A stretch of DNA of 64,000 nt from Bifidobacterium breve DSM 20213 = JCM 1192 (GTDB lineage Bacteria; Actinomycetota; Actinomycetes; Actinomycetales; Bifidobacteriaceae). The translations under genes and the position numbers were made by a program. Of this stretch, positions 1-64,000 are shown in pieces; positions within the stretch are counted from its first letter, which is position 1, and the number at the start of each line of letters is the position of its first letter. Under the pieces are notes generated by a model that saw nothing but the letters and a program-made list of their open reading frames with translations, was not told the DNA's origin and made no database searches. Location: positions 1,426,001-1,490,000 of the forward strand of contig NZ_AP012324.1 of NCBI RefSeq assembly GCF_001025175.1. The letters run 5' to 3'.

Positions 1-1
1 T

Positions 2-1456
2 GTTGCCACGATTTTGTTGGCTGTCATAGGGCTTGCGTTGTCGATTCGCACTTTTGCACGGTGGTGCGGCAAAGCGAGTTCCCAACTGAACATCGGCGCA
101 CGCCTGGCACTCAGGGATGCAGCCGAGCATCATCGACGGTTCGTTCCGGCGGCATGCGCGGTGCTGATTACCATGTGCATCGCCTCGTACACACTGGTAA
201 TCACCGGCTCCATGGTGGCGGACCAGCGAAATTCCACGATGACGATGACGTATGGACCGTCGGGGATGGCCATTGGGGCCGACGTGCATGTCAGCAATGA
301 GTTCGACCGTGCTGTGGTGTCGGATGCGATACGCCGGCTTGGCAAAGAGACACCGATACGCGCTCATTACCCGGTGTACACCGAGGATGTCAAGCGATGG
401 TCAAAGCTCAATGATACGACCGAAGTCGATTCCGACAAGTTGAACGCCGAACACGGCTACATGTATGCCGCTGCATTGCTCCCGGCCGGTCACACTTGTG
501 ATAACCCAACGATCCAAGAGCAACCGGACACGTCCACATGGGTGGGCCAGGATGCCGCTTCGGCCCTGTATCCAAACGTTCCGATACGTTGTGTGCCGAT
601 AAACCGATCCCATCAGCCAACGTATTCGAATATACTGCCGAGTTTCCGCGGCGTGAATCTCATTATGGATGGCAATGCGATGCGTTTGTCCGGCTTCCCG
701 AACGCGGATGAGGCGGCACAGGTGCTTGATGCGGGCGGTGTGGTGGTCGGCGATGCCGGCACAATCGACGCGGGAGGTATGGTGCGTGTGGCCATTTCGC
801 CGAATCCGGCAATTGCAAACGAATCTCAGGCCACACATATCGAGAAGCGCAAGGCCATCTACGTGCGCGGCGCGTACCCGCTGGTGATGAGCCCGGCAAC
901 AGCACAGGCGCTCGGCATCAAACAATTGCAGTATCTGGGTGAGTATCTAGACTTCGCCGGTGGCAACTCCCCCATTACCGTAAAGAAGGCCTCAGCTTAT
1001 GCAATCGAAAATCTGCCGCTAGCATCCACGAGCACTGACGGGAATCGCCTGCCGTGGGGTGACAATATGGCATTGGTGCCCATTGGCCTGTTGGCATTGC
1101 TGGCACTGATGGCCACGCTCGTTTCATTGCTGCTGGCTCGCACGCAGGCCCAGCGCGACATGGCCACGATGGTCGCCGTGGGCGCGCCACCCCGATTCCT
1201 CAGACGTTACGGCCTGACGCAGGCTGCGGTGATTCTGCTGGCCGGCGCGCCAGTGGGCGTGGTATCCGGCGTGGCGTTGGGATGGCTGCATGTGGCATGG
1301 AACCGCAGGATCGGCGTGGACGGTCATTGGCTGGAAACCGTGCCGATCTGGGGATTGCAGGCGGCGCTGGCATTCGGCGTAGTGGCAACCGGACTGCTGG
1401 TGGCGTGGCTGGTCACAAAACCACCGCGCAATCTCACCCGTCGTTCCCTCGATTGA
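2..1456 (+). CDS. FtsX-like ABC transporter permease, C-terminal part (5' end outside window)
   Basis: Membrane permease subunit of a MacB/FtsX-type ABC transporter, probably exporting a lipophilic or peptide substrate or acting mechanically with an ATPase encoded upstream; the substrate cannot be told. The reading frame is open from base 2, so the gene starts before the window. The visible 484 residues hold a hydrophobic segment near residues 50-75, a long extracellular domain (about 75-345), and three C-terminal membrane segments, including the stretch around GLLALLALMATLVSLLLA and a GAPVGVVSG segment. The two-halves layout (an inner membrane helix followed by a fresh soluble domain) suits the larger FtsX-like permeases of Actinobacteria. 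A strong hairpin at 1507-1538 ends it. Family call is good; function is open. Confidence 0.8.
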   Translation, partial: VATILLAVIGLALSIRTFARWCGKASSQLNIGARLALRDAAEHHRRFVPAACAVLITMCIASYTLVITGSMVADQRNSTMTMTYGPSGMAIGADVHVSNEFDRAVVSDAIRRLGKETPIRAHYPVYTEDVKRWSKLNDTTEVDSDKLNAEHGYMYAAALLPAGHTCDNPTIQEQPDTSTWVGQDAASALYPNVPIRCVPINRSHQPTYSNILPSFRGVNLIMDGNAMRLSGFPNADEAAQVLDAGGVVVGDAGTIDAGGMVRVAISPNPAIANESQATHIEKRKAIYVRGAYPLVMSPATAQALGIKQLQYLGEYLDFAGGNSPITVKKASAYAIENLPLASTSTDGNRLPWGDNMALVPIGLLALLALMATLVSLLLARTQAQRDMATMVAVGAPPRFLRRYGLTQAAVILLAGAPVGVVSGVALGWLHVAWNRRIGVDGHWLETVPIWGLQAALAFGVVATGLLVAWLVTKPPRNLTRRSLD

Positions 1457-1506
1457 TCAGTGACATACGGCAACTCTTGCCGTGTCATTCGGGAGCTATA
1501 AGACAA

Positions 1507-1538
1507 AAAGTGGCCCACACATTGGTGTGGGCCACTTT
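1507..1538. terminator. Bidirectional intrinsic terminator between convergent genes
   Basis: A perfect 14-bp stem (AAAGTGGCCCACAC, 1507-1520, with its complement 1525-1538) has a 4-nt loop and A/T runs on both sides. It lies between the FtsX-like permease (+) and the nad operon tail (-), so it can serve both strands. Confidence 0.8.
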
Positions 1539-1560
1539 AGTAGTGAAGGCTGAAGTGTAA

Positions 1561-1785
1561 TCAGTCTTCGAGATTGAGGCCTTTGCGCTCGGGCAAGCAG
1601 AGGGCTGCTATGCAGGCGAGGATGAAGGCGGCCGCGAAGGAGACGAGGCCGACGTCCATGGCGTCGAATGCCCAGCCGACGCCGGAGGCGACGAGGAGTT
1701 TGCGATGCGCCTTGTTGAACGGCAGTCGGTCGAGGCGCTCGTTGCGGGTGAGCTGCGCGGGTTGCGCTGAAGTGGTGGTGCTCAC
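1561..1785 (-). pseudogene. Gutted MFS transporter: N- and C-terminal ends joined, core missing
   Basis: The GTG at 1785 has a good SD (AAGGAAA) 4 nt upstream and opens a 74-residue frame. Its first ~50 residues (LPFNKAHRKLLVASGVGWAF then DAMDVGLVSF) look like the start of an aromatic-acid/NiaP-type MFS transporter. They are joined in frame to a typical MFS end (FILACIAALCLPERKGLNLE). About 350-400 residues holding nearly all membrane helices are absent, so transport is not plausible. A longer reading from 1947 has no SD and overlaps the upstream gene. As last gene of the nad operon it was perhaps a nicotinate or related precursor transporter; that role is inference from position. Confidence 0.75.
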
Positions 1786-1842
1786 GGCGTTTCCTTTCTG
1801 GTAGCGGGGGCAGAATTCGCGATATCTGCGAAAACCACCCCA

Positions 1843-1878
1843 GGTCAGCTTTGCTGACAGCCCCCCAGCCAGCGGGGG
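1843..1878. repeat. GC-rich intergenic hairpin, member of a dispersed family
   Basis: Between the transporter remnant and nadS lie the palindrome GTCAGCtttGCTGAC and a CCCCC...GGGGG pairing. It resembles, but is not identical to, the GGCTCCCC/GGGGAGCC hairpins at 5714, 17824, 20116, 33387 and 35433. Confidence 0.45.
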
Positions 1879-1882
1879 CAAG

Positions 1883-3181
1883 TTAATATCGGGTGAGGTC
1901 GGTGTAGGACTCTTCGATGGCGAGGCTGATGCGTTCGACTTGTTCACGGGTCAACGGTGTGCGGAACGTCATACGCAATGCCGATTTAGCAATGGATGGT
2001 TCGAGCCCCATAGCCAGCAGAGTCGGCGGAATTTCGTGACGTCCAACCGCGCAGGCCGAACCGGACGAAGCAGCGATGCCGCGTGCATCCAAATCGACGA
2101 GCAGGGCTTCGCCGGTGACGCCGGGGAAGATGAACGAGGCGTGGCCCGGCAGGCGACGCTCGGGGTCGCCGGTCAGGTCGGCGCGGGGAGCCACGCGGCG
2201 AACCGCGTCAATGAGCATGTCACGGGAGGCAACCAGTTCGCGATAATGCGCCTGCATGCGCGCATTCGACTCATTGAGCCCGATGGCGAGCGCCACTGCA
2301 CCGGCCACGTTCTGTGTGCCTGAGCGCAGGCCACGCTCCTGCCCACCGCCGGAAAGCACTGGTTCGATGGATGTGCGGCCACGTACCAGCAGCGCGCCCA
2401 AGCCTTTGGGCGTGCCGAACTTGTGGCCGGAAACGGATAGAGCATCCACATCCCAATCGCGGAAACGAATCGGAATCTGCCCGGCGGCCTGCACGGCGTC
2501 CACATGAATGGGCACGCCATGCTTATGGGCTATGCGAACCAACTCCTCCACCGGCTCCACAGTGCCGACCTCGTTGTTGGCCAGCATGGTGGAGACGAGC
2601 GCGGTGCGCTCCCCCGCCTCGCCGTCGAGCTCGTGTTCCAGCGCGTCGAGATCGAGATGTGCTTGCGCATCCACGGGAATATGCACGACGTCGAAACCGA
2701 ACCATTCATGCAGCCATGCCGCCGATTGGGCCACGGCCGGGTGTTCGATGGCGGAGATGATAATGCGTGGGCGGTGGTTTGTCGTCTGCTCTCCAGTCTG
2801 CGATAAGGCGGACGGGTCGGCCAGGTCGGTGCCGAACTGCTCGCCATCGTCTTCGGCAAGTCCATAGAACGGCTGTAATCCCAACTGCCGCATACGGGCC
2901 ATGGCAATGCCTTTGATGGCAAGATTGTCCGATTCGGTGCCACCGGAGGTGAAGATCACGTCATCTGGCCGGGCTCCCAATGCCGCAGCGAACGATGCGC
3001 GTGCCGCGTCCAGCGCACGGGCCGCGGTTTTGCCGGGCTGGTGCACGCTGGCCGGATTGGCATAGGCGTCGGTCAGGAACGGAGTCATGGCTTCGAGAAC
3101 GGCCAGGCTCACCGGTTCGGTGGCAGCGGCATCGAGATACAGTTCGCCGGCTTCGCTGGACGTGTTGGGAGTATCGGCCAT
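1883..3181 (-). CDS. NifS/IscS-like cysteine desulfurase of the NAD operon
   Basis: PLP-dependent cysteine desulfurase, 432 residues, mobilising sulfur from cysteine. Seen: LDAAATEPVS near the N-terminus, the PLP lysine motif SGHKFGTPKGLG near residue 235, and the active-site cysteine loop SSGSACAVGRHE near 370, with SGGGQERGLRSGTQN between them. It starts only 2 nt after the nadC stop, so it is translated with the operon. In Firmicutes and Actinobacteria such a 'NadS' copy is thought to feed the 4Fe-4S cluster of NadA; that role is inferred from position. An insertion of about 30 residues after residue 85 is unusual for IscS proteins. It could also serve general Fe-S assembly. Confidence 0.9.
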   Translation of the reverse strand: MADTPNTSSEAGELYLDAAATEPVSLAVLEAMTPFLTDAYANPASVHQPGKTAARALDAARASFAAALGARPDDVIFTSGGTESDNLAIKGIAMARMRQLGLQPFYGLAEDDGEQFGTDLADPSALSQTGEQTTNHRPRIIISAIEHPAVAQSAAWLHEWFGFDVVHIPVDAQAHLDLDALEHELDGEAGERTALVSTMLANNEVGTVEPVEELVRIAHKHGVPIHVDAVQAAGQIPIRFRDWDVDALSVSGHKFGTPKGLGALLVRGRTSIEPVLSGGGQERGLRSGTQNVAGAVALAIGLNESNARMQAHYRELVASRDMLIDAVRRVAPRADLTGDPERRLPGHASFIFPGVTGEALLVDLDARGIAASSGSACAVGRHEIPPTLLAMGLEPSIAKSALRMTFRTPLTREQVERISLAIEESYTDLTRY

Positions 3182-3183
3182 GA

Positions 3184-4077
3184 TCAGATCCAGTCCAATC
3201 CGAGGTCGATGCTGCGCACGGAATGGGTGAGCGCGCCTACGGAAATCACGTCCACACCGGCGGCAGCCACGGCCGGAACACGCTCCAGATTCATGTTTCC
3301 ACTGGCTTCCACGATGGCCTTGCCATCAATGAGTTCTACTCCGCGGCGAGTGTCATCGAGTGAGAAATTATCCAGCATGATCGTGTCTGCGCCGCCCTCG
3401 AGCACGGCAGGAATCTGCTCGAGGCTATCGACTTCCACCTCAATATGCGTGGTGTGGCCTACCTGTTCGCGCACGTGACGAATGGCACCGGTCAGGTCGA
3501 TACCATGTGCGGCGAGCGCCGCCAGATGATTGTCCTTCATCATGACCGCATCGGACAGTCCGTAACGATGGTTGTGGCCGCCACCGCAGACCACGGCATA
3601 CTTCTCGAACGGGCGCAAGCCCGGAGTGGTTTTGCGCGTATCGACGATGCGGGTGCGTTCGTAACGGTGAGGACGGGTGACCGATCCGTCATAGTTGTCA
3701 CTGTAGATGGCGTTCACCGCGTCCACGAAAGCGGCGGTCATGGTGGCGATGCCGCTCATGCGCTGGGTGAAGTTGAGGGCGATGCGTTCGGCGGTAAGCA
3801 GGTCACGTACCGGACCGGTTACGGTGGCGAGCACCTGGCCGGCTTGGAATCGTTCGCCGTCCTTGATGGCAGCGGTGACAGTGACGGCTGGGTTCTGCGT
3901 GGTGAACGCAGCGCGAAACACCTCGATGCCGCTCATCACGCCGTTTTCGCGTGCGGTGAGATGGGCCGAGCCGGTTTCGCCCGCGGGGATCGTGGTCTCG
4001 CAGGTGATGTCGCCGTAGGGTGCGTCTTCGGCGAGCGCCGCTTCGACGGCGGTATGGATGATGTGTTGCGTAAGCAT
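3184..4077 (-). CDS. nadC: Nicotinate-nucleotide pyrophosphorylase (quinolinate phosphoribosyltransferase)
   Basis: Converts quinolinate and PRPP to nicotinate mononucleotide, CO2 and pyrophosphate, the third de novo NAD step. It has 297 residues, the usual size. Visible family features are EDAPYGDITCE near residue 16, RIALNFTQRMSGIAT at 115-130, the TRKTTPGLRPFEKYAV stretch, MMKDNHL, and the C-terminal barrel motifs EVEVDSLEQ, MLDNFS, VEASGNM and ISVGALTHS. It begins 3 nt after the nadB stop and ends 2 nt before the desulfurase, so the operon is tightly packed. Confidence 0.97.
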   Translation of the reverse strand: MLTQHIIHTAVEAALAEDAPYGDITCETTIPAGETGSAHLTARENGVMSGIEVFRAAFTTQNPAVTVTAAIKDGERFQAGQVLATVTGPVRDLLTAERIALNFTQRMSGIATMTAAFVDAVNAIYSDNYDGSVTRPHRYERTRIVDTRKTTPGLRPFEKYAVVCGGGHNHRYGLSDAVMMKDNHLAALAAHGIDLTGAIRHVREQVGHTTHIEVEVDSLEQIPAVLEGGADTIMLDNFSLDDTRRGVELIDGKAIVEASGNMNLERVPAVAAAGVDVISVGALTHSVRSIDLGLDWI

Positions 4078-4080
4078 GGG

Positions 4081-5685
4081 TCAATCCTTGATGTAGGCGA
4101 CGGAGTGAGCCCATTCGTCCTGCGGCTCAGCATAATCGGTGCGGGCGTGGGCGCCTCGGGATTCGGTGCGGGCGAGCGCGGCGGTGGCGGCCACATAGCC
4201 CACGGTGAGCATATTACGGTTCTCCAGTGCTTCAGCATCGGCCACGTCGGCCTGTGCGTCTGCTGTAGCAAGTCCTTGACCGAGTTCGGCGATAGCGGTT
4301 TGCAGCCCATCCGCGTCGCGCAGTACGCCAACGCCATGCCACATGGTGTTTTGGATGCGGGTGCGATTCCACACATCTGCGGTTGCGTCATCGCTGGTGA
4401 GCACCGGGGTCTTCAATGCAATTAGCTTATGCGTGAATGCTTCGCCGGTGGCGGAGTTCAGGAACGGTTCGGGAGCCCAGACCGTGTCATCACCGTCCGC
4501 GACTGCGGCCAAACCGGCACGGCGACCGTAAACGAGTCCTTCGAGCAGTGAGTTGGAGGCGAGCCTGTTGGAGCCCATCACACCGGTACGGGCGCATTCG
4601 CCGGCAGCATACAGGCCGGGAATCGAGGCGCGAGCGTCCAAATCAGTGCGGATACCGCCCATGTAATAGTGCGCGGCCGGTGCCACCGGAATCGGCTCCT
4701 TGCTCCAATCGAAGCCCAGCGAGCGCGTGTAGGCGTCGATGGTTGGGAATCGGTGGGCCAGGAAGGCTGCCAGATCGGGATTCTCCTTCGCCATCGGCGA
4801 GGCATCGAGCATGACCGGCTTGCCTCCCTGACGTTGCATCACGCGGAAGTTTTCGCGGGCCACTACGTCGCGCGGAGCAAGTTCGGCACGCGGATCCACG
4901 TCTTTCATGTATCGGCGCCCGTACTCGTCCAGCAGTACCGCGCCTTCGCCTCGCACGGCTTCGGAGACGAGGAAGTGCTCGCCCACGGCCATGGCGGTGG
5001 GATGGAACTGGTAGAACTCCAAGTCGGCAACCTGTGCCCCCGCACGCCATGCGGCGGCAACACCATCAGCAGTGGCAACCTGCGGATTGGTGGTGTACGG
5101 GTACATGCGTCCCGCGCCACCAGTGGCCAGAATCACGCGGTCGGCGGCAAGATCCTTGTCCTGCCCGTCAATCAGCAGCCGGACGCCGGCAATACGGCCG
5201 TCACGCACGATAAGGTCTTTGAGGAAGGCATGTTCGATGATATGGATACGCGGATTCTCACGCACCATGGCGGAGACGTCCAACTCAAGCACCTTGCCTG
5301 TGGCGTCTCCCCCGGCATGAACCACGCGGGCACGAGAATGCGCCGCCTCAAGGCCACGTAGCATATGCCCCTGTGCATCCCGGTCGAAGTGCACACCGGC
5401 CGCGGCAAACTCACGAACACGGTCAGCTCCCTCACGGGTGAGAATGTCCACGGCCTTCGGGTCGCACAGACCGTGACCTGCCGCCATGGTATCGGCCGCG
5501 TGCAGCTTCGGGTCGTCATCGGAGAAAATGGCGGCGGCGATACCTCCCTGCGCATGGTAGGTGTTTGATTCCACCAGTTCCGTCTTGGTTACCAAGGTCA
5601 CGTCATGATCGGTACCGGCCACGGCCAGAGCCGCGGACAGTCCGGCGACGCCGGCGCCCACGACGACGATTTCAACGTTGCTCAT
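4081..5685 (-). CDS. nadB: L-aspartate oxidase
   Basis: FAD enzyme that oxidises L-aspartate to iminoaspartate, the first de novo NAD step. I chose the ATG at 5685, which has AGGAAAG upstream, giving 534 residues; the frame stays open to 5745 but that stretch covers the intergenic hairpin. Seen: the Rossmann FAD motif VVGAGVAGLSAALAVA at the N-terminus, NTYHAQGGIAAAI, TGGAGRMYPYTTNP, the FYQFHPTAM active-site stretch, and GECARTGVMGSNRLASNSLLE for the second FAD contact. The C-terminal helical domain is present. It sits between nadA and nadC in the usual order. Confidence 0.96.
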   Translation of the reverse strand: MSNVEIVVVGAGVAGLSAALAVAGTDHDVTLVTKTELVESNTYHAQGGIAAAIFSDDDPKLHAADTMAAGHGLCDPKAVDILTREGADRVREFAAAGVHFDRDAQGHMLRGLEAAHSRARVVHAGGDATGKVLELDVSAMVRENPRIHIIEHAFLKDLIVRDGRIAGVRLLIDGQDKDLAADRVILATGGAGRMYPYTTNPQVATADGVAAAWRAGAQVADLEFYQFHPTAMAVGEHFLVSEAVRGEGAVLLDEYGRRYMKDVDPRAELAPRDVVARENFRVMQRQGGKPVMLDASPMAKENPDLAAFLAHRFPTIDAYTRSLGFDWSKEPIPVAPAAHYYMGGIRTDLDARASIPGLYAAGECARTGVMGSNRLASNSLLEGLVYGRRAGLAAVADGDDTVWAPEPFLNSATGEAFTHKLIALKTPVLTSDDATADVWNRTRIQNTMWHGVGVLRDADGLQTAIAELGQGLATADAQADVADAEALENRNMLTVGYVAATAALARTESRGAHARTDYAEPQDEWAHSVAYIKD

Positions 5686-5713
5686 TGTGTTGCTTTCCTC
5701 TGTTTTTTGGTTC

Positions 5714-5731
5714 GCTCCCGCTGGCGGGAGC
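5714..5731. repeat. Intergenic hairpin GCTCCCGC-GCGGGAGC in the nadA-nadB gap
   Basis: An 8-bp perfect inverted repeat separated by 2 nt sits in the 56-nt gap between nadA and nadB. It has no T-tract following it on the minus strand, so it is more likely a processing or stability element than a terminator. It shares its core with the other GCTCCC hairpins of this window. Confidence 0.6.
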
Positions 5732-5741
5732 TGGAGAGAGG

Positions 5742-7022
5742 TCACGGGTGAACGCGCAGCATGCGCTCCAATGCCACCTTGGCTTCGCGGGCGGTGTTGT
5801 CATCCACGATGATACGGTTGACCACATTGCCCTGTTCGAGGTTTTCCAGCGCCCAGGCCAGATAGGCCGGGTGGATACGGTACATCGTGGAGCACGGGCA
5901 GACCACCGGGTCCAGGCAGAACACGGTCTTGTCCGGGTACTGCGCGGCCAGACGGTTCACCAAGTTGATTTCGGTGCCCACGGCGATGGCGGAACCGGCG
6001 GGCGCGTTGGCGATCTCCTTGACGATGTATGCGGTGGAGCCAGTGCCGTCGGCGGCGTCGACCACCTGCATCGAGCATTCGGGGTGCACAATCACCTTGA
6101 CGCCCGGGTATGCCTTACGTGCACGCTCGATCTGTTCGACGGTGAAACGCTGGTGCACGGAGCAGAAGCCCTTCCACAAAATCATCTTGGCTCGGGCGTA
6201 ATCGGCCGGGTCGGAGGCACCGCCCTGAGCCTTGAATGGATCCCACAGCGGCATCTCGCTCAGCGGAACGCCCATGGCGCGGGCGGTGTTGCGGCCAAGG
6301 TGCTGGTCAGGGAAGAACAGCACGCGCTTGCCGCGCGCGAACGCCCATTCCAGTACGGCGTGCGCATTGGAGGACGTGCACACGATGCCGCCGTTGCGTC
6401 CGCAGAATGCCTTCAGCGCCGCGGAGGAGTTCATATAGGTGACCGGGATAATCTGCTGACGACCATCGGAATCCGGCTCGGTGCCGCAGATCTCGCCGAG
6501 CTGATCCCAGCATTCCTGCACCTGGTCGATGTTTGCCATGTCGGCCATGGAGCAGCCGGCGGACAGGTTAGGCAGGGTCACACTCTGCTCGGGGGTGGAG
6601 AGGATATCGGCGGTTTCAGCCATGAAGTGCACGCCGCAGAACACGATATGGTCGGCGTCCGGGCGTTCGGTGGCGTTCTTGGCCAGCTGGAAGGAATCAC
6701 CCACAAAGTCGGCATGCTTGATAATCTCATCACGCTGGTAGAAGTGGCCGAGGATCAGCAGTTTAGAGCCAAGACGCTGCTTGGCGTCGGTGATGCGCTG
6801 CTGCAGTTCCTCGTCGGAGGCCTTGCGGTATTCGTCCGGCAGCACCTGCTGGCGCGGCGCGTTGGCGGGCAGACGGTCGAGCATCGAGGCACCGGGACCG
6901 TAGCTGGGTGCGGTGGTGTCGAAATGCCACGGATCCTGGGTCAGTCCTGCATCGCAGGTGCTTTGCGCGCCCAGCTTGGCGATGATCTCGTCAACGGAGG
7001 GCGCAATGAATGATGCGGTCAT
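5742..7022 (-). CDS. nadA: Quinolinate synthase
   Basis: 4Fe-4S enzyme that condenses iminoaspartate with dihydroxyacetone phosphate to quinolinate. It has 426 residues, the long bacterial form. Cysteines in conserved settings are seen in VFCGVHFMAE, GGIVCTSSNAHAV, HPECSMQVV and CLDPVVCPCSTMYRIHP, which include the cluster ligands. LGHFYQRDEI near residue 90 carries the substrate histidine. It is the first nad structural gene, 52 nt after the NrtR-like regulator gene, and is presumably co-transcribed from the promoter upstream of that regulator. Confidence 0.96.
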   Translation of the reverse strand: MTASFIAPSVDEIIAKLGAQSTCDAGLTQDPWHFDTTAPSYGPGASMLDRLPANAPRQQVLPDEYRKASDEELQQRITDAKQRLGSKLLILGHFYQRDEIIKHADFVGDSFQLAKNATERPDADHIVFCGVHFMAETADILSTPEQSVTLPNLSAGCSMADMANIDQVQECWDQLGEICGTEPDSDGRQQIIPVTYMNSSAALKAFCGRNGGIVCTSSNAHAVLEWAFARGKRVLFFPDQHLGRNTARAMGVPLSEMPLWDPFKAQGGASDPADYARAKMILWKGFCSVHQRFTVEQIERARKAYPGVKVIVHPECSMQVVDAADGTGSTAYIVKEIANAPAGSAIAVGTEINLVNRLAAQYPDKTVFCLDPVVCPCSTMYRIHPAYLAWALENLEQGNVVNRIIVDDNTAREAKVALERMLRVHP

Positions 7023-7074
7023 AGTGGTTCCTTTCTGTAACGTCTATGCGCCGTGCCTGCAGGCATGGCAAAAA

Positions 7075-7911
7075 TCAAATCTGTGCGGATGGGCTCAATG
7101 CAGCAAGCACATCCTTGCGTTCGTTGCGCTTGGCCATTGCCGCAATGCCACTGCCGTCGAATTCATGCGGCGTTCCGGTATGGGCAGGTAGCTGAGGCAC
7201 ATATCGGTACACGGCTGCCGGCCGCTGACGGCCTTCACGCACTTTCTCACCGGTGTCTTCAAGATCGCCGGAGGAGAGCATTTTGCGACGGAAATTCGCC
7301 AAATCAAGGCTTTCTCCGGCGATGGCCTCGTATACGCCGTGCAACTGCCGCAAAGTGAAGGTGGGACCGAGCAGACGGGTGGCCACGTCAGAGTATTCGA
7401 TTTTGGAGCGCAACCGAAGCAGTGCGTAGTCGATAATCTCGCGATGGTCGAAAGCCAACGGCGGCAGCTCATCCTCGGGGAACCAGCGCACATTATCGCC
7501 ATCCTCGAAATGCGCGGCCTCGGCCTGGCCTACGAGCGCCCAGTACACGACGGAGACCATCGGCAATCCACCATGGGAGCGCTCTGGCCCGCCAAAGGTG
7601 TACAGCTGCTCGAGGTAGCGAGGATGCAGCGCAGTAGTTGACTCCAATGCGGAGTAAGCGGACTGTTCCAGCGACCAATCGGACCTCAGGTCGCCTCCGG
7701 GCAGAGCCCAAGTGCCGAGGAAAGGCTGACGGACTCGCTTGACCAACGGCAACCACAGACGGGAATGAGGTGTTCCAGCTCCGGTCTCAGCAGATTCGGC
7801 TTGCGTTGCGCCATGTTCGGGCATGTCATCAGGGCCAAGCGCCAAGATCACCACGGACACACCAACCTGCGGTGGTGCACTGCGGCGCTCCGACACATTG
7901 CCGAATCCCAT
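7075..7911 (-). CDS. nrtR: NrtR-type NAD regulator (Nudix-like domain plus winged helix)
   Basis: Transcriptional regulator of NAD metabolism built from a Nudix-like effector domain (ADP-ribose type) and a C-terminal winged helix. Seen: GVSVVILALG near residue 16, the Nudix-like core PFLGTWALPGGDL, a degenerate Nudix box, and the typical NrtR C-terminal part (FDHREIIDYALLRLRSKIEY, LLGPTFTLRQLHGVYEAI, NFRRKML). The frame opens at 7974 inside a palindrome; I chose the ATG at 7911, with GAAAGAGG just upstream (278 residues), which leaves the palindrome as an operator. It heads the nadA-nadB-nadC-nadS operon, the expected regulon. Whether the Nudix domain still hydrolyses anything is unknown. Confidence 0.85.
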   Translation of the reverse strand: MGFGNVSERRSAPPQVGVSVVILALGPDDMPEHGATQAESAETGAGTPHSRLWLPLVKRVRQPFLGTWALPGGDLRSDWSLEQSAYSALESTTALHPRYLEQLYTFGGPERSHGGLPMVSVVYWALVGQAEAAHFEDGDNVRWFPEDELPPLAFDHREIIDYALLRLRSKIEYSDVATRLLGPTFTLRQLHGVYEAIAGESLDLANFRRKMLSSGDLEDTGEKVREGRQRPAAVYRYVPQLPAHTGTPHEFDGSGIAAMAKRNERKDVLAALSPSAQI

Positions 7912-7962
7912 GCCTTGCCTCTTTCCAGTGAAATATTCTTTCTGGTCAGACAGCATAGCACT

Positions 7963-7987
7963 ACTTATAGTCATAATGACTATAAGT
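7963..7987. promoter_or_regulatory. Palindromic operator, probable NrtR site
   Basis: Two perfect 11-bp arms (ACTTATAGTCA and TGACTATAAGT) flank a TAA centre, 52 nt before the chosen nrtR start. NrtR sites in several lineages are palindromes of this size with a TAGTC/GACTA core; I state that from memory. An autoregulated nrtR-nad operon is the simplest reading. Confidence 0.7.
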
Positions 7988-8011
7988 CACAATATATGCG
8001 AGAACAGTAAC

Positions 8012-8039
8012 AAAAACGGTCTGCATTACCGCAGACCGT
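8012..8039 (-). terminator. Intrinsic terminator after scpB
   Basis: On the minus strand ACGGTCTGC and GCAGACCGT pair around a 6-nt loop and are followed by TTTTT. It separates the scp block from the nrtR operon promoter. Confidence 0.85.
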
Positions 8040-8043
8040 GCTG

Positions 8044-8718
8044 TCAGGAAACCGGCTCCTCGTCTGATTCGCCGGGTCTTGTCATTTCCGCCACAGACGG
8101 CAGGAACGGGGCCAACGATGGCAACTCATCAAGGCTATTGAGTCCCATCTGGTCCAGGAAGAACTCGGACGTGACCAGCAGCGCCGCACGGGAATCGGGG
8201 TCCATGCCGTTCTCTGCGATAAGGCCTCGCACGGCGAGCGAGCGAATCACGCCATCGGAGTTGACGCCACGGATTGCCGCCACCTGCGCACGGGTGACCG
8301 GCTGCCGATAAGCCACAATAGCCAGCGCCTCCAAAGCCGCCTGGCTCAGCCGCGCGGTCTGCCCATCGGTGACGAACGCGGAGACGACCGGCTCGAATTC
8401 GGCGCGGTTAGCGAACTGCCATCCTCGTGCGGTATGACGCAGTTCAAATCCTCGCGGGCGAATGCCACGAGCCGCATCACCCTCATATTCGGCACGCAGT
8501 GCCTGCAATGCATCTTCTACGTCGCTCTCATCCACCACCAGCACACGGGCCATATCCTCTACAGTCTGTGGCTGGTCGGCGACCATAAGAATGGCCTCCA
8601 GACATGCAGCCAGCCCGCCGGGAAAATCATCGACGGTAAAGTCCACATATTCGGGACGCGACTGCTCCGCTACTTCCGTCTGCCCATTATGTTCGTCATA
8701 TTCGTTGCGCTCGCTCAT
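8044..8718 (-). CDS. scpB: Segregation and condensation protein B
   Basis: Kleisin-associated winged-helix subunit of the SMC-ScpAB condensin complex, which compacts and separates chromosomes. It has 224 residues. Seen: LEAILMVADQPQTVEDMARVL, the AALEALAIVAYRQPVTRAQVA stretch and the IRGVNSDGVIRSLAVRGLI motif, all typical of ScpB, then an acidic tail. It lies 12 nt after scpA, forming one operon with scpA and parA. The matching smc gene is elsewhere in this window (25904-29551). Confidence 0.96.
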   Translation of the reverse strand: MSERNEYDEHNGQTEVAEQSRPEYVDFTVDDFPGGLAACLEAILMVADQPQTVEDMARVLVVDESDVEDALQALRAEYEGDAARGIRPRGFELRHTARGWQFANRAEFEPVVSAFVTDGQTARLSQAALEALAIVAYRQPVTRAQVAAIRGVNSDGVIRSLAVRGLIAENGMDPDSRAALLVTSEFFLDQMGLNSLDELPSLAPFLPSVAEMTRPGESDEEPVS

Positions 8719-8730
8719 CGGTCACCTCTC

Positions 8731-9582
8731 TTACGCAAAATCACCTTCGGAAATGTTCACGTCGCTCATGGCATCATCCACACCGGCGACCCATCGCAGA
8801 TGCAGCTCCTCGAACGGCCCATTCTGCCGATATTGCAGCACACCTTGTTTGAAGAACACCAGCACGGCCATGAACCGGGCAACCACCTCGATACGGGATG
8901 CGCAATCCTGGGTCAGCTCGCTAAATGACATCGATTGACTACCAGATTCCAAAGCCTTGCGCAATCGGTCACGCACCACCACGGATTGCGCCCGCAAATC
9001 GACCAACGGCACATGCAGTTGGTGAACCGACACCTCGGAGGCCGGTGCATTGGCGATCACCTGTGCGGCGAGTTTCGCCAGTTCCGCGGGCGTGAGCGTC
9101 CACACGAGCTCGGGCAGCATGGCCTGTATGCCCTCATCCATATAAGCCGGGTGGGGGAACCGCCCGGAATTGGCGGCGAATCGCGCGCGGAAATCGCCGG
9201 CCGCCTGCTTGTAGGCGCGGTACTGAATCAGGCGAGCGAACAGCAGATCGCGTTCGCGCAGTGCCTCGAGACTCTGCTCGTCATGCTGATTCTCCTCGCC
9301 ACCGGGCAGGATGGCCACGCTTTTGGCCTCCACCAGAATCGAAGCAACATCCAGGAACGCACTGGCCTCGTCCATGTTCTTCGTGAAGTCAAGGCCACGC
9401 ACATAAGCCAGGAATTCCTCGGTGATTGAGGAGAGCGAAACCTCGGTCAGTTCGAGCTTGTTGTTGGCGATCATGCCGAGCAACGCATCGAACGGCCCGG
9501 AATAGACCTCAAGATTCACCTGGAAGCCGGAGCCTATGGCGGCCTCGACTTCCTCCTGCTGGCTTACGAGAGTTTCGCTCAT
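8731..9582 (-). CDS. scpA: Segregation and condensation protein A (kleisin)
   Basis: Kleisin that bridges the SMC heads and binds ScpB, 283 residues. The N-terminal stretch VYSGPFDALLGMIANNKLEL resembles the usual 'GPLDLLL.LI....L' signature, followed by ITEEFLAYVR, FLDVASILVEAKS and the C-terminal winged helix (AVLVFFKQGVLQYRQNGPF). Its start codon overlaps the parA stop by one base (TGATG), so translation is coupled. The gene order parA-scpA-scpB is common in Actinobacteria. Confidence 0.95.
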   Translation of the reverse strand: MSETLVSQQEEVEAAIGSGFQVNLEVYSGPFDALLGMIANNKLELTEVSLSSITEEFLAYVRGLDFTKNMDEASAFLDVASILVEAKSVAILPGGEENQHDEQSLEALRERDLLFARLIQYRAYKQAAGDFRARFAANSGRFPHPAYMDEGIQAMLPELVWTLTPAELAKLAAQVIANAPASEVSVHQLHVPLVDLRAQSVVVRDRLRKALESGSQSMSFSELTQDCASRIEVVARFMAVLVFFKQGVLQYRQNGPFEELHLRWVAGVDDAMSDVNISEGDFA

Positions 9583-10529
9583 CAGGCCACAATGCCGCGA
9601 GACACGAGCTCGCGGGCCACCTCGCGGTATTCCTTGGCGGTCTTATGCCCGGGGGCGTAGATAACGATGGGGGCCGCAGCCACACTGGAGTCAGGCAACT
9701 TGATGGATCGGGAGATGAACGTGTGGAACACCTTGTTCTCGAACGCCTCATAGATACGCTGGCATACTTCCTCGCAGTGGAGGGTGTTGGTGTACATGGT
9801 CACCAGCACGCCGTAGACCTCCAACGCGGGATTGATGCGGGACTGGACCTTCTCGATGGACTGCATGAGCAGAGCCACGCCACGAAGGGCAAAGAATTCG
9901 GCGGCCACCGGAATGATCACGCCATCGGCTGCGGCCAGGGCGTTCACCGTGAGCAGGCCAAGCGAAGGCTGGCAATCCACGATGATGACATCGTATTCGG
10001 CCTTGAGCTTGCGCAGCACACCGTTGAGAATCTGTTCTCGGCCCACCTCGGTGACCAGCTGGACTTCGGCCGCCGACAAGTCAATGTTTGCAGGAATCAC
10101 ATCGATGTTGTCGAACGCGGTGTGCTGCACCACATCATGGGGATCCACAGACATATCGAACAATGCGGTGTAAATGGTGCTCTCCACGGCATTCGCATTG
10201 ATGCCCAAGCCCACGGTGGCGGCACCTTGCGGATCAAAGTCGACGATAAGCACTCGGCGGCCATACTGTGCCAAAGCTCCGGCGATGTTAATGGAACTCG
10301 TGGTCTTACCCACACCGCCCTTCTGGTTGCACATGGCAATGACTCGAGCCGGACCGTGCTGCTGCAACGGTTCGGGAGCCGGGAAGGTTTCGTATTCACG
10401 TCCAAGAAAATCGGTAGGCATATCGTCTACCTTATCAATATCCGTGTTCCGAGATGGTGCAGCGACATACGTTTCGTCCATCGGCAACGTACCTTGGCGG
10501 AATGTGCTGCTGCCGCGACGATCTGCCAT
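9582..10529 (-). CDS. parA: ParA/Soj-like chromosome partitioning ATPase
   Basis: Walker-type ATPase of the ParA/MinD superfamily, 315 residues from the ATG at 10529 (GGAAGG lies 7 nt upstream; an earlier ATG at 10547 has no clear SD). Deviant Walker A motif CNQKGGVGKTTSSINIAGAL near residue 70, Walker A' VLIVDFDPQGAAT, and Walker B-like VIIVDCQPSLGLLTVNAL are visible, then the ParA-specific VLVTMYTNTLHCEEV. A ~65-residue N-terminal tail precedes the ATPase. No ParB gene is adjacent, and its placement beside scpA is the actinobacterial second ParA locus type. It probably helps chromosome organisation; a distinct cargo cannot be excluded. Confidence 0.9.
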   Translation of the reverse strand: MADRRGSSTFRQGTLPMDETYVAAPSRNTDIDKVDDMPTDFLGREYETFPAPEPLQQHGPARVIAMCNQKGGVGKTTSSINIAGALAQYGRRVLIVDFDPQGAATVGLGINANAVESTIYTALFDMSVDPHDVVQHTAFDNIDVIPANIDLSAAEVQLVTEVGREQILNGVLRKLKAEYDVIIVDCQPSLGLLTVNALAAADGVIIPVAAEFFALRGVALLMQSIEKVQSRINPALEVYGVLVTMYTNTLHCEEVCQRIYEAFENKVFHTFISRSIKLPDSSVAAAPIVIYAPGHKTAKEYREVARELVSRGIVA

Positions 10530-10645
10530 GCCTGAACCTTCCATCAAACTCTGATTTCTCCCGACTAGCCTACTCTTATCCGTTCGCTGCCACCGTTACC
10601 ACATCGCGCCACGCCAGTATGCCGAAACAATCCGTCTCATCGCCG

Positions 10646-11575
10646 CTAACGCGCTCTGGGATGCGCGGTGAGATACGTTTCGATCAGAGCCTCGGGACTC
10701 ACGTGCGTATATATCTGCGTGGTGGTGACGCTGGCATGGCCCAGCAGTTCCTGTACGGTGCGCACGTCCGCACCGCCCTGAATCAGATGAGTGGCGAACG
10801 AATGCCGCAGCGTATGCGGATGCAGCGGCTTGGTGATGTCGGCCCGCCCCCCCGCTGTTTTGACGATTTCCCATACCGATTGGCGTGAGATGCGTTTGCC
10901 TCGCTTGTTCAGAAACAGCGCTCGACGTTCAGGGACTTTGGCCGTTGATCTGCGTTCCAGCTCGCCTCGACCCGCGTTGAGATACGCCACGACTGAGTTA
11001 CGGGCATAACTGCCCAACGGCACCAGCCGTTGCTTGGACCCCTTGCCCATCAATCGGACGACCTTCTCCTCAAGGTCGATGTCGTCCAGATTCGTGCCCA
11101 CGGCCTCCGAGACGCGGCATCCGGTGGCGTACATGAATTCGAGAAGGGCCTTGTCCCGCAACACCACCGGGTCGGTGGAACCGCCGACGGCTGCGGCATC
11201 CAGCAGCCGGGACACCTCGTCAACGCTCAACACGTCCGGCAACACACTGGCCCCTTTGGGGGCTTTGACCGAAGCGGCCACATCCGCCGATACCGCATGC
11301 TGGGCCAAGGCAAAACGGTGAAATTCGTGGATGGAGGCCAATCGGCGGGCCTTGGATCGCGCGGATTCCCCGTCCGCATCAAGTGCGGCGATATAGTCCT
11401 CGACATCCTGTTTGGCTATATCATCCGGCTTGGTGATGCCATGGGTCTGAAGCCAGGCGACATATTTATTGAGGTCGGATTCGTAGGCGGAGACGGTGGC
11501 TTTGGCGAGTCCCCGTTCGATGCCGATATGCACGAGGAACTGCTCCCGCAGTGTGCCGAATCCGTCAACGCCCAT
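10646..11575 (-). CDS. xerD: Site-specific tyrosine recombinase XerD-like
   Basis: Resolves chromosome dimers at dif with a partner recombinase. It has 309 residues: an N-terminal SAM-like DNA-binding domain (FLVHIGIERGLAKATVSAYE) and a C-terminal catalytic domain with Arg in ATGCRVSEA, Lys in MGKGSKQRLVPLG, HTLRHSFATHL, GH in LLGHASVTTTQIYTHV and the final Tyr. All catalytic residues are seen. It lies upstream of parA-scpAB with a 117-nt gap. Length and lack of phage context favour a housekeeping Xer over an integrase. Confidence 0.93.
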   Translation of the reverse strand: MGVDGFGTLREQFLVHIGIERGLAKATVSAYESDLNKYVAWLQTHGITKPDDIAKQDVEDYIAALDADGESARSKARRLASIHEFHRFALAQHAVSADVAASVKAPKGASVLPDVLSVDEVSRLLDAAAVGGSTDPVVLRDKALLEFMYATGCRVSEAVGTNLDDIDLEEKVVRLMGKGSKQRLVPLGSYARNSVVAYLNAGRGELERRSTAKVPERRALFLNKRGKRISRQSVWEIVKTAGGRADITKPLHPHTLRHSFATHLIQGGADVRTVQELLGHASVTTTQIYTHVSPEALIETYLTAHPRAR

Positions 11576-11610
11576 AACGGCTCATATTACGCCATCGTTC
11601 TGTGCCGGCC

Positions 11611-12765
11611 TCAACGCCGTCCGAGACGTATCAGACGTCCGACGTTTTCCGCCGCGCGAATGAGATTCCTTGGCCCATCGGCAATGGCCTCGTTCAATGG
11701 CATGGCACCGGGAACAATGCCGAACACCGCATCGACACCCACGTCATAGAGTTGGTCGATGCCTTCGCCCACATGTCCGGCAAAAGCGACCACACCGATA
11801 TGCGGATTACGCTCTCGCACCGCCTTGGCCACTCCCATCGGCGTTTTGCCGAATTTCGTCTGAAAGTCAATGCCGCCTTCGCCGGTGAAGCAGTAGTCGG
11901 CGCCTTCGGCGCGCTCGACAAGACGGACCGTGGAAGAGACGATATCCACGCCGGCACGCATCGTGGACTGGGTGAAGGCGAGCAGTCCCGCGCCAAGACC
12001 GCCTGCGCCGCCGGCTCCGGGCGTATGGGCCACATCGATGCCCAGTTGATCCTTGATCACCGCCGCATAATGGGCAAGATTATTGTCGAGTTGGGTGACC
12101 ATCTGCGGCGTCGCACCCTTCTGCGGACCGAATACCGCCGAGGCTCCGGTCGGCCCCACAAGTGGATTAGTCACATCGGAGGCAATCAGTATGCACGTGT
12201 TTGCGATGCGCGGGTCAAGCCCCGACACATCCACCGTGGCAAGTCGATCAAGAAAACCGCCACCGCGGGGAATGGGATTGCCGTGTTCGTCAAGGAAGCG
12301 GACGCCCAATGCCTCTGCCATGCCTGCACCGCCATCATTCGTGGCTGAGCCTCCCACACCAAGTATGATCGTGCGGACTCCATCATCAAGCGCGTGCTTC
12401 ATGAGCTGGCCTGTGCCATAAGTGGTGGCGACGAGCGGATTGCGGGTGTGTTCGTCGACGAATTGAATGCCGCTCGCGGCGGACATCTCGATTATCGCAG
12501 TAAGTCCGGAATCGTTAGCATTCCCAAGAATGCCGTATTCCGCAAAGGTCTCTCGCTGCAGCGGATCGAGCACCTGCGCACTGCATATGCGGCCATGAGT
12601 GGCATCCACCAAAGAGCGAACCGTGCCTTCGCCGCCATCGGCCATCGGCACCATCACGTATTCGGCATCCGGAAACACCCGCAGCAAACCATCTCGAATA
12701 GCCGCGCATGCCTGCTTTGCCGTCATACATCCTTTGAATGAATCCGGTGCAATCACAAATTTCAT
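11611..12765 (-). CDS. Glycerate kinase (GlxK/GarK type)
   Basis: Phosphorylates D-glycerate, by family usually giving 2-phosphoglycerate. It has 384 residues, the normal size. Seen: the N-terminal FVIAPDSFKGCMTAKQA, VPMADGGEGTVRSLVDA near residue 40, AASGIQF, the LGVGGSATNDGGAGMAEALG glycine-rich stretch, SDVTNPLVGPTGASAVFGPQKGA, and FTGEGGIDFQTKFGKTPMGV. It stands alone between xerD and rplT, so its pathway here (serine, hexuronate or glyoxylate metabolism) is not shown by context. Confidence 0.93.
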   Translation of the reverse strand: MKFVIAPDSFKGCMTAKQACAAIRDGLLRVFPDAEYVMVPMADGGEGTVRSLVDATHGRICSAQVLDPLQRETFAEYGILGNANDSGLTAIIEMSAASGIQFVDEHTRNPLVATTYGTGQLMKHALDDGVRTIILGVGGSATNDGGAGMAEALGVRFLDEHGNPIPRGGGFLDRLATVDVSGLDPRIANTCILIASDVTNPLVGPTGASAVFGPQKGATPQMVTQLDNNLAHYAAVIKDQLGIDVAHTPGAGGAGGLGAGLLAFTQSTMRAGVDIVSSTVRLVERAEGADYCFTGEGGIDFQTKFGKTPMGVAKAVRERNPHIGVVAFAGHVGEGIDQLYDVGVDAVFGIVPGAMPLNEAIADGPRNLIRAAENVGRLIRLGRR

Positions 12766-12791
12766 AGCGAATCCTTACCGCCACATATGCG

Positions 12792-12815
12792 AAAACCCCG
12801 CACAATGGCGGGGTT
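12792..12815 (-). terminator. Terminator of the infC-rpmI-rplT operon
   Basis: AACCCCGC and GCGGGGTT pair around a 6-nt loop; on the minus strand the stem is followed by TTTTC. It lies 20 nt downstream of the rplT stop. Confidence 0.85.
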
Positions 12816-12835
12816 CTTACCAGATGTCGATAGAC

Positions 12836-13219
12836 TCAGGCCTCAACCGGAGCGTTGACGTCCTCAGGCAGAGCAGCCTTGGCGGCGTCCACGATGGTCT
12901 TGAAGGTGTCCGAGTCGGAGACGGCGAGCTCGGCGAGAGCGCGACGGTCCAGCTCGATGCCGGCAAGACGCAGGCCCTGGATGAAGCGGTTGTAGGTGAT
13001 GCCCTCAGCGCGGACAGCAGCGTTGATGCGCTGGATCCACAGCTTGCGGAAGTCACCCTTGCGAGCCTTACGGTCGCGGAAGTTGTAGTTAAAGGAGTGC
13101 AGCAGCTGTTCCTTAGCCTTGCGGTACAGGCGGGAGCGCTGGCCGCGGTAGCCGGAAGCCCTCTCGAGAACAACGCGACGCTTCTTGTGGGCATTCACTG
13201 CGCGCTTGACACGTGCCAT
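12836..13219 (-). CDS. rplT: 50S ribosomal protein L20 (bL20)
   Basis: Assembly protein of the large subunit, 127 residues. [15 protein letters not shown] opens it, with [22 protein letters not shown] and [20 protein letters not shown] following, all hallmark L20 sequence. In many bacteria L20 represses its own operon by binding the infC leader; whether that holds here is not visible. Last gene of infC-rpmI-rplT. Confidence 0.98.
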
Positions 13220-13270
13220 AATCTATTCCTCAGCTTTCTAAAGTCTTGTTTGTTCCTGTAAGCCCTAAGC

Positions 13271-13465
13271 TCACTTCTGCAGCAGCTGGTGCAGCTTCTT
13301 GGCCTGGCCACCGCGCAGCACGGCATCGGCGGACAGAGCGCGACGCTTGCGAGCGGACTTGTGCTCGAGGTTGTGGCGCATGGCGGAACCGGCCTGCATC
13401 ACCTTGCCGGAGCCGGTGATACGAGCGCGCTTGGAAGCGGCGGAATTAGTTTTCATCTTCGGCAT
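13271..13465 (-). CDS. rpmI: 50S ribosomal protein L35 (bL35)
   Basis: Small basic large-subunit protein of 64 residues starting [20 protein letters not shown], as in the family. The longer open frame upstream (to 13528) lies inside infC and is not used. Its start overlaps the infC 3' end by 20 nt, so translation is probably coupled. Confidence 0.97.
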
Positions 13466-14252
13466 TGCTGCCCTCCTTGCTGGTTTGCTTCTTGTCGGAA
13501 GTCTTCTGAGAAATCGCGGTCTTCGCATCGGCCGCGGCCTGAGCCTGCGACTCCTGCTTGGCCGCTAGGCGAGCCGCCTGACGAGCCTGACGCTCGGCGC
13601 GGGACTCGGCGCCACGACGGCGCTGCTCGGACTGGGTATGCACCTTCTTGCCCTTCGGCGCGAGGGTCATGATGATGTTGCGACCCTCCTGCTTCGGCTT
13701 GGACTCAACGGTGCCGAATTCCTCGACATCGTCGGCCAGACGCTGCAGCAGCTCCACACCACCGATCGGACGGGAGATCTCACGACCGCGCAACATGATG
13801 GTGACTTTGACCTTGTCGCCTCCGTTGAGGAAGCGGGTCACATGGCCCTTCTTCACGTCGAAATCGTGGTCGTCGATCTTCAGGCGGAAACGAATCTCCT
13901 TGATTTCCGCGGTGCTCTGGTTACGACGAGCTTCACGAGCCTTGATCTTCTCGTTGTACTTGAACTTGCCGTAATCGATGAGCTTGGCGACCGGAGGCTT
14001 CGCGTTCGGGGCCACCTCGACGAGATCGAGGTTTGCCTCCTTGGCCAGGTTCAGCGCGACGGTGGTCGCGATGACGCCCACCTGCTCGCCCTTCGGGCCG
14101 ATCAGGCGTACCTGCGGGACGCGAATCTCGTCGTTAATGCGTGGTTCGTCGCTGATGATGACTCCAATCCTCTGCTTCAATTCCTTGGGCCGGGCTCCTT
14201 GATGAAATGCAATCAACGCTCGATGGTTCATGGCAAGCCGGAACATACGCAT
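13446..14252 (-). CDS. infC: Translation initiation factor IF-3
   Basis: Binds the 30S subunit and checks initiator tRNA and start codon. The core is clear: [40 protein letters not shown], then [20 protein letters not shown] and [11 protein letters not shown] basic-acidic C-terminal tail of about 60 residues extends past the usual end. The coordinates give the longest frame; the start is uncertain. The ATG at 14252 has no SD, whereas AAGGAG at 14195-14200 and AGAGG at 14169-14173 precede TTG, ATT and ATC codons at 14180, 14168 and 14156-14159, just ahead of the conserved ISDEPRIN. A rare ATT/ATC start would fit the known infC self-regulation by start-codon discrimination. Confidence 0.95.
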
Positions 14253-14444
14253 TCACGCATATGCACGCAGACATATCGTCATTCCTGATTGTGCTCATTC
14301 ATCTGGCACAATCGCTAGGCTGTTTGCCTTGAACCCGAGGCCTTGAAAAGCTTCCAGGTGGGGGTGCCCCGCTTTCTTGATTTCTCAAGCCAAATGGAAA
14401 GTCTACCATATGCCCGGACATTGACGGGCCGTGTGTCGGGTTCC
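14253..14444 (-). promoter_or_regulatory. Leader region of the infC operon
   Basis: About 190 nt without a gene lie upstream of infC on the minus strand. They hold an 8-bp hairpin (14287-14294 with 14306-14313, GATTGTGC/GCACAATC) and a GGGGCACCCC element near 14365. No T-tract follows either, so an attenuator is not demonstrated; a ribosomal protein L20-type leader structure is possible but unproven. Confidence 0.4.
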
Positions 14445-15102
14445 CTACTGCACGGCGCGCAGCAGGCCGCCAATACCCTCATCTTTCAGAATCTGACGAT
14501 ACGGGCCGGCTTCCTCGGCGATGATTTGATCAATGGCATGCATGCCCAGCACTTCGACCGGCGCTTTGTCGTCTGTGAGAATGGTCGACGATGAGTCCGG
14601 TTCGCTCGTAAGTGGTCTCACGCAGGTTGAGTGCCTTGGAGGCCTGCTGCATGGAGTTCTCTTCGGAGCCGGAACCCGGCTTCTTGGCGAACAGTTCGCG
14701 GTTCGTGGTATTCGGCACGTCGGCCGTCAGCATGTTCCCATTGCCGAACACGCTGGCGATGTTCATTTTCGGATAATACTGCTTCAGCTGGCGGGCGTAG
14801 GTGCCGGTGCCCATGCCGAGGATCAGCGCGGCGGCCACCATAATGCGCATATAGAGCTTGTCCGGGTTCGGGTCCTTGTCGGTCCAGCGCCCGCCGAACA
14901 CCGCGCCCAACGCCAAGGCGATCATGATGGTGCCGATGATAATGGTCCATACAATCTGCGAGCTGGAGAAATAGGGCGCAAGCAGACGGGACGCGCCAAG
15001 TTCCGCGGCCATGACGGACATGCCGGAGAAGAACTCGGTGACGTAGAGGAATACCTTCGATTTGAGAATCGGTCTCTCGCTAGCCTCGGTAATCTGTGCC
15101 AT
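14445..15102 (-). pseudogene. Degraded membrane-fused spermidine-synthase-like gene
   Basis: The ATG at 15102 begins MAQITEASERPILKSKVFLY and two membrane segments (EFFSGMSVMAAELGASRLLA, IVWTIIIGTIMIALALGAVFGG) as in fused MFS/spermidine-synthase proteins. About 130 residues on it passes into sequence like the catalytic part, but with much missing. Near 14590 the frame breaks: the original frame runs out as SHRRQSAGRSAG, while another frame continues ILTDDKAPVEVLGMHAIDQI to a stop at 14445, the expected family C-terminus. So there is at least one frameshift and one large internal deletion; an intact family member is 500 residues or more. Transcription towards infC is possible. Confidence 0.75.
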
Positions 15103-15197
15103 CACCTTCGTTCCCCTGCCTGATCACTACTGTTCTGTTGCGTAGCCTATCAGTATTTTCTTCCCCGCAGGCCGCGCAACGGCTACAGTAGTCGGAT

Positions 15198-15923
15198 ATG
15201 AGTAAGGTATGCGTGATTTTCGGAGCCGGAGAATACTATGCCGGAACTCCCGTGGTGCCGGATGGCGCGTATGTGGTAGCGGCCGATGGCGGACTGGATC
15301 ATACACGCGAGCTGGGCATCGTCCCCGATGTGATGGTGGGCGATTTCGACTCATTGGAAGGACGCCCGCCCCGCACCGACGTACGCACGATTACGCTGCC
15401 CTCGCTGAAGGATGACCCGGACATGCTCTCCGCCTTGAAAGTCGGCTGGGCGGCGGGCTGCCGCGAATTCCATGTCTATGGAGGTCTGGGCGGACGCATT
15501 GACCATACGATTTCCGGCATTCAGCTCATGACCTTGCTGGCTGGGCACGGGGCAAGCGGATATCTGTATGGCGACGGACTGATAGTCACAGCAATCACGG
15601 ATGGCAAGCTCTCCTTCCCCGCGCACCCGGTACCCGAGGACGGACGAATGGTGTCGGCGTTCTCCCACTCCGATGTTTCACTTGGCGTGAACGAACCAGG
15701 ATTGAAATACGAACTCAAAGACAGCACGCTGACCAACACAATGGTGCAAGGCGTCAGCAATGAGTTCCGCGACGGCATAGATGCCGCCATCAGCGTGGAA
15801 CATGGTACCTTGATCGTCACCTTCCCCATCGAAGTGGCATTGCCGCAGGTAAGCCGTTTCCATGAATTCAGTGGCGGCATCGGCAAGCTGGACACTGAAG
15901 TGTCCAAGCTGTTGGTTCGCTGA
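15198..15923 (+). CDS. thiN: Thiamine pyrophosphokinase
   Basis: Transfers pyrophosphate from ATP to thiamine to form thiamine pyrophosphate. It has 241 residues. Seen: CVIFGAGEYY, VAADGGLDHTRELGIVPD with the ADGG motif near residue 30, VGDFDS near 50, LPSLKDDPDMLSALK, and VYGGLGGRIDHTISGIQLM; these are the substrate- and Mg-binding motifs of the family. It is divergent from the pseudogene upstream and monocistronic by position. TPP is needed by the phosphoketolase of the bifid shunt, so the gene is likely important. Confidence 0.93.
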   Translation: MSKVCVIFGAGEYYAGTPVVPDGAYVVAADGGLDHTRELGIVPDVMVGDFDSLEGRPPRTDVRTITLPSLKDDPDMLSALKVGWAAGCREFHVYGGLGGRIDHTISGIQLMTLLAGHGASGYLYGDGLIVTAITDGKLSFPAHPVPEDGRMVSAFSHSDVSLGVNEPGLKYELKDSTLTNTMVQGVSNEFRDGIDAAISVEHGTLIVTFPIEVALPQVSRFHEFSGGIGKLDTEVSKLLVR

Positions 15924-16157
15924 CCGGACGTGAGCCCCAACTTCCGTGGATTCACGCCGTCGGTCCAATACGGGAAACCGCATATCGGTTGCCGGCGATC
16001 CACAATGTGAGCGCTCACAAAAAAAACGACGTTTTTGCTCAAAACGCACGCTCAGACATTGCCATGTGTACAGAGTCGGCATTACAGTAGCAACTGTTGG
16101 TAAACAATGGCCCGGTGTGCCAGAGCGCACCACGGGCACCCTACAAGGGAGAATTAC
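15924..16157 (+). promoter_or_regulatory. gap promoter region with LacI-type palindrome
   Basis: The 234-nt gap before GAPDH contains the perfect 14-bp palindrome TGTGAGCGCTCACA at 16006-16019, a classic LacI-family operator shape, and about 40 nt downstream a plausible promoter (TTGCCA 16059-16064, 18-nt spacer, TACAGT 16083-16088). A good SD (AAGGGAG, 16146) precedes the ATG at 16158. In bifidobacteria a global LacI-type regulator (AraQ) has been linked to central sugar genes; that this is its site is inference. Confidence 0.65.
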
Positions 16158-17216
16158 ATGACAGTTAAGATTGGTATCAACGGCTTCGGTCGCATTGGTC
16201 GTCTCGCCTTCCGTCGCATTTTCGAGCTGCAGGCTCGCGGCGGCCAGGCTGGTGACATCGAGGTTGCCGCCATCAACGATCTGACCACCCCGGCTACCCT
16301 GGCTTACCTGCTGAAGTACGACAGCACCCACGGCACCTTCCGTCATGACGACGGCACCCCGGTTGACGTCAAAGCCACCGAGGACTCCATCATCGTCGAC
16401 GGCAAGGAATACAAGGTCTACGCCGAGAAGGACGCCAACAACATTCCGTGGGTCAAGAACGACGGTGTCGAGTACGTGCTCGAGTGCACCGGCTTCTACA
16501 CCTCCGCCGAGAAGTCCCAGGCTCACATCAACGCTGGCGCCAAGAAGGTCCTGATCTCCGCCCCGGCCAAGGATGACACCACCCCGACCGTCGTGTTCGG
16601 CGTGAACCACGACATCCTCAAGGCTTCCGACGTGATCGTCTCCGCCGGCTCCTGCACCACCAACTCCATGGCCGCCATGGTCAAGCTGCTGGACGAGAAG
16701 TTCGGCATCAAGGCCGGCTTCATGACCACCATCCACGCCTACACCGGCACCCAGATGCTGCTCGATGGCCCGCGTGGCACCAAGACCGGCCGCAACCTGC
16801 GCGCCGCCGCCATCAACACCATCGCCCACTCCACCGGCGCCGCCAAGGCCATCGGCAAGGTCGTTCCGTCCGTGAACGGCAAGCTGCAGGGCCACGCCCA
16901 GCGCGTCCAGGTTCCGGACGGCTCCGTCACCGAGCTGACCACCGTTCTGAACACCGAGACCACCGCCGACGAGATCAACGAAGCCTTCAAGGCCGCCTTC
17001 TCCGACACCGACTACTACGGCTACAACGATGAGGGCATCGTTTCCTCCGATATCCTCGGCGACACCCACGGTGGCGTGTTCGACCCGACCCAGACCGACG
17101 TCAACACCATTGACGGCGTGACCCTGGCTCGCACCGTGTCCTTCTACGACAACGAGTACGGCTTCACCTCCAACATGATCCGTACCCTGCTGTACTTCGC
17201 TGAGATCTCCGAGTGA
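16158..17216 (+). CDS. gap: Glyceraldehyde-3-phosphate dehydrogenase (NAD-dependent)
   Basis: Oxidises glyceraldehyde-3-phosphate to 1,3-bisphosphoglycerate in the lower half of the bifid shunt. The ATG at 16158 has an AAGGGAG SD; 352 residues. Visible: [38 protein letters not shown], the catalytic cysteine motif [12 protein letters not shown], the active-site HAYTGTQ histidine, and [12 protein letters not shown]. The gene is strongly biased to C-ending codons (GTC, ACC, AAG), as expected of very highly expressed genes. The upstream LacI-type palindrome suggests catabolite-type control. Confidence 0.98.
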
Positions 17217-17262
17217 ACCACTGCGGTCTAGGCCGCTACGGTTCGTTTGAGAACTAAGCTGT

Positions 17263-17289
17263 GAGACCCCCGCCTTGTGCGGGGGTCTC
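17263..17289 (+). terminator. Hairpin terminator after gap
   Basis: A perfect 11-bp stem (GAGACCCCCGC with GCGGGGGTCTC) with a 5-nt loop lies 46 nt after the gap stop. The T-run after it is short, so some read-through into the next gene is possible. Confidence 0.75.
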
Positions 17290-17309
17290 TTCGTAGTAGA
17301 ACGGTAATC

Positions 17310-17816
17310 ATGGCAAAGAAGAAGCACGATAAAGGCGCAGGATCCACTCCGGCGACCGTCCAGCTGGAAAAAGCGGGCGTCGAATTCCACGTCTATGAAT
17401 ATGAGCATTCCAACGATCACATGGACGATGGCTACGGCGTGGAAGCGGCCACCAAGCTCGGTTTCGACGAACACCAGGTGTTCAAGACGCTTATGGCGGA
17501 CACCGGCTCGGAGCGTGTGGTGGGCGTGGTGCCGGTCAGCGGGCATATGGATTTGAAGGCTCTGGCCGCGGCAGCGGGCGCCAAGAAGGCCTCGATGGCC
17601 GACCCCAAAGTGGCTATGCGCGAATCCGGCTATGTGGTCGGCGGCATTTCGCCTTTGGGCCAGAAGACGCATCATAAAACCGTATTAGACGAAAGCGCAT
17701 TGCAATTCGACCAGATTCTGGTCTCCGGCGGCAAGCGCGGCCTGTCCGTAGGCGTCAATCCGCAGGACCTGCTCAAGGTGTTGGACGCCGTCGCCGCGCC
17801 AATCGGCACGTGGTGA
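17310..17816 (+). CDS. ybaK: YbaK/EbsC-type aminoacyl-tRNA deacylase
   Basis: Trans-editing enzyme that hydrolyses mischarged tRNA, by subfamily probably Cys-tRNA(Pro). From ATG 17310 it has 168 residues; the frame opens at 17277 but that part covers the gap terminator. Seen: HVYEYEHSNDHMDDGYGVEAA, GFDEHQVFKTLMA near residue 50, the lysine-rich KKASMADPKVAMRESGYVVG and GGISPLGQKTHHKTVLD, all typical of YbaK. It follows gap and may be transcribed partly by read-through. Confidence 0.9.
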   Translation: MAKKKHDKGAGSTPATVQLEKAGVEFHVYEYEHSNDHMDDGYGVEAATKLGFDEHQVFKTLMADTGSERVVGVVPVSGHMDLKALAAAAGAKKASMADPKVAMRESGYVVGGISPLGQKTHHKTVLDESALQFDQILVSGGKRGLSVGVNPQDLLKVLDAVAAPIGTW

Positions 17817-17823
17817 CTTTGTC

Positions 17824-17850
17824 TTGGCTCCCCTCGCAGAGGGGAGCCAA
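17824..17850. repeat. GGCTCCCCTC hairpin between convergent ybaK and ispH
   Basis: A perfect 12-bp stem (TTGGCTCCCCTC with GAGGGGAGCCAA) with a 3-nt loop sits 8 nt after ybaK and 7 nt from the ispH stop. It may work as a bidirectional terminator; the sequence belongs to the dispersed hairpin family of this window. Confidence 0.7.
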
Positions 17851-17856
17851 GGATGA

Positions 17857-18849
17857 CTATTTCTTCCGGCGCAGCTCGGCAGGCAGCACGAAGTGCATGT
17901 TTTCCTTGATGGTTTCCACCGATTTCATGCCGGTGAAACCCTGATTGCGCAAAGTATCAATTACACCGGAAACCAACTCATCCGGCACGGAGGCGCCCGA
18001 GGAAATGCCCACGGATTCCACGCCCTCAAACCATGACGGATCAAGCTCGTTGGCATCATCCACGCGGTAGGCCTTGCCTCGCTCGCCCAAGCCCTCCTGA
18101 GCCACTTCCATCAGACGTACGGAGTTCGAAGAGTTGGCCGATCCGACAATCACCACACAATCGGACTGCTGGGCCACCAACTTCACCGCCGCCTGACGAT
18201 TCGACGTAGCATAGCAAATATCAGAGCTCGGAGGCTCCTCAATCCACGGAAAACGAGCCTTCAACGCAGCAATGGTGCCGGCCGTTTCATCCACGCTCAA
18301 TGTCGTCTGCGAAAGCAACACCAACTTGGTGTCGGGTGCAAAATCCAGCGAATCGACATCCGATTCATGCTCAATCAGATGCACATGCTCGGGGCTCTCC
18401 CCCACTACGCCAACCGCCTCATCGTGCCCTTTATGCCCGATGTAGACAATCTCATACCCCTCGCGCACAAAACGCAACACTTCACGATGCACCTTGCCTA
18501 CCAGCGGGCAAGTAGCGTCCACCACGTGCATACCACGGCGCTGAGCCTCCGACTTCACCACCGGAGATACGCCATGAGCGGAAAACACCACCGGAATGCC
18601 AGCCGCAGCGGCCGCATCCGGAATCTCGCTCAACTCTTGGACGAATACCGCACCCTGGCCTGCCAAATCCTCGACCACATGCTTGTTATGCACGATTTGC
18701 CTACGCACATACACCGGTGGCAGACCATCCTCACGGTGGAGCTTCCCAGACGATTCCGCAGCCTTAAGAATCGTTTGCACGGTGAGAATCGCACGATCCA
18801 CACCAGCGCAAAACCCGCGCGGGTCGGCGAGCACCACACTTTTGGTCAT
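17857..18849 (-). CDS. ispH: 4-hydroxy-3-methylbut-2-enyl diphosphate reductase
   Basis: Last enzyme of the MEP isoprenoid pathway, a 4Fe-4S reductase forming IPP and DMAPP. I place the start at ATG 18849, with a strong AGGAGG SD, giving 330 residues; the longer frame to 18987 lacks family similarity. Three cluster cysteines are seen in DPRGFCAGVDRAI, DATCPLVGKVH and SDICYATSNRQAAV, plus the histidines in FSAHGVSP and the GSANSSNSVRL loop. It is convergent with ybaK. Confidence 0.96.
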   Translation of the reverse strand: MTKSVVLADPRGFCAGVDRAILTVQTILKAAESSGKLHREDGLPPVYVRRQIVHNKHVVEDLAGQGAVFVQELSEIPDAAAAAGIPVVFSAHGVSPVVKSEAQRRGMHVVDATCPLVGKVHREVLRFVREGYEIVYIGHKGHDEAVGVVGESPEHVHLIEHESDVDSLDFAPDTKLVLLSQTTLSVDETAGTIAALKARFPWIEEPPSSDICYATSNRQAAVKLVAQQSDCVVIVGSANSSNSVRLMEVAQEGLGERGKAYRVDDANELDPSWFEGVESVGISSGASVPDELVSGVIDTLRNQGFTGMKSVETIKENMHFVLPAELRRKK

Positions 18850-19140
18850 CGGAACCTCCTGAATGTCAACACTGTTCTCCAGTGTAAAGCAGGGACTACA
18901 GGAGGTTACTGCCAACCTCCTGTGCCAGAGCCCGTGCTCCGCCATCTTTTCAAAGAATCCCCGCGTTTTTCGCGTACGATGTGACACTCGCCACGTTCAC
19001 CACCCGCAATGCTCTTTCCTGATACACGTGCCGACTCCATAGCCGCCGCCAATCCCGCTTCGACAGCGGAAACGCGCTAGACTGAGGCCAGCGATAGCAG
19101 GAGCTACCGAACCATCCATCCTCACTACGGGAGTGATTCC
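18850..19140. other. Divergent ispH/galM intergenic region
   Basis: This 291-nt gap must hold both divergent promoters. I see the ispH SD at its left end but no convincing palindrome, RNA gene or ORF. Confidence 0.4.
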
Positions 19141-20097
19141 ATGACGAGCAAAACGCCACGCACCGGCAACCAGTATTCGATTCACCACGGCGACTACTCC
19201 GCTGTGATTTGCGAGCTAGGCGCGAAAATCCGCCGGTTCGACTTCAACGGCAAGGAAATCTTCTGTCCATTCGGGGTCAACGATCTGACCCCGACCTGCA
19301 ACGGATACGTGCTGGCCCCTTGGCCAAACCGTATTGAAAACGGTGAATACGATTTCAACGGCAAGCACTACTGCGCTCCGGTCAACGAATATCACCCGGC
19401 TCCGCGCAACAACGCGAACCATGGATACGCCTACCACTACATGTGGAAGCTCGAATCGCTCACCGACAGCGCCGTGACGCTTTCACTGCGCTTCCCCAAC
19501 CTGGACGGATACCCGTTCGATGTGACCGTGACCGTGACCTACGAATTGGGCGAAAATGGCATGACCGTGACCATCAATGCCCGCAATGATGGCGACGAGC
19601 CGGCACCTTGGGCTCTTGGCCTGCACCCGTGGCTTGCCAACGGCGAGCAGGGCGCGACTTCCGCCGAACGCGATGCCGACTCCGCCGCCTGCCATCTGCA
19701 GATCAAGGCCGCCAGTCATGTGACGGTGAACGAGGCGCTGATTCCCACCGGCACTGAACCTGTTGCCGGCATCTACGATCTGAACGATGGTCCGACGCTC
19801 GAAGGCCGCGCTTTCGATGACGCCTGGGTTGATGTGGAGCGCGCCGCCGATGGCACGACCACTACCACGTTCACCCGTCCTGATGGTATCGAAGTGAAGC
19901 TGATCGGCGACGAAACCATCAATGCCTGGCAGTGCTACACCGCCACGGGAGCTCCATTTGCCGAGCATCCGTACGGCATCGCCGTCGAACCGATGACCGC
20001 CCCGGCCAACGCCTTCCGCACCGGCAACTATCTGGTGACACTCGCACCCGATAGTGATTACACCACTGTGGTGCGTTATGAAGTAGCCCAGAAGTAA
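19141..20097 (+). CDS. galM: Aldose 1-epimerase (GalM-like), copy 1
   Basis: Mutarotase interconverting alpha and beta sugar anomers; 318 residues. Visible are the N-terminal ELGAKIRRFDFNGKEI, the RxEN-like PWPNRIENGEYDFNG, the catalytic-type histidine in NANHGYAYHYMW, HPW in LGLHPWLANG, and the acid/base glutamate in GIAVEPMTAPANAF. A second copy of similar length follows after 134 nt. The natural sugar is not shown; galactose or glucose is usual. Confidence 0.9.
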   Translation: MTSKTPRTGNQYSIHHGDYSAVICELGAKIRRFDFNGKEIFCPFGVNDLTPTCNGYVLAPWPNRIENGEYDFNGKHYCAPVNEYHPAPRNNANHGYAYHYMWKLESLTDSAVTLSLRFPNLDGYPFDVTVTVTYELGENGMTVTINARNDGDEPAPWALGLHPWLANGEQGATSAERDADSAACHLQIKAASHVTVNEALIPTGTEPVAGIYDLNDGPTLEGRAFDDAWVDVERAADGTTTTTFTRPDGIEVKLIGDETINAWQCYTATGAPFAEHPYGIAVEPMTAPANAFRTGNYLVTLAPDSDYTTVVRYEVAQK

Positions 20098-20115
20098 TCC
20101 AGAAATAGCCCTATG

Positions 20116-20146
20116 AATTGGCTCTCCTCATTGAGGAGAGCCAATT
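20116..20146 (+). terminator. Terminator hairpin of the GGCTCTCC family between the two galM genes
   Basis: A perfect 14-bp stem (AATTGGCTCTCCTC with GAGGAGAGCCAATT), a 3-nt loop and following T residues end the first epimerase gene. The core matches the dispersed hairpin family. Confidence 0.8.
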
Positions 20147-20231
20147 TTGTTATCTATATACGCCGCGTCCCAACGCTGATGCGGTACGATTGCGAGCGGT
20201 AACAATACGCTTTCACAAAGGAGTGTGCACT

Positions 20232-21176
20232 ATGGCTTTGAAGCCTCGCACCGGTAACCAATACGCCATCTCATCCGGCGAATGGAGTGCCGTTGTCACT
20301 GAGCTGGGCGCCAGCTTGCGCGAACTGAAATGGCGCGGCGAAGACATCATCGTCCCCTTCGACCCGGACAAGGTGATTCCCTGCTGCAACGGATGTGTGC
20401 TGGCACCGTACCCGAACCGCGTGACCAACGGTCAGTACTCCTTCGACGGTGAAGACTATCAGATGCCGATCGACGAATTTGACCGTCAATCCTCCCTGCA
20501 CGGCTATGCCTACCGTTATATGTGGGAGCTTGAGGACCTGCAGGAATCGCATGTGACGCTCTCATGGCGCTCCCCCGACATCGCCGGATATCCGTTCGAC
20601 ATCACCATCACCGCCACCTACGCGTTGGACGAGAACGGCCTTACGGAGACCTTCACCGTGCACAACAACGACGCCGTGAAGGCACCGTGGGCGTTCGGCA
20701 TTCACCCGTGGCTTGCCAACGGCAAGCATGCCACTGGCCCGGCCATCACCGCCGACAACGAGCCATGCCGCCTCGAGCTGCATTGCGACACTCACGTGAC
20801 TGTTGACGAGCATCTGCTGCCCACTGGCGAAGAGCCGGTCTCCGGCATCTTCGATCTGCGCAGCAACCCCACCCTTGAGGGGCGCGGCTTCGATGACGCC
20901 TGGACCGACATCACCAACCGCAGTGCTGACGGCAGCACCTCTGCCGTATTCACCCGCCCCGATGGCATCAAGGTCACTCTGACCGGCGACAAGACCATCA
21001 ATTCCTGGCAGGTCTGCACCGGCAACGAGATTGGCGAGAAAGTCCGTCAGCCCGGTGTGGCCGTCGAACCGATGACTGCCTACGCCGATGCATTCCGTAC
21101 CGGCAAGGATCTGGTCGTGCTCGAACCAGGCGCTGATTACACCACTGTGGTCACGTTCCAGGCCGAGCAGCTCTGA
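20232..21176 (+). CDS. Aldose 1-epimerase (GalM-like), copy 2
   Basis: Paralog of the preceding gene, 314 residues from ATG 20232 (AAAGGAG 10 nt upstream). The same marks are seen: PRTGNQYAISSGEWSAVVTE, APYPNRVTNGQYSFDGEDYQ, SLHGYAYRYMWEL, AFGIHPWLANGKHATG and GVAVEPMTAYADAF. By eye, long stretches match copy 1, which points to tandem duplication followed by divergence. A terminator lies between them, so the two are probably controlled separately. They may differ in sugar specificity. Confidence 0.9.
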   Translation: MALKPRTGNQYAISSGEWSAVVTELGASLRELKWRGEDIIVPFDPDKVIPCCNGCVLAPYPNRVTNGQYSFDGEDYQMPIDEFDRQSSLHGYAYRYMWELEDLQESHVTLSWRSPDIAGYPFDITITATYALDENGLTETFTVHNNDAVKAPWAFGIHPWLANGKHATGPAITADNEPCRLELHCDTHVTVDEHLLPTGEEPVSGIFDLRSNPTLEGRGFDDAWTDITNRSADGSTSAVFTRPDGIKVTLTGDKTINSWQVCTGNEIGEKVRQPGVAVEPMTAYADAFRTGKDLVVLEPGADYTTVVTFQAEQL

Positions 21177-21282
21177 ACCAATCAGCCGAATGTGCGCCAT
21201 ATGGGCGCGCGGTTTGAGAACGTCGCGCTCATGTGGCATAATTCCGAAGGCTTAATTTTTTACTGCAGCAAAGGAGTCCATC

Positions 21283-21357
21283 ATGGGCATGCGCGGACGT
21301 AAGCGCAAGGATCGTCGTAAGAAGGCCGCCAACCACGGCAAGCGTCCAAACGCCTGA
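21283..21357 (+). CDS. 24-residue bL37-type ribosomal peptide
   Basis: A very short, very basic protein starting MGMRGRKRKDRRKK and ending AANHGKRPNA. The ATG has AAAGGAG 7 nt upstream and a perfect 15-bp terminator follows. This matches my memory of bL37, a small protein found on mycobacterial 50S subunits and conserved in Actinobacteria with the AANHGKRP ending. Too short for usual ORF calling, so often unannotated. The name rests on recall, but being a real gene is well supported by SD, terminator and the conserved motif. Confidence 0.85.
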   Translation: MGMRGRKRKDRRKKAANHGKRPNA

Positions 21358-21380
21358 TTCTTCGCGTTTGATATAAACGC

Positions 21381-21414
21381 AAAAGGCCCGTCTGAGCAAT
21401 CAGACGGGCCTTTT
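21381..21414 (+). terminator. Terminator after the bL37-type gene
   Basis: A perfect 15-bp stem (AAAAGGCCCGTCTGA with its complement) around GCAA, ending in TTTT. Its A/T flanks let it also serve the convergent anti-sigma-like gene. Confidence 0.9.
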
Positions 21415-21431
21415 CATATATATCTCTCACA

Positions 21432-21740
21432 TCATTTGTCCTCGCCGCAGCAATGGTCGAGCGTGGCTTTCAGACGGGCCATGAGGCATTCAGGAGCCAC
21501 ATCCGGCCGCAAGTAGGCGCGCATCGCGGCAATCAGAGCCTGTTCGCGCGCATCGCAACACGTGCTGGGGTCAAAACAGTCACCCTCGGCCACGATATGC
21601 ACGTCAGCCGATGCCGTTCCAGTCTCATCATCACGATGATGTACTGCAGTAATGTGCACTTCCGTCTGGCTGACCGTGCCATCGGACGAAGTACGGGTTA
21701 TGGAGATGTGACGGGTATGCTCTGTCGGCTGGTCGTTCAT
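21432..21740 (-). CDS. Small Cys-rich protein coupled to SigH-like sigma factor (putative anti-sigma)
   Basis: A 102-residue protein whose start overlaps the sigma factor stop by 4 nt (ATGA). In Actinobacteria this place holds the redox-sensing zinc anti-sigma factor RsrA/RshA. The C-terminal half carries six cysteines (CFDPSTCC, PECLMARL, DHCCGEDK) and the family-like spacing of helices (AMRAYLRPDVAPECLMARLK), but I do not see the canonical HxxxCxxC; the Cys pattern differs. The N-terminal half is polar with HITAVHH. Role as SigH antagonist is inferred from position and cysteines. Confidence 0.6.
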   Translation of the reverse strand: MNDQPTEHTRHISITRTSSDGTVSQTEVHITAVHHRDDETGTASADVHIVAEGDCFDPSTCCDAREQALIAAMRAYLRPDVAPECLMARLKATLDHCCGEDK

Positions 21741-22531
21741 CGCATCTCATTTCCCTGAGGCTTACGAGACTGTCGAAGCATGCGAGCGCGTGCTACCGTA
21801 TCCGTGATGGTTTGCGCGGCGTCATCGCTGTCAACAGTATGTTCACTAGTTCCATTATGGACGTGTTCCACGGTTTGACCAACGTTTTCGCCCAACTTCG
21901 CTGATGGTGAATCGGTAATGTATCCGCGATCCTTGGCATATGAGGCAAGTTCCCGTTTCAGTTGAGTACGTGCACGGTTCAACCGGCTCATCACCGTGCC
22001 TATTTTCACCCCTTGCTCGTCAGCCACCTGCTGATAGGACTTGCCGTCGATGGCGGCATCGATGAACACTTGCCGACGTTCTGGAGACAATTTGGCGAGC
22101 GCAGCCATAATCTCTTCCGGAGCAAAGGCATCCAGATATTCCTGTTCGGCAGATTTCAACCCATCTGAAGTATGTTCAGAAGCATCGTAGATGTCCCAGT
22201 CATCATATTCGCCGGTCGAATCGTTGGCGCGTTGCGGACGTCGTTTGGCCTTGGCGTACTGGTTGAAATACGCGTTTCGTTCGATGGTCGTCATCCATGC
22301 CTCGAAGTTCGATCCAGGCTGGAAGGAATCAAACGCCTTGAACCCGCGCTCGAACGTATCCTGCACCAGATCCTGCGCATCGTCGGGGTTGTTGGTCAGC
22401 CTCATGGCCTGACGATAGAGCGTGTTGACGGCGGGCATGGCGAGCTGCTCGAAACGAGCGCGCTTAGCCGCCATGGATTCCCCGGCTTCGGCCGGCATCC
22501 CGGTATGCACTGTTGCTTCGCTTGTCGTCAC
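21737..22531 (-). CDS. sigH: ECF sigma factor, SigH/SigR-like
   Basis: RNA polymerase sigma-70 factor of the extracytoplasmic or thiol-stress type. The GTG at 22531 has a GGAG SD and gives 264 residues; the longer frame to 22717 runs through the divergent promoter. Region 2 is seen in TLYRQAMRLTNNPDDAQDLV and FERGFKAFDSFQPGSNFEAW, region 4 in LSPERRQVFIDAAIDGKSYQ and GVKIGTVMSRLNRARTQLKR. The 60-residue tail beyond region 4 is longer than in SigR. It forms a coupled pair with the small Cys-rich protein. Confidence 0.88.
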   Translation of the reverse strand: MTTSEATVHTGMPAEAGESMAAKRARFEQLAMPAVNTLYRQAMRLTNNPDDAQDLVQDTFERGFKAFDSFQPGSNFEAWMTTIERNAYFNQYAKAKRRPQRANDSTGEYDDWDIYDASEHTSDGLKSAEQEYLDAFAPEEIMAALAKLSPERRQVFIDAAIDGKSYQQVADEQGVKIGTVMSRLNRARTQLKRELASYAKDRGYITDSPSAKLGENVGQTVEHVHNGTSEHTVDSDDAAQTITDTVARARMLRQSRKPQGNEMR

Positions 22532-22648
22532 AATTCTCCATTCTAGCCAAATCTTGTGCCCATATCGTGGCTGATGACATGTGAGCCACGCCACGGCATG
22601 ACCGCCCTGTAGAATGGCTAATCGGCTAGGAATAGGGAGAAAAGATTT

Positions 22649-24196
22649 ATGGCTTTGACTTTGGCTGCGGCCGCCGAATTGCTCGACCGACATCATCTGC
22701 TCCGCGAAATCATCCAAGGCGATTGCTGGACCGACAACGCAGCGGATCTCGCCGGCGCCGACGAGCCGTTCACCGCCATCACCTATGACACCCGCAAAGT
22801 CACTCCCGGCACACTGCTATGCTGCAAGGGCCGGTTCAAGGCGGATTACTTGACGGACATCGATCAGGCCGGACTTGCCGCATACATGGCCGAAACCGAG
22901 TATTCCGCCGTCACCCGCGCCCCTGGACTGATCGTCAATGATGCGCGTAAGGCCATGAGCCTGCTGTCCGCTGAGTTCTATGGCCGCCCGCAGGATGAGC
23001 TGACCGTCATCGGTATCACCGGCACCAAGGGCAAGACGACCACCGCCTATTTTGTGCAGGCCGTGCTCAACGCCTATTCCGGCGGCAGGGCCGCACTGTT
23101 CTCTTCGGTGGACAATTGCTTGGACGGCCACACATATGCAGAATCCGACCTGACCACGCCCGAGTCGATGGACGCTTTCCGCATGATGCGCGAAGCCGCG
23201 AATAACGGCATGCGGTATCTGGTGATGGAAGTCTCCTCCCAGGCATACAAAGTGGAGCGCGTGTATGGCCTGACGTTCGATGCTGGGGCATTCCTCAATA
23301 TTTCCCCTGACCACATCAGCGCCATCGAACACCCCACATTCGAGGATTATCTGTATTGCAAGCGGCAGATCACACACAATTGCCGCACACTGGTGCTCGG
23401 CGCCGACTGCGATCATGCCGATTTGATTCGGCAGGATGCTCAAGCCTCGAATGTACCGGTCACCACTTTTGCGCTGCATGCTGCGGACGGGCACGGCACG
23501 CATGCCGATTTCGTCGCGCTGCCGGATGCATCCTCAGGCTACCTGTTCCAGGAGCAGGGCAAGGCTATTGGCGATTTCTCGCTGGAACTGGAAGGCGAGT
23601 TCAATGCCGCCAACGCCGCTGCCGCCATTGCCTTGTCACGTGCAGTCGGCGTACCAGCTGGCTCAGAGGCTTTCCGCGCTCTGGAACATGTGCATATTCC
23701 CGGGCGTATGGAACATTATGAATCCGGCAATATGGTGGCGTACGTAGATTATGCGCACAACTATGTGAGCACGAAGACCCTGGCCGAGTTCGTGACACAT
23801 AAATACGCGGATCGCAATCCGCGTGTCGTCGTGGTCACTGGCTCCGTGGGAGATAAAGCCGTGGACCGCCGTGAAGGCATCATCAAGGGTGCGCAGGATT
23901 ATGCGGATCGCATTATTCTGACTGCGGAAGACACAGTGCACGAGCGCATGATCGATATTCTTCATGAGATGCAGGGTTATATCACCAATCCTCGAGTCGT
24001 CTCGGATATCGAGCTCGATCGTGCGAAGGCCATCGAAAAAGCAGTCGAGGATGCGCACGCCCATGCGGACAGGCTGACCATTCTGCTGGTCATCGGCAAG
24101 GGCGAAGAACGTTGGATCAAGGTCGATGGCAAGCACGCGCCTTACGAGGGCGATGACCATGTGGTCAAGCGACTGTTCGGACTGTTGAACGACTGA
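22649..24196 (+). CDS. murE: MurE-family UDP-MurNAc-tripeptide ligase
   Basis: Adds the third residue of the peptidoglycan stem peptide; 515 residues. Seen: ITYDTRKVTPGTLLCCKG, the ATP loop GITGTKGKTTTAYF near 115, TTPESMDAFRMM, MEVSSQAYKVERVYGL, FLNISPDHISAIEHP, and YVDYAHN. Where diaminopimelate-adding enzymes have DNPR there is TAEDTVHERM, so lysine or ornithine addition is more likely; bifidobacteria have L-Lys or L-Orn there. The FemAB transferase directly downstream fits a role in the same cross-bridge chemistry. Confidence 0.88.
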   Translation: MALTLAAAAELLDRHHLLREIIQGDCWTDNAADLAGADEPFTAITYDTRKVTPGTLLCCKGRFKADYLTDIDQAGLAAYMAETEYSAVTRAPGLIVNDARKAMSLLSAEFYGRPQDELTVIGITGTKGKTTTAYFVQAVLNAYSGGRAALFSSVDNCLDGHTYAESDLTTPESMDAFRMMREAANNGMRYLVMEVSSQAYKVERVYGLTFDAGAFLNISPDHISAIEHPTFEDYLYCKRQITHNCRTLVLGADCDHADLIRQDAQASNVPVTTFALHAADGHGTHADFVALPDASSGYLFQEQGKAIGDFSLELEGEFNAANAAAAIALSRAVGVPAGSEAFRALEHVHIPGRMEHYESGNMVAYVDYAHNYVSTKTLAEFVTHKYADRNPRVVVVTGSVGDKAVDRREGIIKGAQDYADRIILTAEDTVHERMIDILHEMQGYITNPRVVSDIELDRAKAIEKAVEDAHAHADRLTILLVIGKGEERWIKVDGKHAPYEGDDHVVKRLFGLLND

Positions 24197-24256
24197 TCAG
24201 CCAGCCATCTGAACCCGCAATCGGAATAAGAAAAGCAAGAGGATAAGGAGCAATCA

Positions 24257-25264
24257 TTGATTACGCTGGAACACGTCACGTTGCCGACCATGGAACAGGC
24301 CGCGGCAGAGGCAGGCATCGCACTGCCGATTGAGCAGACGGAAGCCTGGGGCCGCTATCAGGCCAAGGTGCCGGGACGTCGCCCGTGGGGCGCGTACCTT
24401 ATTCGCCGCGACGGCGATTTGGTGGCGGTCATCTCCCTGATCGATTACGAGACCCACGGCTACCACTACCTGCGTTCGCTGCATGGTCCGGTGTGGAAGA
24501 CCAAGCCCACCCAGGATGAGGAGCGCGAGGTCATCGACGCGATGGTCAAGGCCGTGCGCTCCCACGACCGCAAGGTGGTGTTCCTGCGCGTGGATACATG
24601 GTTCGATGAAGGCTACTACCGCGTGCTGTCCACGGTACCGTATGACCAGACCGTGATCGTTGACCTGACCGGCGGCGACGACAAGATTCTTGAGCGCATG
24701 GTGGCGCGTGGCCGTCAGAACGTGCGCAAGGCCCTGCGCGAAAGCCCGGCCACATGCGCCGACGAAACCGAGCAGGCTTCCAAATCGTTCGACGAGTATT
24801 ACGGCGTGATGGTCGACACCGGCAAGCGCGACGGCTTTGCCCCGGCTCCGAAGCAGGACTATGAGGATATGATTCAGGAGCTCGGTCCTGAGCACTGCCG
24901 CCTGTTCGTCAGCCGTATCGACGGCAAGGTGGTCAACTGGTGCCTGATTACCTTGAACGACAATCGCGCCGTCTACTACTACGGCTGCATGAGCACCGCC
25001 GTGCGCCGCCTGCGCGTGCCGGACAAGATGTTCTATCACATCTTCTGCACACTGGGCGCGCAGGGCGTGGAAAGCCTTGACATGATGGGCATCGGCTCTG
25101 ACTTCGCACCGTCCTTGAAGGGACTGAACCAGTTCAAGACCAAGTTCGCCCGGGAGATTACTCCGGTGGCGGCAGGCCATGACATTCCGGTCAAGCGCGG
25201 TTTCTACAGCCTGCTGCGCTTCATTCAGAAACTGCGTAAGGGCTCAAACGCGGACAGGCACTAA
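24257..25264 (+). CDS. FemAB-family peptidoglycan bridge aminoacyltransferase
   Basis: Transfers an amino acid from aminoacyl-tRNA to the stem peptide (FemX/FemAB/MurM family), 335 residues. TTG at 24257 is the start, with AAGGAG 6-7 nt upstream. Seen: LPIEQTEAWGRYQAKVPGRR, the central acyltransferase (GNAT-like) fold stretches, VARGRQNVRKALRESP, HCRLFVSRIDGKVVNWCLI, and DMMGIGSDFAPSLKGLNQFK near the end, which is typical of Fem proteins. It is 60 nt after murE. Which residue it adds (Ser, Ala, Gly or Asp) is not told by sequence. Confidence 0.88.
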   Translation: MITLEHVTLPTMEQAAAEAGIALPIEQTEAWGRYQAKVPGRRPWGAYLIRRDGDLVAVISLIDYETHGYHYLRSLHGPVWKTKPTQDEEREVIDAMVKAVRSHDRKVVFLRVDTWFDEGYYRVLSTVPYDQTVIVDLTGGDDKILERMVARGRQNVRKALRESPATCADETEQASKSFDEYYGVMVDTGKRDGFAPAPKQDYEDMIQELGPEHCRLFVSRIDGKVVNWCLITLNDNRAVYYYGCMSTAVRRLRVPDKMFYHIFCTLGAQGVESLDMMGIGSDFAPSLKGLNQFKTKFAREITPVAAGHDIPVKRGFYSLLRFIQKLRKGSNADRH

Positions 25265-25413
25265 GCTCGCTTCCCCCTGATGACGAGCTATCGTCATCCA
25301 GAAAACATTCAGCACAGCTCCAGCTTCTAGGCGGGTAGATTCTAATCGTTCTGCCACGTGAGCGTCGCACAATAACCAATGGTTATCAATACATCGACGC
25401 ATAGAGTCTGGTT

Positions 25414-25890
25414 ATGCTGACTGTCGCCAGAACGACATTTCGTGATATTGAAAAAGAAGCCGCTGGTTGCGATATCACGCTGCCCATTGAAGACTATCTC
25501 GACATGATTGGCGCATTGGGCGCGAGACACTGCCGCGTATTCGCCGCGCGCATCGATGGACAAGTGGTGGCCTGGTCCATCGTTACGGTGGAAGGCTCGT
25601 ATGCGGTGCACTATTATGCCGCCATGCGCGACACTGCCATGCGTATTCATGTGACCGATCGACTGCTGTATGCCGAATGCTGCATGCTGGGCTCGCAGGG
25701 TATCACCGATTACGATTTGATGAGTATCGGCTCTGACTTCGCGCCATCGCTCAAGGGTCTGAACGCATTCAAGACCAAGTTCACCGAGACGATCACACCG
25801 GTGGCCCCGACCCGTGACGTGCCGCTCAAGAAGATCTTCTACAAGACATTGCAGGCCGTGCAAGGTGTGCGCCGAGCGTTCCGCCAATAA
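25414..25890 (+). pseudogene. Internally deleted FemAB paralog
   Basis: This 158-residue frame aligns with the preceding FemAB protein only at its two ends. Residues 1-27 (DIEKEAAGCDITLPIE) match that protein's first 30; then, directly at DYLDMIGALGARHCRVFAAR, it matches from about residue 205 to the end (YDLMSIGSDFAPSLKGLNAF). About 175 central residues, including one acyltransferase half, are missing without breaking the frame. There is no clear SD. It is probably a remnant of a second Fem gene; a retained small protein cannot be excluded. Confidence 0.75.
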
Positions 25891-25903
25891 ACCCGGGAGT
25901 GGC

Positions 25904-28900
25904 TTATTTGTCCAGCTTCTGGCTCACTACAGCGGTGACGCCATCGGCTCGCATCGTCACGCCGTACAGCGCATCGGCGATTGACATCGTGCGCTGCTGA
26001 TGCGTGATGATGATGAGCTGGGCATGGGCACGCAACTCGTTGAACGCGTCGATGAGACGGGTCAGGTTCACATCGTCCAGCGCGGCCTCGACCTCATCCA
26101 TCACATAGAACGGGCTTGGGCGCGCGGTGAAAATCGCGAACAACAGAGCCAATGCGGTCAGCGAGCGCTCGCCACCGGAGAGCAGGCTCAGCTGTTTGAC
26201 GCGCTTGCCTGCCGGGCTGGCCTCGACCAGCACGCCCGTGGTGAGCAGATCCTCTGGATTCTCCAGACGCAACCGTCCTGTGCCACCCGGGAATAGTGTG
26301 GCGAACATCTTCTCAAAAGCTTCGGCGGTATCGTCAAACGCGGACTTGAACACCTCGACCATGGTGGAGTCAAGATCCTTGATGAGCTGCATGAGATCAT
26401 CACGAGACTTGACCACATCGTTGCGCTGGTCGTTGAGGTACTTGTTGCGTTCTTCCAGCGCCTCGAACTCCTCGGTTGCCAGCGGGTTGATCTTGCCAAG
26501 CGCAGCCAAGTCGCGGCGGGCCTTGTCGAGTCGCTTCTGCTGTTCCTGGCGGTTGTATGGCACGGTCTGGAAGCGGCTGGGGTCCGTAACGCTGTCCGCT
26601 GCGGCGTCGGGGGCATCGGTTGCCGCATCGTCGGCATTGCCGTCGCTCTCGCCATCCATATGCTCCAGTGGCACAGGATTGCCATCATCGTCAAGTACCG
26701 GGACCGGCTGATCGGGGCCATACTCACGTACCAGTTCCTCCAGGGTGAGACCGAGCTCATCGGACACTTTCTGCATGAGCTGACCGGCTTCGGCGGCCAG
26801 ACGCTCACGATTCACGTCCAAGGCGTGTTCGCGGCCTGTCAGATCGGTGACCTTCGGCTCAATCTCATTGCGCTGGGCGCGCAGGGTTTTGAGCTCATCG
26901 TCATGACTGGACGCCGCCTCCTGTAGCTTGTCCCGCTCAGCGGCGACGCCCTGCAGCGTGCGTTCCACCATGGCGGCCACCTCGCGCGCATCATCAGCCA
27001 CGCCTTGCAAATGGGCGGCCTGATCACGCCGACGCTCGTTCAACGATTCGATACGGGCGCGACGTTCAACGGCTTCCTTGGCATTATCGCGCAACAGCCC
27101 GGCCTGTCGGGTCAGGGACTCCCCCTTGCGACTGGCTTCAGTCCATGCAATCTTCGCGGCGACCTCATGCTCACGGGTCAGGTTCAAGTCACGTTCCAGT
27201 GTGCGCTCGCGTTCGTCAAGCTCATCGAAATCGGCATGCTCGTCAGTGGATTGCTGCGCCGATTCCAAAGCGCGGTTGAGATCATCGAGCTTCAGCTGAT
27301 GTTCGTTACGATTCTCTTGAGTGTCAGCAATTTTCTTGTCCAACTGTTCAAGCTGACGCGCGAACGACGCAACCCTATCCTCGGCGGATTTCAGCGACTT
27401 TTCCGCTTGCTGAGCCTTGAGTCGGACTTCCGTGCGCTTGGCGGATTCCTGATCGACCAGACGGGCGACCTCGTCACGCTTGGATTTGGCCTCGCTCACC
27501 TGCTCAGCCAATTCATTGGCCTCGACACCAAGCTGCTTGACTTGGGCCAGCGCCTTGTCCCTGCGGGCGGCAAGCGACAGGTCGGACTGGGAAATCGATG
27601 ATCCGCCGACTGCGGCCACACCGTGGGCAAAGGTCTCGCCATGCTTGGTGACGGCGCGTGGGGCCTTTCCGGAAGCGACGAGACGCTGCGCTTCATCAGC
27701 CGTCTCGGCTGCGGCCACATCGGCCAGCAGCAGCTGCACGGTGCGCACGCAGGCCGCGGCCTGCGTCTTATCCGAGGCCTCGGGATTAGCCGTCACAAGG
27801 TTCGCCAAGCATATATCGGTATCGGCAAGAGCAGCGAATGGTTCCTCGGCCGGCATTACGGTCAGCACCACGGCTTTGCCGAGCTTGTCTTCACGGGCAC
27901 GCTCGAGGGCATGAAGCATATTGCCGGTTTCCGGCACCACGATGGCACTGGCATATTGGTCAAGCGCGTGGGCCACGGCTTCTTCCCAACCATCAGCCAC
28001 ATGGATAAAGTCGGTGAGACGCCCGAGGGATGCCACCTGCTCGTCCCGTTCCAGCGATCCGGAGGCGTTGCGGCTGTCCAACGTGTCGGACAGTGCATCG
28101 GCTTTGGCCTGCAACGAGATGATCTTGGACTGTACGTCACGCTGACGATCGGTCAGCTCATTCAACACATCGCGACGCTCTGCCAGGGCGGCACGGGCCT
28201 TGTCCAATGCGGCACCGTCATCATCGGCCACGGATTGCGCCTCACTGCGCAGCGATTCCAACTGATGCTGCGCATCATCATGCTGCTTGGCGAGCGTCTC
28301 CCGCTGCCCGGTATGATCCTTGGCGCGGCTGTCCGCCAGTTGTACGGCGGATTCCTCTCGGGCTATCAATTCACGCAAACTGGCGATATGGGCGTCACGC
28401 TCTTGCGCGGTTTTACGGAGCTCGGTCAAGGTCTGACGGATGGAAGCGAGCTTCTTTTCATCGTCGGCGCGCTCTTCGGTGGCCTTATCAAGTGCGATGC
28501 GGGCGTCCGCCACGGCTTTGGTCTGCGCTGCAGCCTGAGTCTCCAGCTCTTCGGCCCTCTTGAGCAACATGTCCGGGTCTTCTCCGAAATTACTGACGAT
28601 CTGGCCGGTGAGCGAACGTCCGCGTTCCTCAGCCAACTGGGCAAGCGCATGCAAACGCTCCCGGATCTGGGAAAATTCATGCCAATACTGATTGGTCTTG
28701 GCAATGGCCGGGCTGGATTCGGAACTCAACGCCTCGACTTGTTCGATGCGCACCTTGACCTGGGCAAGCTCGCGTTGGGCAACGGACAGCTGACTGCGCA
28801 CATCGCCGAGTTCCTTGCGCACCGTCTCGCGGCGAGCCATCGAACGCTGGGCATCCTCGGCATAGATGCGAGCCTGGGCGTCACGTACGGAAACCTGAAT

Positions 28901-29551
28901 GGCATCGGCCCGGCGAGAAATGCGCGCCTGACGGCCCAACGGGCCAAGCTGCCTGTGAATCTCTCGCAGTAAGTCATCGAGTCGGTTGAGATTTGATTCC
29001 GTATTGGCCAATTTGCGCAGGGCGCGTTCCTTGCGCTTGCGATGCTTGAGGATTCCCGCCGCCTCCTCGATAAACGCACGGTGGCCGGACGGGTCGGCCT
29101 TAAGAATCGCATCCAGACGGCCCTGCCCCACGATGACGTGCATCTGCTGGCCCAAGCCAGTATCCGAAAGCAATTCCTGAATATCAAGTAGGCGGCACTG
29201 AGAACCGTTGATGGCGTATTCGGACCCACCGTTGCGGAAAATAGTGCGGGAGATAGTGACTTCCGTGTAATCGATGTCAAGCGTGTGATCGGAATTGTCG
29301 ATGGTCAGACTCACCTGCGCGCGGCCCAGTGGAGGGCGGGAGGAGGTGCCGGCAAAAATCACGTCCTCCATCGACGTGCCCCTCAGGTTCTTGGCTCCCT
29401 GCTCACCCATCACCCAAGTCAGCGCGTCGACGATATTCGATTTGCCTGAACCATTGGGACCCACAACCGCCGTGATACCAGGCTCAAAACGCAGCGTGGT
29501 CGCGGAGGCAAAGGACTTGAATCCGCGGAGGGTGAGTTCCTTGAGATACAT
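25904..29551 (-). CDS. smc: Chromosome segregation ATPase SMC
   Basis: Condensin motor, 1215 residues. Head: Walker A GPNGSGKSNIVDALTWVMGE near residue 35 and, near the C-terminus, the signature LLSGGERSLTALALLFAIF and Walker B FYVMDEVEAALDD. Coiled-coil arms flank the hinge around 500-640 (VASLGRLTDFIHVADGWEEA, GETFAHGVAAVGG). About 50 residues of acidic, Asp/Ala-rich sequence near 960-1000 (GESDGNADDAATDAPDAAAD) interrupt the C-terminal arm, an unusual insertion. Works with ScpA and ScpB. It is convergent with the FemAB remnant and directly after folC. Confidence 0.97.
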   Translation of the reverse strand: MYLKELTLRGFKSFASATTLRFEPGITAVVGPNGSGKSNIVDALTWVMGEQGAKNLRGTSMEDVIFAGTSSRPPLGRAQVSLTIDNSDHTLDIDYTEVTISRTIFRNGGSEYAINGSQCRLLDIQELLSDTGLGQQMHVIVGQGRLDAILKADPSGHRAFIEEAAGILKHRKRKERALRKLANTESNLNRLDDLLREIHRQLGPLGRQARISRRADAIQVSVRDAQARIYAEDAQRSMARRETVRKELGDVRSQLSVAQRELAQVKVRIEQVEALSSESSPAIAKTNQYWHEFSQIRERLHALAQLAEERGRSLTGQIVSNFGEDPDMLLKRAEELETQAAAQTKAVADARIALDKATEERADDEKKLASIRQTLTELRKTAQERDAHIASLRELIAREESAVQLADSRAKDHTGQRETLAKQHDDAQHQLESLRSEAQSVADDDGAALDKARAALAERRDVLNELTDRQRDVQSKIISLQAKADALSDTLDSRNASGSLERDEQVASLGRLTDFIHVADGWEEAVAHALDQYASAIVVPETGNMLHALERAREDKLGKAVVLTVMPAEEPFAALADTDICLANLVTANPEASDKTQAAACVRTVQLLLADVAAAETADEAQRLVASGKAPRAVTKHGETFAHGVAAVGGSSISQSDLSLAARRDKALAQVKQLGVEANELAEQVSEAKSKRDEVARLVDQESAKRTEVRLKAQQAEKSLKSAEDRVASFARQLEQLDKKIADTQENRNEHQLKLDDLNRALESAQQSTDEHADFDELDERERTLERDLNLTREHEVAAKIAWTEASRKGESLTRQAGLLRDNAKEAVERRARIESLNERRRDQAAHLQGVADDAREVAAMVERTLQGVAAERDKLQEAASSHDDELKTLRAQRNEIEPKVTDLTGREHALDVNRERLAAEAGQLMQKVSDELGLTLEELVREYGPDQPVPVLDDDGNPVPLEHMDGESDGNADDAATDAPDAAADSVTDPSRFQTVPYNRQEQQKRLDKARRDLAALGKINPLATEEFEALEERNKYLNDQRNDVVKSRDDLMQLIKDLDSTMVEVFKSAFDDTAEAFEKMFATLFPGGTGRLRLENPEDLLTTGVLVEASPAGKRVKQLSLLSGGERSLTALALLFAIFTARPSPFYVMDEVEAALDDVNLTRLIDAFNELRAHAQLIIITHQQRTMSIADALYGVTMRADGVTAVVSQKLDK

Positions 29552-29595
29552 AACTTGACCGTTTTTCGTTGATGGGTGTTACGGACTACTGTATG

Positions 29596-31197
29596 TCAGG
29601 CGTCCGAGCCCGCACTGGAGTCCTGGTCAGATGAACCGTCGGCATTGTTGTTCTTCGCCGCATCGCCGAGGCCGAGCACATCAAATACGTCGAAATCATC
29701 GGGGCTGACGTTATCCTCGAGCGTATCGGCGCCGGGCTGATCCCCGTGACCATCTGTGGCATCATCGAGATCGACCGCCGGCTGATGGATGGCCATAGCC
29801 TGCTGCATCGTGGGGCTGGCATGCTCGGCGAGCATGGTACGTGCGTCACCGGCGGTCACGAAGCTGCCGCAAACGAGCACGCCATGGCCATAGCCGACAC
29901 CCAGCTCATCTTCCGCATCGACCATATTGACGGCTGTCTGGATGGCATCAGGCAGATTCGGCTCCTTGATGACACGATCACGGCCGAACACCTCAACGGC
30001 GATCTTCTCCAGCTCATCGGCCGGCATCACGCGCTCGCGCCAGGAATTCTCAGTGACCACCACGGAGCTGAGAATCGGCTCCAACACACCAAGATACTCT
30101 TCGACCTGCTTGTCTCGCATCATGGCGACTACACCGACCAGTTGCTTGAAGTCGTAGCTTTCCTCGATGGCCTTACGCAGGGCTTCGGCGGCGTTGACGT
30201 TATGGCCGCCGTCCAAAATGATGGTCGGCGAGGTACGAATCTGCTCGATGCGGCCCGGAATCTTCACCGAGCCCAATGCTTCGGCCACCAGATCGCCGTC
30301 CAGTGGCCCGTTGACCGGAATCACCACTTCGGCGGCGGCGAGCGCGGCGAGCGCGTTATGCGCCTGATGTTCGCCGAACTTGGCAATCGGCACGCCCTCG
30401 TACGTGCCATTGGGCGTGGTGAGAGTGGCCACCTGGCCGCCGACCGCGGCCATGCGATCGGACACGGTCATCTCGTAACCATCACGCACCAACATGGCAT
30501 GGTTGCGTTCGGCGGCCTCTTCAAGAATCGGCATAACCGCTTCCTCATGCGGCTGCGCACCGATAATGGCGGTGCAATTCGGCTTGATGATGCCAGCCTT
30601 CTCGCCTGCGATCTGCTCGACGGTGTCCCCCAGCCATTGCATGTGGTCCATGTCGACAGGGCCGATGACCGCGGCATCCGCGTTCAACACATTGGTGGCG
30701 TCCCACAGGCCGCCCATGCCCACCTCGACGACGGCCACATCCACGGGAGCGTCGGCGAATTTCCAGATGGCCATGGCGGTGAGTACTTCGAAGAAGCTCA
30801 TCTTCGGCTTGCCCTGTTCCTCCATTTTGGCATCCACCAAGGCTACGAGGTCCTTGATCTGGTCCCATACGTCGATGAAATCGTCATCGGAAAGCTGCTG
30901 GCCGTCGATGGCGATACGCTCGTTGACCTTCTCCAAGTGCGGTGAGGTGTACAGGCCGGTACGCATGCCGTACGCACGGCAGATGGCTTCGGCCATGCGC
31001 GCGGTGGAGCCCTTGCCGTTGGTGCCGGTCACATGGATCACACGGAACGACTGCTCCGGGTGGCCCAAAATATCGAGCATCAGATTCATCCGGTCAAGAT
31101 CCAGATTCGTGGTGTTATGCTCCGGCGGACGACTCATGATGTCCAGTTCGACGTCCCGCATGCTCTCGTTGTTCCGATTCGGATGCTCGAATGACAT
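29596..31197 (-). CDS. folC: Folylpolyglutamate synthase / dihydrofolate synthase
   Basis: Adds glutamate to dihydropteroate or folates, cytosolic. It has 533 residues, with the P-loop VTGTNGKGSTARMAEAICRA near 57, GLYTSPHLEKVNERIAIDGQ, the Mur-ligase-like VEVGMGGLWDATNVLN, MDHMQWLGDTVEQIAGEKAG, GRIEQIRTSPTIILDGGHN and VCGSFVTAGDART. The last 70 residues are an acidic, Asp-rich tail (DGHGDQPGADTLEDNVSPDD) not usual in the family. It ends 44 nt before smc; co-transcription is likely. Confidence 0.94.
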   Translation of the reverse strand: MSFEHPNRNNESMRDVELDIMSRPPEHNTTNLDLDRMNLMLDILGHPEQSFRVIHVTGTNGKGSTARMAEAICRAYGMRTGLYTSPHLEKVNERIAIDGQQLSDDDFIDVWDQIKDLVALVDAKMEEQGKPKMSFFEVLTAMAIWKFADAPVDVAVVEVGMGGLWDATNVLNADAAVIGPVDMDHMQWLGDTVEQIAGEKAGIIKPNCTAIIGAQPHEEAVMPILEEAAERNHAMLVRDGYEMTVSDRMAAVGGQVATLTTPNGTYEGVPIAKFGEHQAHNALAALAAAEVVIPVNGPLDGDLVAEALGSVKIPGRIEQIRTSPTIILDGGHNVNAAEALRKAIEESYDFKQLVGVVAMMRDKQVEEYLGVLEPILSSVVVTENSWRERVMPADELEKIAVEVFGRDRVIKEPNLPDAIQTAVNMVDAEDELGVGYGHGVLVCGSFVTAGDARTMLAEHASPTMQQAMAIHQPAVDLDDATDGHGDQPGADTLEDNVSPDDFDVFDVLGLGDAAKNNNADGSSDQDSSAGSDA

Positions 31198-31784
31198 GTA
31201 CTCTTCTGACCTCTGCGCTCAATTGATGCTCATATTGATCCGTACGTTCCCATTATGCGTTCGTACGAATTTATGCGTGTCCGTATGAGCTCGTATGTGT
31301 CCACACGAGTTCGTACATATCCGCATGTGTTGCTTTGTGTAACTCGGTTGCGCGCGACCTTTCTTCATGCTTTCGCATGCGCAAAACCGCACTCTCCCAA
31401 GCTCCTCCATCTTAGCCGCCGGGGTAGTTTATCGTGCGCGCTCAGTGAAACCGCCTCGCATATTGTGTCTGGAAAACTGAAATAGTCCATTTCACATATA
31501 CCGATGTCATGGAATGCAATCTTTTGCGCATCAAGCTGTTCAAGGCCGGAATCCCGAAAACGGATGCCGACGGATAATCCGGATATACAGGGACGAGCAG
31601 ATTGCAATAGACGGTTGCGCCCATAGTATGGCCCATGTCCACAAGTCTGTCCACATTCCGCGCCGAGTTCCGCTTCCATTCCACAATCATGCCAGGAATG
31701 CAATCATGCCAGGAATGCATATGGCCGACTAGTATGAGGTTGGAAATCGATGATTCGATAACAACTACATACAGGAGAGTGGCA
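31198..31784. repeat. folC-pepP divergent region with degenerate 20-bp tandem repeats
   Basis: This 587-nt gene-free stretch is more A/T-rich than its surroundings. From 31263 three consecutive degenerate 20-bp units (31263-31282, 31283-31302, 31303-31322) and a partial fourth share the pattern GTAYGAGYTCGTAYGTGTCC. At 31685-31718 a 17-bp unit (AATCATGCCAGGAATGC) is perfectly duplicated in tandem, 66 nt before the pepP start. AGGAGAG at 31773 is the pepP SD. No ORF with an SD, and no RNA gene, was recognised here. Confidence 0.6.
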
Positions 31785-33380
31785 ATGGGTGAAGTGATCA
31801 CCGCCAAGGACAAGGAATATGAGGCCGAAGAGCGCAAGAGCGCGCCCGGCGACAACCAGTCGATGAGTGACCGCGTGAACAATCGATCGCTGCGTCCGCA
31901 ATCGCCCGCATTCAAGGATTTCATGAAGTCCGGCTGGGCCGACGACGACCCGGAAATCAAGCCGCTCGAATCCTCCAAGTACATTCCCGCCCGCCTTGAG
32001 GCGCTAGGCAAGGCATTCCCCGGCGAGCGTCTGGTCATTCCGGCCGGCCAGCCGAAGGTACGCAACAATGATTGCGATTACGCCTTCCGCCCGGATACCA
32101 CCTTCGCCTATTACACGGGCCTGGGCTCCGACTACGAAGCAGGTGCCGTGCTGGTGCTGAACCCGGTCGACCCTGACTCCCCCGAAGCCGGAGCCGGTAA
32201 GACCCATACGCCGGAACTGTTCGTGGCTCCGCGCGCAGATAACTCCACCGAGGACTTCTTCATGTCCGCACACTATGGCGAGTACTGGGTGGGACCGCGC
32301 GCAGGCCTCAAGGAAATGCAGTCGATGACCGGCATCGAAACCCATGACATCGCCCAGCTGGCCGACTCGCTCGGCAAGGATGTCGGAGCCGAGGCCGGAG
32401 CCGTTCGTGTACGCGTGGTCAGCGAAACCGACCCGCAGGTCACCTCGATGGTCGAATCCATTCGTGAGGCAAACGGCTTCGCCGACCCGGACAAGAATTC
32501 TGCCGCCGATGACAAGCTGCACGAGTTCGCCGCCGAGGCCCGTATGGTCAAGGACGACTACGAGATCAACGAGATGCGCAAGGCCGTGGATGCCACCAAG
32601 CATGGCTTTGATCGTCTGCTCTCCTCCTTGCCGTCCGCGCTCGACAAGCCGCGTTCCGAGCGCATCCTCGAAGGTGCGTTCAACGCCGTCTCCCGCGAGC
32701 TGGGCAACGCCGTCGGCTACGACTCCATCGTGGCTTCCGGCCCCCACGCCCCGATCCTGCACTGGATGCGCAACACCGGCGTGGTGAAGAACGGCGATAT
32801 GCTGCTCGTGGACGCCGGCGTCGAGGTCGATTCCCTGTACACGGCCGACATCACCCGTACCTTCCCGACCAATGGCAAGTTCACCGACTTCCAGAAGCGC
32901 CTGTATCAGGCAGTGCTGGACTCGCAACAGGCCGGCTTCGAGGCTGCCAAGCCGGGTGCCACCTACTCTGACATCCATCACGCCTGCATGCGCGTGATCG
33001 CCGAGCGTCTGCACGACTGGGGTCTGCTGCCGGTGAGCGTTGAGGAGTCGCTCTCCCCGCAAGGACAGCAGCACCGTCGTTGGCTCGCCTGTGGTGTGGC
33101 TCACCATCTGGGTCTTGATGTGCATGACTGCGCACAGGCTCGATTCGAGTCCTATCAGGGAGCCCCGATTCGCCCGGGCATGATTTTCACCATCGAGCCC
33201 GGTCTGTACTTCCGCGAGGATGATTTGCTGATTCCGCCGGAATATCGCGGCATCGGCATCCGCATCGAGGATGACGTGCTCATGACCGAGAACGGCCCCG
33301 AATGGATTTCCGCCGGCATCCCGAAGCAAATCGATGATGTCGAGCAGTGGATGGCCGATCAGGCCGCACAGGCGAAGTAA
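31785..33380 (+). CDS. pepP: Xaa-Pro aminopeptidase (aminopeptidase P)
   Basis: Metallopeptidase of family M24 releasing an N-terminal residue before proline. ATG 31785 with an AGGAG SD gives 531 residues. The N-terminal creatinase-like domain (PAGQPKVRNNDCDYAFRPDT) precedes the pita-bread fold with the five metal ligands in LVDAGVEVDSLYTADITRTF (two Asp), HHLGLDVHD (His), FTIEPGLYF (Glu) and GIRIEDDVLMT (Glu). The first 60 residues are a charged extension. It starts 68 nt downstream of the 17-bp tandem duplication. Confidence 0.95.
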   Translation: MGEVITAKDKEYEAEERKSAPGDNQSMSDRVNNRSLRPQSPAFKDFMKSGWADDDPEIKPLESSKYIPARLEALGKAFPGERLVIPAGQPKVRNNDCDYAFRPDTTFAYYTGLGSDYEAGAVLVLNPVDPDSPEAGAGKTHTPELFVAPRADNSTEDFFMSAHYGEYWVGPRAGLKEMQSMTGIETHDIAQLADSLGKDVGAEAGAVRVRVVSETDPQVTSMVESIREANGFADPDKNSAADDKLHEFAAEARMVKDDYEINEMRKAVDATKHGFDRLLSSLPSALDKPRSERILEGAFNAVSRELGNAVGYDSIVASGPHAPILHWMRNTGVVKNGDMLLVDAGVEVDSLYTADITRTFPTNGKFTDFQKRLYQAVLDSQQAGFEAAKPGATYSDIHHACMRVIAERLHDWGLLPVSVEESLSPQGQQHRRWLACGVAHHLGLDVHDCAQARFESYQGAPIRPGMIFTIEPGLYFREDDLLIPPEYRGIGIRIEDDVLMTENGPEWISAGIPKQIDDVEQWMADQAAQAK

Positions 33381-33386
33381 TCAAAC

Positions 33387-33495
33387 CAGCTCCCTCTTTG
33401 AGGGGAGCTGTTACCGTAGGTGACTGAGGAGGGTCAGCTCACGTAAACTCCCCTCAGTCTGCTTCGCAGACAGCTCCCTTCGGAGAGGGAGCCAA
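33387..33495. repeat. Composite GCTCCC hairpin cluster between pepP and the Nudix gene
   Basis: At least three inverted repeats lie in 110 nt: CAGCTCCC/GGGAGCTG (33387-33410), GTCTGCttcGCAGAC (around 33457-33471) and GCTCCCTtcggagAGGGAGC (33472-33491), with a further GAGGGG/CCCCTC pairing across the middle. It is the most complex member of the hairpin family seen here. Confidence 0.65.
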
Positions 33496-33517
33496 TTATT
33501 GTGAAAAGGGAGGCAAC

Positions 33518-34039
33518 ATGCCTACTCCAGAATTCGTGTTGGAACTTCGCAAGAAAATCGGCCATGATCTGCTTTGGCTGATTGGTGTGACCGGCTGCGT
33601 GCTCAACGACCAGGGCCAACTATTGCTCGGCCGCCGTTCCGACACCGGCGAATGGGCGATGATCTACGGCATCAATGAGCCGGGTGAGCAGCCGGCTGAC
33701 ACCGTGGTTCGTGAAATCAAAGAAGAGACCGGGGTCGATGCCATCGTCACCGATCTGGTGGCCGTTACTTCGTCCAACAAGGTAATCACATACGCCAATG
33801 GCGACAACACCATGTACATGGATCATTCGTTCCTGTGCGCTTTGAAGCCGGGAGGCAATGTCAAGCCATTTGTCGGTGATGAGGAAAGCCTCAATGTGGG
33901 CTGGTTCGACCTGGATGACCTGCCCTCTCCCCTGGCGGCAAGTACCACGGAACGACTCGGACTGTTCCACCAGTATTTGGAGAACAAAAAGCATGGCGAC
34001 GCTCATGCCCTCTTCCAATTTGACGGGCAACAGCACTAG
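33518..34039 (+). CDS. Nudix hydrolase
   Basis: Hydrolase of nucleoside diphosphate-linked compounds, 173 residues. The complete Nudix box is seen, from GINEPGEQPADTV through VREIKEETGV, near residues 53-75, with all catalytic glutamates. LLGRRSDTGEWAM precedes it and YMDHSFLCAL follows. It starts after a GGGAGG SD within the hairpin cluster's edge. The substrate (oxidised nucleotide, ADP-ribose or other) cannot be told. Confidence 0.9.
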   Translation: MPTPEFVLELRKKIGHDLLWLIGVTGCVLNDQGQLLLGRRSDTGEWAMIYGINEPGEQPADTVVREIKEETGVDAIVTDLVAVTSSNKVITYANGDNTMYMDHSFLCALKPGGNVKPFVGDEESLNVGWFDLDDLPSPLAASTTERLGLFHQYLENKKHGDAHALFQFDGQQH

Positions 34040-34060
34040 CAAAATCCTGCTACAGCATGA

Positions 34061-34100
34061 ATGTGGGGAGCTCCGGTATCACACCGGAAGCTCCCCACAT
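34061..34100. terminator. Bidirectional hairpin between Nudix gene and nagA
   Basis: ATGTGGGGAGCT pairs with AGCTCCCCACAT (12 bp), extended by CCGGT/ACCGG around a 5-nt loop with one bulge. It lies between two convergent genes. Confidence 0.75.
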
Positions 34101-34136
34101 TGTTAATCGGTCAGGAACGAAGCCTTGCCATTGCAG

Positions 34137-35414
34137 CTATTTCAACTTACGCCCCGCACACCAAACCTGTTCGACCGTCCAGTCGGCGGGATTGATAAGA
34201 TTGAAGTCGGCGGCAAAACCGGGCGCAATCAGGCCGATTGGAGCACCAGTCACCTCATTTGGCCGATTGAAGCCAAAGGCCTTTGCCGGTGTCAACGTCG
34301 CAGCCTCGACCGCATCGACAGCACTGATGCCGAGCTCGTTAACCGCACGACGCACAGCCACCTCCAGCAATAATGTGGAGCCGGCAATGGCGCCGTTGGA
34401 CACCAGACGAGCATGACCATCGACCACATTCACGTCCAGCGCACCGAGTTTGTATGCGCCATCCGGGCAATCGGTGGCGGCCATGGCGTCGGTGACAAAG
34501 GCGGTACGATGCGGCGCGAAACGGAACGAAAGCTTCACCATGGGATTCTGCACATGGAAACCATCGTTGATCAGCTCGATGGTCACGCGAGGATCCTCCA
34601 CTGCGGCCGGAATCGGGCCCGGCTCACGATGGTGCAGGCCGTTCATCGCGTTGAACATGTGCGTCATGATGCCGGCCCCTGCATCAAAACCAGCCTTGGC
34701 GGTCTCGTAGTCGGCATCACAATGCCCCACCGCAGGCACCACACCGGCGGCGCGGAACTGGCGGATGGCGGAAATGCCATGCGGCAATTCAGGGGCAATG
34801 GTTATCTGCCGGATGCAGCCCAGCTTGCCATTGACAGCACCTGAGGCCTCCAGCATCTCATCCACGATTTCAGGAACCGGATCCTTGAGGCATTCCGGGT
34901 CATGAGCACCCTTGCGGGCCAAGGCCAGGAAAGGCCCCTCCAGATGGCATCCCAAAATATCGGGGCGTCCGGCTTCCATTTTGGCGCGCACATTGCGGAT
35001 ATTGCCGCAGATGACGTCCACGGGATTGGTAATCAGCGACAGCACCTGACGAGTCGTGCCATGCACGGCATGCCCGGCACGAGCCACATCGATGCCATCC
35101 GGGCCGTCATCGAAGCTCTTCTCCCATGCACCGTGCGAGTGAATGTCCACATAGCCAGGAGTCAGGATTCGCCCTTCGGCATCCACCACTGCATTACGGT
35201 CAGCGGGGTCGATGCCCACCGTGCCGCAATACTGTTCGAAAGCCTCATCGCCCACACCGGATGCCACGATGGCACCGGATGCGTTGGACACGACCCAATA
35301 CCCACTCTGTTCGCCGCGCGCATCCACCTTGCGGGCATTGCGAATGGCCACCGGAGCCGGTGCGCCTTCCAATGCCGCCGTCACACGGGAGACAATTTCT
35401 TCCCTATCAGACAT
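34137..35414 (-). CDS. nagA: N-acetylglucosamine-6-phosphate deacetylase
   Basis: Removes acetate from GlcNAc-6-P, giving glucosamine-6-P. ATG 35414 with GGAGG gives 425 residues; the frame to 35483 is non-coding hairpin sequence. The amidohydrolase marks are DIHSHGAWEKSFDDG near residue 85, GCHLEGPFLALARKGAHDPE, AVGHCDADYETAKAG, MTHMFNAMNGLHHREPG, AFVTDAMAATDCPDG and a C-terminal GFAADFNLI. It follows nagB with a 53-nt gap holding a hairpin. The pair feeds amino sugars from milk oligosaccharides or mucin into glycolysis. Confidence 0.96.
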   Translation of the reverse strand: MSDREEIVSRVTAALEGAPAPVAIRNARKVDARGEQSGYWVVSNASGAIVASGVGDEAFEQYCGTVGIDPADRNAVVDAEGRILTPGYVDIHSHGAWEKSFDDGPDGIDVARAGHAVHGTTRQVLSLITNPVDVICGNIRNVRAKMEAGRPDILGCHLEGPFLALARKGAHDPECLKDPVPEIVDEMLEASGAVNGKLGCIRQITIAPELPHGISAIRQFRAAGVVPAVGHCDADYETAKAGFDAGAGIMTHMFNAMNGLHHREPGPIPAAVEDPRVTIELINDGFHVQNPMVKLSFRFAPHRTAFVTDAMAATDCPDGAYKLGALDVNVVDGHARLVSNGAIAGSTLLLEVAVRRAVNELGISAVDAVEAATLTPAKAFGFNRPNEVTGAPIGLIAPGFAADFNLINPADWTVEQVWCAGRKLK

Positions 35415-35432
35415 ATGCAATTCCTCCACGTG

Positions 35433-35463
35433 GTTGCCCCCCCCTGAAAGGGGAGCCAACCAA
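35433..35463. repeat. GGGGAGCC hairpin with a C8 run between nagB and nagA
   Basis: GGTTG then eight C residues pair imperfectly with GGGGAGCCAACC across a short loop. A homopolymer of eight C (35437-35444) lies within it, 23 nt upstream of the nagA start. It belongs to the dispersed family. Confidence 0.5.
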
Positions 35464-35467
35464 TAAC

Positions 35468-36280
35468 TCAGATGCCCTGCCAAGCCGGCTTGTGGGTGTA
35501 TGCGTAGCGGTAGTAGTCCTTGTGACGCAGGCGGCTCGCAGCCTCCTCGTCCACGATAATCGTGGCGTGCGGATGCATCTGCAGCGCGGAGGCCGGGCAG
35601 AATGCGGAGACGCCGCCTTCGACGGTCTCCTCGATGGCCTCGGCCTTGCCGGCGCCGAAGGCAAGTAGCACCAGATGGCGGGCCTTCATAATCGTGCCGA
35701 TGCCCTGCGTAATGCAGTGGGTCGGCACCTGGTTGATGTCGTTGTCAAAGAAGCGCGCGTTATCCACACGGGTCTGCTCCGCCAGAGTCTTGACGCGAGT
35801 ACCGGAAGCCAGCGAAGAGCCCGGCTCGTTGAAGCCCACATGGCCGTCCGTGCCAATACCCAGAATCTGCACGTCGATGCCGCCAGCGGCCTCGATGGCG
35901 CGATCGTAGGCAGGGCCGGCAAGCGCCACCTTGTCGCCATCCTCAAGCGGCGTGCCATTGAGCACGTCACCGGGCACGTGGACCTTGGACGGATCCAGGC
36001 CAAGAGGCTCCACCACGGTACGGTGGATGGTGGCATGGTAGGACTCGGGATGGGTCAGCGGCAGCCCGATATATTCGTCGAGCGCGTAGCCACTCACCTG
36101 GGAGACGTCGATCGACTCGTCATGCACGATCTTGGCAAGCGCCTGATAGGCTGCCAGCGGGCTGGAGCCAGTGGCCAGGCCCAGCACTGCGTTCGGCTTG
36201 GCTTTGATGAGATCGGCCACGCAACGGCCATAAATCTCGCCTGCTTCGGCTTCGTTCTTGACAATGATGATTTCCGGCAT
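35468..36280 (-). CDS. nagB: Glucosamine-6-phosphate deaminase
   Basis: Converts glucosamine-6-P to fructose-6-P and ammonia, delivering carbon to the bifid shunt. ATG 36280 has GGAGGA upstream; 270 residues. Visible: LGLATGSSPLAAYQAL, the catalytic-type SGYALDEYIGLPLTHPESYH, GIGTDGHVGFNEPGSS, and HCITQGIGTIMKARHLVLLA. It is first gene of nagB-nagA, divergent from the ROK regulator at 36617, which is the likely controller. Confidence 0.97.
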   Translation of the reverse strand: MPEIIIVKNEAEAGEIYGRCVADLIKAKPNAVLGLATGSSPLAAYQALAKIVHDESIDVSQVSGYALDEYIGLPLTHPESYHATIHRTVVEPLGLDPSKVHVPGDVLNGTPLEDGDKVALAGPAYDRAIEAAGGIDVQILGIGTDGHVGFNEPGSSLASGTRVKTLAEQTRVDNARFFDNDINQVPTHCITQGIGTIMKARHLVLLAFGAGKAEAIEETVEGGVSAFCPASALQMHPHATIIVDEEAASRLRHKDYYRYAYTHKPAWQGI

Positions 36281-36616
36281 AGGTATCTTCCTCCGTTCAT
36301 GAGGCCCGCTAGACACGGGCTTCTGCCCAAAGCCGCCCATCATGGTTCATGGCAACTTCTTTGTCACTTTCCACAATGTGCAATCCGATTATGTCGATGT
36401 TCGCATCAACCTAACCAGTTATTTGTTAATACTACTTACAATTATGGACGTACGGACACTCGGCGTTCCCAAACCAGAACAATCGAGTACACTGGAATGT
36501 ATTAGTGAAGTTCCCTAACAGATTCAACGCCGAGCGGAATCTCACATACCGTGTGGTTATATAGACATACAGCCGCCACGGCACATGCGCAGTCATCGTT
36601 CAGGCAGGAGGAATGT
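36281..36616. promoter_or_regulatory. Divergent nagB / nagR control region
   Basis: This 336-nt gene-free region holds the nagB SD at its left and an AGGAGG SD at 36606 for the regulator. Its middle (36410-36450) is A/T-rich and contains the imperfect inverted repeat TTGTTAA-TACTA-CTTACAA at 36423-36441, a candidate ROK-type operator. I cannot fix the promoters with confidence. Confidence 0.5.
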
Positions 36617-37741
36617 ATGTCGTATCCCGGTCTTGCCACCGCGACGGATGACCGTACCGCCAAAGCCTCCCCCGCCGATGTACGCCGCAAAAACCGTCAG
36701 CTCATTTTCGCCCTACTGTTTCCGACCAAACAGTATTCACGCGCCGAACTTGGCCGCCGCACCGGACTGAGCCGCGTGGCCGTGTCTGACGTGGTCGGCC
36801 AGATGCTCGAAGAAGGCCTATTGCGCGAAACCGGCCAGGCGCCCAGCGGCGGCAAGGGCAAACGAGGCACGCTGCTGAGCATAGACACCAACCGGCTGCG
36901 CATAATCAGCATTGATTTGACGCAGGAGCATCTGCTTCACGGCACGGTCACCAATCTGCTTGGACAACCGCTGCGCCACGCCGAAGTCACCTTGAATGCC
37001 GGAGCATATGTTTCCGTGGACATCATCATCGAACTCATCGAGAAGATGCTCGGCATGTCCGACGGCGAGGTCATCGGCATCGGCGTGTCCTCCCCCGGTG
37101 TGGTCGATGGCGGCGTAGTGCGATCCTCCACGATGCGCGGATGGCGCAATCTCGATTTGGCCACACCCATCAACGAGCATTTCGGCATCGACACCACCGT
37201 CAGCAATGACGCCACTAGTGCCATGCTCACCGAACGCTTCTTCGGCCAGGGCGGGCCGAATATGCTGTTCGTGCGGATGGACAGCGGCCTCGGTTCGGCG
37301 ATTCTGCTGAGCGACACCCCAGTCATCGGCGAACTGCATGCGGCGGGCGAAATCGGCCACATCTCCATCGACTTGAATGGTCCACTATGCCCATGCGGCA
37401 AACGTGGATGCCTGGAGACCATGATTTCCGCCGATGCGCTGAGAAAACAGATGGCCAACGTCGACGATGACGAGCGACAGGCAATACTCGCCCGCGCCGG
37501 ACGGTACCTCGGCCAGGCCTTGGCCATGCCCGCGGGCCTGTTGGATATGTCCGACGTCTGCATATTCGGGCAACCGGACATCATCAACACGACCTTCATC
37601 GACGCCGCCCAGGCCTATCTCGACGCCAGCACGTCATCGTCCTTCCACAAGCATACCGTGATCAGGCGCTGCGAATGTGGGCCGGACATCACCGTGCAGG
37701 GAGAAGCCATCGCCGTGCTGCTCCAGTATCTGGCCAAATAG
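36617..37741 (+). CDS. nagR: ROK-family transcriptional regulator (NagR/NagC-like)
   Basis: Winged-helix repressor with a ROK sugar-sensing domain, 374 residues. ATG 36617 is in frame with an AGGAGG 5 nt upstream. The HTH is around residues 25-85 (YSRAELGRRTGLSRVAVSDV), the ROK part has GIGVSSPGVVDGG and the zinc motif GPLCPCGKRGCLETM, with no strong ATP-binding DxGGT motif, so it is a regulator rather than a kinase. Divergent from nagB-nagA. In bifidobacteria a ROK regulator NagR is reported to govern GlcNAc and milk-oligosaccharide genes; this place fits it. Confidence 0.88.
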   Translation: MSYPGLATATDDRTAKASPADVRRKNRQLIFALLFPTKQYSRAELGRRTGLSRVAVSDVVGQMLEEGLLRETGQAPSGGKGKRGTLLSIDTNRLRIISIDLTQEHLLHGTVTNLLGQPLRHAEVTLNAGAYVSVDIIIELIEKMLGMSDGEVIGIGVSSPGVVDGGVVRSSTMRGWRNLDLATPINEHFGIDTTVSNDATSAMLTERFFGQGGPNMLFVRMDSGLGSAILLSDTPVIGELHAAGEIGHISIDLNGPLCPCGKRGCLETMISADALRKQMANVDDDERQAILARAGRYLGQALAMPAGLLDMSDVCIFGQPDIINTTFIDAAQAYLDASTSSSFHKHTVIRRCECGPDITVQGEAIAVLLQYLAK

Positions 37742-37768
37742 TCAGATAGCCAGCACCGGGTGGCAGCA

Positions 37769-38683
37769 CTATGCGGCCATAGCCGCTCCGATGGCCCCCA
37801 CCGGCTGCCCCGCTGGGGCCAGACGAAGCCGAGCCGGCAAATCCAGCGACTCCAAAAAGCGGCACTGTGATTCTCGACGACGCAGCTCAGCGGTAATTAC
37901 CTCAACCAACGGTTCGCCGGTTTTGGCCATACCGCCACCCAACACGATCAATCGGGGATCGACCGACTGAGCCAAAATCTGGATGGTGTCGCCAATGGCC
38001 CTCACCACCATATCCAGCACATCCACGGCCTTCGCCTCACGTCTGCTGGCGCAGCGAATCAAGTCGGGCATCGGCGGATCGGCGTTCGGCCACAACCTGC
38101 CCACCGCAGCCCCCGAGCACACGGTTTCCAGACACCCATACTGGCCGCAGGGGCACTTCAAACGATGCGGCTCAACCGGAATATGACCGATTTCGCCTGC
38201 GGCCCCACTATATCCATGCAGCAGCACCCCGTTCTGCACGATGCCCGCAGCCAGTCCGGTACCGAAATTCAGGAACGCGATGGTGCCGTCCAAGCCATCC
38301 GCACCTCCCAACAGCACTGCAGCACCCACTGCGGCAGCGTTGACATCGTTTTCCACATGCACCGGCACGCCTGCCAGTCTGGAGACTTCGGGGCCCATAT
38401 CCAACGAAACCACATCAAGATTCACGATGTTGCCCACGTGTCCGGTGGCGGAGTCGACCGTGCCCGGTGTGCCGATGCCGATTGCCGAGACCTCGTCAAA
38501 GCGGGTTCCCGCGGCCTGCCGCGCGACCGATACAATGTCCTCGACCACCGCAGCGTTACCATGACGTGCAGGGATTCTGGCGGAGTTCAGCACCGCGCCC
38601 GTTGCATCGACAAGCGCCGCCTCGATTTTGGTGCCACCCACATCAACACCAATCCTGAAATTGTTCACGGTGTTATCAGTCAT
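37769..38683 (-). CDS. ROK-family sugar kinase (GlcNAc/glucose kinase)
   Basis: ATP-dependent hexose kinase of 304 residues. The phosphate motif GVDVGGTKIEAALVD is at the N-terminus; GIGTPGTVDSATGHVGN, VENDVNAAAVGA with the catalytic Asp, the zinc-binding motif LKCPCGQYGCLETV and IVLGGGMAKTGEPL follow. No HTH domain. The neighbouring nag genes suggest GlcNAc kinase (NagK), and the fructose cluster to the right leaves glucokinase open. It is convergent with the regulator (27-nt gap). Confidence 0.88.
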   Translation of the reverse strand: MTDNTVNNFRIGVDVGGTKIEAALVDATGAVLNSARIPARHGNAAVVEDIVSVARQAAGTRFDEVSAIGIGTPGTVDSATGHVGNIVNLDVVSLDMGPEVSRLAGVPVHVENDVNAAAVGAAVLLGGADGLDGTIAFLNFGTGLAAGIVQNGVLLHGYSGAAGEIGHIPVEPHRLKCPCGQYGCLETVCSGAAVGRLWPNADPPMPDLIRCASRREAKAVDVLDMVVRAIGDTIQILAQSVDPRLIVLGGGMAKTGEPLVEVITAELRRRESQCRFLESLDLPARLRLAPAGQPVGAIGAAMAA

Positions 38684-38908
38684 TGCCTATCCCCCGTTCT
38701 TCGTCGAACAATATGCTTGGAATCAGTATGCATTTATGTATTGACAACTATCTTAACAAATTACAGAAAACCATGCGCCTCATACGCGACACGCCGAGAC
38801 ATAAGTTGATTGCGCGAATAGATTAACTACGTTAATATCTTAATCAAGTTCAGATTCAAAGACGAGCGGACGTTACCCAGGCAACGACGCGGGACAAAGG
38901 AGAATGAT
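38684..38908. promoter_or_regulatory. Divergent ROK kinase / ROK regulator control region
   Basis: A 225-nt A/T-rich gap. GATTAA at 38821-38826 and TTAATC at 38840-38845 form an inverted repeat centred 76 nt before the regulator start, a candidate autoregulatory operator. A TTGACA hexamer lies near 38739. AAAGGAG is the SD at 38896. Confidence 0.5.
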
Positions 38909-40123
38909 ATGGCAGACGATACTGCACGCGCCACTTCTCAGGCCAGCGTTTCCGAATCCAACCGCTCCCGCATCGTCAAGCATCTCTACCACAACGGCAT
39001 CAGCTCCCGCGCACAAATCGCCAAGGCCTTGGAACTCACGCCGGCCGCCATCACCAAGATCACCGCACGGCTTATCGAAGCCGGCATGATTGAAGAGACC
39101 GGCGACCTGGAAGGCTCCAAGAACCGCCGTTCCATCGGGCTGAAAATTGACACCGCTCGCTTCCGCGTCATTGGTGTCAAGTTCGCCCGTCCCCTCGTGC
39201 AAATCGGCGTGTTCGACCTGTGCGGCAATGCGCTCAGCACCGAAAACCTGCCCCCGGTGTACGACCACACCATCAGCGACACCATCACGGCCATCCACCA
39301 ACGCATCAGCGAGCTGCTTGATGACGATCCGTCCATCGTGGCCATCGGCATGGCCGTTCCCGGCCCTTACCTGCGCAACGTCGGCCACACCGCTGTGGTC
39401 TCCAGCATGCAAAGCTGGCGCAAAATCAACTTCATCAACGAATTTTCCACCGCGTTCCGAGTGCCCGTCTTCATCGAGCAGGATGCCCGCGCCGGCGCGC
39501 TGGCCCACTACCTGTTCGACCCCGCATTCCACACCAACGATTACCTCGCCTACTATCTGGTCGGCGAAGGCGTGGGACTTGGCGTCATCGACAATGGCCA
39601 CCTCGTCAACGGCGCGCAAGGCGCAGCCACCGAAATCGGCCATATCTCCGTTGATGTCAACGGCAAGCCCTGCGATTGCGGCAACGTCGGCTGCCTGGAA
39701 CGTTACTGCTCCGCCCCGGTCATCCATGACATGCTTATCGAGGACGGCTCGGTTATCCCGGACGCCTCAGACATGACCCATGCCGAAGCCGCCCGAGCCT
39801 TGTTCGCCAAAGCCAACGAAGGCAACGCCGCGGCCCAGTCCATGGTTCGCGAAGTGGCGCGGTATATCGGCTACGGCTGCATCACCATCTTCAACGCTTT
39901 CAATCCCGAACACATCATCATCGGCGACATCGTATCCGAGGCGGGCCATCTGCTGCTGGACACGGTTCGCGCCACGGTGGCCGAACGAGCCATCCCCGAA
40001 ATCAACGATTTCACCTCCATAACGCTCTCCACCCTACCGATTGACTCCACCGTCTGCGGAGCTGCGGCTGTGGCGGTCACCCAGTTTTTGGAACACCCCT
40101 CGGTGTTCTTCGACGTTTCCTGA
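38909..40123 (+). CDS. ROK-family transcriptional regulator beside fructokinase
   Basis: Repressor-type ROK protein of 404 residues. Residues 15-80 form a winged HTH (NRSRIVKHLYHNGISSRAQI, AITKITARLIEAGMIEETGD); the ROK domain has VIGVKFARPLVQIGVFDL, AIGMAVPGPYLRN, IEQDARAGALAHYL and the zinc motif KPCDCGNVGCLERYC. The GGT phosphate loop is replaced, so sugar sensing without phosphorylation is likely. It is 69 nt upstream of the fructokinase and probably regulates it and the permease remnant beyond. Confidence 0.88.
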   Translation: MADDTARATSQASVSESNRSRIVKHLYHNGISSRAQIAKALELTPAAITKITARLIEAGMIEETGDLEGSKNRRSIGLKIDTARFRVIGVKFARPLVQIGVFDLCGNALSTENLPPVYDHTISDTITAIHQRISELLDDDPSIVAIGMAVPGPYLRNVGHTAVVSSMQSWRKINFINEFSTAFRVPVFIEQDARAGALAHYLFDPAFHTNDYLAYYLVGEGVGLGVIDNGHLVNGAQGAATEIGHISVDVNGKPCDCGNVGCLERYCSAPVIHDMLIEDGSVIPDASDMTHAEAARALFAKANEGNAAAQSMVREVARYIGYGCITIFNAFNPEHIIIGDIVSEAGHLLLDTVRATVAERAIPEINDFTSITLSTLPIDSTVCGAAAVAVTQFLEHPSVFFDVS

Positions 40124-40192
40124 CCGAAGCGCCGACCAGAGATTTCCATACGAAATCAGTAATCAGAGAAACCATAAGGAAAGGAACCAACC

Positions 40193-41089
40193 ATGACTAC
40201 CCCGATCGTTCTGAGCCTTGGCGAACTGCTGTGGGATATGCTGCCGGGCGGCAAGCGAGCCGGCGGCGCCCCTGTCAACTTCGCCTACCACGCGATGAAG
40301 AACGGCACCGAAGGCTGGGCTATCAGCGCGGTCGGTGAGGATGAGCTCGGCGACGAGCTGATCGCCAAGGCCGACGAAGCCGGCATCAACACCGTTATCC
40401 AGCGCAACGCTTGGCCGACTTCCACCGTCGAGGTCGCCCTGAAGAACGGTATCCCGGAGTACACCATCGTCAAGGGCGTGGCCTGGGATCACATTCTGTA
40501 CACCCGCCAGCTCATCAATGTTGTTTCCAAGGCCGACGCCGTCTGCTTCGGCACCCTGGCCCTGCGCTCCCCCGAATCGCACGCCACCATCACCGAGCTG
40601 CTCAAGCACACCAAGCCGGGCGCGATGAAGTTTTTCGACATCAACCTGCGCGGCGACCACTACTCCAAGGAACTCATCGAGGAGCTGCTCAAGGCCGCCA
40701 CCGTATTCAAGATCAACGACGAAGAGCTCCTGCTGCTGCGCGACATGTTCGATATTCGCGGCACCTCCGGCGAGGATGCCTCCCGCTGGTTCCTGGACGA
40801 GTTCGATCTCGATTACGTGATTCTGACCGCTGGCTCCGCCTACTCCACCATCATGTCCCGCAAGGGCGAGGTCTCCACTCTGGACACCCCGCATGTCGAG
40901 GTGGTCGACACCGTCGGCGCCGGCGACTCCTTCTCCGGCACGTTCACCGCTCGCACTCTGCTCGGCGACTCGCTGGCCGACGCTCACCGCAAGGCCGTCA
41001 ACACCGCCGCCTTCGTGTGCACTCAGGCCGGCGCTTGGCCGGAGTATCCGGCTGAGATGCCTGACTACCTCGTTGCCGCAGGCAAGTAA
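40193..41089 (+). CDS. frk: Fructokinase (PfkB/ribokinase family)
   Basis: Phosphorylates fructose at C6 with ATP; 298 residues. LSLGELLWDMLPGGKRAGGA opens the protein with the substrate GG motif, ISAVGEDELGDELI follows, and the PfkB signature with the anionic hole and catalytic Asp is DTVGAGDSFSGTFTARTL near 240. SD AAAGGAA is upstream. Codon use is highly biased, as in gap, so expression is likely high. B. longum has a described ATP-dependent Frk for fructose catabolism; its neighbours there match in my memory. Confidence 0.92.
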   Translation: MTTPIVLSLGELLWDMLPGGKRAGGAPVNFAYHAMKNGTEGWAISAVGEDELGDELIAKADEAGINTVIQRNAWPTSTVEVALKNGIPEYTIVKGVAWDHILYTRQLINVVSKADAVCFGTLALRSPESHATITELLKHTKPGAMKFFDINLRGDHYSKELIEELLKAATVFKINDEELLLLRDMFDIRGTSGEDASRWFLDEFDLDYVILTAGSAYSTIMSRKGEVSTLDTPHVEVVDTVGAGDSFSGTFTARTLLGDSLADAHRKAVNTAAFVCTQAGAWPEYPAEMPDYLVAAGK

Positions 41090-41284
41090 GCCTTCGGCAA
41101 CACCGACCAATAGGCCATACTTTTCCAGCCTTTTTCGGCTCATGCTCACGCTGGGACAATGACGTTCCGGCACTCGCCAGACCCTGTCTCCCGGCGTGAG
41201 CCATGCCCAAAAACAGGTGATTGATAACTGAATATCGATTAGCGATTCATTGTCTCATTGCAGTAAAGAAAAAGGGAATTCAAA

Positions 41285-42317
41285 ATGAGCAACGAAACCA
41301 CCAAGACCGGCAACGCCGGCCTCGTAAAATCGCGCCTGTGATGTTCGCGTTCTTCGTCATGGGCTTCGTCGATCTGGTCGGCACCGCACGTCTGGTGCTA
41401 ATCGTCATCTCTTTCGCCTTCCTCGGTATCGGCAACACCTTGATGCAGGTGTCTCTGAACCCGCTGCTCACCGTGTTCGTCAAGGGCGACAAACTCGCCT
41501 CCACGCTGACGCTCGGCCAGTTCGTCAAGGCCTTCGACTCCCTGTTCGCCCCATACATCGCCATCTGGGGCGCCACCAAGCTCGGCATGTGGTGGATCCT
41601 GTTTGTGATCTACCTGGTCGTCGGCATCATCGGTTACGCGCTGCTCGCCTTCGACAAAATCGATGAGCCCGCCCCGACGCCGGTACCACCACCATCGGCC
41701 GCTGTTTCAAGCTTCTGTTCTCCGACCACATCGTGTTCCTGTACTTCCTCGGCATCGTAGCCCACGTGGGCGTGGACGTCGGCATCAACGCCCAGGCCCC
41801 GCGCATCCTCACCGAACACACCGGCGACACCTTCACCGAAATCGCCGCCACCGCCACCATGGTCTACTTCATCGCCCGTATGATCGGCTGCTTCACCGGC
41901 GGTATCGTGCTCTCGAAGATCTCCAACCACGTCGGCATCCCGGTGTGCGGCATCATCATGACCGCCTCCGCCGTGTGCTTCGCCATCTTCTGCTCGATCA
42001 CTTCCAACCCGCCGGTCGCCTTGTTCTGGGTGGCTGTGGCTCTGGTCGGCTTCGGTAACTCCAACGCGTTCTTGCTCTTCCTCTCCCACGCCCTGATGTA
42101 CCGCCCGGAGCGCCAGAACGAGATTTCCGGCCTGATGTTCATGAACCTGATCGGCGGCGCCATCTTCCCGCCCATCATGGGTGCCCTGGCTGATGCCATG
42201 AACGCCCAGCTCGGCACCATCATCGTGATGGCCGTTGGCTGCCTGTACGTGCTGGTCATCGGCGTTGGCTACAAGGCCATCATCGAAGGCAAGAAGGCCG
42301 CTCAGGTCGAGGCCTGA
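41285..42317 (+). pseudogene. Broken FucP/glucose-galactose-type MFS permease
   Basis: The start is intact (AAGGGA SD, MSNETTKTGNAGLVK), but the frame hits TGA at 41339. One base out of frame, sequence continues PVMFAFFVMGFVDLVGTA and then jumps to RLVLIVISFAFLGIGNTLMQ, leaving out about two helices. Near 41670-41735 the frame changes again, and FLYFLGIVAHVGVDVGINAQ to EGKKAAQVEA completes the normal C-terminal half. So there are two frameshifts and one internal deletion in a permease of the FHS family (L-fucose, glucose, fructose or galactose). Placement after frk suggests it once imported fructose. The start codon and codon bias survive, so decay is recent. Confidence 0.85.
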
Positions 42318-42915
42318 TAATTTGGCCCGCGTTGGCGGGGTTTGCCTCAGCAGATAAACGACAAGCCCTGTACGAATCACGCTCATGGTTCGTACAGGGC
42401 TTTTGCATGCGCACTTGGCACTTGGCACAGTGCACGCCACCTGGCATATCGATTTCGGTATCGATGATGATGGTCACCGGCCCATCATTGACCAAGCCAA
42501 CCCGCATATGCGCGCCGAACCTACCTTCTTTGACCGGCACTCCCCCGGAGCGTAGCGCCTCATTGAACTTGATCCATGTAATATCGGCGTGCTCCGGCTT
42601 GCCCGCCTTGATGAAGCTCGGGCGGTTGCCTTTGCGCACATCGGCAAACAATGTGAACTGCGAGATGGAGAGAATCTCACCGCCGATGTCCTGAATCGAG
42701 CGGTTCATTTTGCCCTGCTCATCTTCGAATACCCGCAGATTGAGGATCTTGTGAGTCAACCACGCAATCTGCTGGTCACCATCCTCATCGGTCACACCCA
42801 CCAGAATCATGAATCCCGGACCAATCTGCTGGGGCTCAAATGTAGGGTCCAATGTGCCCAACTCATTGATCACGTCCACGGATGCTTCAGATACTCGTTG
42901 CACTACAACTCTCAT
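42280..42915 (-). CDS. dtd: D-aminoacyl-tRNA deacylase with C-terminal extension
   Basis: Hydrolyses D-aminoacyl-tRNAs. The core is clear: MRVVVQRVSEASVDV, GFMILVGVTDEDGDQ, the catalytic stretch SISQFTLFADVRKGNRPSF and VGLVNDGPVTIII. A DTD protein normally ends near there (about 150 residues), but this frame continues another 45 or more residues (to 211), through a strong terminator hairpin at 42363 and 38 nt into the permease remnant. The extension has a Cys pair (HCAKCQ) and then no family likeness, so the natural stop may have been lost, or the frame altered, in this strain. Confidence 0.9.
   Translation of the reverse strand: MRVVVQRVSEASVDVINELGTLDPTFEPQQIGPGFMILVGVTDEDGDQQIAWLTHKILNLRVFEDEQGKMNRSIQDIGGEILSISQFTLFADVRKGNRPSFIKAGKPEHADITWIKFNEALRSGGVPVKEGRFGAHMRVGLVNDGPVTIIIDTEIDMPGGVHCAKCQVRMQKPCTNHERDSYRACRLSAEANPANAGQIIRPRPERPSCLR
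42363..42402. terminator. Hairpin between permease remnant and dtd
   Basis: Perfect 14-bp stem AAGCCCTGTACGAA/TTCGTACAGGGCTT with a 12-nt loop. On the plus strand TTTT follows it. It lies inside the extended dtd frame. Confidence 0.8.
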
Positions 42916-42938
42916 GACTCCCTACAGTAGCAACAAAA

Positions 42939-42968
42939 AAGCGCCGTTCCCTTACGGAAACGACGCTT
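42939..42968 (-). terminator. Terminator downstream of the tRNA-like 3' end
   Basis: AAGCGtCGTTtCC pairs with GGgAACGgCGCTT (two mismatches) and, on the minus strand, TTTTTT follows. It is the host terminator of the RNA gene whose 3' end is at 42973. Confidence 0.8.
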
Positions 42969-42972
42969 GTCT

Positions 42973-43020
42973 TGGTGGAGTCGCGGGGAATCGAACCCCG
43001 TACGGTCTTGTCTTAAAAAC
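42973..43020 (-). ncRNA. ssrA: 3'-terminal tRNA-like fragment, probably of ssrA (tmRNA); prophage attachment site
   Basis: On the minus strand a T-arm (CGGGG TTCGATT CCCCG) is followed by the acceptor strand CGACTCC and an encoded ACCA, then the host terminator. No D-arm, anticodon arm or 5' acceptor strand lies upstream; the sequence runs into the phage integrase region. The base before the T-stem is A, unlike tRNA position 48, and ACTCCACCA resembles tmRNA ends, so tmRNA is favoured over a tRNA. This is the host 3' piece displaced by integration; the restored gene should lie beyond the far prophage end, outside the window. Confidence 0.6.
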
Positions 43021-43123
43021 GTTGAAAACATGCGGTTTTTAAACGTTTATTGCGTTTTTTGCCCACATTTTGCCCACGTGTCACCAGACCATTGGCAGTC
43101 CGAGGCATTGGCGCGCCCACCGC

Positions 43124-44254
43124 TCAAGCCGCCAGACTCCTACCCTCACCAATCGCCCGCACCAGCAATCCATCCATCGCATCGCCGACGGCATCCAAAT
43201 CATCGTCGAACAGATCCGCATACACGTCCAAGGTCATGGTCGCGCTCTTATGCCCCAGCTGCCTTTGCACCGCCTTGACATTCGCGCCGGCATGCACCAG
43301 CAACGACGCGCACGTATGCCGCAGGTCGTGGATCGTCATCGAGTCCGCGATCTCGTCACCGAGACTGCGCTTCTTCGCCCAGTAAAACCAGCTCGACGTG
43401 CTGCAGGGCCCGTGCGTCTTCCGCAGATACGAACCGGTGCGCCTGTCGGGAAAAAGCAGGTCGGACTGCCGACGGCCATCGCAGGCCTCCTCAAGGCATG
43501 ACTGCAGCATGCGCGGGAAGATGACGGTGCGCTCCTCCCCTGTCTTCGGTGCGTCCACCACGATCTGATGATTGACCTCGGTGGCGGACCTGCGCACATG
43601 GATGCGCTGCCTGTCGAGATCCACGTCACCGACCTGCAGGCCCACCAATTCGCCCCAGCGCAGACCACACAATCCAAGCGTGAGCACTATCGGCCTGCGC
43701 CAGTCCGAGGCGTCGGCCAGTGCCAGCAATTGGTCGATCGAAAGATAGACGTGCTTCTTCCTCCGCTTGCGCGGCAATTCGAGACCATCACAAGGATTGT
43801 CGTGTATGCACTTGTCGGCCTTGGCTTTTGCGAGCAGTGCGCGGAGGATGCCTTCGGCGCGGAGCACGACGCTCGCGCTTTTCGATTCGGCCAGTGCGCT
43901 GACCCACATCTGCACTTCGTCGTGGGTGATGGACTGGACCTCGCGCATGCCCCATTTCGGTGCCACGTGCACGCGCCAAGCCCGTTCCAGCGTCTCGATG
44001 TAGCTTGGTTTGGCCTTGGTCTTTTTGGCGGCCAGCCATGGCTCCCATAAGTCTTCGACCAAGCGTCTTCCGGCCTGTGGGTCGATGTATGCTCCGACGC
44101 TTTTCGCGGTGGTCACGTTGGCCGCGCCCCATGCGTCGGCGTCCATCTTGCGGCGGAATCCTCTTTTGCCTGTGGGCGTGCCGTCCGGCTTACGGTAGCG
44201 CACTTCGTAGCGTTTGCCGCTTTTCGTCGCGTATTGGCGGATTGTGTAGGCCAT
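43124..44254 (-). CDS. int: Phage integrase (tyrosine recombinase)
   Basis: Catalyses prophage integration, 376 residues. An N-terminal AP2-like arm-binding part (IRQYATKSGKRYEVRYRKPD) precedes the SAM-like core-binding domain (AAKKTKAKPSYIETLERAWR) and the catalytic domain with Arg in LGLCGLRWGELVGLQ, HDLRHTCASLL, GH in QRQLGHKSATMTLDVY and the terminal Tyr. It ends about 100 nt from the tRNA-like att fragment, the usual arrangement. Divergent from the small plus-strand cassette at 44381. It is the left boundary gene of the prophage. Confidence 0.96.
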   Translation of the reverse strand: MAYTIRQYATKSGKRYEVRYRKPDGTPTGKRGFRRKMDADAWGAANVTTAKSVGAYIDPQAGRRLVEDLWEPWLAAKKTKAKPSYIETLERAWRVHVAPKWGMREVQSITHDEVQMWVSALAESKSASVVLRAEGILRALLAKAKADKCIHDNPCDGLELPRKRRKKHVYLSIDQLLALADASDWRRPIVLTLGLCGLRWGELVGLQVGDVDLDRQRIHVRRSATEVNHQIVVDAPKTGEERTVIFPRMLQSCLEEACDGRRQSDLLFPDRRTGSYLRKTHGPCSTSSWFYWAKKRSLGDEIADSMTIHDLRHTCASLLVHAGANVKAVQRQLGHKSATMTLDVYADLFDDDLDAVGDAMDGLLVRAIGEGRSLAA

Positions 44255-44324
44255 GCTCGCCCCTTCGTTTGCGTGGCATCAAGTCTATCAATCCGTTGAT
44301 TTTTTCTGTTTTTCGTGTTTCGGC

Positions 44325-44356
44325 TTGCGTTACTTTATTTACTGTGCTAATATAGT
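44325..44356 (+). promoter_or_regulatory. Promoter of the plus-strand prophage cassette
   Basis: TTGCGT (44325-44330), a 17-nt spacer and TAATAT (44348-44353, or TATAGT 44351-44356) precede an excellent SD (AAAGGAGGTG, 44368-44377). It drives the only plus-strand genes of the visible prophage. Confidence 0.65.
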
Positions 44357-44380
44357 TTATATCAAGGAAAGGAGGTGAAC

Positions 44381-44500
44381 ATGACACCATCGGAGATAAT
44401 CACCAGCGTCTCGCTTCTCGTCGCGAGCATCGCGGCCCTCATCAAAGCAGTGACCGGACTCATCAAGGAGATGAGGCGGAAGCCGAAGAGGAAAAAGTGA
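44381..44500 (+). CDS. 39-residue phage membrane peptide with basic tail
   Basis: A short gene with a near-perfect SD (AAAGGAGGTG) and a promoter just upstream. The peptide begins MTPSEIITSVSLLVASIAAL, one hydrophobic helix, and ends in a strongly basic tail (EMRRKPKRKK). A hairpin (44505-44535) follows. It could be a small holin-like or toxin-like peptide, or a superinfection factor; I do not recognise the family. Confidence 0.65.
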   Translation: MTPSEIITSVSLLVASIAALIKAVTGLIKEMRRKPKRKK

Positions 44501-44504
44501 GAAA

Positions 44505-44535
44505 GGGTTCCGGCCAGTCGTAGGGGCCGGAACCC
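44505..44535 (+). terminator. Hairpin after the first small phage gene
   Basis: A perfect 11-bp stem (GGGTTCCGGCC/GGCCGGAACCC) with a 9-nt loop but no T-tract. It may attenuate transcription or shield the mRNA between the two peptides. Confidence 0.55.
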
Positions 44536-44563
44536 CATATCTCCGATTATGCCATGGGACATC

Positions 44564-44704
44564 ATGAGAACGGAATCGATAGTCAGCGCGGTATTCGCGC
44601 TCGGAACCGCCGCCAGCGCATGGTTCGGCTGGCCGTTCACCCTCACCGCCGGATGCGCCATCGTCAGCGCCGTCTTCGCGCTCATCGCCGGAAGGAAGGA
44701 CTGA
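44564..44704 (+). CDS. 46-residue hydrophobic phage peptide
   Basis: Starts MRTESIVSAVFALGTAASAW and is hydrophobic nearly throughout, with room for two short membrane segments around a GWPFT turn, ending IAGRKD. It stops 1 nt before the next gene, so the two are probably translated together. The SD is weak. Function unknown; its placement with a second membrane peptide suggests a membrane-acting pair. Confidence 0.5.
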   Translation: MRTESIVSAVFALGTAASAWFGWPFTLTAGCAIVSAVFALIAGRKD

Positions 44705-44705
44705 C

Positions 44706-44912
44706 ATGCCCATCGAATACCTGAGCGTCACCGACGTGGCCAAGCGCCTCGGCATCAGCACCGCCGCCGTCAGCGCCTACAAGCTCCCCCAGCCGGACGC
44801 CACCATCGGACGCACGCGCGGCTGGCTCCCCGGCACCATCGACCAATGGAACGCGCAACGCCCCGGACGCGGAGTCGGCGGTGGCAGGCCGCGCAAGCAT
44901 CCGGCGGAGTGA
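44706..44912 (+). CDS. Small MerR/AlpA-like DNA-binding protein (possible excisionase)
   Basis: 68 residues with a helix-turn-helix of the excisionase/AlpA kind: YLSVTDVAKRLGISTAAVSA followed by YKLPQPDATIGRTRGWLPGT and a GGGRPRKHP basic tail. Such proteins act as recombination directionality factors or local regulators. GGAAGGA is the SD, within the previous gene's end. It is near the integrase but on the opposite strand. A strong terminator follows at once. Confidence 0.75.
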   Translation: MPIEYLSVTDVAKRLGISTAAVSAYKLPQPDATIGRTRGWLPGTIDQWNAQRPGRGVGGGRPRKHPAE

Positions 44913-44915
44913 CGT

Positions 44916-44955
44916 CCGCCCCGGCGCTCATCCGCGAGCGCCGGGGCGGTTTTGT
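44916..44955 (+). terminator. Strong terminator of the plus-strand cassette
   Basis: A perfect 14-bp stem (CCGCCCCGGCGCTC with its complement) and a 6-nt loop are followed by TTTTGTTGTT. It insulates the cassette from the minus-strand genes. Confidence 0.95.
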
Positions 44956-44974
44956 TGTTGGAGGTTGGATGTTG

Positions 44975-45529
44975 TCAGTCTTGGATCGATGGGTGGAACT
45001 GTGCCGTGTTCAGGTATTTGATCGAGACTACATGGTGGATCTGGGTTCCTGGCATTTTTTCCTTGGCCGCGTTCCCCTTGCGTAGGGATTGCGGATAGTA
45101 GGGGCCGTCCTCTCCGCTTCTTCCGAGGCCGATGCACCAGACTGTGTTTCCCATGTAGAGGCGTATCCGGCTGTTGCCTGATTCGACCACCATGGATGCG
45201 TCGTTCAGTGCGAATGCGCTGGCTATCACGTCGGTCTTCCTCGCGAGCCATCGCGCGTCTCCGGTGGGCGCGACCCTTTTCACCGAGATCCCATGGCCGG
45301 ACAGGAGGTCGGTGTACAGGCGTCGGGCGGGAAGTCTGCGGGTGCGGTTGTCGTCGGCGTAGTATTCCAGGCCGCATAGGTGGGCGAAGTTCGAGGCCTT
45401 CCATTGGATGTCCAGCGTCATCCCGTCGTCGCACGCGATTCTCGTGATCGTTCCGACGAGATTGGCGTATAGTCGGGCTGCCTTTCGGGCCTCGCCAAGC
45501 ATCCGCCGCTTCGCCTCGGTCACGTTCAC
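44975..45529 (-). CDS. PBECR4-like phage nuclease domain protein
   Basis: 184 residues from GTG 45529 (GGGAGG 9 nt upstream). The pattern ARKAARLYANLVGTITRIAC, LDIQWKASNFAHLCGLEYYA and RLPARRLYTDLLSGHGISVK resembles the PBECR4 family (phage barnase-EndoU-colicin E5/D-RelE-like nucleases), small RNase-fold domains carried by phages and mobile elements; this is recognition of the 'F..NFxHLxGL' core, not a search. The rest (ARWLARKTDVIASAF, GNSRIRLYMGNTVWCIGLG) fits the same family's second half. It stands alone between two terminators, away from the late operon, like a cargo (moron) gene. Role in phage exclusion, lysis or host takeover is unknown. Confidence 0.65.
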   Translation of the reverse strand: MNVTEAKRRMLGEARKAARLYANLVGTITRIACDDGMTLDIQWKASNFAHLCGLEYYADDNRTRRLPARRLYTDLLSGHGISVKRVAPTGDARWLARKTDVIASAFALNDASMVVESGNSRIRLYMGNTVWCIGLGRSGEDGPYYPQSLRKGNAAKEKMPGTQIHHVVSIKYLNTAQFHPSIQD

Positions 45530-45546
45530 GCCCGGAATCCTCCCAG

Positions 45547-45581
45547 AAAATTAAAAGAGGGGCGCCGACCAAGCGCCCCTC
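45547..45581 (-). terminator. Terminator-like hairpin directly before the nuclease gene
   Basis: Perfect 9-bp stem GAGGGGCGC/GCGCCCCTC, 7-nt loop, followed on the minus strand by TTTTAATTTT and, within a few bases, by the SD of the nuclease gene. It either ends an upstream transcript or attenuates entry into the nuclease gene. Confidence 0.8.
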
Positions 45582-45936
45582 CGAAGCCGTGTGGCTGATC
45601 TTTTTACAGTCTTCTGCATGACTAGCGTCCCGTTTGCGCGGGAAGGGTCACGGCTCCGGTTGGTCTCAACCGTCTGGCCCAGCCGTTGGGCGAGACATCC
45701 AGCTCTCGCTGATGGCGCATCGACTCGCCATCGGATGCCTGCGGCAGCCAGCCACACGCTTCGAACCCGAAACCCTGCCCACCAGCAAAGCAGGTCCGGG
45801 TCTCAAGTTCGATTGCAACGATACCCCATGACGGCGGACATTCGTCTCGCCGTGAGCGTGATCCGGACGGTATTCGCACAAAACCACCGGGCCGCCGCGA
45901 CGGCGGCGGACGACCACGCAAACACGCCGAATAACA
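45582..45936. other. Hairpin-rich non-coding region between two terminators
   Basis: About 355 nt with no ORF that has an SD. It carries several short inverted repeats in a row: TCCCG/CGGGA (45628-45643), CGGTT/AACCG (45657-45672), GCCCA/TGGGC (45677-45691), GATGGCG/CGCCATC (45711-45732) and CCTGC/GCAGG (45775-45794). It lies after the late-operon terminator and before the nuclease-gene terminator, so a minus-strand structured RNA is possible. No tRNA cloverleaf was found. Confidence 0.5.
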
Positions 45937-45973
45937 AGAAAAGCCCCTCCCCCAGCAATGCTGAGAGAGGGGC
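45937..45973 (-). terminator. Terminator of the phage late operon
   Basis: GCCCCTC/GAGGGGC with an inner CAGC/GCTG pairing, followed on the minus strand by TTTTCTTGTT. It ends the minus-strand late transcript about 110 nt after the holin gene. Confidence 0.85.
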
Positions 45974-46086
45974 GATGTTTCATAAGGGCGCAAAATATTC
46001 GTTTATGGGTTATCCATGCGATATTTCACACCTGAGTTTGATTTCCGGGCGCGAGTTTCAGTTTCACGCCCGGAAATTAATCACGG

Positions 46087-46368
46087 TCAGGCGTTGCGCA
46101 GCGGATTGTAGGCGACGCCAAGACCGCTGGCGATGAAGCCGGCCACGGTCGAGATGTAGCCGCCGATGGCCGCGTCACCGAAGGTCATGAAGCCAAGGCC
46201 GACGCACGAAGCGATCAGACCCAACACGTAGACGACGGTGCGCACCTGCTTCGAGAATACTGGCGTGTACGCGCTGTCGGGCTGCACGGTGTCGGTGCCG
46301 TCCTCACGCTCGTCGGTGAGATTGGCGATGGCGGTCTCCAGAGTGTTCTCTTTTGCATGCTCAGCCAT
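46087..46368 (-). CDS. Phage holin
   Basis: Small membrane protein of 93 residues from ATG 46368 (AAGGAAGGTGG upstream). An acidic N-terminal part (NLTDEREDGTDTVQPDS) is followed by two membrane helices (VVYVLGLIASCVGLGFM and GYISTVAGFIASGLGVAY), the pattern of actinophage holins. It directly follows the endolysin gene (16-nt gap) and forms pores for lysis. No close family name is given. Confidence 0.85.
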   Translation of the reverse strand: MAEHAKENTLETAIANLTDEREDGTDTVQPDSAYTPVFSKQVRTVVYVLGLIASCVGLGFMTFGDAAIGGYISTVAGFIASGLGVAYNPLRNA

Positions 46369-46384
46369 TAACACCACCTTCCTT

Positions 46385-47188
46385 TCAGGCTTTGACGAGA
46401 TACCAGGTTGACTTGTCCGCCGGGGCCAGCGCGATGTACCGGATGGCGCCGGAATACGCCGTGTAGCGGCCCCAGATGTAGCCGTCCGCGACCGTGCCCC
46501 AATGATCCAGATTGACGGTCTGGCCGTTGGAATAGGTGGCGACCACATTGCCGGAAACGCTCGGACGGTCGCGCACGTTGAGCCCGCCCACGTTCACACG
46601 GTACGTGCCCTGCAGCACGTTTGCGGCGGACGATGCCGTGGCGGGCTGCGTCGGCTGGACGGTCGGCGTCGGCGCAGTCGCGCCGGTCATCCTGTCATAC
46701 CATGCCTGCGCCTTGGCCATGTAGGCCGCGTTCTGGCTTCCTGCGATGGATGCGGGGCAGGCTGTCGCGGAGAAATGGCTGTGCGGGAAAACGTTGACGC
46801 CCCACTGAGGGCGTCCGAGGCCGAAATGCTTGCAGAGCGCGGCCACCAGATGCGCGCCGTTGTCCAAGGTCGCTTCGGAGATCATCCACGGACTGGACGA
46901 GATGTCCGCATGCTCCACGCCGATGGACGTGAGGTTAGCGTCCCAATCACCCGAATGCCATGCGGTATCCGTATCCCAGACGAGCTGCGTAACCCTGCCG
47001 TCCGCCGCCACCTGATAGTGCGCGCTGGCCTCGCGGGTCTGCCACGTGTTGTAGCAGTCCCTGCCGGTCAGGTTGCCGCAATTATGATGCAGAACGATCT
47101 TGTCGACCTTGCATCCCTGACGGCCCTTGGTCATGTGCGTGGAGAGGATGAGATCCTCGTCCGCTTCCAGATTCTCCCATGATTTCAT
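46385..47188 (-). CDS. Endolysin: N-acetylmuramoyl-L-alanine amidase with SH3-like wall-binding domain
   Basis: 267 residues. The amidase_2 (PGRP-like) domain spans about 25-165 with zinc ligands in KIVLHHNCGNLTG and NVFPHSHFSATACP and the SIGVEHAD stretch. A Thr/Pro/Ala linker (ATAPTPTVQPTQPATASS) leads to a bacterial SH3 domain (YRVNVGGLNVRDRPSVSGNV). No signal peptide is seen, so release depends on the holin. A perfect SD (AAGGAGG) precedes it. It cuts the stem peptide from MurNAc at lysis. Confidence 0.95.
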   Translation of the reverse strand: MKSWENLEADEDLILSTHMTKGRQGCKVDKIVLHHNCGNLTGRDCYNTWQTREASAHYQVAADGRVTQLVWDTDTAWHSGDWDANLTSIGVEHADISSSPWMISEATLDNGAHLVAALCKHFGLGRPQWGVNVFPHSHFSATACPASIAGSQNAAYMAKAQAWYDRMTGATAPTPTVQPTQPATASSAANVLQGTYRVNVGGLNVRDRPSVSGNVVATYSNGQTVNLDHWGTVADGYIWGRYTAYSGAIRYIALAPADKSTWYLVKA

Positions 47189-47213
47189 ATGTTTCCTCCT
47201 TTTTTGATGGTTT

Positions 47214-47450
47214 TTACGCGAAGACGAGCGTCCACATCACGACGGCCATCTCCAGCAGTCGCAGGAGCGGCAGCATGAGCAGGATGACGCAGACGATTGT
47301 GAACGCGCCCAGAAGCAGCGTCACGACACAGACGAGCCATACCGGCACGTCATGTCCGCGCCACAGCAGCCACGCCACCGCAAGCAGCAGCACGACGAAC
47401 ACGGCGGCCACGGACGTCAAAGCGAGCATGCTAGACGTCATCGCCATCAC
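47214..47450 (-). CDS. Small phage membrane protein, possible second holin
   Basis: 78 residues, almost all hydrophobic: segments around MLALTSVAAVFVVLLLAVAW, VPVWLVCVVTLLLGAFTIVC and VILLMLPLLRLLEMAVVMW suggest three membrane spans. It lies 25 nt upstream of the endolysin gene, a place for a holin or antiholin. The start is uncertain (GTG 47450 or ATGs just after), with only a weak SD (GTGGGG). A terminator-like hairpin stands upstream at 47532-47558. Confidence 0.6.
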   Translation of the reverse strand: MMAMTSSMLALTSVAAVFVVLLLAVAWLLWRGHDVPVWLVCVVTLLLGAFTIVCVILLMLPLLRLLEMAVVMWTLVFA

Positions 47451-47531
47451 CCCACAACGCCGTCAACGGCATGCCTTTGTCGAGGATGCCCACATCCTCT
47501 CCTTCCCGCCCCCGAGTCAAGGGCAAATAGA

Positions 47532-47558
47532 AAAGCCATCCCGAAATGGGATGGCTTT
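47532..47558 (-). terminator. Hairpin inside the lysis region
   Basis: Perfect 11-bp stem AAAGCCATCCC/GGGATGGCTTT with a 5-nt loop, followed on the minus strand by a T-rich run. It lies between two small membrane genes and could reduce expression of the lysis genes. Confidence 0.75.
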
Positions 47559-47575
47559 GAAAACCGGTGTGAAAA

Positions 47576-47662
47576 TCAATGCCTGTGCGCGCCATGATTG
47601 AATATGATGACGAGCGCGAGCAACAGCAGCCATATGCCGCCTGCGATCATGAGATGCGTCAT
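47576..47662 (-). CDS. 28-residue single-span phage membrane peptide
   Basis: MTHLMIAGGIWLLLLALVII and a short polar end (FNHGAHRH): one membrane helix. The start overlaps the stop of the upstream gene (ATGA), and TTGGAGG lies 7 nt before it. Translational coupling and SD strongly support it as a real gene despite its size. A terminator hairpin follows. Likely a small lysis or membrane accessory peptide. Confidence 0.7.
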   Translation of the reverse strand: MTHLMIAGGIWLLLLALVIIFNHGAHRH

Positions 47663-48048
47663 TGCCGGTCCTCCAAATATTTTTCGGCGGCGTTGACGAT
47701 CCAGCATTGCGCGTCCAATTTCTCAAGCTTCGCCAACTCGTATCGGACGGCCTCGCTATGGTCATGCGACTGGTCGCCGTAGATCAGGCTGATGATCGTG
47801 TTCTTGATCGTGTCCCGGCAGAGCTCGTCCATACGGTCGTCGATCTTCGCCGTCCGCTCTCCCAAGGTCCGCGTTTTCGCGAAATGCTGGGAAAGCGGAC
47901 TGTCGTATGGCAGGCGTTCGGGTCTTACGTGCGCGTACAGGCCGGTCGCCAACGCGTCCAAAGCGCCCGGCCATATCCTGAGCAGCAGGGTGATGAGGGC
48001 GCACGCGCCGCCCACACCGCCGAAACCAGCTAGAAATGTCTGAAACAC
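47659..48048 (-). CDS. Phage protein with N-terminal membrane anchor, unknown function
   Basis: 129 residues from GTG 48048 (AAGGAGA 7 nt upstream). An N-terminal hydrophobic segment (FQTFLAGFGGVGGACALITL) is followed by a soluble, charged helical part (ERTAKIDDRMDELCRDTIKN, HSEAVRYELAKLEKLDAQCW). Its membrane-anchor-plus-helix design and place before the lysis cassette recall haemolysin XhlA-like accessory proteins, but I do not recognise the family. Confidence 0.75.
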   Translation of the reverse strand: MFQTFLAGFGGVGGACALITLLLRIWPGALDALATGLYAHVRPERLPYDSPLSQHFAKTRTLGERTAKIDDRMDELCRDTIKNTIISLIYGDQSHDHSEAVRYELAKLEKLDAQCWIVNAAEKYLEDRQ

Positions 48049-48067
48049 ATTACGTCTCCTTAAAAAA

Positions 48068-48556
48068 TCAGTTTTGCAGCGGCATGAGACCGCCATACAG
48101 TGCGTCCATTTTCGGGACGAGCTTCTTGTATTCCTGCCAATCCGCCTGTGTCATCAGATTGATTGCCGAGAATCGCAGCGGATGATTCAACGGACACTTC
48201 AACTGGATGTGTTGCGCATCATCCATATGAAAATCAAAACCAAGGAATGTGTTTCCGCTTGTATTGTCATGAGGAAGCAGAACTCCCCAGTTATTTGCTG
48301 CGTTGGATACGTAGCAGATACCATTCTCATGCCATCTGCTACCTTCCGGCACTTGGGAAACCCAGAAGTTCAGATGGAAATCACCGGAGACCGGTTCGCC
48401 CAGTCGGATATCGGCACTAGGATTGACAGCGCCGCTGTTCGGCGTAACGATCATGCCATCAGGGTCAACATGCTGTACGGTCGTCTGGTATGTCGAGATG
48501 GCACTGTTCGGGAGCATGAGGAGTGGATCTGGAATCAGATTCGTTACCAGGCTCAT
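48068..48556 (-). CDS. Tail-tip protein, carbohydrate-module-like (paralog 3)
   Basis: 162 residues. It starts MSLVTNLIPDPLLM, close to the two upstream genes (MMVTNLCTRP and MQRINWYPNP), and ends MDALYGGLMPLQ, recalling their GNTMPL and GDTMPL endings. The middle is beta-rich (FHLNFWVSQVPEGSRWHENG). Such short 'VTNLxPNP' proteins after the tail fibre resemble carbohydrate-binding jelly-roll modules of actinophage tail tips, so receptor contact is the likely role. Family naming is tentative. Confidence 0.6.
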   Translation of the reverse strand: MSLVTNLIPDPLLMLPNSAISTYQTTVQHVDPDGMIVTPNSGAVNPSADIRLGEPVSGDFHLNFWVSQVPEGSRWHENGICYVSNAANNWGVLLPHDNTSGNTFLGFDFHMDDAQHIQLKCPLNHPLRFSAINLMTQADWQEYKKLVPKMDALYGGLMPLQN

Positions 48557-48575
48557 GCCACCACCCCCAAGAGGG

Positions 48576-48941
48576 TCAGGCGAGCGGCATCGTATTCCCG
48601 GTGAAATATCCGATGCTGTCGAGCAGGGTCTTGTTCGCCTGATACTCGTCCCACGTGCAGATGAGAATATTCGTCACTGTGACGGTCGGATTGCCTGACT
48701 TGACGGAATAATACATTGACATCGGACCGGCCAAGCTGGCGGTCAACGCGTAGCTGACACGTTGGCTTGCACTGAGGTCGCCATACGCTCTCATCGAGAT
48801 AGTGCCGCCGGTGACGTTCACATAGGCGCTGACCAGATATTTCGTCCCTGGCTTGTTCGGAATGGTCGTGATATCCACCCAACGGCCTGCCGACAGGGTG
48901 ATGGTCGAGGATGGTCTCGTGCATAGGTTCGTTACCATCAT
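48576..48941 (-). CDS. Tail-tip protein, carbohydrate-module-like (paralog 2)
   Basis: 121 residues starting MMVTNLCTRPSSTITL with a beta-sandwich-like body (GTKYLVSAYVNVTGGTISMR, LAGPMSMYYSVKSGNPTVTV, ILICTWDEYQANKTLLDSIG) and ending YFTGNTMPLA. The WDEYQANKxxLDxIGYF segment is typical for this tail-tip group. It lies between its two relatives with gaps of 19 and 27 nt. The SD is weak; translation may depend on the upstream gene, whose frame is set by a nine-G tract. Confidence 0.65.
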   Translation of the reverse strand: MMVTNLCTRPSSTITLSAGRWVDITTIPNKPGTKYLVSAYVNVTGGTISMRAYGDLSASQRVSYALTASLAGPMSMYYSVKSGNPTVTVTNILICTWDEYQANKTLLDSIGYFTGNTMPLA

Positions 48942-48968
48942 CGGGCATCACCGTCCCGGTGCGCGGCG

Positions 48969-49412
48969 TCAGCCGAGTGGCATGGTGTCGCCGGAGAAGA
49001 AGCGAGGATACCCCCCCCCGAGCGCCGCGTCATACGTCGAGGCGAGCTCCAACTGGGGTTGCGAGTACACTCCTTGGTTAAAAAACACGACGCGGTTTTT
49101 CTTCTGGCTGCCCGTTGCGGGCGCGGTGAGCCGGATGACGATCATCCCGTTGCCGTCCGGGACGGTGTTCGAGGAGTACAGTTCGCCGATGACGAGCATG
49201 ACAGAGCCTCTGCCGTTCTCTGACCTGACGCTAAACACGTACTCGGCGCCGGGGTTCAGCTCGGGGACGTGCAGCTCGTCGTACCCCTGAGATCGCGACG
49301 GTCGGAGCGTGCCGTCACCGGGCATGTCATTCGCGTAGTCGATGCCCCACGCGCCGAGCGAGGCGCCGTTACGGTCGAACCGTGGATTGGGATACCAGTT
49401 AATCCTCTGCAT
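48969..49412 (-). CDS. Tail-tip protein with a nine-G tract near its 3' end (paralog 1)
   Basis: 147 residues from ATG 49412 (AAGGAGA upstream). MQRINWYPNPRFDRNGASLG opens a beta-sandwich-like module (PGAEYVFSVRSENGRGSVML, DGNGMIVIRLTAP) that ends YPRFFSGDTMPLG. The coding strand holds nine consecutive G (49011-49019) 13 codons before the stop. Loss or gain of one G changes the C-terminus: minus one reads on about 22 codons to a stop at the next gene's start; plus one opens a long frame over the next gene. The gene overlaps the end of the small upstream ORF by 14 nt. Confidence 0.65.
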   Translation of the reverse strand: MQRINWYPNPRFDRNGASLGAWGIDYANDMPGDGTLRPSRSQGYDELHVPELNPGAEYVFSVRSENGRGSVMLVIGELYSSNTVPDGNGMIVIRLTAPATGSQKKNRVVFFNQGVYSQPQLELASTYDAALGGGYPRFFSGDTMPLG

Positions 49413-49569
49413 GATTCTCCTTATCGAGACTGTCGAGCACATCCTGCGGGATCAGTTTCATGACCGCCGCGAGTTGGCTGGTGAGGATCGCTATCTGCTT
49501 GTTGAGTGTGCCGATCTGTTGCGAGAGCTGGTCGATGACGGTGTTCGCGTCGGCTGGAATCTGAGTCAA
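49399..49569 (-). CDS. 56-residue helical phage protein
   Basis: TTG 49569 with AAGGAG 6 nt upstream opens MTQIPADANTVIDQLSQQIG, a heptad-like helical stretch (LNKQIAILTSQLAAVMKLIP) and an acidic end that overlaps the start of the next gene. The coiled-coil pattern suggests oligomer formation, perhaps at the tail tip. It is too short and starts with TTG, so it is easily missed. Confidence 0.65.
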   Translation of the reverse strand: MTQIPADANTVIDQLSQQIGTLNKQIAILTSQLAAVMKLIPQDVLDSLDKENHAED

Positions 49570-49590
49570 AATGTCTCCTTTTTAATGCGG

Positions 49591-49622
49591 AACCCCCACA
49601 ATCCGATTGGATTGCAGGGGTT
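49591..49622 (-). terminator. Intergenic hairpin in the tail-tip region
   Basis: AACCCC-CAATCC pairs with GGATTG-GGGGTT around 4 nt, with a 2x2 internal loop. No T-tract follows on the minus strand, so it may be a processing site rather than a true terminator. Confidence 0.5.
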
Positions 49623-49646
49623 GAAAAACTGGGTGAAAAGCAGGGG

Positions 49647-49961
49647 TCAGTCGGCGGCGGTCATCGTGTCGATACGGGTCACGGCCTTAAGCTCGTCCAA
49701 GGTGAGGGTGCGTCCGAGATTCGTCTTAACATCCGTCACTTTGACGGATGTGCCGGAATCGTCGAACGTGGCGAGCACGCCGCGCTGGTAGTCGCGCCAC
49801 GATTCGGCGGTGCCGTCAGCGCTGGAAAACTCCAATCCCAATCGGCACAATTCCGCGCGCACCGACTCCTTCGGCGGACGCAAATCAAGCACGCCAGACG
49901 GCTCGGCGGGCGTCACGGTAGGCGAGGTATCGGTAGTGGTCTCAGTGGTCACATCGGTCAT
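49647..49961 (-). CDS. Phage tail-region protein of unknown function
   Basis: 104 residues from ATG 49961 (AAGGAGA SD). A Thr-rich N-terminus (TDVTTETTTDTSPTVTPAEP) leads to a small folded part (RAELCRLGLEFSSADGTAES, WRDYQRGVLATFDDSGTSVK). I do not recognise it. Its place after the tail fibre in the late operon suggests a tail assembly or accessory role. Confidence 0.6.
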   Translation of the reverse strand: MTDVTTETTTDTSPTVTPAEPSGVLDLRPPKESVRAELCRLGLEFSSADGTAESWRDYQRGVLATFDDSGTSVKVTDVKTNLGRTLTLDELKAVTRIDTMTAAD

Positions 49962-49972
49962 AATCAATCTCC

Positions 49973-50557
49973 TTAATTCTGTTGGTTTTGTCTTGGCATG
50001 AGCGCTTCGTAAAAGCGTTCCTCGCATTCGTCCAGCATCGCCTGACTGGATTCATCCTCAAGGAAGGCGTCCAATCCATCGACATCCTGCGTACAGGCCA
50101 CGTCGATGCCACTCGACGCTTCCGGTGCGGAAGCGTCAGCAGCCAATGCGGCGCACATTCGCGCGTCGGTCTCATTCGACATGACCGGCAATCGCAGCCC
50201 GGCGCGCGTCCTGTTTCGTGCGGCTGTCAGCGGATCGTCCAACACTTCCCCATCGGCGGCGAGCATGCTCACGTCTGTCGCGGAATCGGCCAAAGCGTTT
50301 TCCAACGCTTCGAACGCCCCGGTCCACACGCCACGCCCCGTCGAAGGATCGTATCGGCTCGTGTCCTCCCTGCCCTGCATGATCGCCGCGATCGCCTCAC
50401 GGGTCGAAGCCAACCCGAGCAGCGCCTTCCACGATGCGAGCACCTCAGGCATGAACACGAAACTGTTCGACCCGTTCACCGGCGGATCGCATCGGATGAT
50501 GCACAATCCGTTCGCATCCCGTTCGAAAGTCGATGACAAGATTTTCCCTCCAATCAT
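49973..50557 (-). CDS. Phage protein coupled to the tail fibre gene, unknown function
   Basis: 194 residues from ATG 50557, which overlaps the fibre stop (ATGA), so it is translationally coupled. The longer frame to 50743 lies inside the fibre gene. It contains SFVFMPEVLASWKALLGLAS and an Asp/Glu-rich C-terminus (DGLDAFLEDESSQAMLDECE). It may be a fibre chaperone or head-like accessory by position; no family recognised. Confidence 0.65.
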   Translation of the reverse strand: MIGGKILSSTFERDANGLCIIRCDPPVNGSNSFVFMPEVLASWKALLGLASTREAIAAIMQGREDTSRYDPSTGRGVWTGAFEALENALADSATDVSMLAADGEVLDDPLTAARNRTRAGLRLPVMSNETDARMCAALAADASAPEASSGIDVACTQDVDGLDAFLEDESSQAMLDECEERFYEALMPRQNQQN

Positions 50558-53500
50558 TTGACCAGATAGGCCAGGTATTCTGCGTACACTTCGACCGGGC
50601 ACGGCTGGTCGGCGTTGAAAAGCTTCAGGTTGAAGCCGCTCTGACCGCCCGTGCTGGTGGGATGCGCGATGATGCCGGCCCATTCCGAATCCGCGTTCGC
50701 GACCGCATAATAGCGGCCGTATTTCGTCGGACTGAGCCTGCAAGTGATTTGCGCTGATGCGCCGGTCGGGATGCTATGGCCGGGGTTCGGCCACCACGCC
50801 TTCCACGCGGCGCCGGATTGGAAGGTGGACCTGTTCGCGATGCCGCCGAGAAAGCCGCCGAGATACAAATATCCGGTCGCGATGTTCGCTCCGACTCCGA
50901 CCCTGCCGTTCGCGTCGCGCGCTTGGAGCCAGACCCTCGCACCGTTCACGCTATCGTAGGACAAATCGAGCGACGCACTGGCAGTTTTGCTCTCGTCGGG
51001 CTCGTCGTAATTACTGTCCGCCATGGCGTACACCTCGGACGCGATACCGCCGCTTCCGGTGCCGCCCCGCTCGCGTGGCTTGGATCCCAGACGCAGGAAA
51101 GACGCCGGGTCGTTCTTTTTGACGTGTCCGCTCCAAAAATCCAAGACGCTCATCTCGCCGACATCGTTCGACTGGACGGCCGATGCGATGGCCGGAAACC
51201 TGTAGTATTCGCTGTTCGACGAGTCACAGGCCACGAATTCCACTCCGTCACCGATAGACTTTTCCGCTCCGCCAATGACACCGGTCGCGTAGTCCGGAGA
51301 AATACGCACCCTATGCCCGCTAACGCGGGTCTGGAACGTGCCGGTCAGCAGGTTCGACCTGCCCTCGCCGTCCAGAATGACGGTCTGGTTGTGGTTCGAA
51401 TCCCACATCCGCAGGCCCGTCGAATTGAGCTTCACGCCAGTGTTCGCAGCCTCGGAGCTTTGGAATATCGCGCCGGTGAAGACGTAGCCTCGGAACTGGC
51501 CAGCGGCCACCTTGTCGGACGTGATCGTTCCAGCCGCGATCTTCACAGCGGTCACCGAATTGGCGGCGAGCTTGTCCGTGGTGATCGCGCCGGATACTAT
51601 CTTGTCGGCGTTGACCGCGTTGGCGGCGAGTTTGTCGGCGTTAACGCTGTTGGAGGCCAGCTTGTCGGTCGTGACAGCGCCAGCCACGATGTCGCCAGCC
51701 TGAATCTTATGGACATTCAGGAGCGCCACGGTCATGTCCTCCGTCACGCGGAGCTTCGCGGTCGTGACCGAGTTCGCGGCCAATTTGTCGGTGGTGATGG
51801 CGAGCGAGACGATGTTGCGTGCCTGCACCGAGTCGGCTGCGAGCTTCGCGGCGGTCACCGCGTCGGCCACCAGCTTCTCAGCGGTCACGCTGTTGGCGGC
51901 GAGCTTGTCCGTGGTGATCGCATTGGCCTTGACCTTCTCGGCGGTCACGGAGTCCACGGCGAGATGCTTCGCGGCCACGGTTCCAGACGCGAGAATGTTG
52001 TTCGCCACGAGGTCAAAAGGTTCGAAGCGCGTGCCGTCCCACGTCAGGACTTCAACGACGCGATCTGCAAGCGGCACCAAAACGCTTGGAGAAGCATTGG
52101 GCGCACCCTGCCAGTACGTGTAGAAGTCGGCCATGAGGCTGGGCGAATTGTTCTTCTCGCCCTTCCAGCGCGTCCAATATTTTTGGGTGCGCCACCACAT
52201 GTCGCCCGGCTTCAGCCCATCATGCGCGGGTTCGTCCGGGCCACGGTAGATGAGGTTCTTGCCGTCCGCCGTGGTCTGCGCCTTTCTCGCGGCGGCCTGC
52301 GCCTGATTCGCCTGCGCGGCCGCGTTCGCGGCTGTGGTCTGAGCCTTGTCAGCCGTTGATTGCGCCGTCTGCGCGGCAGCATGTGCCTTGACAGCCGCAT
52401 TGGCCGCATCGGTGGCCGCCTTGTCCGTCACCGCCGACCATGTGCCGCCGTTCCACCGTTTCGGCGTGTTAGCGCCATTCGTCGTGTCTATCCACAGTGT
52501 CGTGGACTTGCGCATCGACGCATCCGGAGCAGTGGACTGGATGAGCACGTCGGCCTTGCCGTTCGCCACGCCAGCGGCGGCGGCAGCAGCCGTATTCGCC
52601 TTCTGCGCGGCATTCGCCGCATCGGTGGCGGACTGGGCCGCACTGTCAGCCGTGGCTTTCGCTTGGGTCGCAACGCTCGAAGCATTGACTGCTGTGGACT
52701 TGGCGGCATTGGCGGACTCATTGGCAGTATTCGCCAGAGTCTGCGCATTGCCAGCCGTCTTCTTCGCGCTCTCGGCGGCGGTCTGTGCCGCGTTGGCGGC
52801 ATCCTTCGCCTGACCTGCGGTGACGGTGGCACTCTTGGCGGCAGTCTGGGCGGCATCCGCCGTTGACTGGGCCGTGCCTGCGGCGCTCTTCGCACTGTCT
52901 GCCGTGCCCTGCGCGTTTTTCGCTGCGGCAGCGGCATTCTCAGCGGCCTTCTTCGCGTCGGTGGTCTTCGCCGCGTTGTCCGCGATATCCGACTTCGCCT
53001 GCTCGATCTGCTTCGCATTGTTCTCCACGTCGGCATAGCCCATGTGGTTCCACGCGGAGCCATCCCACACAAGCGTATCGACCACGCGATCAGACAGAGG
53101 CACCAAGACGCTCGGACTGTTATTCGGAGTCCCCGTCCAGTAGGTGTAGAAGTCGGCAAGCATGGAAGGGCTGTTATTGGGCGTGCCCTTCCAGCGAGTC
53201 CAATACTTCTGCGTTTTGAGCCACAGGTCGCCGACGATGAGATTGTCCTTCGGCTCGTCGGGGCCGCGAAACGTATGGTTCTTGCTATGGGCTTCGGCAT
53301 ACGCCTGCGCCACCGACTCCTTCGCCTTGCTGATCTCGCCGTTCGCCGTGGTCAGGTCGCTTTTGGTCTGCGCGATGTCCTTCCGCGCCTGAGACAGATC
53401 GGCCTTGGCTTGCGAGAGCGTCTGATTCGCCGCATCAAGACCAGTCTTATTCGCCTGAATGTCCTTCTGGGCCTGCGTCAGCTTCGCCGTATTATCCTTC

Positions 53501-55404
53501 AAAGCCGTCTGATTGTCAGCCAGGTCTTTTTGGATCTGCTTGACCTCTTCAGGCGAGACAGCCGAAGCCACCGTCACCGAGGCGACTGCCGACCAGTCGG
53601 ACCTGTTGCCCGCATGGTCGACCGAACGAAGGGCGTAGGAGTGCTGTGAACCGGCTGCCAGACCGGTCACGAGATAATCGCCCTGACCGGACTGGTTTGC
53701 GCTGATGACGGTCATGACGGCCGCATCGACGCCCTCGCCGACCTCAATATGGTCGAAGTCCGATTCCATCGACGCGCCAGTGCTTGTCCTGCCATCCCAA
53801 TGGACGGTCACCACGCCAAGCTCGGACGCAAGCACCGGCTTCGACGGTACGGAGCATGGCGTCGTATCCGACTCCACAGTTGCCACCACGACGGCCGACC
53901 ATTCGCCGAGCTTGTCCGAATACGTCGGCACGGCCCTGACGCGCACCTCGATTTGCGTGCCGCAATCCAAGCCGCCGAAACCGAGCTGCGTCTTATCAGT
54001 CGTGCCTGCCGAATGCCAAGGCGCACCATCCACGTGCCTGCGCCACTCAATGGCGTAATTGCTGATCTCGATGGACGTGTTGTTCGTGGCTTCGGTCACG
54101 GCGGACCACGAAGCCGTGGCCAGACCATGCGCGAAACCATCCGCACCAATGTAGGCGTCGGTCTGCACGATCAATCCGAGAGGGGCCTTCGGCACGCGAT
54201 GGTCACGGTCGGACGAGGCGGTCGTGCCGCCCTCGCTGCCGGCCAACGCGGCGCCACCGGTGATGCCCTTGATCTTCTTCGCCTGACGCACGGAAGCGTC
54301 ATACTTAATATCATTCAGAGCGATTGAGCAGGATAAGCCCTCGTTCTGGCGCATGCTCAGGTCGATTTCCTGCACGCGCACCTTCTCCCCATGGGAGACG
54401 GTGGGGGCGGTAATCCAATCGCCAGCATGATAGTCAACGAGCGGCAGACTGTCCATGTCGGAAACGATGAGATCGCGCGTGTACTGGCCACGCACTCTCG
54501 CCGCATCATCAAGCGTGGACTGCATGAATGCCTGCGCGGTATCCTTATCGGACACGCCACCCTGCGAGCTATAGGATTCCCACTTGCCCCAAGGCGTCGG
54601 AGCAGCCGGATTATCCATGCGAAAAAGCAGATTATTGTCACCCTCGACAAGGATGGTTGATGCCAGGTCGGCGATGGACTCCTCGAATGGGGCTTCGCTG
54701 ATGTCACGAGCCAATTGCAGCACGACCTGCTTGCTTAGATCACGACTCAAAGCCGTGCTGTCCGCATTCCACATTTTCAGCGTGCGGCCGCTGGTGCGCC
54801 AGTCGCAGCCACCGCCATTGACCAGCGAGCTGAGAATGGTCTGCAGGTCGGTGCCGAGCGAATAATACAAAGTGTATTTTCTGTTCCAGGCATCACCATT
54901 CGAGTCTCTGGCGGTGTCGAAGCCGAGCGTCAGGCCGGTGGCCGCGCCGCCACGGGCCTTATTCTCGTCAAGGAGCGTCTTGAGAATCGTGCCCGGATTG
55001 GACGAATAAAATGGGCGCTTGCCCTTGTTGTCGCCGTCCGTGAGCAGATGGCTGGAATCGTTGTTCTCCGCCTTGCTCAGGAGCCAGCTGATCGACTGGC
55101 CGGAATAGGTGACGGTCTTGGTACGGTCGTCCGTCTTGCCGCTGCGCCCAGTGATGACATAGCGAGCATTGTCCGGCTCGCGATAGCCGGTGCCGTCCGA
55201 CACCTCCACGGCCACCTCGATACCGTCAGTAAGCTCACGGTCGAACGCCTGCGCGTCACCGGACAGCATCGAATACTCGATACTGATGGCACCGTCATCA
55301 TCGTGGAGCATCGACGCGCTGAAGCTCACCGGCTCCGCCAATACGCCGATACGTGCGCCGAAAGGCCTGTATGCCACCAGACGAGCATGCAAAGACTTGC
55401 CCAT
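50554..55404 (-). CDS. Giant tail fibre / tail hub protein, 1616 residues
   Basis: N-terminal ~400 residues (LVAYRPFGARIGVLAEPVSF, VVLQLARDISEAPFEESIAD) look like a siphovirus tail hub domain. Two fibronectin III-like repeats follow (about 405-610), then a coiled coil (620-705), a W-rich module with KYWTRWKGTPNNSPS, an Ala-rich coiled coil of about 140 residues, a second copy of the module (KYWTRWKGEKNNSPS), a row of TDKLAANSVTAEKL repeats (1138-1300), and a C-terminal beta-rich domain. This is the expected build of a long receptor-binding fibre. SD GGGAG lies 6-11 nt upstream. It presumably binds a bifidobacterial surface sugar. Confidence 0.9.
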   Translation of the reverse strand: MGKSLHARLVAYRPFGARIGVLAEPVSFSASMLHDDDGAISIEYSMLSGDAQAFDRELTDGIEVAVEVSDGTGYREPDNARYVITGRSGKTDDRTKTVTYSGQSISWLLSKAENNDSSHLLTDGDNKGKRPFYSSNPGTILKTLLDENKARGGAATGLTLGFDTARDSNGDAWNRKYTLYYSLGTDLQTILSSLVNGGGCDWRTSGRTLKMWNADSTALSRDLSKQVVLQLARDISEAPFEESIADLASTILVEGDNNLLFRMDNPAAPTPWGKWESYSSQGGVSDKDTAQAFMQSTLDDAARVRGQYTRDLIVSDMDSLPLVDYHAGDWITAPTVSHGEKVRVQEIDLSMRQNEGLSCSIALNDIKYDASVRQAKKIKGITGGAALAGSEGGTTASSDRDHRVPKAPLGLIVQTDAYIGADGFAHGLATASWSAVTEATNNTSIEISNYAIEWRRHVDGAPWHSAGTTDKTQLGFGGLDCGTQIEVRVRAVPTYSDKLGEWSAVVVATVESDTTPCSVPSKPVLASELGVVTVHWDGRTSTGASMESDFDHIEVGEGVDAAVMTVISANQSGQGDYLVTGLAAGSQHSYALRSVDHAGNRSDWSAVASVTVASAVSPEEVKQIQKDLADNQTALKDNTAKLTQAQKDIQANKTGLDAANQTLSQAKADLSQARKDIAQTKSDLTTANGEISKAKESVAQAYAEAHSKNHTFRGPDEPKDNLIVGDLWLKTQKYWTRWKGTPNNSPSMLADFYTYWTGTPNNSPSVLVPLSDRVVDTLVWDGSAWNHMGYADVENNAKQIEQAKSDIADNAAKTTDAKKAAENAAAAAKNAQGTADSAKSAAGTAQSTADAAQTAAKSATVTAGQAKDAANAAQTAAESAKKTAGNAQTLANTANESANAAKSTAVNASSVATQAKATADSAAQSATDAANAAQKANTAAAAAAGVANGKADVLIQSTAPDASMRKSTTLWIDTTNGANTPKRWNGGTWSAVTDKAATDAANAAVKAHAAAQTAQSTADKAQTTAANAAAQANQAQAAARKAQTTADGKNLIYRGPDEPAHDGLKPGDMWWRTQKYWTRWKGEKNNSPSLMADFYTYWQGAPNASPSVLVPLADRVVEVLTWDGTRFEPFDLVANNILASGTVAAKHLAVDSVTAEKVKANAITTDKLAANSVTAEKLVADAVTAAKLAADSVQARNIVSLAITTDKLAANSVTTAKLRVTEDMTVALLNVHKIQAGDIVAGAVTTDKLASNSVNADKLAANAVNADKIVSGAITTDKLAANSVTAVKIAAGTITSDKVAAGQFRGYVFTGAIFQSSEAANTGVKLNSTGLRMWDSNHNQTVILDGEGRSNLLTGTFQTRVSGHRVRISPDYATGVIGGAEKSIGDGVEFVACDSSNSEYYRFPAIASAVQSNDVGEMSVLDFWSGHVKKNDPASFLRLGSKPRERGGTGSGGIASEVYAMADSNYDEPDESKTASASLDLSYDSVNGARVWLQARDANGRVGVGANIATGYLYLGGFLGGIANRSTFQSGAAWKAWWPNPGHSIPTGASAQITCRLSPTKYGRYYAVANADSEWAGIIAHPTSTGGQSGFNLKLFNADQPCPVEVYAEYLAYLVK

Positions 55405-55410
55405 GATTAA

Positions 55411-56316
55411 CTACTCCCATGATTGCAAAAACCGGCATGTCACCTTGTCGGTGCCGCCGGTCTGTCTGATATCGAGCCGATAGTCGCCGGAATCGATCGC
55501 GGGCCACACCTGCAACGGTTCGGTGGTCCAGTCGACGCCATTCGACGCATCCGTACCACCGGACCATGCGTCGGCATTGGCAGCCGTCCACGCCTTGCGA
55601 TTGGCCACATCGATAAAGAGGTAAGGTCGTGAGGCGTCACGCTGGCCGCCCCACATGAGGTTCGTGCCACTCACCGGATCCGCGATGGTAACGCCAGTGG
55701 CCGCTCCGAAACGAAGCACCAGCATGCCGATCGGAGCGTTGGAAAGCCACCCCTCCGGCATGATGTCGAAAAGCTCGGACGGCCCGGCGTTAGGCAATCC
55801 CTGCCAGCGAGCCCAATACCCCTTGCCGCTCGGCTTGGAAACCCCGCCCGGCAGCAGCCTGCCACCCGACGCGGCCAACGTCGCCTCCTGCCACTGCACG
55901 CCACGCCAAAACACGTCCGGCAGTTGGAACACGGCGGTCATGACGCGCAGGTCGCGGAACGGGCGTTCGTCATCGTCCGGCTCGCAGCTCGTGCACACCG
56001 CTCTCGTGACCATGCTGCGAGAACTGCCGTCCTCCAAGGTCTCCGTCCTGCCGAGCGTGAGCTTCGCCGCATGCAGGCAACGGGCACGGAAACGCGAGAT
56101 CAGCGCATCGGAATCCGCGCCCCACGCCGCGACCTTGATTGTCAGCTCCGGCGCGTCCAGCACCGGAATCGAGGAGCCTACGATGACGCCGCTGCGTCCG
56201 CTCACCTGCACCGTGTCAATGATCGGCGACAGCGACGTGTAATGCGTAGTGCCGACGATGACGCGCATCCGCTCGGAGTCGAGCGGCTGGCCGTTGAGCG
56301 AATAGCTGACTTTCAT
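55411..56316 (-). CDS. Distal tail (Dit-like) protein
   Basis: 301 residues. The first half (SLSPIIDTVQVSGRSGVIVG, APELTIKVAAWGADSDALIS, DDERPFRDLRVMTAVFQLPD) fits the N-terminal ring domain of Dit proteins that cap the tail tube; the second half carries a galectin-like beta domain. Within it, GYWARWQGLPNAGPSELFDI repeats the motif seen twice in the fibre protein downstream. It is placed between tape measure and fibre, as Dit genes are. Confidence 0.85.
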   Translation of the reverse strand: MKVSYSLNGQPLDSERMRVIVGTTHYTSLSPIIDTVQVSGRSGVIVGSSIPVLDAPELTIKVAAWGADSDALISRFRARCLHAAKLTLGRTETLEDGSSRSMVTRAVCTSCEPDDDERPFRDLRVMTAVFQLPDVFWRGVQWQEATLAASGGRLLPGGVSKPSGKGYWARWQGLPNAGPSELFDIMPEGWLSNAPIGMLVLRFGAATGVTIADPVSGTNLMWGGQRDASRPYLFIDVANRKAWTAANADAWSGGTDASNGVDWTTEPLQVWPAIDSGDYRLDIRQTGGTDKVTCRFLQSWE

Positions 56317-56331
56317 TCGGATTCCTCCCGA

Positions 56332-59193
56332 TTACCATTGCGGCATGGCCGCTGTCTGCAACTTCTGCTGCGTGCTTATCGACGTCGGCGCGATGGCCGG
56401 ATAGTTGAACGTCTGCGTGATGTTCGTCACGCTCCCACCATTGCCGTAGGCGACTGCGTTAACTCCACGCGAGGCGTTGGCGACGCCGACGGAATACGAG
56501 GCGTCCTGCGACGGCAGGATGCCAGTCAGCCTTCCAGCCGCCTTCCTCACCTTCGAAGCGCTCTCGTCGATGCCGACGGCCATGCCCTCGCCTATCATCT
56601 CGCCGACCTGATCGCGGAACACTCGCGACGGTGAATGGATGCCAAGCTTGCGTTTCACCCAATTCAAGGCGTTATCGGCCGCATTGACAGCGGCGGTCAC
56701 GAGTCTGCCTGCCGCGCCTGCGATGCCGGTCGCGATGCCGGTGATGATATTCATACCGACACTCCCCCAGTTAACCGACGTGAACCCGCTCATGATCTGT
56801 CCGATCATGCCGGGAATGGCACCGATAAGCCTTGGCACCGACGCTATGAAGCCGTTGGCAAGTGCGCCGAGCAGCTGTACGCCAGCCTGCAGGATCTGCG
56901 GGAGACGATTGATGATGCCACCGACAAGCTGGCCGATGAGGATCGGGACCTTGCCGTTTAGGTCGGGCAGGGCGTTGATGAGGCCCTGCGCCAGTCCGAG
57001 GATGAGCTTCAGGCCGCTGTCGATGATTTGCGGCAGGTTGTTGAGGATGCCTTGCACGAGGTTGAGGACGGCGTTGATGCCGATGGGGATGAGCTGCGGC
57101 AATTGGGCGGACAATCCGGCCAGCAGCGTCGTCAGCACGATGACAGCCGTGGATGCGATCTGAGGCAATGCCTGCACGATGCCCTGCAAGAGGTTCGTTA
57201 TCATCGTCAATCCGGTTTGCAGGAACGACGGCAGTCTCGACGTGACCCACGATTGGAACTTGGTGAGCAGCTTGGGCAGGCTCGTCGAGATCCATGTGGT
57301 CGCGCTGGTCAGCAGCATTGTGCCGAGCTGTCCCAACGCGCCGAGCACCGGCGGCAGTATCTGCATGACCAACGCCGGCAGCGTGCTCCCCAAAGATGAG
57401 AACAGTTGCGGCAGTGCGGCGGTGATGCCGGTGATGATCTGCGCGATGCGTGGACCCACGTTCTGGATGACTGTGCTCACGGAATCGACCAGTTGGGTGG
57501 TCAATCCGTTGATGTCGGCATTGTCCTTGCCGAGTTCCGCCAGCCAGTTCTGCCATGCGGCCTTCATCATGCCGACGGAGCCCTCGATGGTTGTCGCGGC
57601 CTCCTTGGCGGTGGTGCCGCTGATGCCCATCTGCTCCTGCATGATGTGGATGGCCTGCACCACGTCGGAGAACTTGTCGATGGACAGGTCGCCCATCTCC
57701 CCGTTCGCCTGCTTGACCTTGTTCGCGTCCTGGATCAGACGCTCCATCTCGGATTTGGTACCGCCGTAGCCGAGCTTCAGGTTGTCGAGCATGGCGTAGT
57801 TGCCGCGCGCCAGAGACTGGTAGGTCTGTTGGATGGACTCGATGTCGGTGCCCATCTTGTTGGCGTTGTCCGACATGTCGATCATGGCGGTGTTGCCGAG
57901 TTCCGCCGCCTTCGCGGTGTCGCCGCCGAGTGAGCTGATCAGCGAGGCGGAAAAGCTCGTGACCTGCGTCATATACTCGTTGGCGCTCACTCCGGCTGTC
58001 CGGTACGCTTCCGCCGCGTACTTCTGCACGGTGCCAGAAGCGCCCTTGAACAGCGTGTCCACGCCGCCGACGGCCTGCTCATAGGTCGCGTATGCGTCGA
58101 GAGCGCTCTTGCCGACTCCTGCCAAAGCAGCGACGGCGGTGCCTACGCCAGCCAGTCCGACCGTGGCGACGCCCTTCAACGCGCCGACGGCCTTGCCCGA
58201 CATGGAGCTGATCGCGCTCCACGCAATGTCGGCTCCGCCCTTCAACGCTCCGGCCATCCGTGAGGCCACGGAGCTGGCGACGCCGAACAGGCCTGAGAAC
58301 ACTCCGCTCGCCGCCGATCCGACGTTGCGGAAATAACCGCCTATGCTGCCCACGGCATTCTTAAATGGTGCAGGAATCTTCGCGGCGATGCCGCTGATGC
58401 GCTGGCCGAGCCCGTAGGACAGGTCGTCGCCGAACTGTCGGGCGATGGCCGCGCCCTGTTTGAAGGGGCTGGCGACCTTGCCTCCCAACGCGGACGCCTT
58501 CGAGGCGACCTGATCGAACGCGCTGCGGGCGATGCCGCCGATCTTGCCGAACACGCCCGCCCCGTCGAGCATGGCCATGTCGGCGTTCGCCCAGCCGGCG
58601 CGCACTTTCTCGATCGCACCCAACGCCGGGGCAGCCATCGCCCTGCCGAGGTTTCTGAACGCCGCTCCGAGCGAACCGGCTGTCTTCTCGCTGCTGGCGG
58701 CGAGATTGTCCTGAGCGTCCTTGAGCGCCTTCTGCGCATCCTTCAACCGGTTCTCGGCCTGCGTCGCCCGGTCGGTCATGGTGGACAGTCTCAGCCGCGC
58801 CTGTTCGAGCCTGATGGTCGCGGCCTCGGCCTGCGTGCTGCCCTCACCATGCTTGGCTATGGCATTGGCGACGCTCTCCTCGGCGGCACGCACCTGATTC
58901 GCCGCCGCCTCCTGCTGGAGCATGGACTGACGGTATGCGGCCGTGGATTTCGCCACGTCACGCTCATAGGATTTCAACACGTCCGCGCTGAAATCGTTCG
59001 CCGACTGCTTGAAACCGTTTTTGAACGCGCGTCCGAACAGTCCACCGCTTTTGCCGCCGTCCATGCTCGAATCGAAGGTCTTCGACGCGGCCTTGCCACT
59101 CGCGCCGACCTCCTTGTTGACCGCGCTGCGGAAACCCCTCATCGAGGGGAAAACGCTGATGTGCGCGGAACCGAGTTCGCTGCCGAACGCCAT
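56332..59193 (-). CDS. Tape measure protein
   Basis: 953 residues; its length sets tail length. N-terminal SAHISVFPSMRGFRSAVNKE is typical, followed by a coiled coil (90-190), several Gly/Ala-rich amphipathic stretches, the TP901-like core domain around 400-530 (VGGVDTLFKGASGTVQKYAA, ASLISSLGGDTAKAAELGNT) and a long hydrophobic, repetitive part (IPIGINAVLNLVQGILNNLP) that can line the tail. It stands directly after the tail chaperone genes. Confidence 0.94.
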   Translation of the reverse strand: MAFGSELGSAHISVFPSMRGFRSAVNKEVGASGKAASKTFDSSMDGGKSGGLFGRAFKNGFKQSANDFSADVLKSYERDVAKSTAAYRQSMLQQEAAANQVRAAEESVANAIAKHGEGSTQAEAATIRLEQARLRLSTMTDRATQAENRLKDAQKALKDAQDNLAASSEKTAGSLGAAFRNLGRAMAAPALGAIEKVRAGWANADMAMLDGAGVFGKIGGIARSAFDQVASKASALGGKVASPFKQGAAIARQFGDDLSYGLGQRISGIAAKIPAPFKNAVGSIGGYFRNVGSAASGVFSGLFGVASSVASRMAGALKGGADIAWSAISSMSGKAVGALKGVATVGLAGVGTAVAALAGVGKSALDAYATYEQAVGGVDTLFKGASGTVQKYAAEAYRTAGVSANEYMTQVTSFSASLISSLGGDTAKAAELGNTAMIDMSDNANKMGTDIESIQQTYQSLARGNYAMLDNLKLGYGGTKSEMERLIQDANKVKQANGEMGDLSIDKFSDVVQAIHIMQEQMGISGTTAKEAATTIEGSVGMMKAAWQNWLAELGKDNADINGLTTQLVDSVSTVIQNVGPRIAQIITGITAALPQLFSSLGSTLPALVMQILPPVLGALGQLGTMLLTSATTWISTSLPKLLTKFQSWVTSRLPSFLQTGLTMITNLLQGIVQALPQIASTAVIVLTTLLAGLSAQLPQLIPIGINAVLNLVQGILNNLPQIIDSGLKLILGLAQGLINALPDLNGKVPILIGQLVGGIINRLPQILQAGVQLLGALANGFIASVPRLIGAIPGMIGQIMSGFTSVNWGSVGMNIITGIATGIAGAAGRLVTAAVNAADNALNWVKRKLGIHSPSRVFRDQVGEMIGEGMAVGIDESASKVRKAAGRLTGILPSQDASYSVGVANASRGVNAVAYGNGGSVTNITQTFNYPAIAPTSISTQQKLQTAAMPQW

Positions 59194-59227
59194 GCGGCAC
59201 CTCCACTATTCAGTTTTGTCCAAAAAA

Positions 59228-59554
59228 TCAGTCCTCGTAGAGCGTCTGGAACACCGGGCTCATGCCCTTGGTCTGTTCGCGCAGCCGCTCACGCTCGGCC
59301 TTCTCCCTGTCCGCCCGCAATCGTTTCGCAAGAGAATCGAAAGGTTTAGGATACTCGTCGCTGCCAAGCGCGTAGACGACCGGTATCTCACCCCACCGGG
59401 CCGGATAATCCAAGCCGTTGAGCTCCGCGCCCGTGTAGGTCGACGGATCGCCGATGAGCTGCTCGAGGAGCGCTATCGCGTCGCCGTAGCGGAGCCTGCC
59501 GCCAAGATCGGCCTGCAGACTCCACCCATGCGTCGTGAAATCGGCTCGGATCAC
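59228..59554 (-). CDS. Tail assembly chaperone, downstream frame (GT-type product)
   Basis: 108 residues if begun at GTG 59554, which overlaps the upstream stop (GTGA). The sequence THGWSLQADLGGRLRYGDAI and AIALLEQLIGDPSTYTGAEL with a charged tail matches the second half of frameshifted actinophage tail chaperones. It is probably made mainly as a -1 frameshift fusion with the upstream gene (about 248 residues), since its frame stays open back to the GGGAAAA heptamer at 59593-59599. Confidence 0.82.
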   Translation of the reverse strand: MIRADFTTHGWSLQADLGGRLRYGDAIALLEQLIGDPSTYTGAELNGLDYPARWGEIPVVYALGSDEYPKPFDSLAKRLRADREKAERERLREQTKGMSPVFQTLYED

Positions 59555-59973
59555 GCTCCCGTGGTCGGCGAGCTGGCGGGAGAACCATTGGATTTTCCCA
59601 GTGAGGCTCCCTGCGAGCGCACCACCGCGTCGCCATAGTCGGACAGGAGGTTGAACACGACCTGCACCGGTTCGCCGTTCAGCGCTTTCGCCTGTTTGTC
59701 TCCGGCGAAAGCGCTCAGAATGCGTTTGAGCTGTTCGACGCTTTCCGTGTCATCGGACGTGTTCGACAGTCTGGTGAAATCGTCGATGCTCATCGACAAT
59801 GGGAGCTTGTACGTGCGTCCGCCGGGCACGAGCGCCCAATACACATCGCCCTTGATGATGTGGCGCACCTTGTAATTTTGTGCGATGGAGGCGAACGCCT
59901 CCTCGTCGTTTTCTTCCGTCCACTGGTCGAAATCCTCGACGGTCGGCTTGAAGTCGGTGGAAGTGGAAGTCAT
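59551..59973 (-). CDS. Tail assembly chaperone, upstream frame (G-type product)
   Basis: 140 residues, acidic start (FKPTVEDFDQWTEENDEEAF) and a helical body (SVEQLKRILSAFAGDKQAKA). Situated between the major tail protein and the tape measure, the place of lambda G/GT. The slip heptamer G-GGA-AAA lies 14 codons before its stop, in the correct phase. It helps load the tape measure and tail tube subunits. Confidence 0.85.
   Translation of the reverse strand: MTSTSTDFKPTVEDFDQWTEENDEEAFASIAQNYKVRHIIKGDVYWALVPGGRTYKLPLSMSIDDFTRLSNTSDDTESVEQLKRILSAFAGDKQAKALNGEPVQVVFNLLSDYGDAVVRSQGASLGKSNGSPASSPTTGA
59593..59599 (-). other. Programmed -1 frameshift heptamer GGGAAAA
   Basis: On the minus strand the codons CTG GGA AAA contain G-GGA-AAA in the canonical X-XXY-YYZ phase. 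After a -1 slip, reading continues ATC CAA TGG without a stop into the downstream chaperone gene. Lambda uses the similar GGGAAAG at the same place. Confidence 0.85.
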
Positions 59974-60010
59974 TGTCTTGTCCTATCTGCTTTTCGCCTG
60001 CCTGCGGTAA

Positions 60011-60057
60011 AAAGGGTTCCCGGACCGCGCAGACAGGCGAGATAGGCGGTCCGGGAA
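60011..60057 (-). terminator. Terminator after the major tail protein genes
   Basis: A perfect 12-bp stem TTCCCGGACCGC/GCGGTCCGGGAA with a 17-nt loop, followed on the minus strand by CCCTTTTT. It probably lowers transcription of the chaperone, tape measure and fibre genes relative to the tail tube gene. Confidence 0.8.
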
Positions 60058-60073
60058 GATTTTCGTCCGCCGG

Positions 60074-60349
60074 TCAGGCGGCGCGTGCGGTGACAGTGAC
60101 CGTCAGATCGGGTGAGGTCACGCCGCCATACGTGGCGTTGATCCTCGCGCTCCCGGCCTTGACGGCGGTGAGCGTGCCGCCATCGACGGTCGCCACGCCT
60201 GCATCCTTGGATGTGAACATGGCCTGTCCGGTCACGTCCACGGTGGTCTTGTCCACATGGGTGGCGACGGCCTTGAGCGCGAGCTTCGCGCCTTGGACGA
60301 CCGACGGCCTCGTATTGCCGTCAGCCGAAGTCACGGCCACCGCCGTCAC
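60074..60349 (-). CDS. Ig-like (Big_2-type) extension of the major tail protein
   Basis: The frame encodes a single bacterial Ig-like domain: VTAVAVTSADGNTRPSVVQG, AVATHVDKTTVDVTGQAMFT, SKDAGVATVDGGTLTAVKAG and GVTSPDLTVTVTA. As a separate gene it would begin at GTG 60349, overlapping the tail protein stop (GTGA). But its frame is open through CCCAAAA at 60352-60358, so it is probably made by -1 frameshifting as a C-terminal domain of a minority of tail tube subunits (fusion of about 290 residues). Such Ig-like domains decorate the tails of many phages and may help weak cell-surface binding. Confidence 0.85.
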   Translation of the reverse strand: MTAVAVTSADGNTRPSVVQGAKLALKAVATHVDKTTVDVTGQAMFTSKDAGVATVDGGTLTAVKAGSARINATYGGVTSPDLTVTVTARAA

Positions 60350-60945
60350 GCTTTTGGGTCGTACCAGCTTTCGATCCAGCGCGTGTTCGGATGCGCAGGA
60401 TCCACGTACAGCGGGTCCTTCATCCATTCGACGGTGAGCTCGCGGCCGGTGGCCGAGCCACGCTCCTGCTGGTCAGGTTTGTTGTCGTTAATCTGCATGA
60501 CGCCGGCGCGACGGTGGACACGCCCGGTGTCGAACGTCTCCTCCTCGTACGCCATCCATTTCGCATCCTGGATGATGTCGGCCACGTGGTAGACGCCATT
60601 GGAGTCCGGCTCGCCGATGGTGATCTTGCGGGTCAGCGCATTGTTTTCGGCCGGGCTGAAAGTCTGCGTGAGGCTGGTCGCCAGCGGCCGCTTCTTGTAC
60701 CCGTCCTGCAAAAACTCGATGGGATCGTCGCCGTCGCGCGAATCCTGATTGCCGCCGTCGGACTTGACGAGTCCGATGCATGCGGTCGACCGATTGTATG
60801 CGGCCGGAAGTTCCGTCGTCGCCTTGCTGGGTGCGATCATTTCCGGCGTGATTTTGTTTTCTGTGGCGTACGGGACGATCATGATGGCTGCGGTGACGAG
60901 CGCCTCCACCTGTCCCAGATCCATGCCCTGACTGTCTTTGGCCAT
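60346..60945 (-). CDS. Major tail protein (tail tube)
   Basis: 199 residues. VEALVTAAIMIVPYATENKI and the KSDGG and GVYHVADIIQDAKWMAYEEE stretches fit actinophage tube proteins. Its last codons TAC GAC CCA AAA GCG TGA contain the slip heptamer C-CCA-AAA just before the stop. The gene lies between the tail terminator gene and the chaperones. Strong SD (AAGGAA). Confidence 0.85.
   Translation of the reverse strand: MAKDSQGMDLGQVEALVTAAIMIVPYATENKITPEMIAPSKATTELPAAYNRSTACIGLVKSDGGNQDSRDGDDPIEFLQDGYKKRPLATSLTQTFSPAENNALTRKITIGEPDSNGVYHVADIIQDAKWMAYEEETFDTGRVHRRAGVMQINDNKPDQQERGSATGRELTVEWMKDPLYVDPAHPNTRWIESWYDPKA
60352..60358 (-). other. Programmed -1 frameshift heptamer CCCAAAA
   Basis: C-CCA-AAA is in the zero frame two codons before the major tail protein stop (GCG TGA follows). 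A -1 slip continues AGC GTG ACG into the Ig-like domain. CCCAAAA is an efficient bacterial slip site and known from other phages' structural genes. Confidence 0.88.
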
Positions 60946-60958
60946 GGTGATTCCTTCC

Positions 60959-61390
60959 TTATGGTTGTCTGATTCCGGCCGTCGAATATTCGACGGTCAT
61001 GTAGTAGCGGCACCATGCCGCGTCCTCGCCGACCGGGTACGGGCCGTTGCAGCCGTCAGACACGACGGCGCAGATGCGGCTGCCTTCGGCAAATCCGATG
61101 AGGATGCCGGGCTCGCCGGTCAGCACGCCGTACACGCAGGCCGCCAGATCGCGGCATGGTTTCGTGTCGTTGCGCGTCCATCCGAGCACGTTGACGCCTA
61201 TCGACCTGTCGAACGTCACGCGGTCGGCGGATTGCGTGCCGCCGTCATCACGCACGACCACGAGCGGATAGGAGCCGTCGTAATCGTCCGGGATGCGGTT
61301 TCCGACCTGCAGGCCCGCGACGTCCGTGATATTGGAGCGCAGCCAGCCGGTGAGGAAAAGCTCGAGATCGGGTGGGATGACGCTTGCCAT
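60959..61390 (-). CDS. Tail terminator / tail completion protein
   Basis: 143 residues: PPDLELFLTGWLRSNITDVA, YPLVVVRDDGGTQSADRVTF and an RSIGVNVLGWTRNDTKPCRD stretch resemble minor tail proteins that end the tube (gpU-like or YqbJ-like). Its start overlaps the upstream stop by one base (TGATG), and it is upstream of the major tail gene, the usual order. Naming depends on position as much as on sequence. Confidence 0.7.
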   Translation of the reverse strand: MASVIPPDLELFLTGWLRSNITDVAGLQVGNRIPDDYDGSYPLVVVRDDGGTQSADRVTFDRSIGVNVLGWTRNDTKPCRDLAACVYGVLTGEPGILIGFAEGSRICAVVSDGCNGPYPVGEDAAWCRYYMTVEYSTAGIRQP

Positions 61391-61677
61391 CAGACCCTCG
61401 CCTTCCTCAAAGACTTGGCCAGATTGCCGGTCTGCGCCTCCACGAGCAGGGTCTTCGGGTCGTGGCCGACGACCATGACGGTCGTTCGGTGCTCCCTTTT
61501 GACCTCCTCGATTCCAAGGCCGTCGCGGTATGCGCCTGTTTCGACCGGCGCGGACGCCTTCGCGTAGGCGAGTGCCCTGTTCGCGGCCAGCGTGGTGAGC
61601 GCCTTGACCCCGGCGCTGTTGAGAATCTCGTCGAAGAACTTCGGATTGAAGTCGACCGATATCCTGCTTTTCGCCAT
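61390..61677 (-). CDS. HK97 gp10-like head-tail protein
   Basis: 95 residues: FNPKFFDEILNSAGVKALTT, NRALAYAKASAPVETGAYRD and IEEVKREHRTTVMVVGHDPK, then an EAQTGNLAKSLR end. The 'AKASAPVETGxYRD' stretch is the familiar gp10/neck motif. It lies between the head-closure and tail terminator genes. Confidence 0.8.
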   Translation of the reverse strand: MAKSRISVDFNPKFFDEILNSAGVKALTTLAANRALAYAKASAPVETGAYRDGLGIEEVKREHRTTVMVVGHDPKTLLVEAQTGNLAKSLRKARV

Positions 61678-61681
61678 TTGT

Positions 61682-62080
61682 TCAGCCCTTTCTTTCCGTC
61701 AGACGGCATTCCAAGGTCGGACGCCAGCCAGTGAACGCGTTCGCGTCCTTAGAAGGGAATCCGTCGACTTCCCACAAGCGTCCGTCGTCGGGGTCTGCGC
61801 GGATCCGGTCGCCGATTTTCACGTCGGCTGTCGGATCCGGGATGGTGAGGTACGCCGTGGATGCGGTCTGCGTGTCGAGCGTGTCCGGCGTGCGCATGCT
61901 GGAGCTGGATGAGAGCGCGCCCATGATGGTGAGCTCGTCCGGAGGCACGCTCCAGTCCGGCTCGTTCTGCGCCGGATTGTACGGGTTGGCCTTGCGTTTG
62001 GCGCGCAGTCGCATGAAGCGCGTGGCACCAGCCATGCCGAAAACGCCGCCACCGGCATTCAGATCGTCAAGCAGGCTCAT
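61682..62080 (-). CDS. Head closure / stopper protein
   Basis: 132 residues. DIRLRAK-like N-terminus (MRLRAKRKANPYNPAQNEPD) then the pattern DVKIGDRIRADPDDGRLWEV and AFTGWRPTLECRLTERKG, typical of short head-tail joining proteins (gp16-like). Its start overlaps the previous gene's stop by 4 nt. Role inferred from position between the connector and gp10-like genes. Confidence 0.7.
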   Translation of the reverse strand: MSLLDDLNAGGGVFGMAGATRFMRLRAKRKANPYNPAQNEPDWSVPPDELTIMGALSSSSSMRTPDTLDTQTASTAYLTIPDPTADVKIGDRIRADPDDGRLWEVDGFPSKDANAFTGWRPTLECRLTERKG

Positions 62081-62595
62081 GGCAATCCTCCAAGCCGGTA
62101 GGGTTTGAGCTTGTCCTTCTCCTCCTGCATGAGCGACACCGCATCGTATGACGCGCTGGACCCGTTGGTGGACTGGGATTTGACGAGTCCGATCGGGCTC
62201 ATGCCGGCACGCTTCGCGGCGCTGATGAGCACCTGCTGCACGTCCGGCGCCTCATTGTATCCGGCATGGATTGAATAATGGATGGCCGCGACACCGACCG
62301 GGAAGCCACCGGAAAGCGACTCCACAAGACCCGTCTCCGGGTCATAGGCGTAAGCCAGTGGATTGCCCTGACGGTCGGTCAATGATTCGATGCTCGTCAC
62401 ATGACGTGCAGGCAGCCGAATCACCGTGCCGCCGCGAGTATTCAGCGTTCCCGCCAATGCCGCGTTCGGCATGACATGCCAGCCACATTCGCGGCGGATG
62501 GCCGCCTGCGCGGCCCTGAGCCGAAACTGCGCGTCATCCTCGAAGGCCGAAGGGTCGGCAATCATGTCAGGAACCACATTCGCTTCATCACTCAT
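62077..62595 (-). CDS. Head-tail connector (adaptor) protein
   Basis: 172 residues from ATG 62595 with GGAGG 7 nt upstream. It has FEDDAQFRLRAAQAAIRREC (helical start), GTVIRLPARHVTSIESLTDR, a YSIHAGYNEAPDVQQVLISA helix and a conserved-looking SYDAVSLMQEEKDKLKPYRL end, as in gp6/gp15-like adaptors that extend the portal. Confidence 0.8.
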   Translation of the reverse strand: MSDEANVVPDMIADPSAFEDDAQFRLRAAQAAIRRECGWHVMPNAALAGTLNTRGGTVIRLPARHVTSIESLTDRQGNPLAYAYDPETGLVESLSGGFPVGVAAIHYSIHAGYNEAPDVQQVLISAAKRAGMSPIGLVKSQSTNGSSASYDAVSLMQEEKDKLKPYRLGGLP

Positions 62596-62609
62596 GCCGA
62601 CCTCCAATC

Positions 62610-62957
62610 TCAGCTCGTCTTCACACTGCCAGCAGCCACAAGACCAGCCACAAGCGCATTGACACGCCTCGCCAAATCGTTGTACGCGGTCACGAGCGCG
62701 TCGTACTCCGCCTTCGTCGGGGCGGTGGAAGCCGCAGCCGCGACGGAGGCGTTCGCAGTGCCGGAGATCGTGACATTCGCCAGCTTCACGCCACCAAGAG
62801 TGTTCTCGGCGGCGGCGGGAAGCACATACGGAGTGGCAGTGGCGCCGCCGGTGACGTTCACCGGATTGTCGTTGCCGTCCACGAAGAGCACGTCCTCGAT
62901 GTACGTCGAAGCGTCCACCTTGGCCTTGGATGCGTCGGCCAGCCGATACTGCTTCAC
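62610..62957 (-). CDS. Head fibre / capsid decoration-like protein
   Basis: 115 residues from GTG 62957 (TGAGG upstream, 8 nt after the capsid stop). The middle has YVLPAAAENTLGGVKLANVT, the 'LPxATxxTLGGVK' motif of head fibre and tail-spike attachment proteins, then an Ala-rich part and a C-terminal helix (KAEYDALVTAYNDLARRVNA). The longer frame to 63773 is a shadow of the capsid gene. It probably binds the capsid surface or helps contact the host. Confidence 0.72.
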   Translation of the reverse strand: MKQYRLADASKAKVDASTYIEDVLFVDGNDNPVNVTGGATATPYVLPAAAENTLGGVKLANVTISGTANASVAAAASTAPTKAEYDALVTAYNDLARRVNALVAGLVAAGSVKTS

Positions 62958-62965
62958 GGCTCGCC

Positions 62966-64000
62966 TCACTTTCCGGCCTTGCCGAGGGACACCTTGACGA
63001 AAGCCTTGGGGTACTTGACCTGCAGGGCGAGGCGTTCCTTGACTCGGAACGTGATCTTGTCGTTGGTGAAGTCGTTTTCGTGGCTGTTGGTGGATTCGAC
63101 GGTCAGACCGCCCTTGCGGTAGATGGTGCCGCCTGCCTTGAACGCGCCGACGAGCACGGTTCCCTTGGTCATCGCCTCGGTGACCACGGTGCGCAGTCCC
63201 CACAGCGGCGGGTTCTGCATGATGCCGCCGTTGCCGTACTGTCCGGCGAAGAAGCCACCGCCGAAATACTGGCCGTTCGCATCCTTGGACAGGCGGATTG
63301 TCTGATAGTCGGCAGGGTTGATGACCACGGCGTCGGCGGAGAAGCCGGTCGCGGTGGCGATATCCGTGGTGGCCGCGAAGATGCGGTCGGGGTCGGAATC
63401 GTTGGCCTGCGCCTTGGTCTGGATTTCGCGGTTCAGAATGCCCCTGAGATTCGGGTCGGTGCCGTTGCCGGACAGGAGCTGAATCTCCTCCTGCAGCTTC
63501 AGATTGTATTGGGCGTGCTGGTTGATCTCGGACACGACGAACGGCAGGTCGTCGGCCATGTCGTCGGTGATCTTCCACCATGCGGCGATCTCGTGCAGGC
63601 TGTCGGACACCCAAGTCGGGTCCGGAAGGTGGATCTGCGGCTTCTGCCCGCCCTCGGCGACGGTGGTGGCGTTGCCTTCGAACGCGCCGTAGACCGGGTA
63701 TTTGATGGTGGTGCCGCTCATGGTGCCGGACGCGAACAGGTCGGCGATGACGAGCGGACGCTCGTACGGCCATACGCCGTTCTGGTCGGTCTGGGTGAGG
63801 AACGGCGCGTAGGCTCCGGACGCTCCGCCTGTGGCCTGAGTGTCGGAAGCGGCCTTGAATTCCGGAGTGGAGAACAGGCCTCCCTTGGTGGCGAGCACGC
63901 TCAACCCCTTTTCCTTCAGGGACTTGACGTAGAAGTCGCCGAGGGTCTGCGCCTCGACGCCCTTGTGTTCGGTCTTGGACGTGCCGGCGAGCTTGTCGAG
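62966..64000 (-). CDS. HK97-type major capsid protein (5' end outside window)
   Basis: The frame is open to the window edge, so the N-terminus is missing; 344 residues are visible. KLAGTSKTEHKGVEAQTLGD, SGAYAPFLTQTDQNGVWPYE, VYGAFEGNATTVAEGGQKPQ, TWVSDSLHEIAAWWKITDDM, LLSGNGTDPNLRGILNREIQ, DAVVINPADYQTIRLSKDAN and VLVGAFKAGGTIYRKGGLTV match the HK97 fold (A and P domains). The TTG at 63904 is internal, not a start. Portal, protease and terminase genes should follow outside the window. Confidence 0.93.
   Translation of the reverse strand, partial: LDKLAGTSKTEHKGVEAQTLGDFYVKSLKEKGLSVLATKGGLFSTPEFKAASDTQATGGASGAYAPFLTQTDQNGVWPYERPLVIADLFASGTMSGTTIKYPVYGAFEGNATTVAEGGQKPQIHLPDPTWVSDSLHEIAAWWKITDDMADDLPFVVSEINQHAQYNLKLQEEIQLLSGNGTDPNLRGILNREIQTKAQANDSDPDRIFAATTDIATATGFSADAVVINPADYQTIRLSKDANGQYFGGGFFAGQYGNGGIMQNPPLWGLRTVVTEAMTKGTVLVGAFKAGGTIYRKGGLTVESTNSHENDFTNDKITFRVKERLALQVKYPKAFVKVSLGKAGK

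What the first reader, a model, noticed from the sequence alone, without database searches (positions are those of the whole stretch)
60074..60945. -1 frameshift (CCCAAAA) attaches an Ig-like domain to the major tail protein
The last codons of the tail tube gene are TAC GAC CCA AAA GCG TGA, with the slip heptamer in exact phase. The -1 frame is open and encodes one Ig-like domain ending at 60074. Ig domains added to tail tubes by frameshifting are known in other phages; here the site, phase and domain are all visible. A bifidobacterial phage with such surface domains could use them to hold to mucus or host glycans.
Basis: partly seen in the sequence, partly recalled or inferred. Interest (0 to 1): 0.75.

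Follow-up and report, generated by a model that had tools for sequence, protein, structure and literature searches.

The report
Frameshift-added Ig domain on phage tail
The tail-tube gene of a prophage in a bacterium that is likely a Bifidobacterium ends in a sequence that is predicted to make some ribosomes step back one base and add an immunoglobulin-like domain to the tail, and the same 13-14-letter sequence stands at the ends of unrelated phage genes and of a bacterial sugar-transporter gene.

Summary
The tail-tube gene (60945-60346, minus strand) ends C CCA AAA GCG TGA, and the -1 frame stays open for 92 codons. They are predicted to fold as a Big_2-like Ig domain (pLDDT 97). The 5 full-length relatives of 90-100% identity keep the junction, and differences in the Ig part fall mostly on third positions of the -1 frame. 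In-frame tail-Ig fusions exist, one solved (phage Douge gp13). Programmed -1 frameshifting is the best reading; it was not measured. The mucus/glycan role was not tested.

The arrangement is of a known kind. The less expected result is wider: CCCAAAA-GCN-stop recurs in the genus at the ends of tail, capsid, head-fibre-like and unidentified phage genes and of a host PTS gene (EIICB to EIIA, 13 of 25 loci). Of 52 places matching CCCAAAAGCNTRA in 112 genomes, 32 have the frameshift arrangement (2 look spurious), against 2 of 24 read when the next codon is not GCN. The open-access searches made here listed no description of this cassette or of the PTS frameshift.

The parts
60346..60945 (-). Tail-tube (major tail) protein gene, 199 aa, stop TGA at 60348-60346
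   Evidence: ORF; phrog_10909 major tail protein, E 6e-38; no Pfam hit for this member, PF25681 Phage_TTP_17 in 2 of 15 aligned relatives; weak Foldseek best match Douge gp13, TM 0.51
60352..60358 (-). Slip heptamer C CCA AAA in phase with the tail gene
   Evidence: kept in L003, L004, L005, L006 and L020
60345..60358 (-). Extended cassette CCCAAAAGCGTGAC (heptamer, GCG, stop TGA, C)
   Evidence: 20 places in 16 of 112 genus genomes; 3 in 295 other genomes of the class
60077..60352 (-). -1 frame extension, 92 codons, Big_2-like Ig domain; stop 60076-60074
60272..60351 (-). 80 nt after the heptamer with strong predicted RNA structure: hairpins at 60349-60330, 60327-60298 and 60292-60276; possible stimulator
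   Evidence: -43 kcal/mol, z -3.60, 0 of 200 shuffles as stable; function untested

Best explanation
The tail-tube gene ends in C CCA AAA GCG TGA, where a minority of ribosomes would likely slip back one base and read on for 92 codons, so that virions are predicted to carry a 290-residue tail-tube protein with a C-terminal Ig-like domain beside the 199-residue form. Shown by sequence: the heptamer in phase, the open -1 frame and the conserved junction. Predicted: the Ig fold. Inferred: the Pro and Lys tRNAs re-pair one base upstream (CCA to CCC, AAA to AAA), and extended subunits enter the tube with the Ig domain outward, as in phages with in-frame tail-Ig fusions. The site is probably one use of a recurrent cassette, CCCAAAA-GC(G/C/A)-stop, with which this genus and its phages add optional C-terminal modules. 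In host PTS genes the cassette comes with a Shine-Dalgarno-like element upstream and usually a hairpin downstream; this tail gene has no such element, and its stable downstream RNA structure may serve instead.
For: Heptamer and phase. Junction kept in the 5 full-length relatives of 90-100% identity found by protein search, which are not all independent, with no change in 32 nt in 6 pairwise comparisons. Third-position bias in the -1 frame. Confident Ig model. Douge gp13 holds tail tube and this Ig type in one chain. In-frame tail-Ig relatives L015, L011 and P0015. The same cassette joins tail tubes and capsids to -1 frame modules, and PTS EIICB to EIIA. In the PTS loci the heptamer is in 13 of 13 junctions while the overlapping GTG codon is GTA in 3 and ATG in 1; all 13 have an SD-like element by the rule of PMC4066793 as I coded it, and in 7 the best-scoring hairpin is or contains a short stem after the spacer. 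CCCAAAA followed by a non-GC codon and TGA shows the arrangement in 2 of 24 loci read. V_VV.A_AA.R heptamers are among the efficient ones in E. coli (PMC4066793, passages).
Against: No measurement of slippage or of virion protein. No SD-like element before the window site; only 4 of the 14 phage sites tested have one. Downstream folding is strong here (z -3.60) but not in L053 (z 0.05), and modest in L011 (-1.10), L036 (-1.18) and a PTS site (-1.39). CCCAAAAGCNTRA as a string is less frequent in the genus than its reversed control (52 against about 85 by hand sum), so the case rests on arrangement. Many tail homologues have no extension. A GTG start overlaps the stop (GTGA), so reinitiation is possible.
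Confidence: 0.87

Rival explanations
1. The Ig part is a separate small protein made by termination-reinitiation at the GTG that overlaps the TGA stop (GTGA), not a fusion.
For: GTG overlaps the stop in the window. Databases hold the domain as a free ORF beginning there (P0016 and others).
Against: No SD-like element in the 30 nt before the heptamer. In 10 of the 30 plausible genus sites the overlapping -1 codon is CTG (7) or GTA (3), not ATG, GTG or TTG. In the PTS set, found by protein, the heptamer is in 13 of 13 junctions. Tail-Ig fusions in one frame exist in relatives.
Confidence: 0.08
2. The Ig part is untranslated debris of a domain that a mutation or a sequencing error put out of frame.
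For: In the tail family other members carry the domain in frame (L015, P0015) or lack it. Some sites are plainly decayed, such as L150 with a 35-codon -1 ORF.
Against: The same junction in contigs of separate origin (L004, L006, L020), third-position bias in the -1 frame, and the same slip string in unrelated genes.
Confidence: 0.04
3. A +1 frameshift at GCG UGA C, the yeast antizyme-type site contained in the cassette, is the event that matters.
For: GCG_UGA_C is named as the S. cerevisiae antizyme site in PMC5009743 (passage).
Against: The +1 frame adds only 8 residues here, and the Ig domain lies in the -1 frame. PTS variants with TAA or other following bases keep the -1 arrangement.
Confidence: 0.01

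Closest known systems
SPP1 gp17.1/gp17.1* and Listeria A118, A500 and PSA major tail proteins
   Same: A frameshift at the end of a tail-tube or major tail gene makes a longer second form; in SPP1 it adds an Ig-type (FN3) domain, with the two forms at 3:1 (PMC8718954, PMC9022992, PMC5009743; passages).
   Different: Those shifts are +1; here it would be -1, at CCCAAAA, with a Big_2-like domain. The ratio here is unknown.
T3 major coat protein and Lactobacillus phage A2: Ig-like extensions by -1 frameshifting; 936-group lactococcal TpeX tail extension
   Same: Ig-like extension by -1 shifting (T3, A2; PMC5009743, passage), or a frameshift-made extension of the major tail protein (936 group; PMC6669499, passages).
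   Different: Other genes, hosts and sites. In the 936 group the shift comes after the Ig-type domain, as in L011 here, not before it as in the window. The passages read do not mention a fixed extended cassette shared by unrelated genes.
Mycobacteriophage Douge gp13 and phage lambda gpV
   Same: Tail-tube protein with a C-terminal Big_2-type Ig domain (PMC8718954, passages).
   Different: The domain is part of one continuous chain there; here it lies in the -1 frame.
E. coli dnaX and IS911-type -1 frameshift signals
   Same: Slip heptamer with upstream SD and downstream structure (PMC4066793 passages; dnaX from the PMC5600365 abstract in the listing). The PTS junctions found here match this plan.
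   Different: The window site lacks the SD. Across unrelated genes here the heptamer is followed by one GCN codon and a stop.

Membership tests
Phage structural proteins with an Ig-like domain added by frameshifting | shift site in phase at the 3' end of a virion structural gene | tested here: met
   CCCAAAA in phase, 10 nt before the stop of a tail-tube gene
Phage structural proteins with an Ig-like domain added by frameshifting | the new frame encodes an Ig-like fold | tested here: met
   pLDDT 97.1; solved Ig domains matched
Phage structural proteins with an Ig-like domain added by frameshifting | site and new frame conserved in relatives | tested here: met
   5 of 5 full-length relatives at 90-100% identity, not all independent; third-position bias. 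Among more distant homologues found by protein search, L011 alone has the slip site with -1 Ig domains
Phage structural proteins with an Ig-like domain added by frameshifting | both forms present in virions | not testable with these tools
   needs protein data
Canonical bacterial -1 frameshift signal with stimulators | SD-like element 6-17 nt upstream | tested here: not met
   none at the window site; present in 13 of 13 PTS junctions and 4 of 14 phage sites tested
Canonical bacterial -1 frameshift signal with stimulators | downstream RNA structure | tested here: inconclusive
   z -3.60 at the window site but 0.05 in L053 and -1.1 to -1.4 in three others; function untested
Pfam Big_2 (PF02368) | score at or above the curated cut-off of 22.8 bits | tested here: not met
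   20.1 bits, E 6.3e-4; the aligned relative L036 scores 42.8. It is therefore called Big_2-like

The most novel reading that the evidence does not exclude
Bifidobacteria and their phages share a portable -1 frameshift cassette, CCCAAAA-GC(G/C/A)-stop, that works as a genus-wide signal for optional C-terminal modules: it adds Ig or other domains to tail tubes, capsids and head fibres, a second part to a small paired phage ORF, and EIIA to the host's own glucose-type PTS permease, so that one gene yields both EIICB and EIICBA.
Probability: 0.6. Interest if true: 0.72.

Novelty: new variant of a known kind. Interest (0 to 1): 0.55.

Why it matters
For the tail gene alone this is a further member of a known kind, and it would correct database entries that hold the Ig domain as a free hypothetical ORF. 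The wider pattern matters more. If a fixed 13-14-nt signal drives -1 shifting in this genus, it gives a ready test set (tails, capsids, a PTS permease) for what makes a strong frameshift site in high-GC Actinobacteria, a simple annotation rule, and a case of phage and host genes converging on, or exchanging, one recoding signal. A frameshifted PTS permease would set the ratio of EIICB to EIICBA by translation.

Tried and rejected
Rejected: reinitiation, unexpressed debris and +1 shifting (see rivals). Considered: that the string is simply abundant. The 14-mer is rare: 20 places in 112 genus genomes with 3 for the reversed control, and 3 places in 295 other genomes of the class, none with long ORFs on both sides. 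The 13-mer CCCAAAAGCNTRA is not enriched in number over its reversed control (52 against about 85, my hand sum of the control columns). The case rests on arrangement, not abundance.

Led nowhere: the genome-contig scan with the tail protein (42 stretches, none a relative); Rfam over 50000-64000 (none); the search for related loci with the Ig alignment (too divergent); the tail profile against PDB sequences (none); literature searches for a bifidobacterial tail or PTS frameshift (one search listed 10 of 114 papers, 12 of 15, 10 of 20). Of 150 occurrences of the 14-mer in the loci then held, duplicates included, 57 passed the ORF test, some of them plainly chance. The list of CCCAAAANNNTGA places was cut, and 24 loci with a non-GC codon were read.

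Full report
What is there. The window is part of a 2.27-Mb single-contig genome. The genus is taken as Bifidobacterium because near-identical Ig ORFs carry that name (P0031, P0083); no call names the genome itself. On the minus strand the order is major head protein, a head-fibre-like protein, connector genes, tail terminator, tail tube, tail chaperone G and T, tape measure. The tail-tube gene 60945-60346 ends TAC GAC CCA AAA GCG TGA, and CCCAAAA (60358-60352) is in phase for a tandem -1 slip. After the slip the frame reads AGC GTG ACG ... for 92 codons, with the stop at 60076-60074. Heptamers of the class V_VV.A_AA.R are among the most efficient in E. coli (PMC4066793, passages).

The domain. 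Pfam gives Big_2 at 20.1 bits, below its cut-off. The AlphaFold2 model has pLDDT 97.1 and pTM 0.84. Its best solved matches are Leptospira LigA and LigB, then the Douge connector chain 8zdj_S; among viral models the best is a major tail subunit of Propionibacterium phage G4. A profile of 19 sequences hits Douge tail tube protein gp13 at residues 217-298 and Douge major capsid protein gp8 near its C terminus. The tail model is only moderate (pLDDT 72.9) and its best match, 8zdj_S again, is weak (TM 0.51, rmsd 12). So one solved chain holds both parts in one frame.

Selection on the -1 frame. Among window, L004, L006 and L020 a 32-nt stretch over the junction has no differences in any of the 6 pairs. 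In the Ig region 8 of 12, 12 of 18 and 10 of 15 differences from the window fall on third positions of the -1 frame; there the zero frame has 5-6 stops and the +1 frame 1-2. The relatives are not all independent: L003 is 100% identical over the tail protein, and L004 and L005 have the same junction and Ig sequence.

Relatives of the tail protein. Protein searches found close copies with the slip site and homologues of about 30-58% identity. Among these, L011 (45-47%) has an in-frame Ig domain followed by CCCAAAAGCGTGACG and further Ig domains in the -1 frame. L015 and the protein P0015 carry an in-frame Big_2-type domain (P0015 just below the cut-off), L023 an in-frame TIG domain, and L021 an in-frame extension without a Pfam match. 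The others read to their stop have no in-phase slip site with a -1 Ig extension at the gene end; L007/L246, L249 and L252 run off the contig, and L017/L018 show one broken gene. L053, found through the DNA pattern, is a 41% relative with the same 15-nt string and its own Ig domain. The domain is thus optional in this family and attached in more than one way.

A recurrent cassette. The 14-mer CCCAAAAGCGTGAC occurs 20 times in 16 of 112 genus genomes, and 3 times in 295 other genomes of the class, none of the three with the arrangement. Of the 20, 17 join an upstream ORF of at least 80 codons to a -1 ORF of at least 35. The looser CCCAAAAGCNTRA has 52 places in 35 of 112 genomes; 32 have at least 80 codons upstream and 40 in the -1 frame. 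Two of these (L230, L232) look spurious. The other 30, sorted by me from the sequences and from family scans of examples, are 13 PTS junctions, 8 tail tubes (scanned members fall in phrog_10909, 2491, 4574 and 117), 3 capsids (phrog_2263 for L199), 2 genes related to head fibres (one hits head-fibre families; the other shares only an uncharacterised family with it) and 4 pairs of unidentified short ORFs. Background: 87 of 1313 sites of any 7-mer followed by GCNTRA in 400 kb of genus DNA pass the same test. CCCAAAA followed by a non-GC codon and TGA passes in 2 of 24 loci read, neither protein-like; against 32 of 52, Fisher p is 1e-5, or 4e-5 with 30 of 52. These p-values treat related loci as independent and are too small for that reason.

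Tests that did not choose loci by the pattern. A capsid query matched in 13 genomes; 12 loci could be read at the gene end. Three have CCCAAAA-GCG-TGA with a -1 extension, and nine show no in-phase slip site. For the PTS, the 25 best EIIA loci, one per genome (L163-L187), split into 13 with CCCAAAA at the end of EIICB and EIIA in the -1 frame, 11 with EIIA as a separate ORF (AGGAGG-like site before it printed for L172, L180 and L182) and 1 in-frame EIICBA (the G011 junction was seen through the pattern locus L145, its EIIA being broken). EIIC, EIIB and EIIA are confirmed by Pfam in G003. The heptamer is in 13 of 13; the bases after it vary (GCGTGAC 8, GCGTAAC 1, GCGTAAA 2, GCGTGAA 1, GCATGAC 1), so the overlapping GTG is GTA in 3 while the slip site stays. 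All 13 have an SD-like element by the published rule as I coded it, and in 7 the best-scoring hairpin is or contains a short GGCRGC/GCYGCC stem after the spacer, with changes on both arms between genomes. In the own genome this EIICB copy is cut to 181 codons, so not every copy is functional.

Mechanism and limits. The likely mechanism is tandem slippage of the Pro and Lys tRNAs. The window site lacks an SD-like element. The 80 nt after the heptamer fold with z -3.60, which may stimulate, but L053 shows no such signal and others are modest. Why the codon after the heptamer is GCN and the stop comes next is unexplained. Slippage rate, virion ratio and function are unmeasured. That tail Ig domains weakly bind host carbohydrates is a proposal in a review that says it remains to be verified (PMC8718954, passages); no call here tests it.

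Literature. I read passages, not whole papers, of PMC5009743, PMC8718954, PMC9022992, PMC6669499, PMC4066793, PMC3711429, PMC10885494 and PMC9187656. They describe frameshift-added tail and coat domains in other phages, rules for -1 sites, and bifidobacterial pilus genes switched by replication slippage. The passages shown do not mention a bifidobacterial tail, capsid or PTS frameshift. The library is open-access only. Fraser 2006 and Auzat 2008 were seen only as citations.

Noticed in passing
window 59593-59599 (-): GGGAAAA in phase in the tail chaperone G gene, 46 nt before its stop; the -1 frame is open into T (stop ending at 59228), so the tail operon likely has a second, classical G/GT frameshift.
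   Followed up: partly
L298 (G000:C1:2035500-2041500), site at 3683: The PTS copy beside the second CCCAAAAGCGTGAC of the own genome keeps EIIA and EIIB but the upstream ORF is cut to 181 codons.
   Followed up: partly
L228 at 3292 and 5460; L231; L141 at 8591 and 10594: Single prophages or contigs carry the cassette at both a head gene and a tail-tube gene, each with its own Ig-like or other -1 extension.
   Followed up: partly
L267 and L268, capsid ends: The capsid -1 ORF stops after 55 residues of an Ig-like domain, and an ORF overlapping at ATGA in the third frame continues with what looks like its second half and a further domain.
   Followed up: no
L047, L052, L055, L131, L132, L134: In viral metagenome contigs CCCAAAAGCGTGAC joins a short ORF to a 158-codon -1 ORF with several cysteines; the one scanned (L131) has no Pfam match.
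   Followed up: partly
L140: The -1 ORF after the cassette encodes a glycosyl hydrolase family 25 domain and a peptidoglycan-binding domain.
   Followed up: no
L197, L200, L201, L211: CCCAAAAGCCTGA joins two ORFs, 116-145 and 118-127 codons, in four genomes; the L200 pair has no PHROG match. The layout resembles a tail-chaperone G/GT pair, which is my guess.
   Followed up: partly
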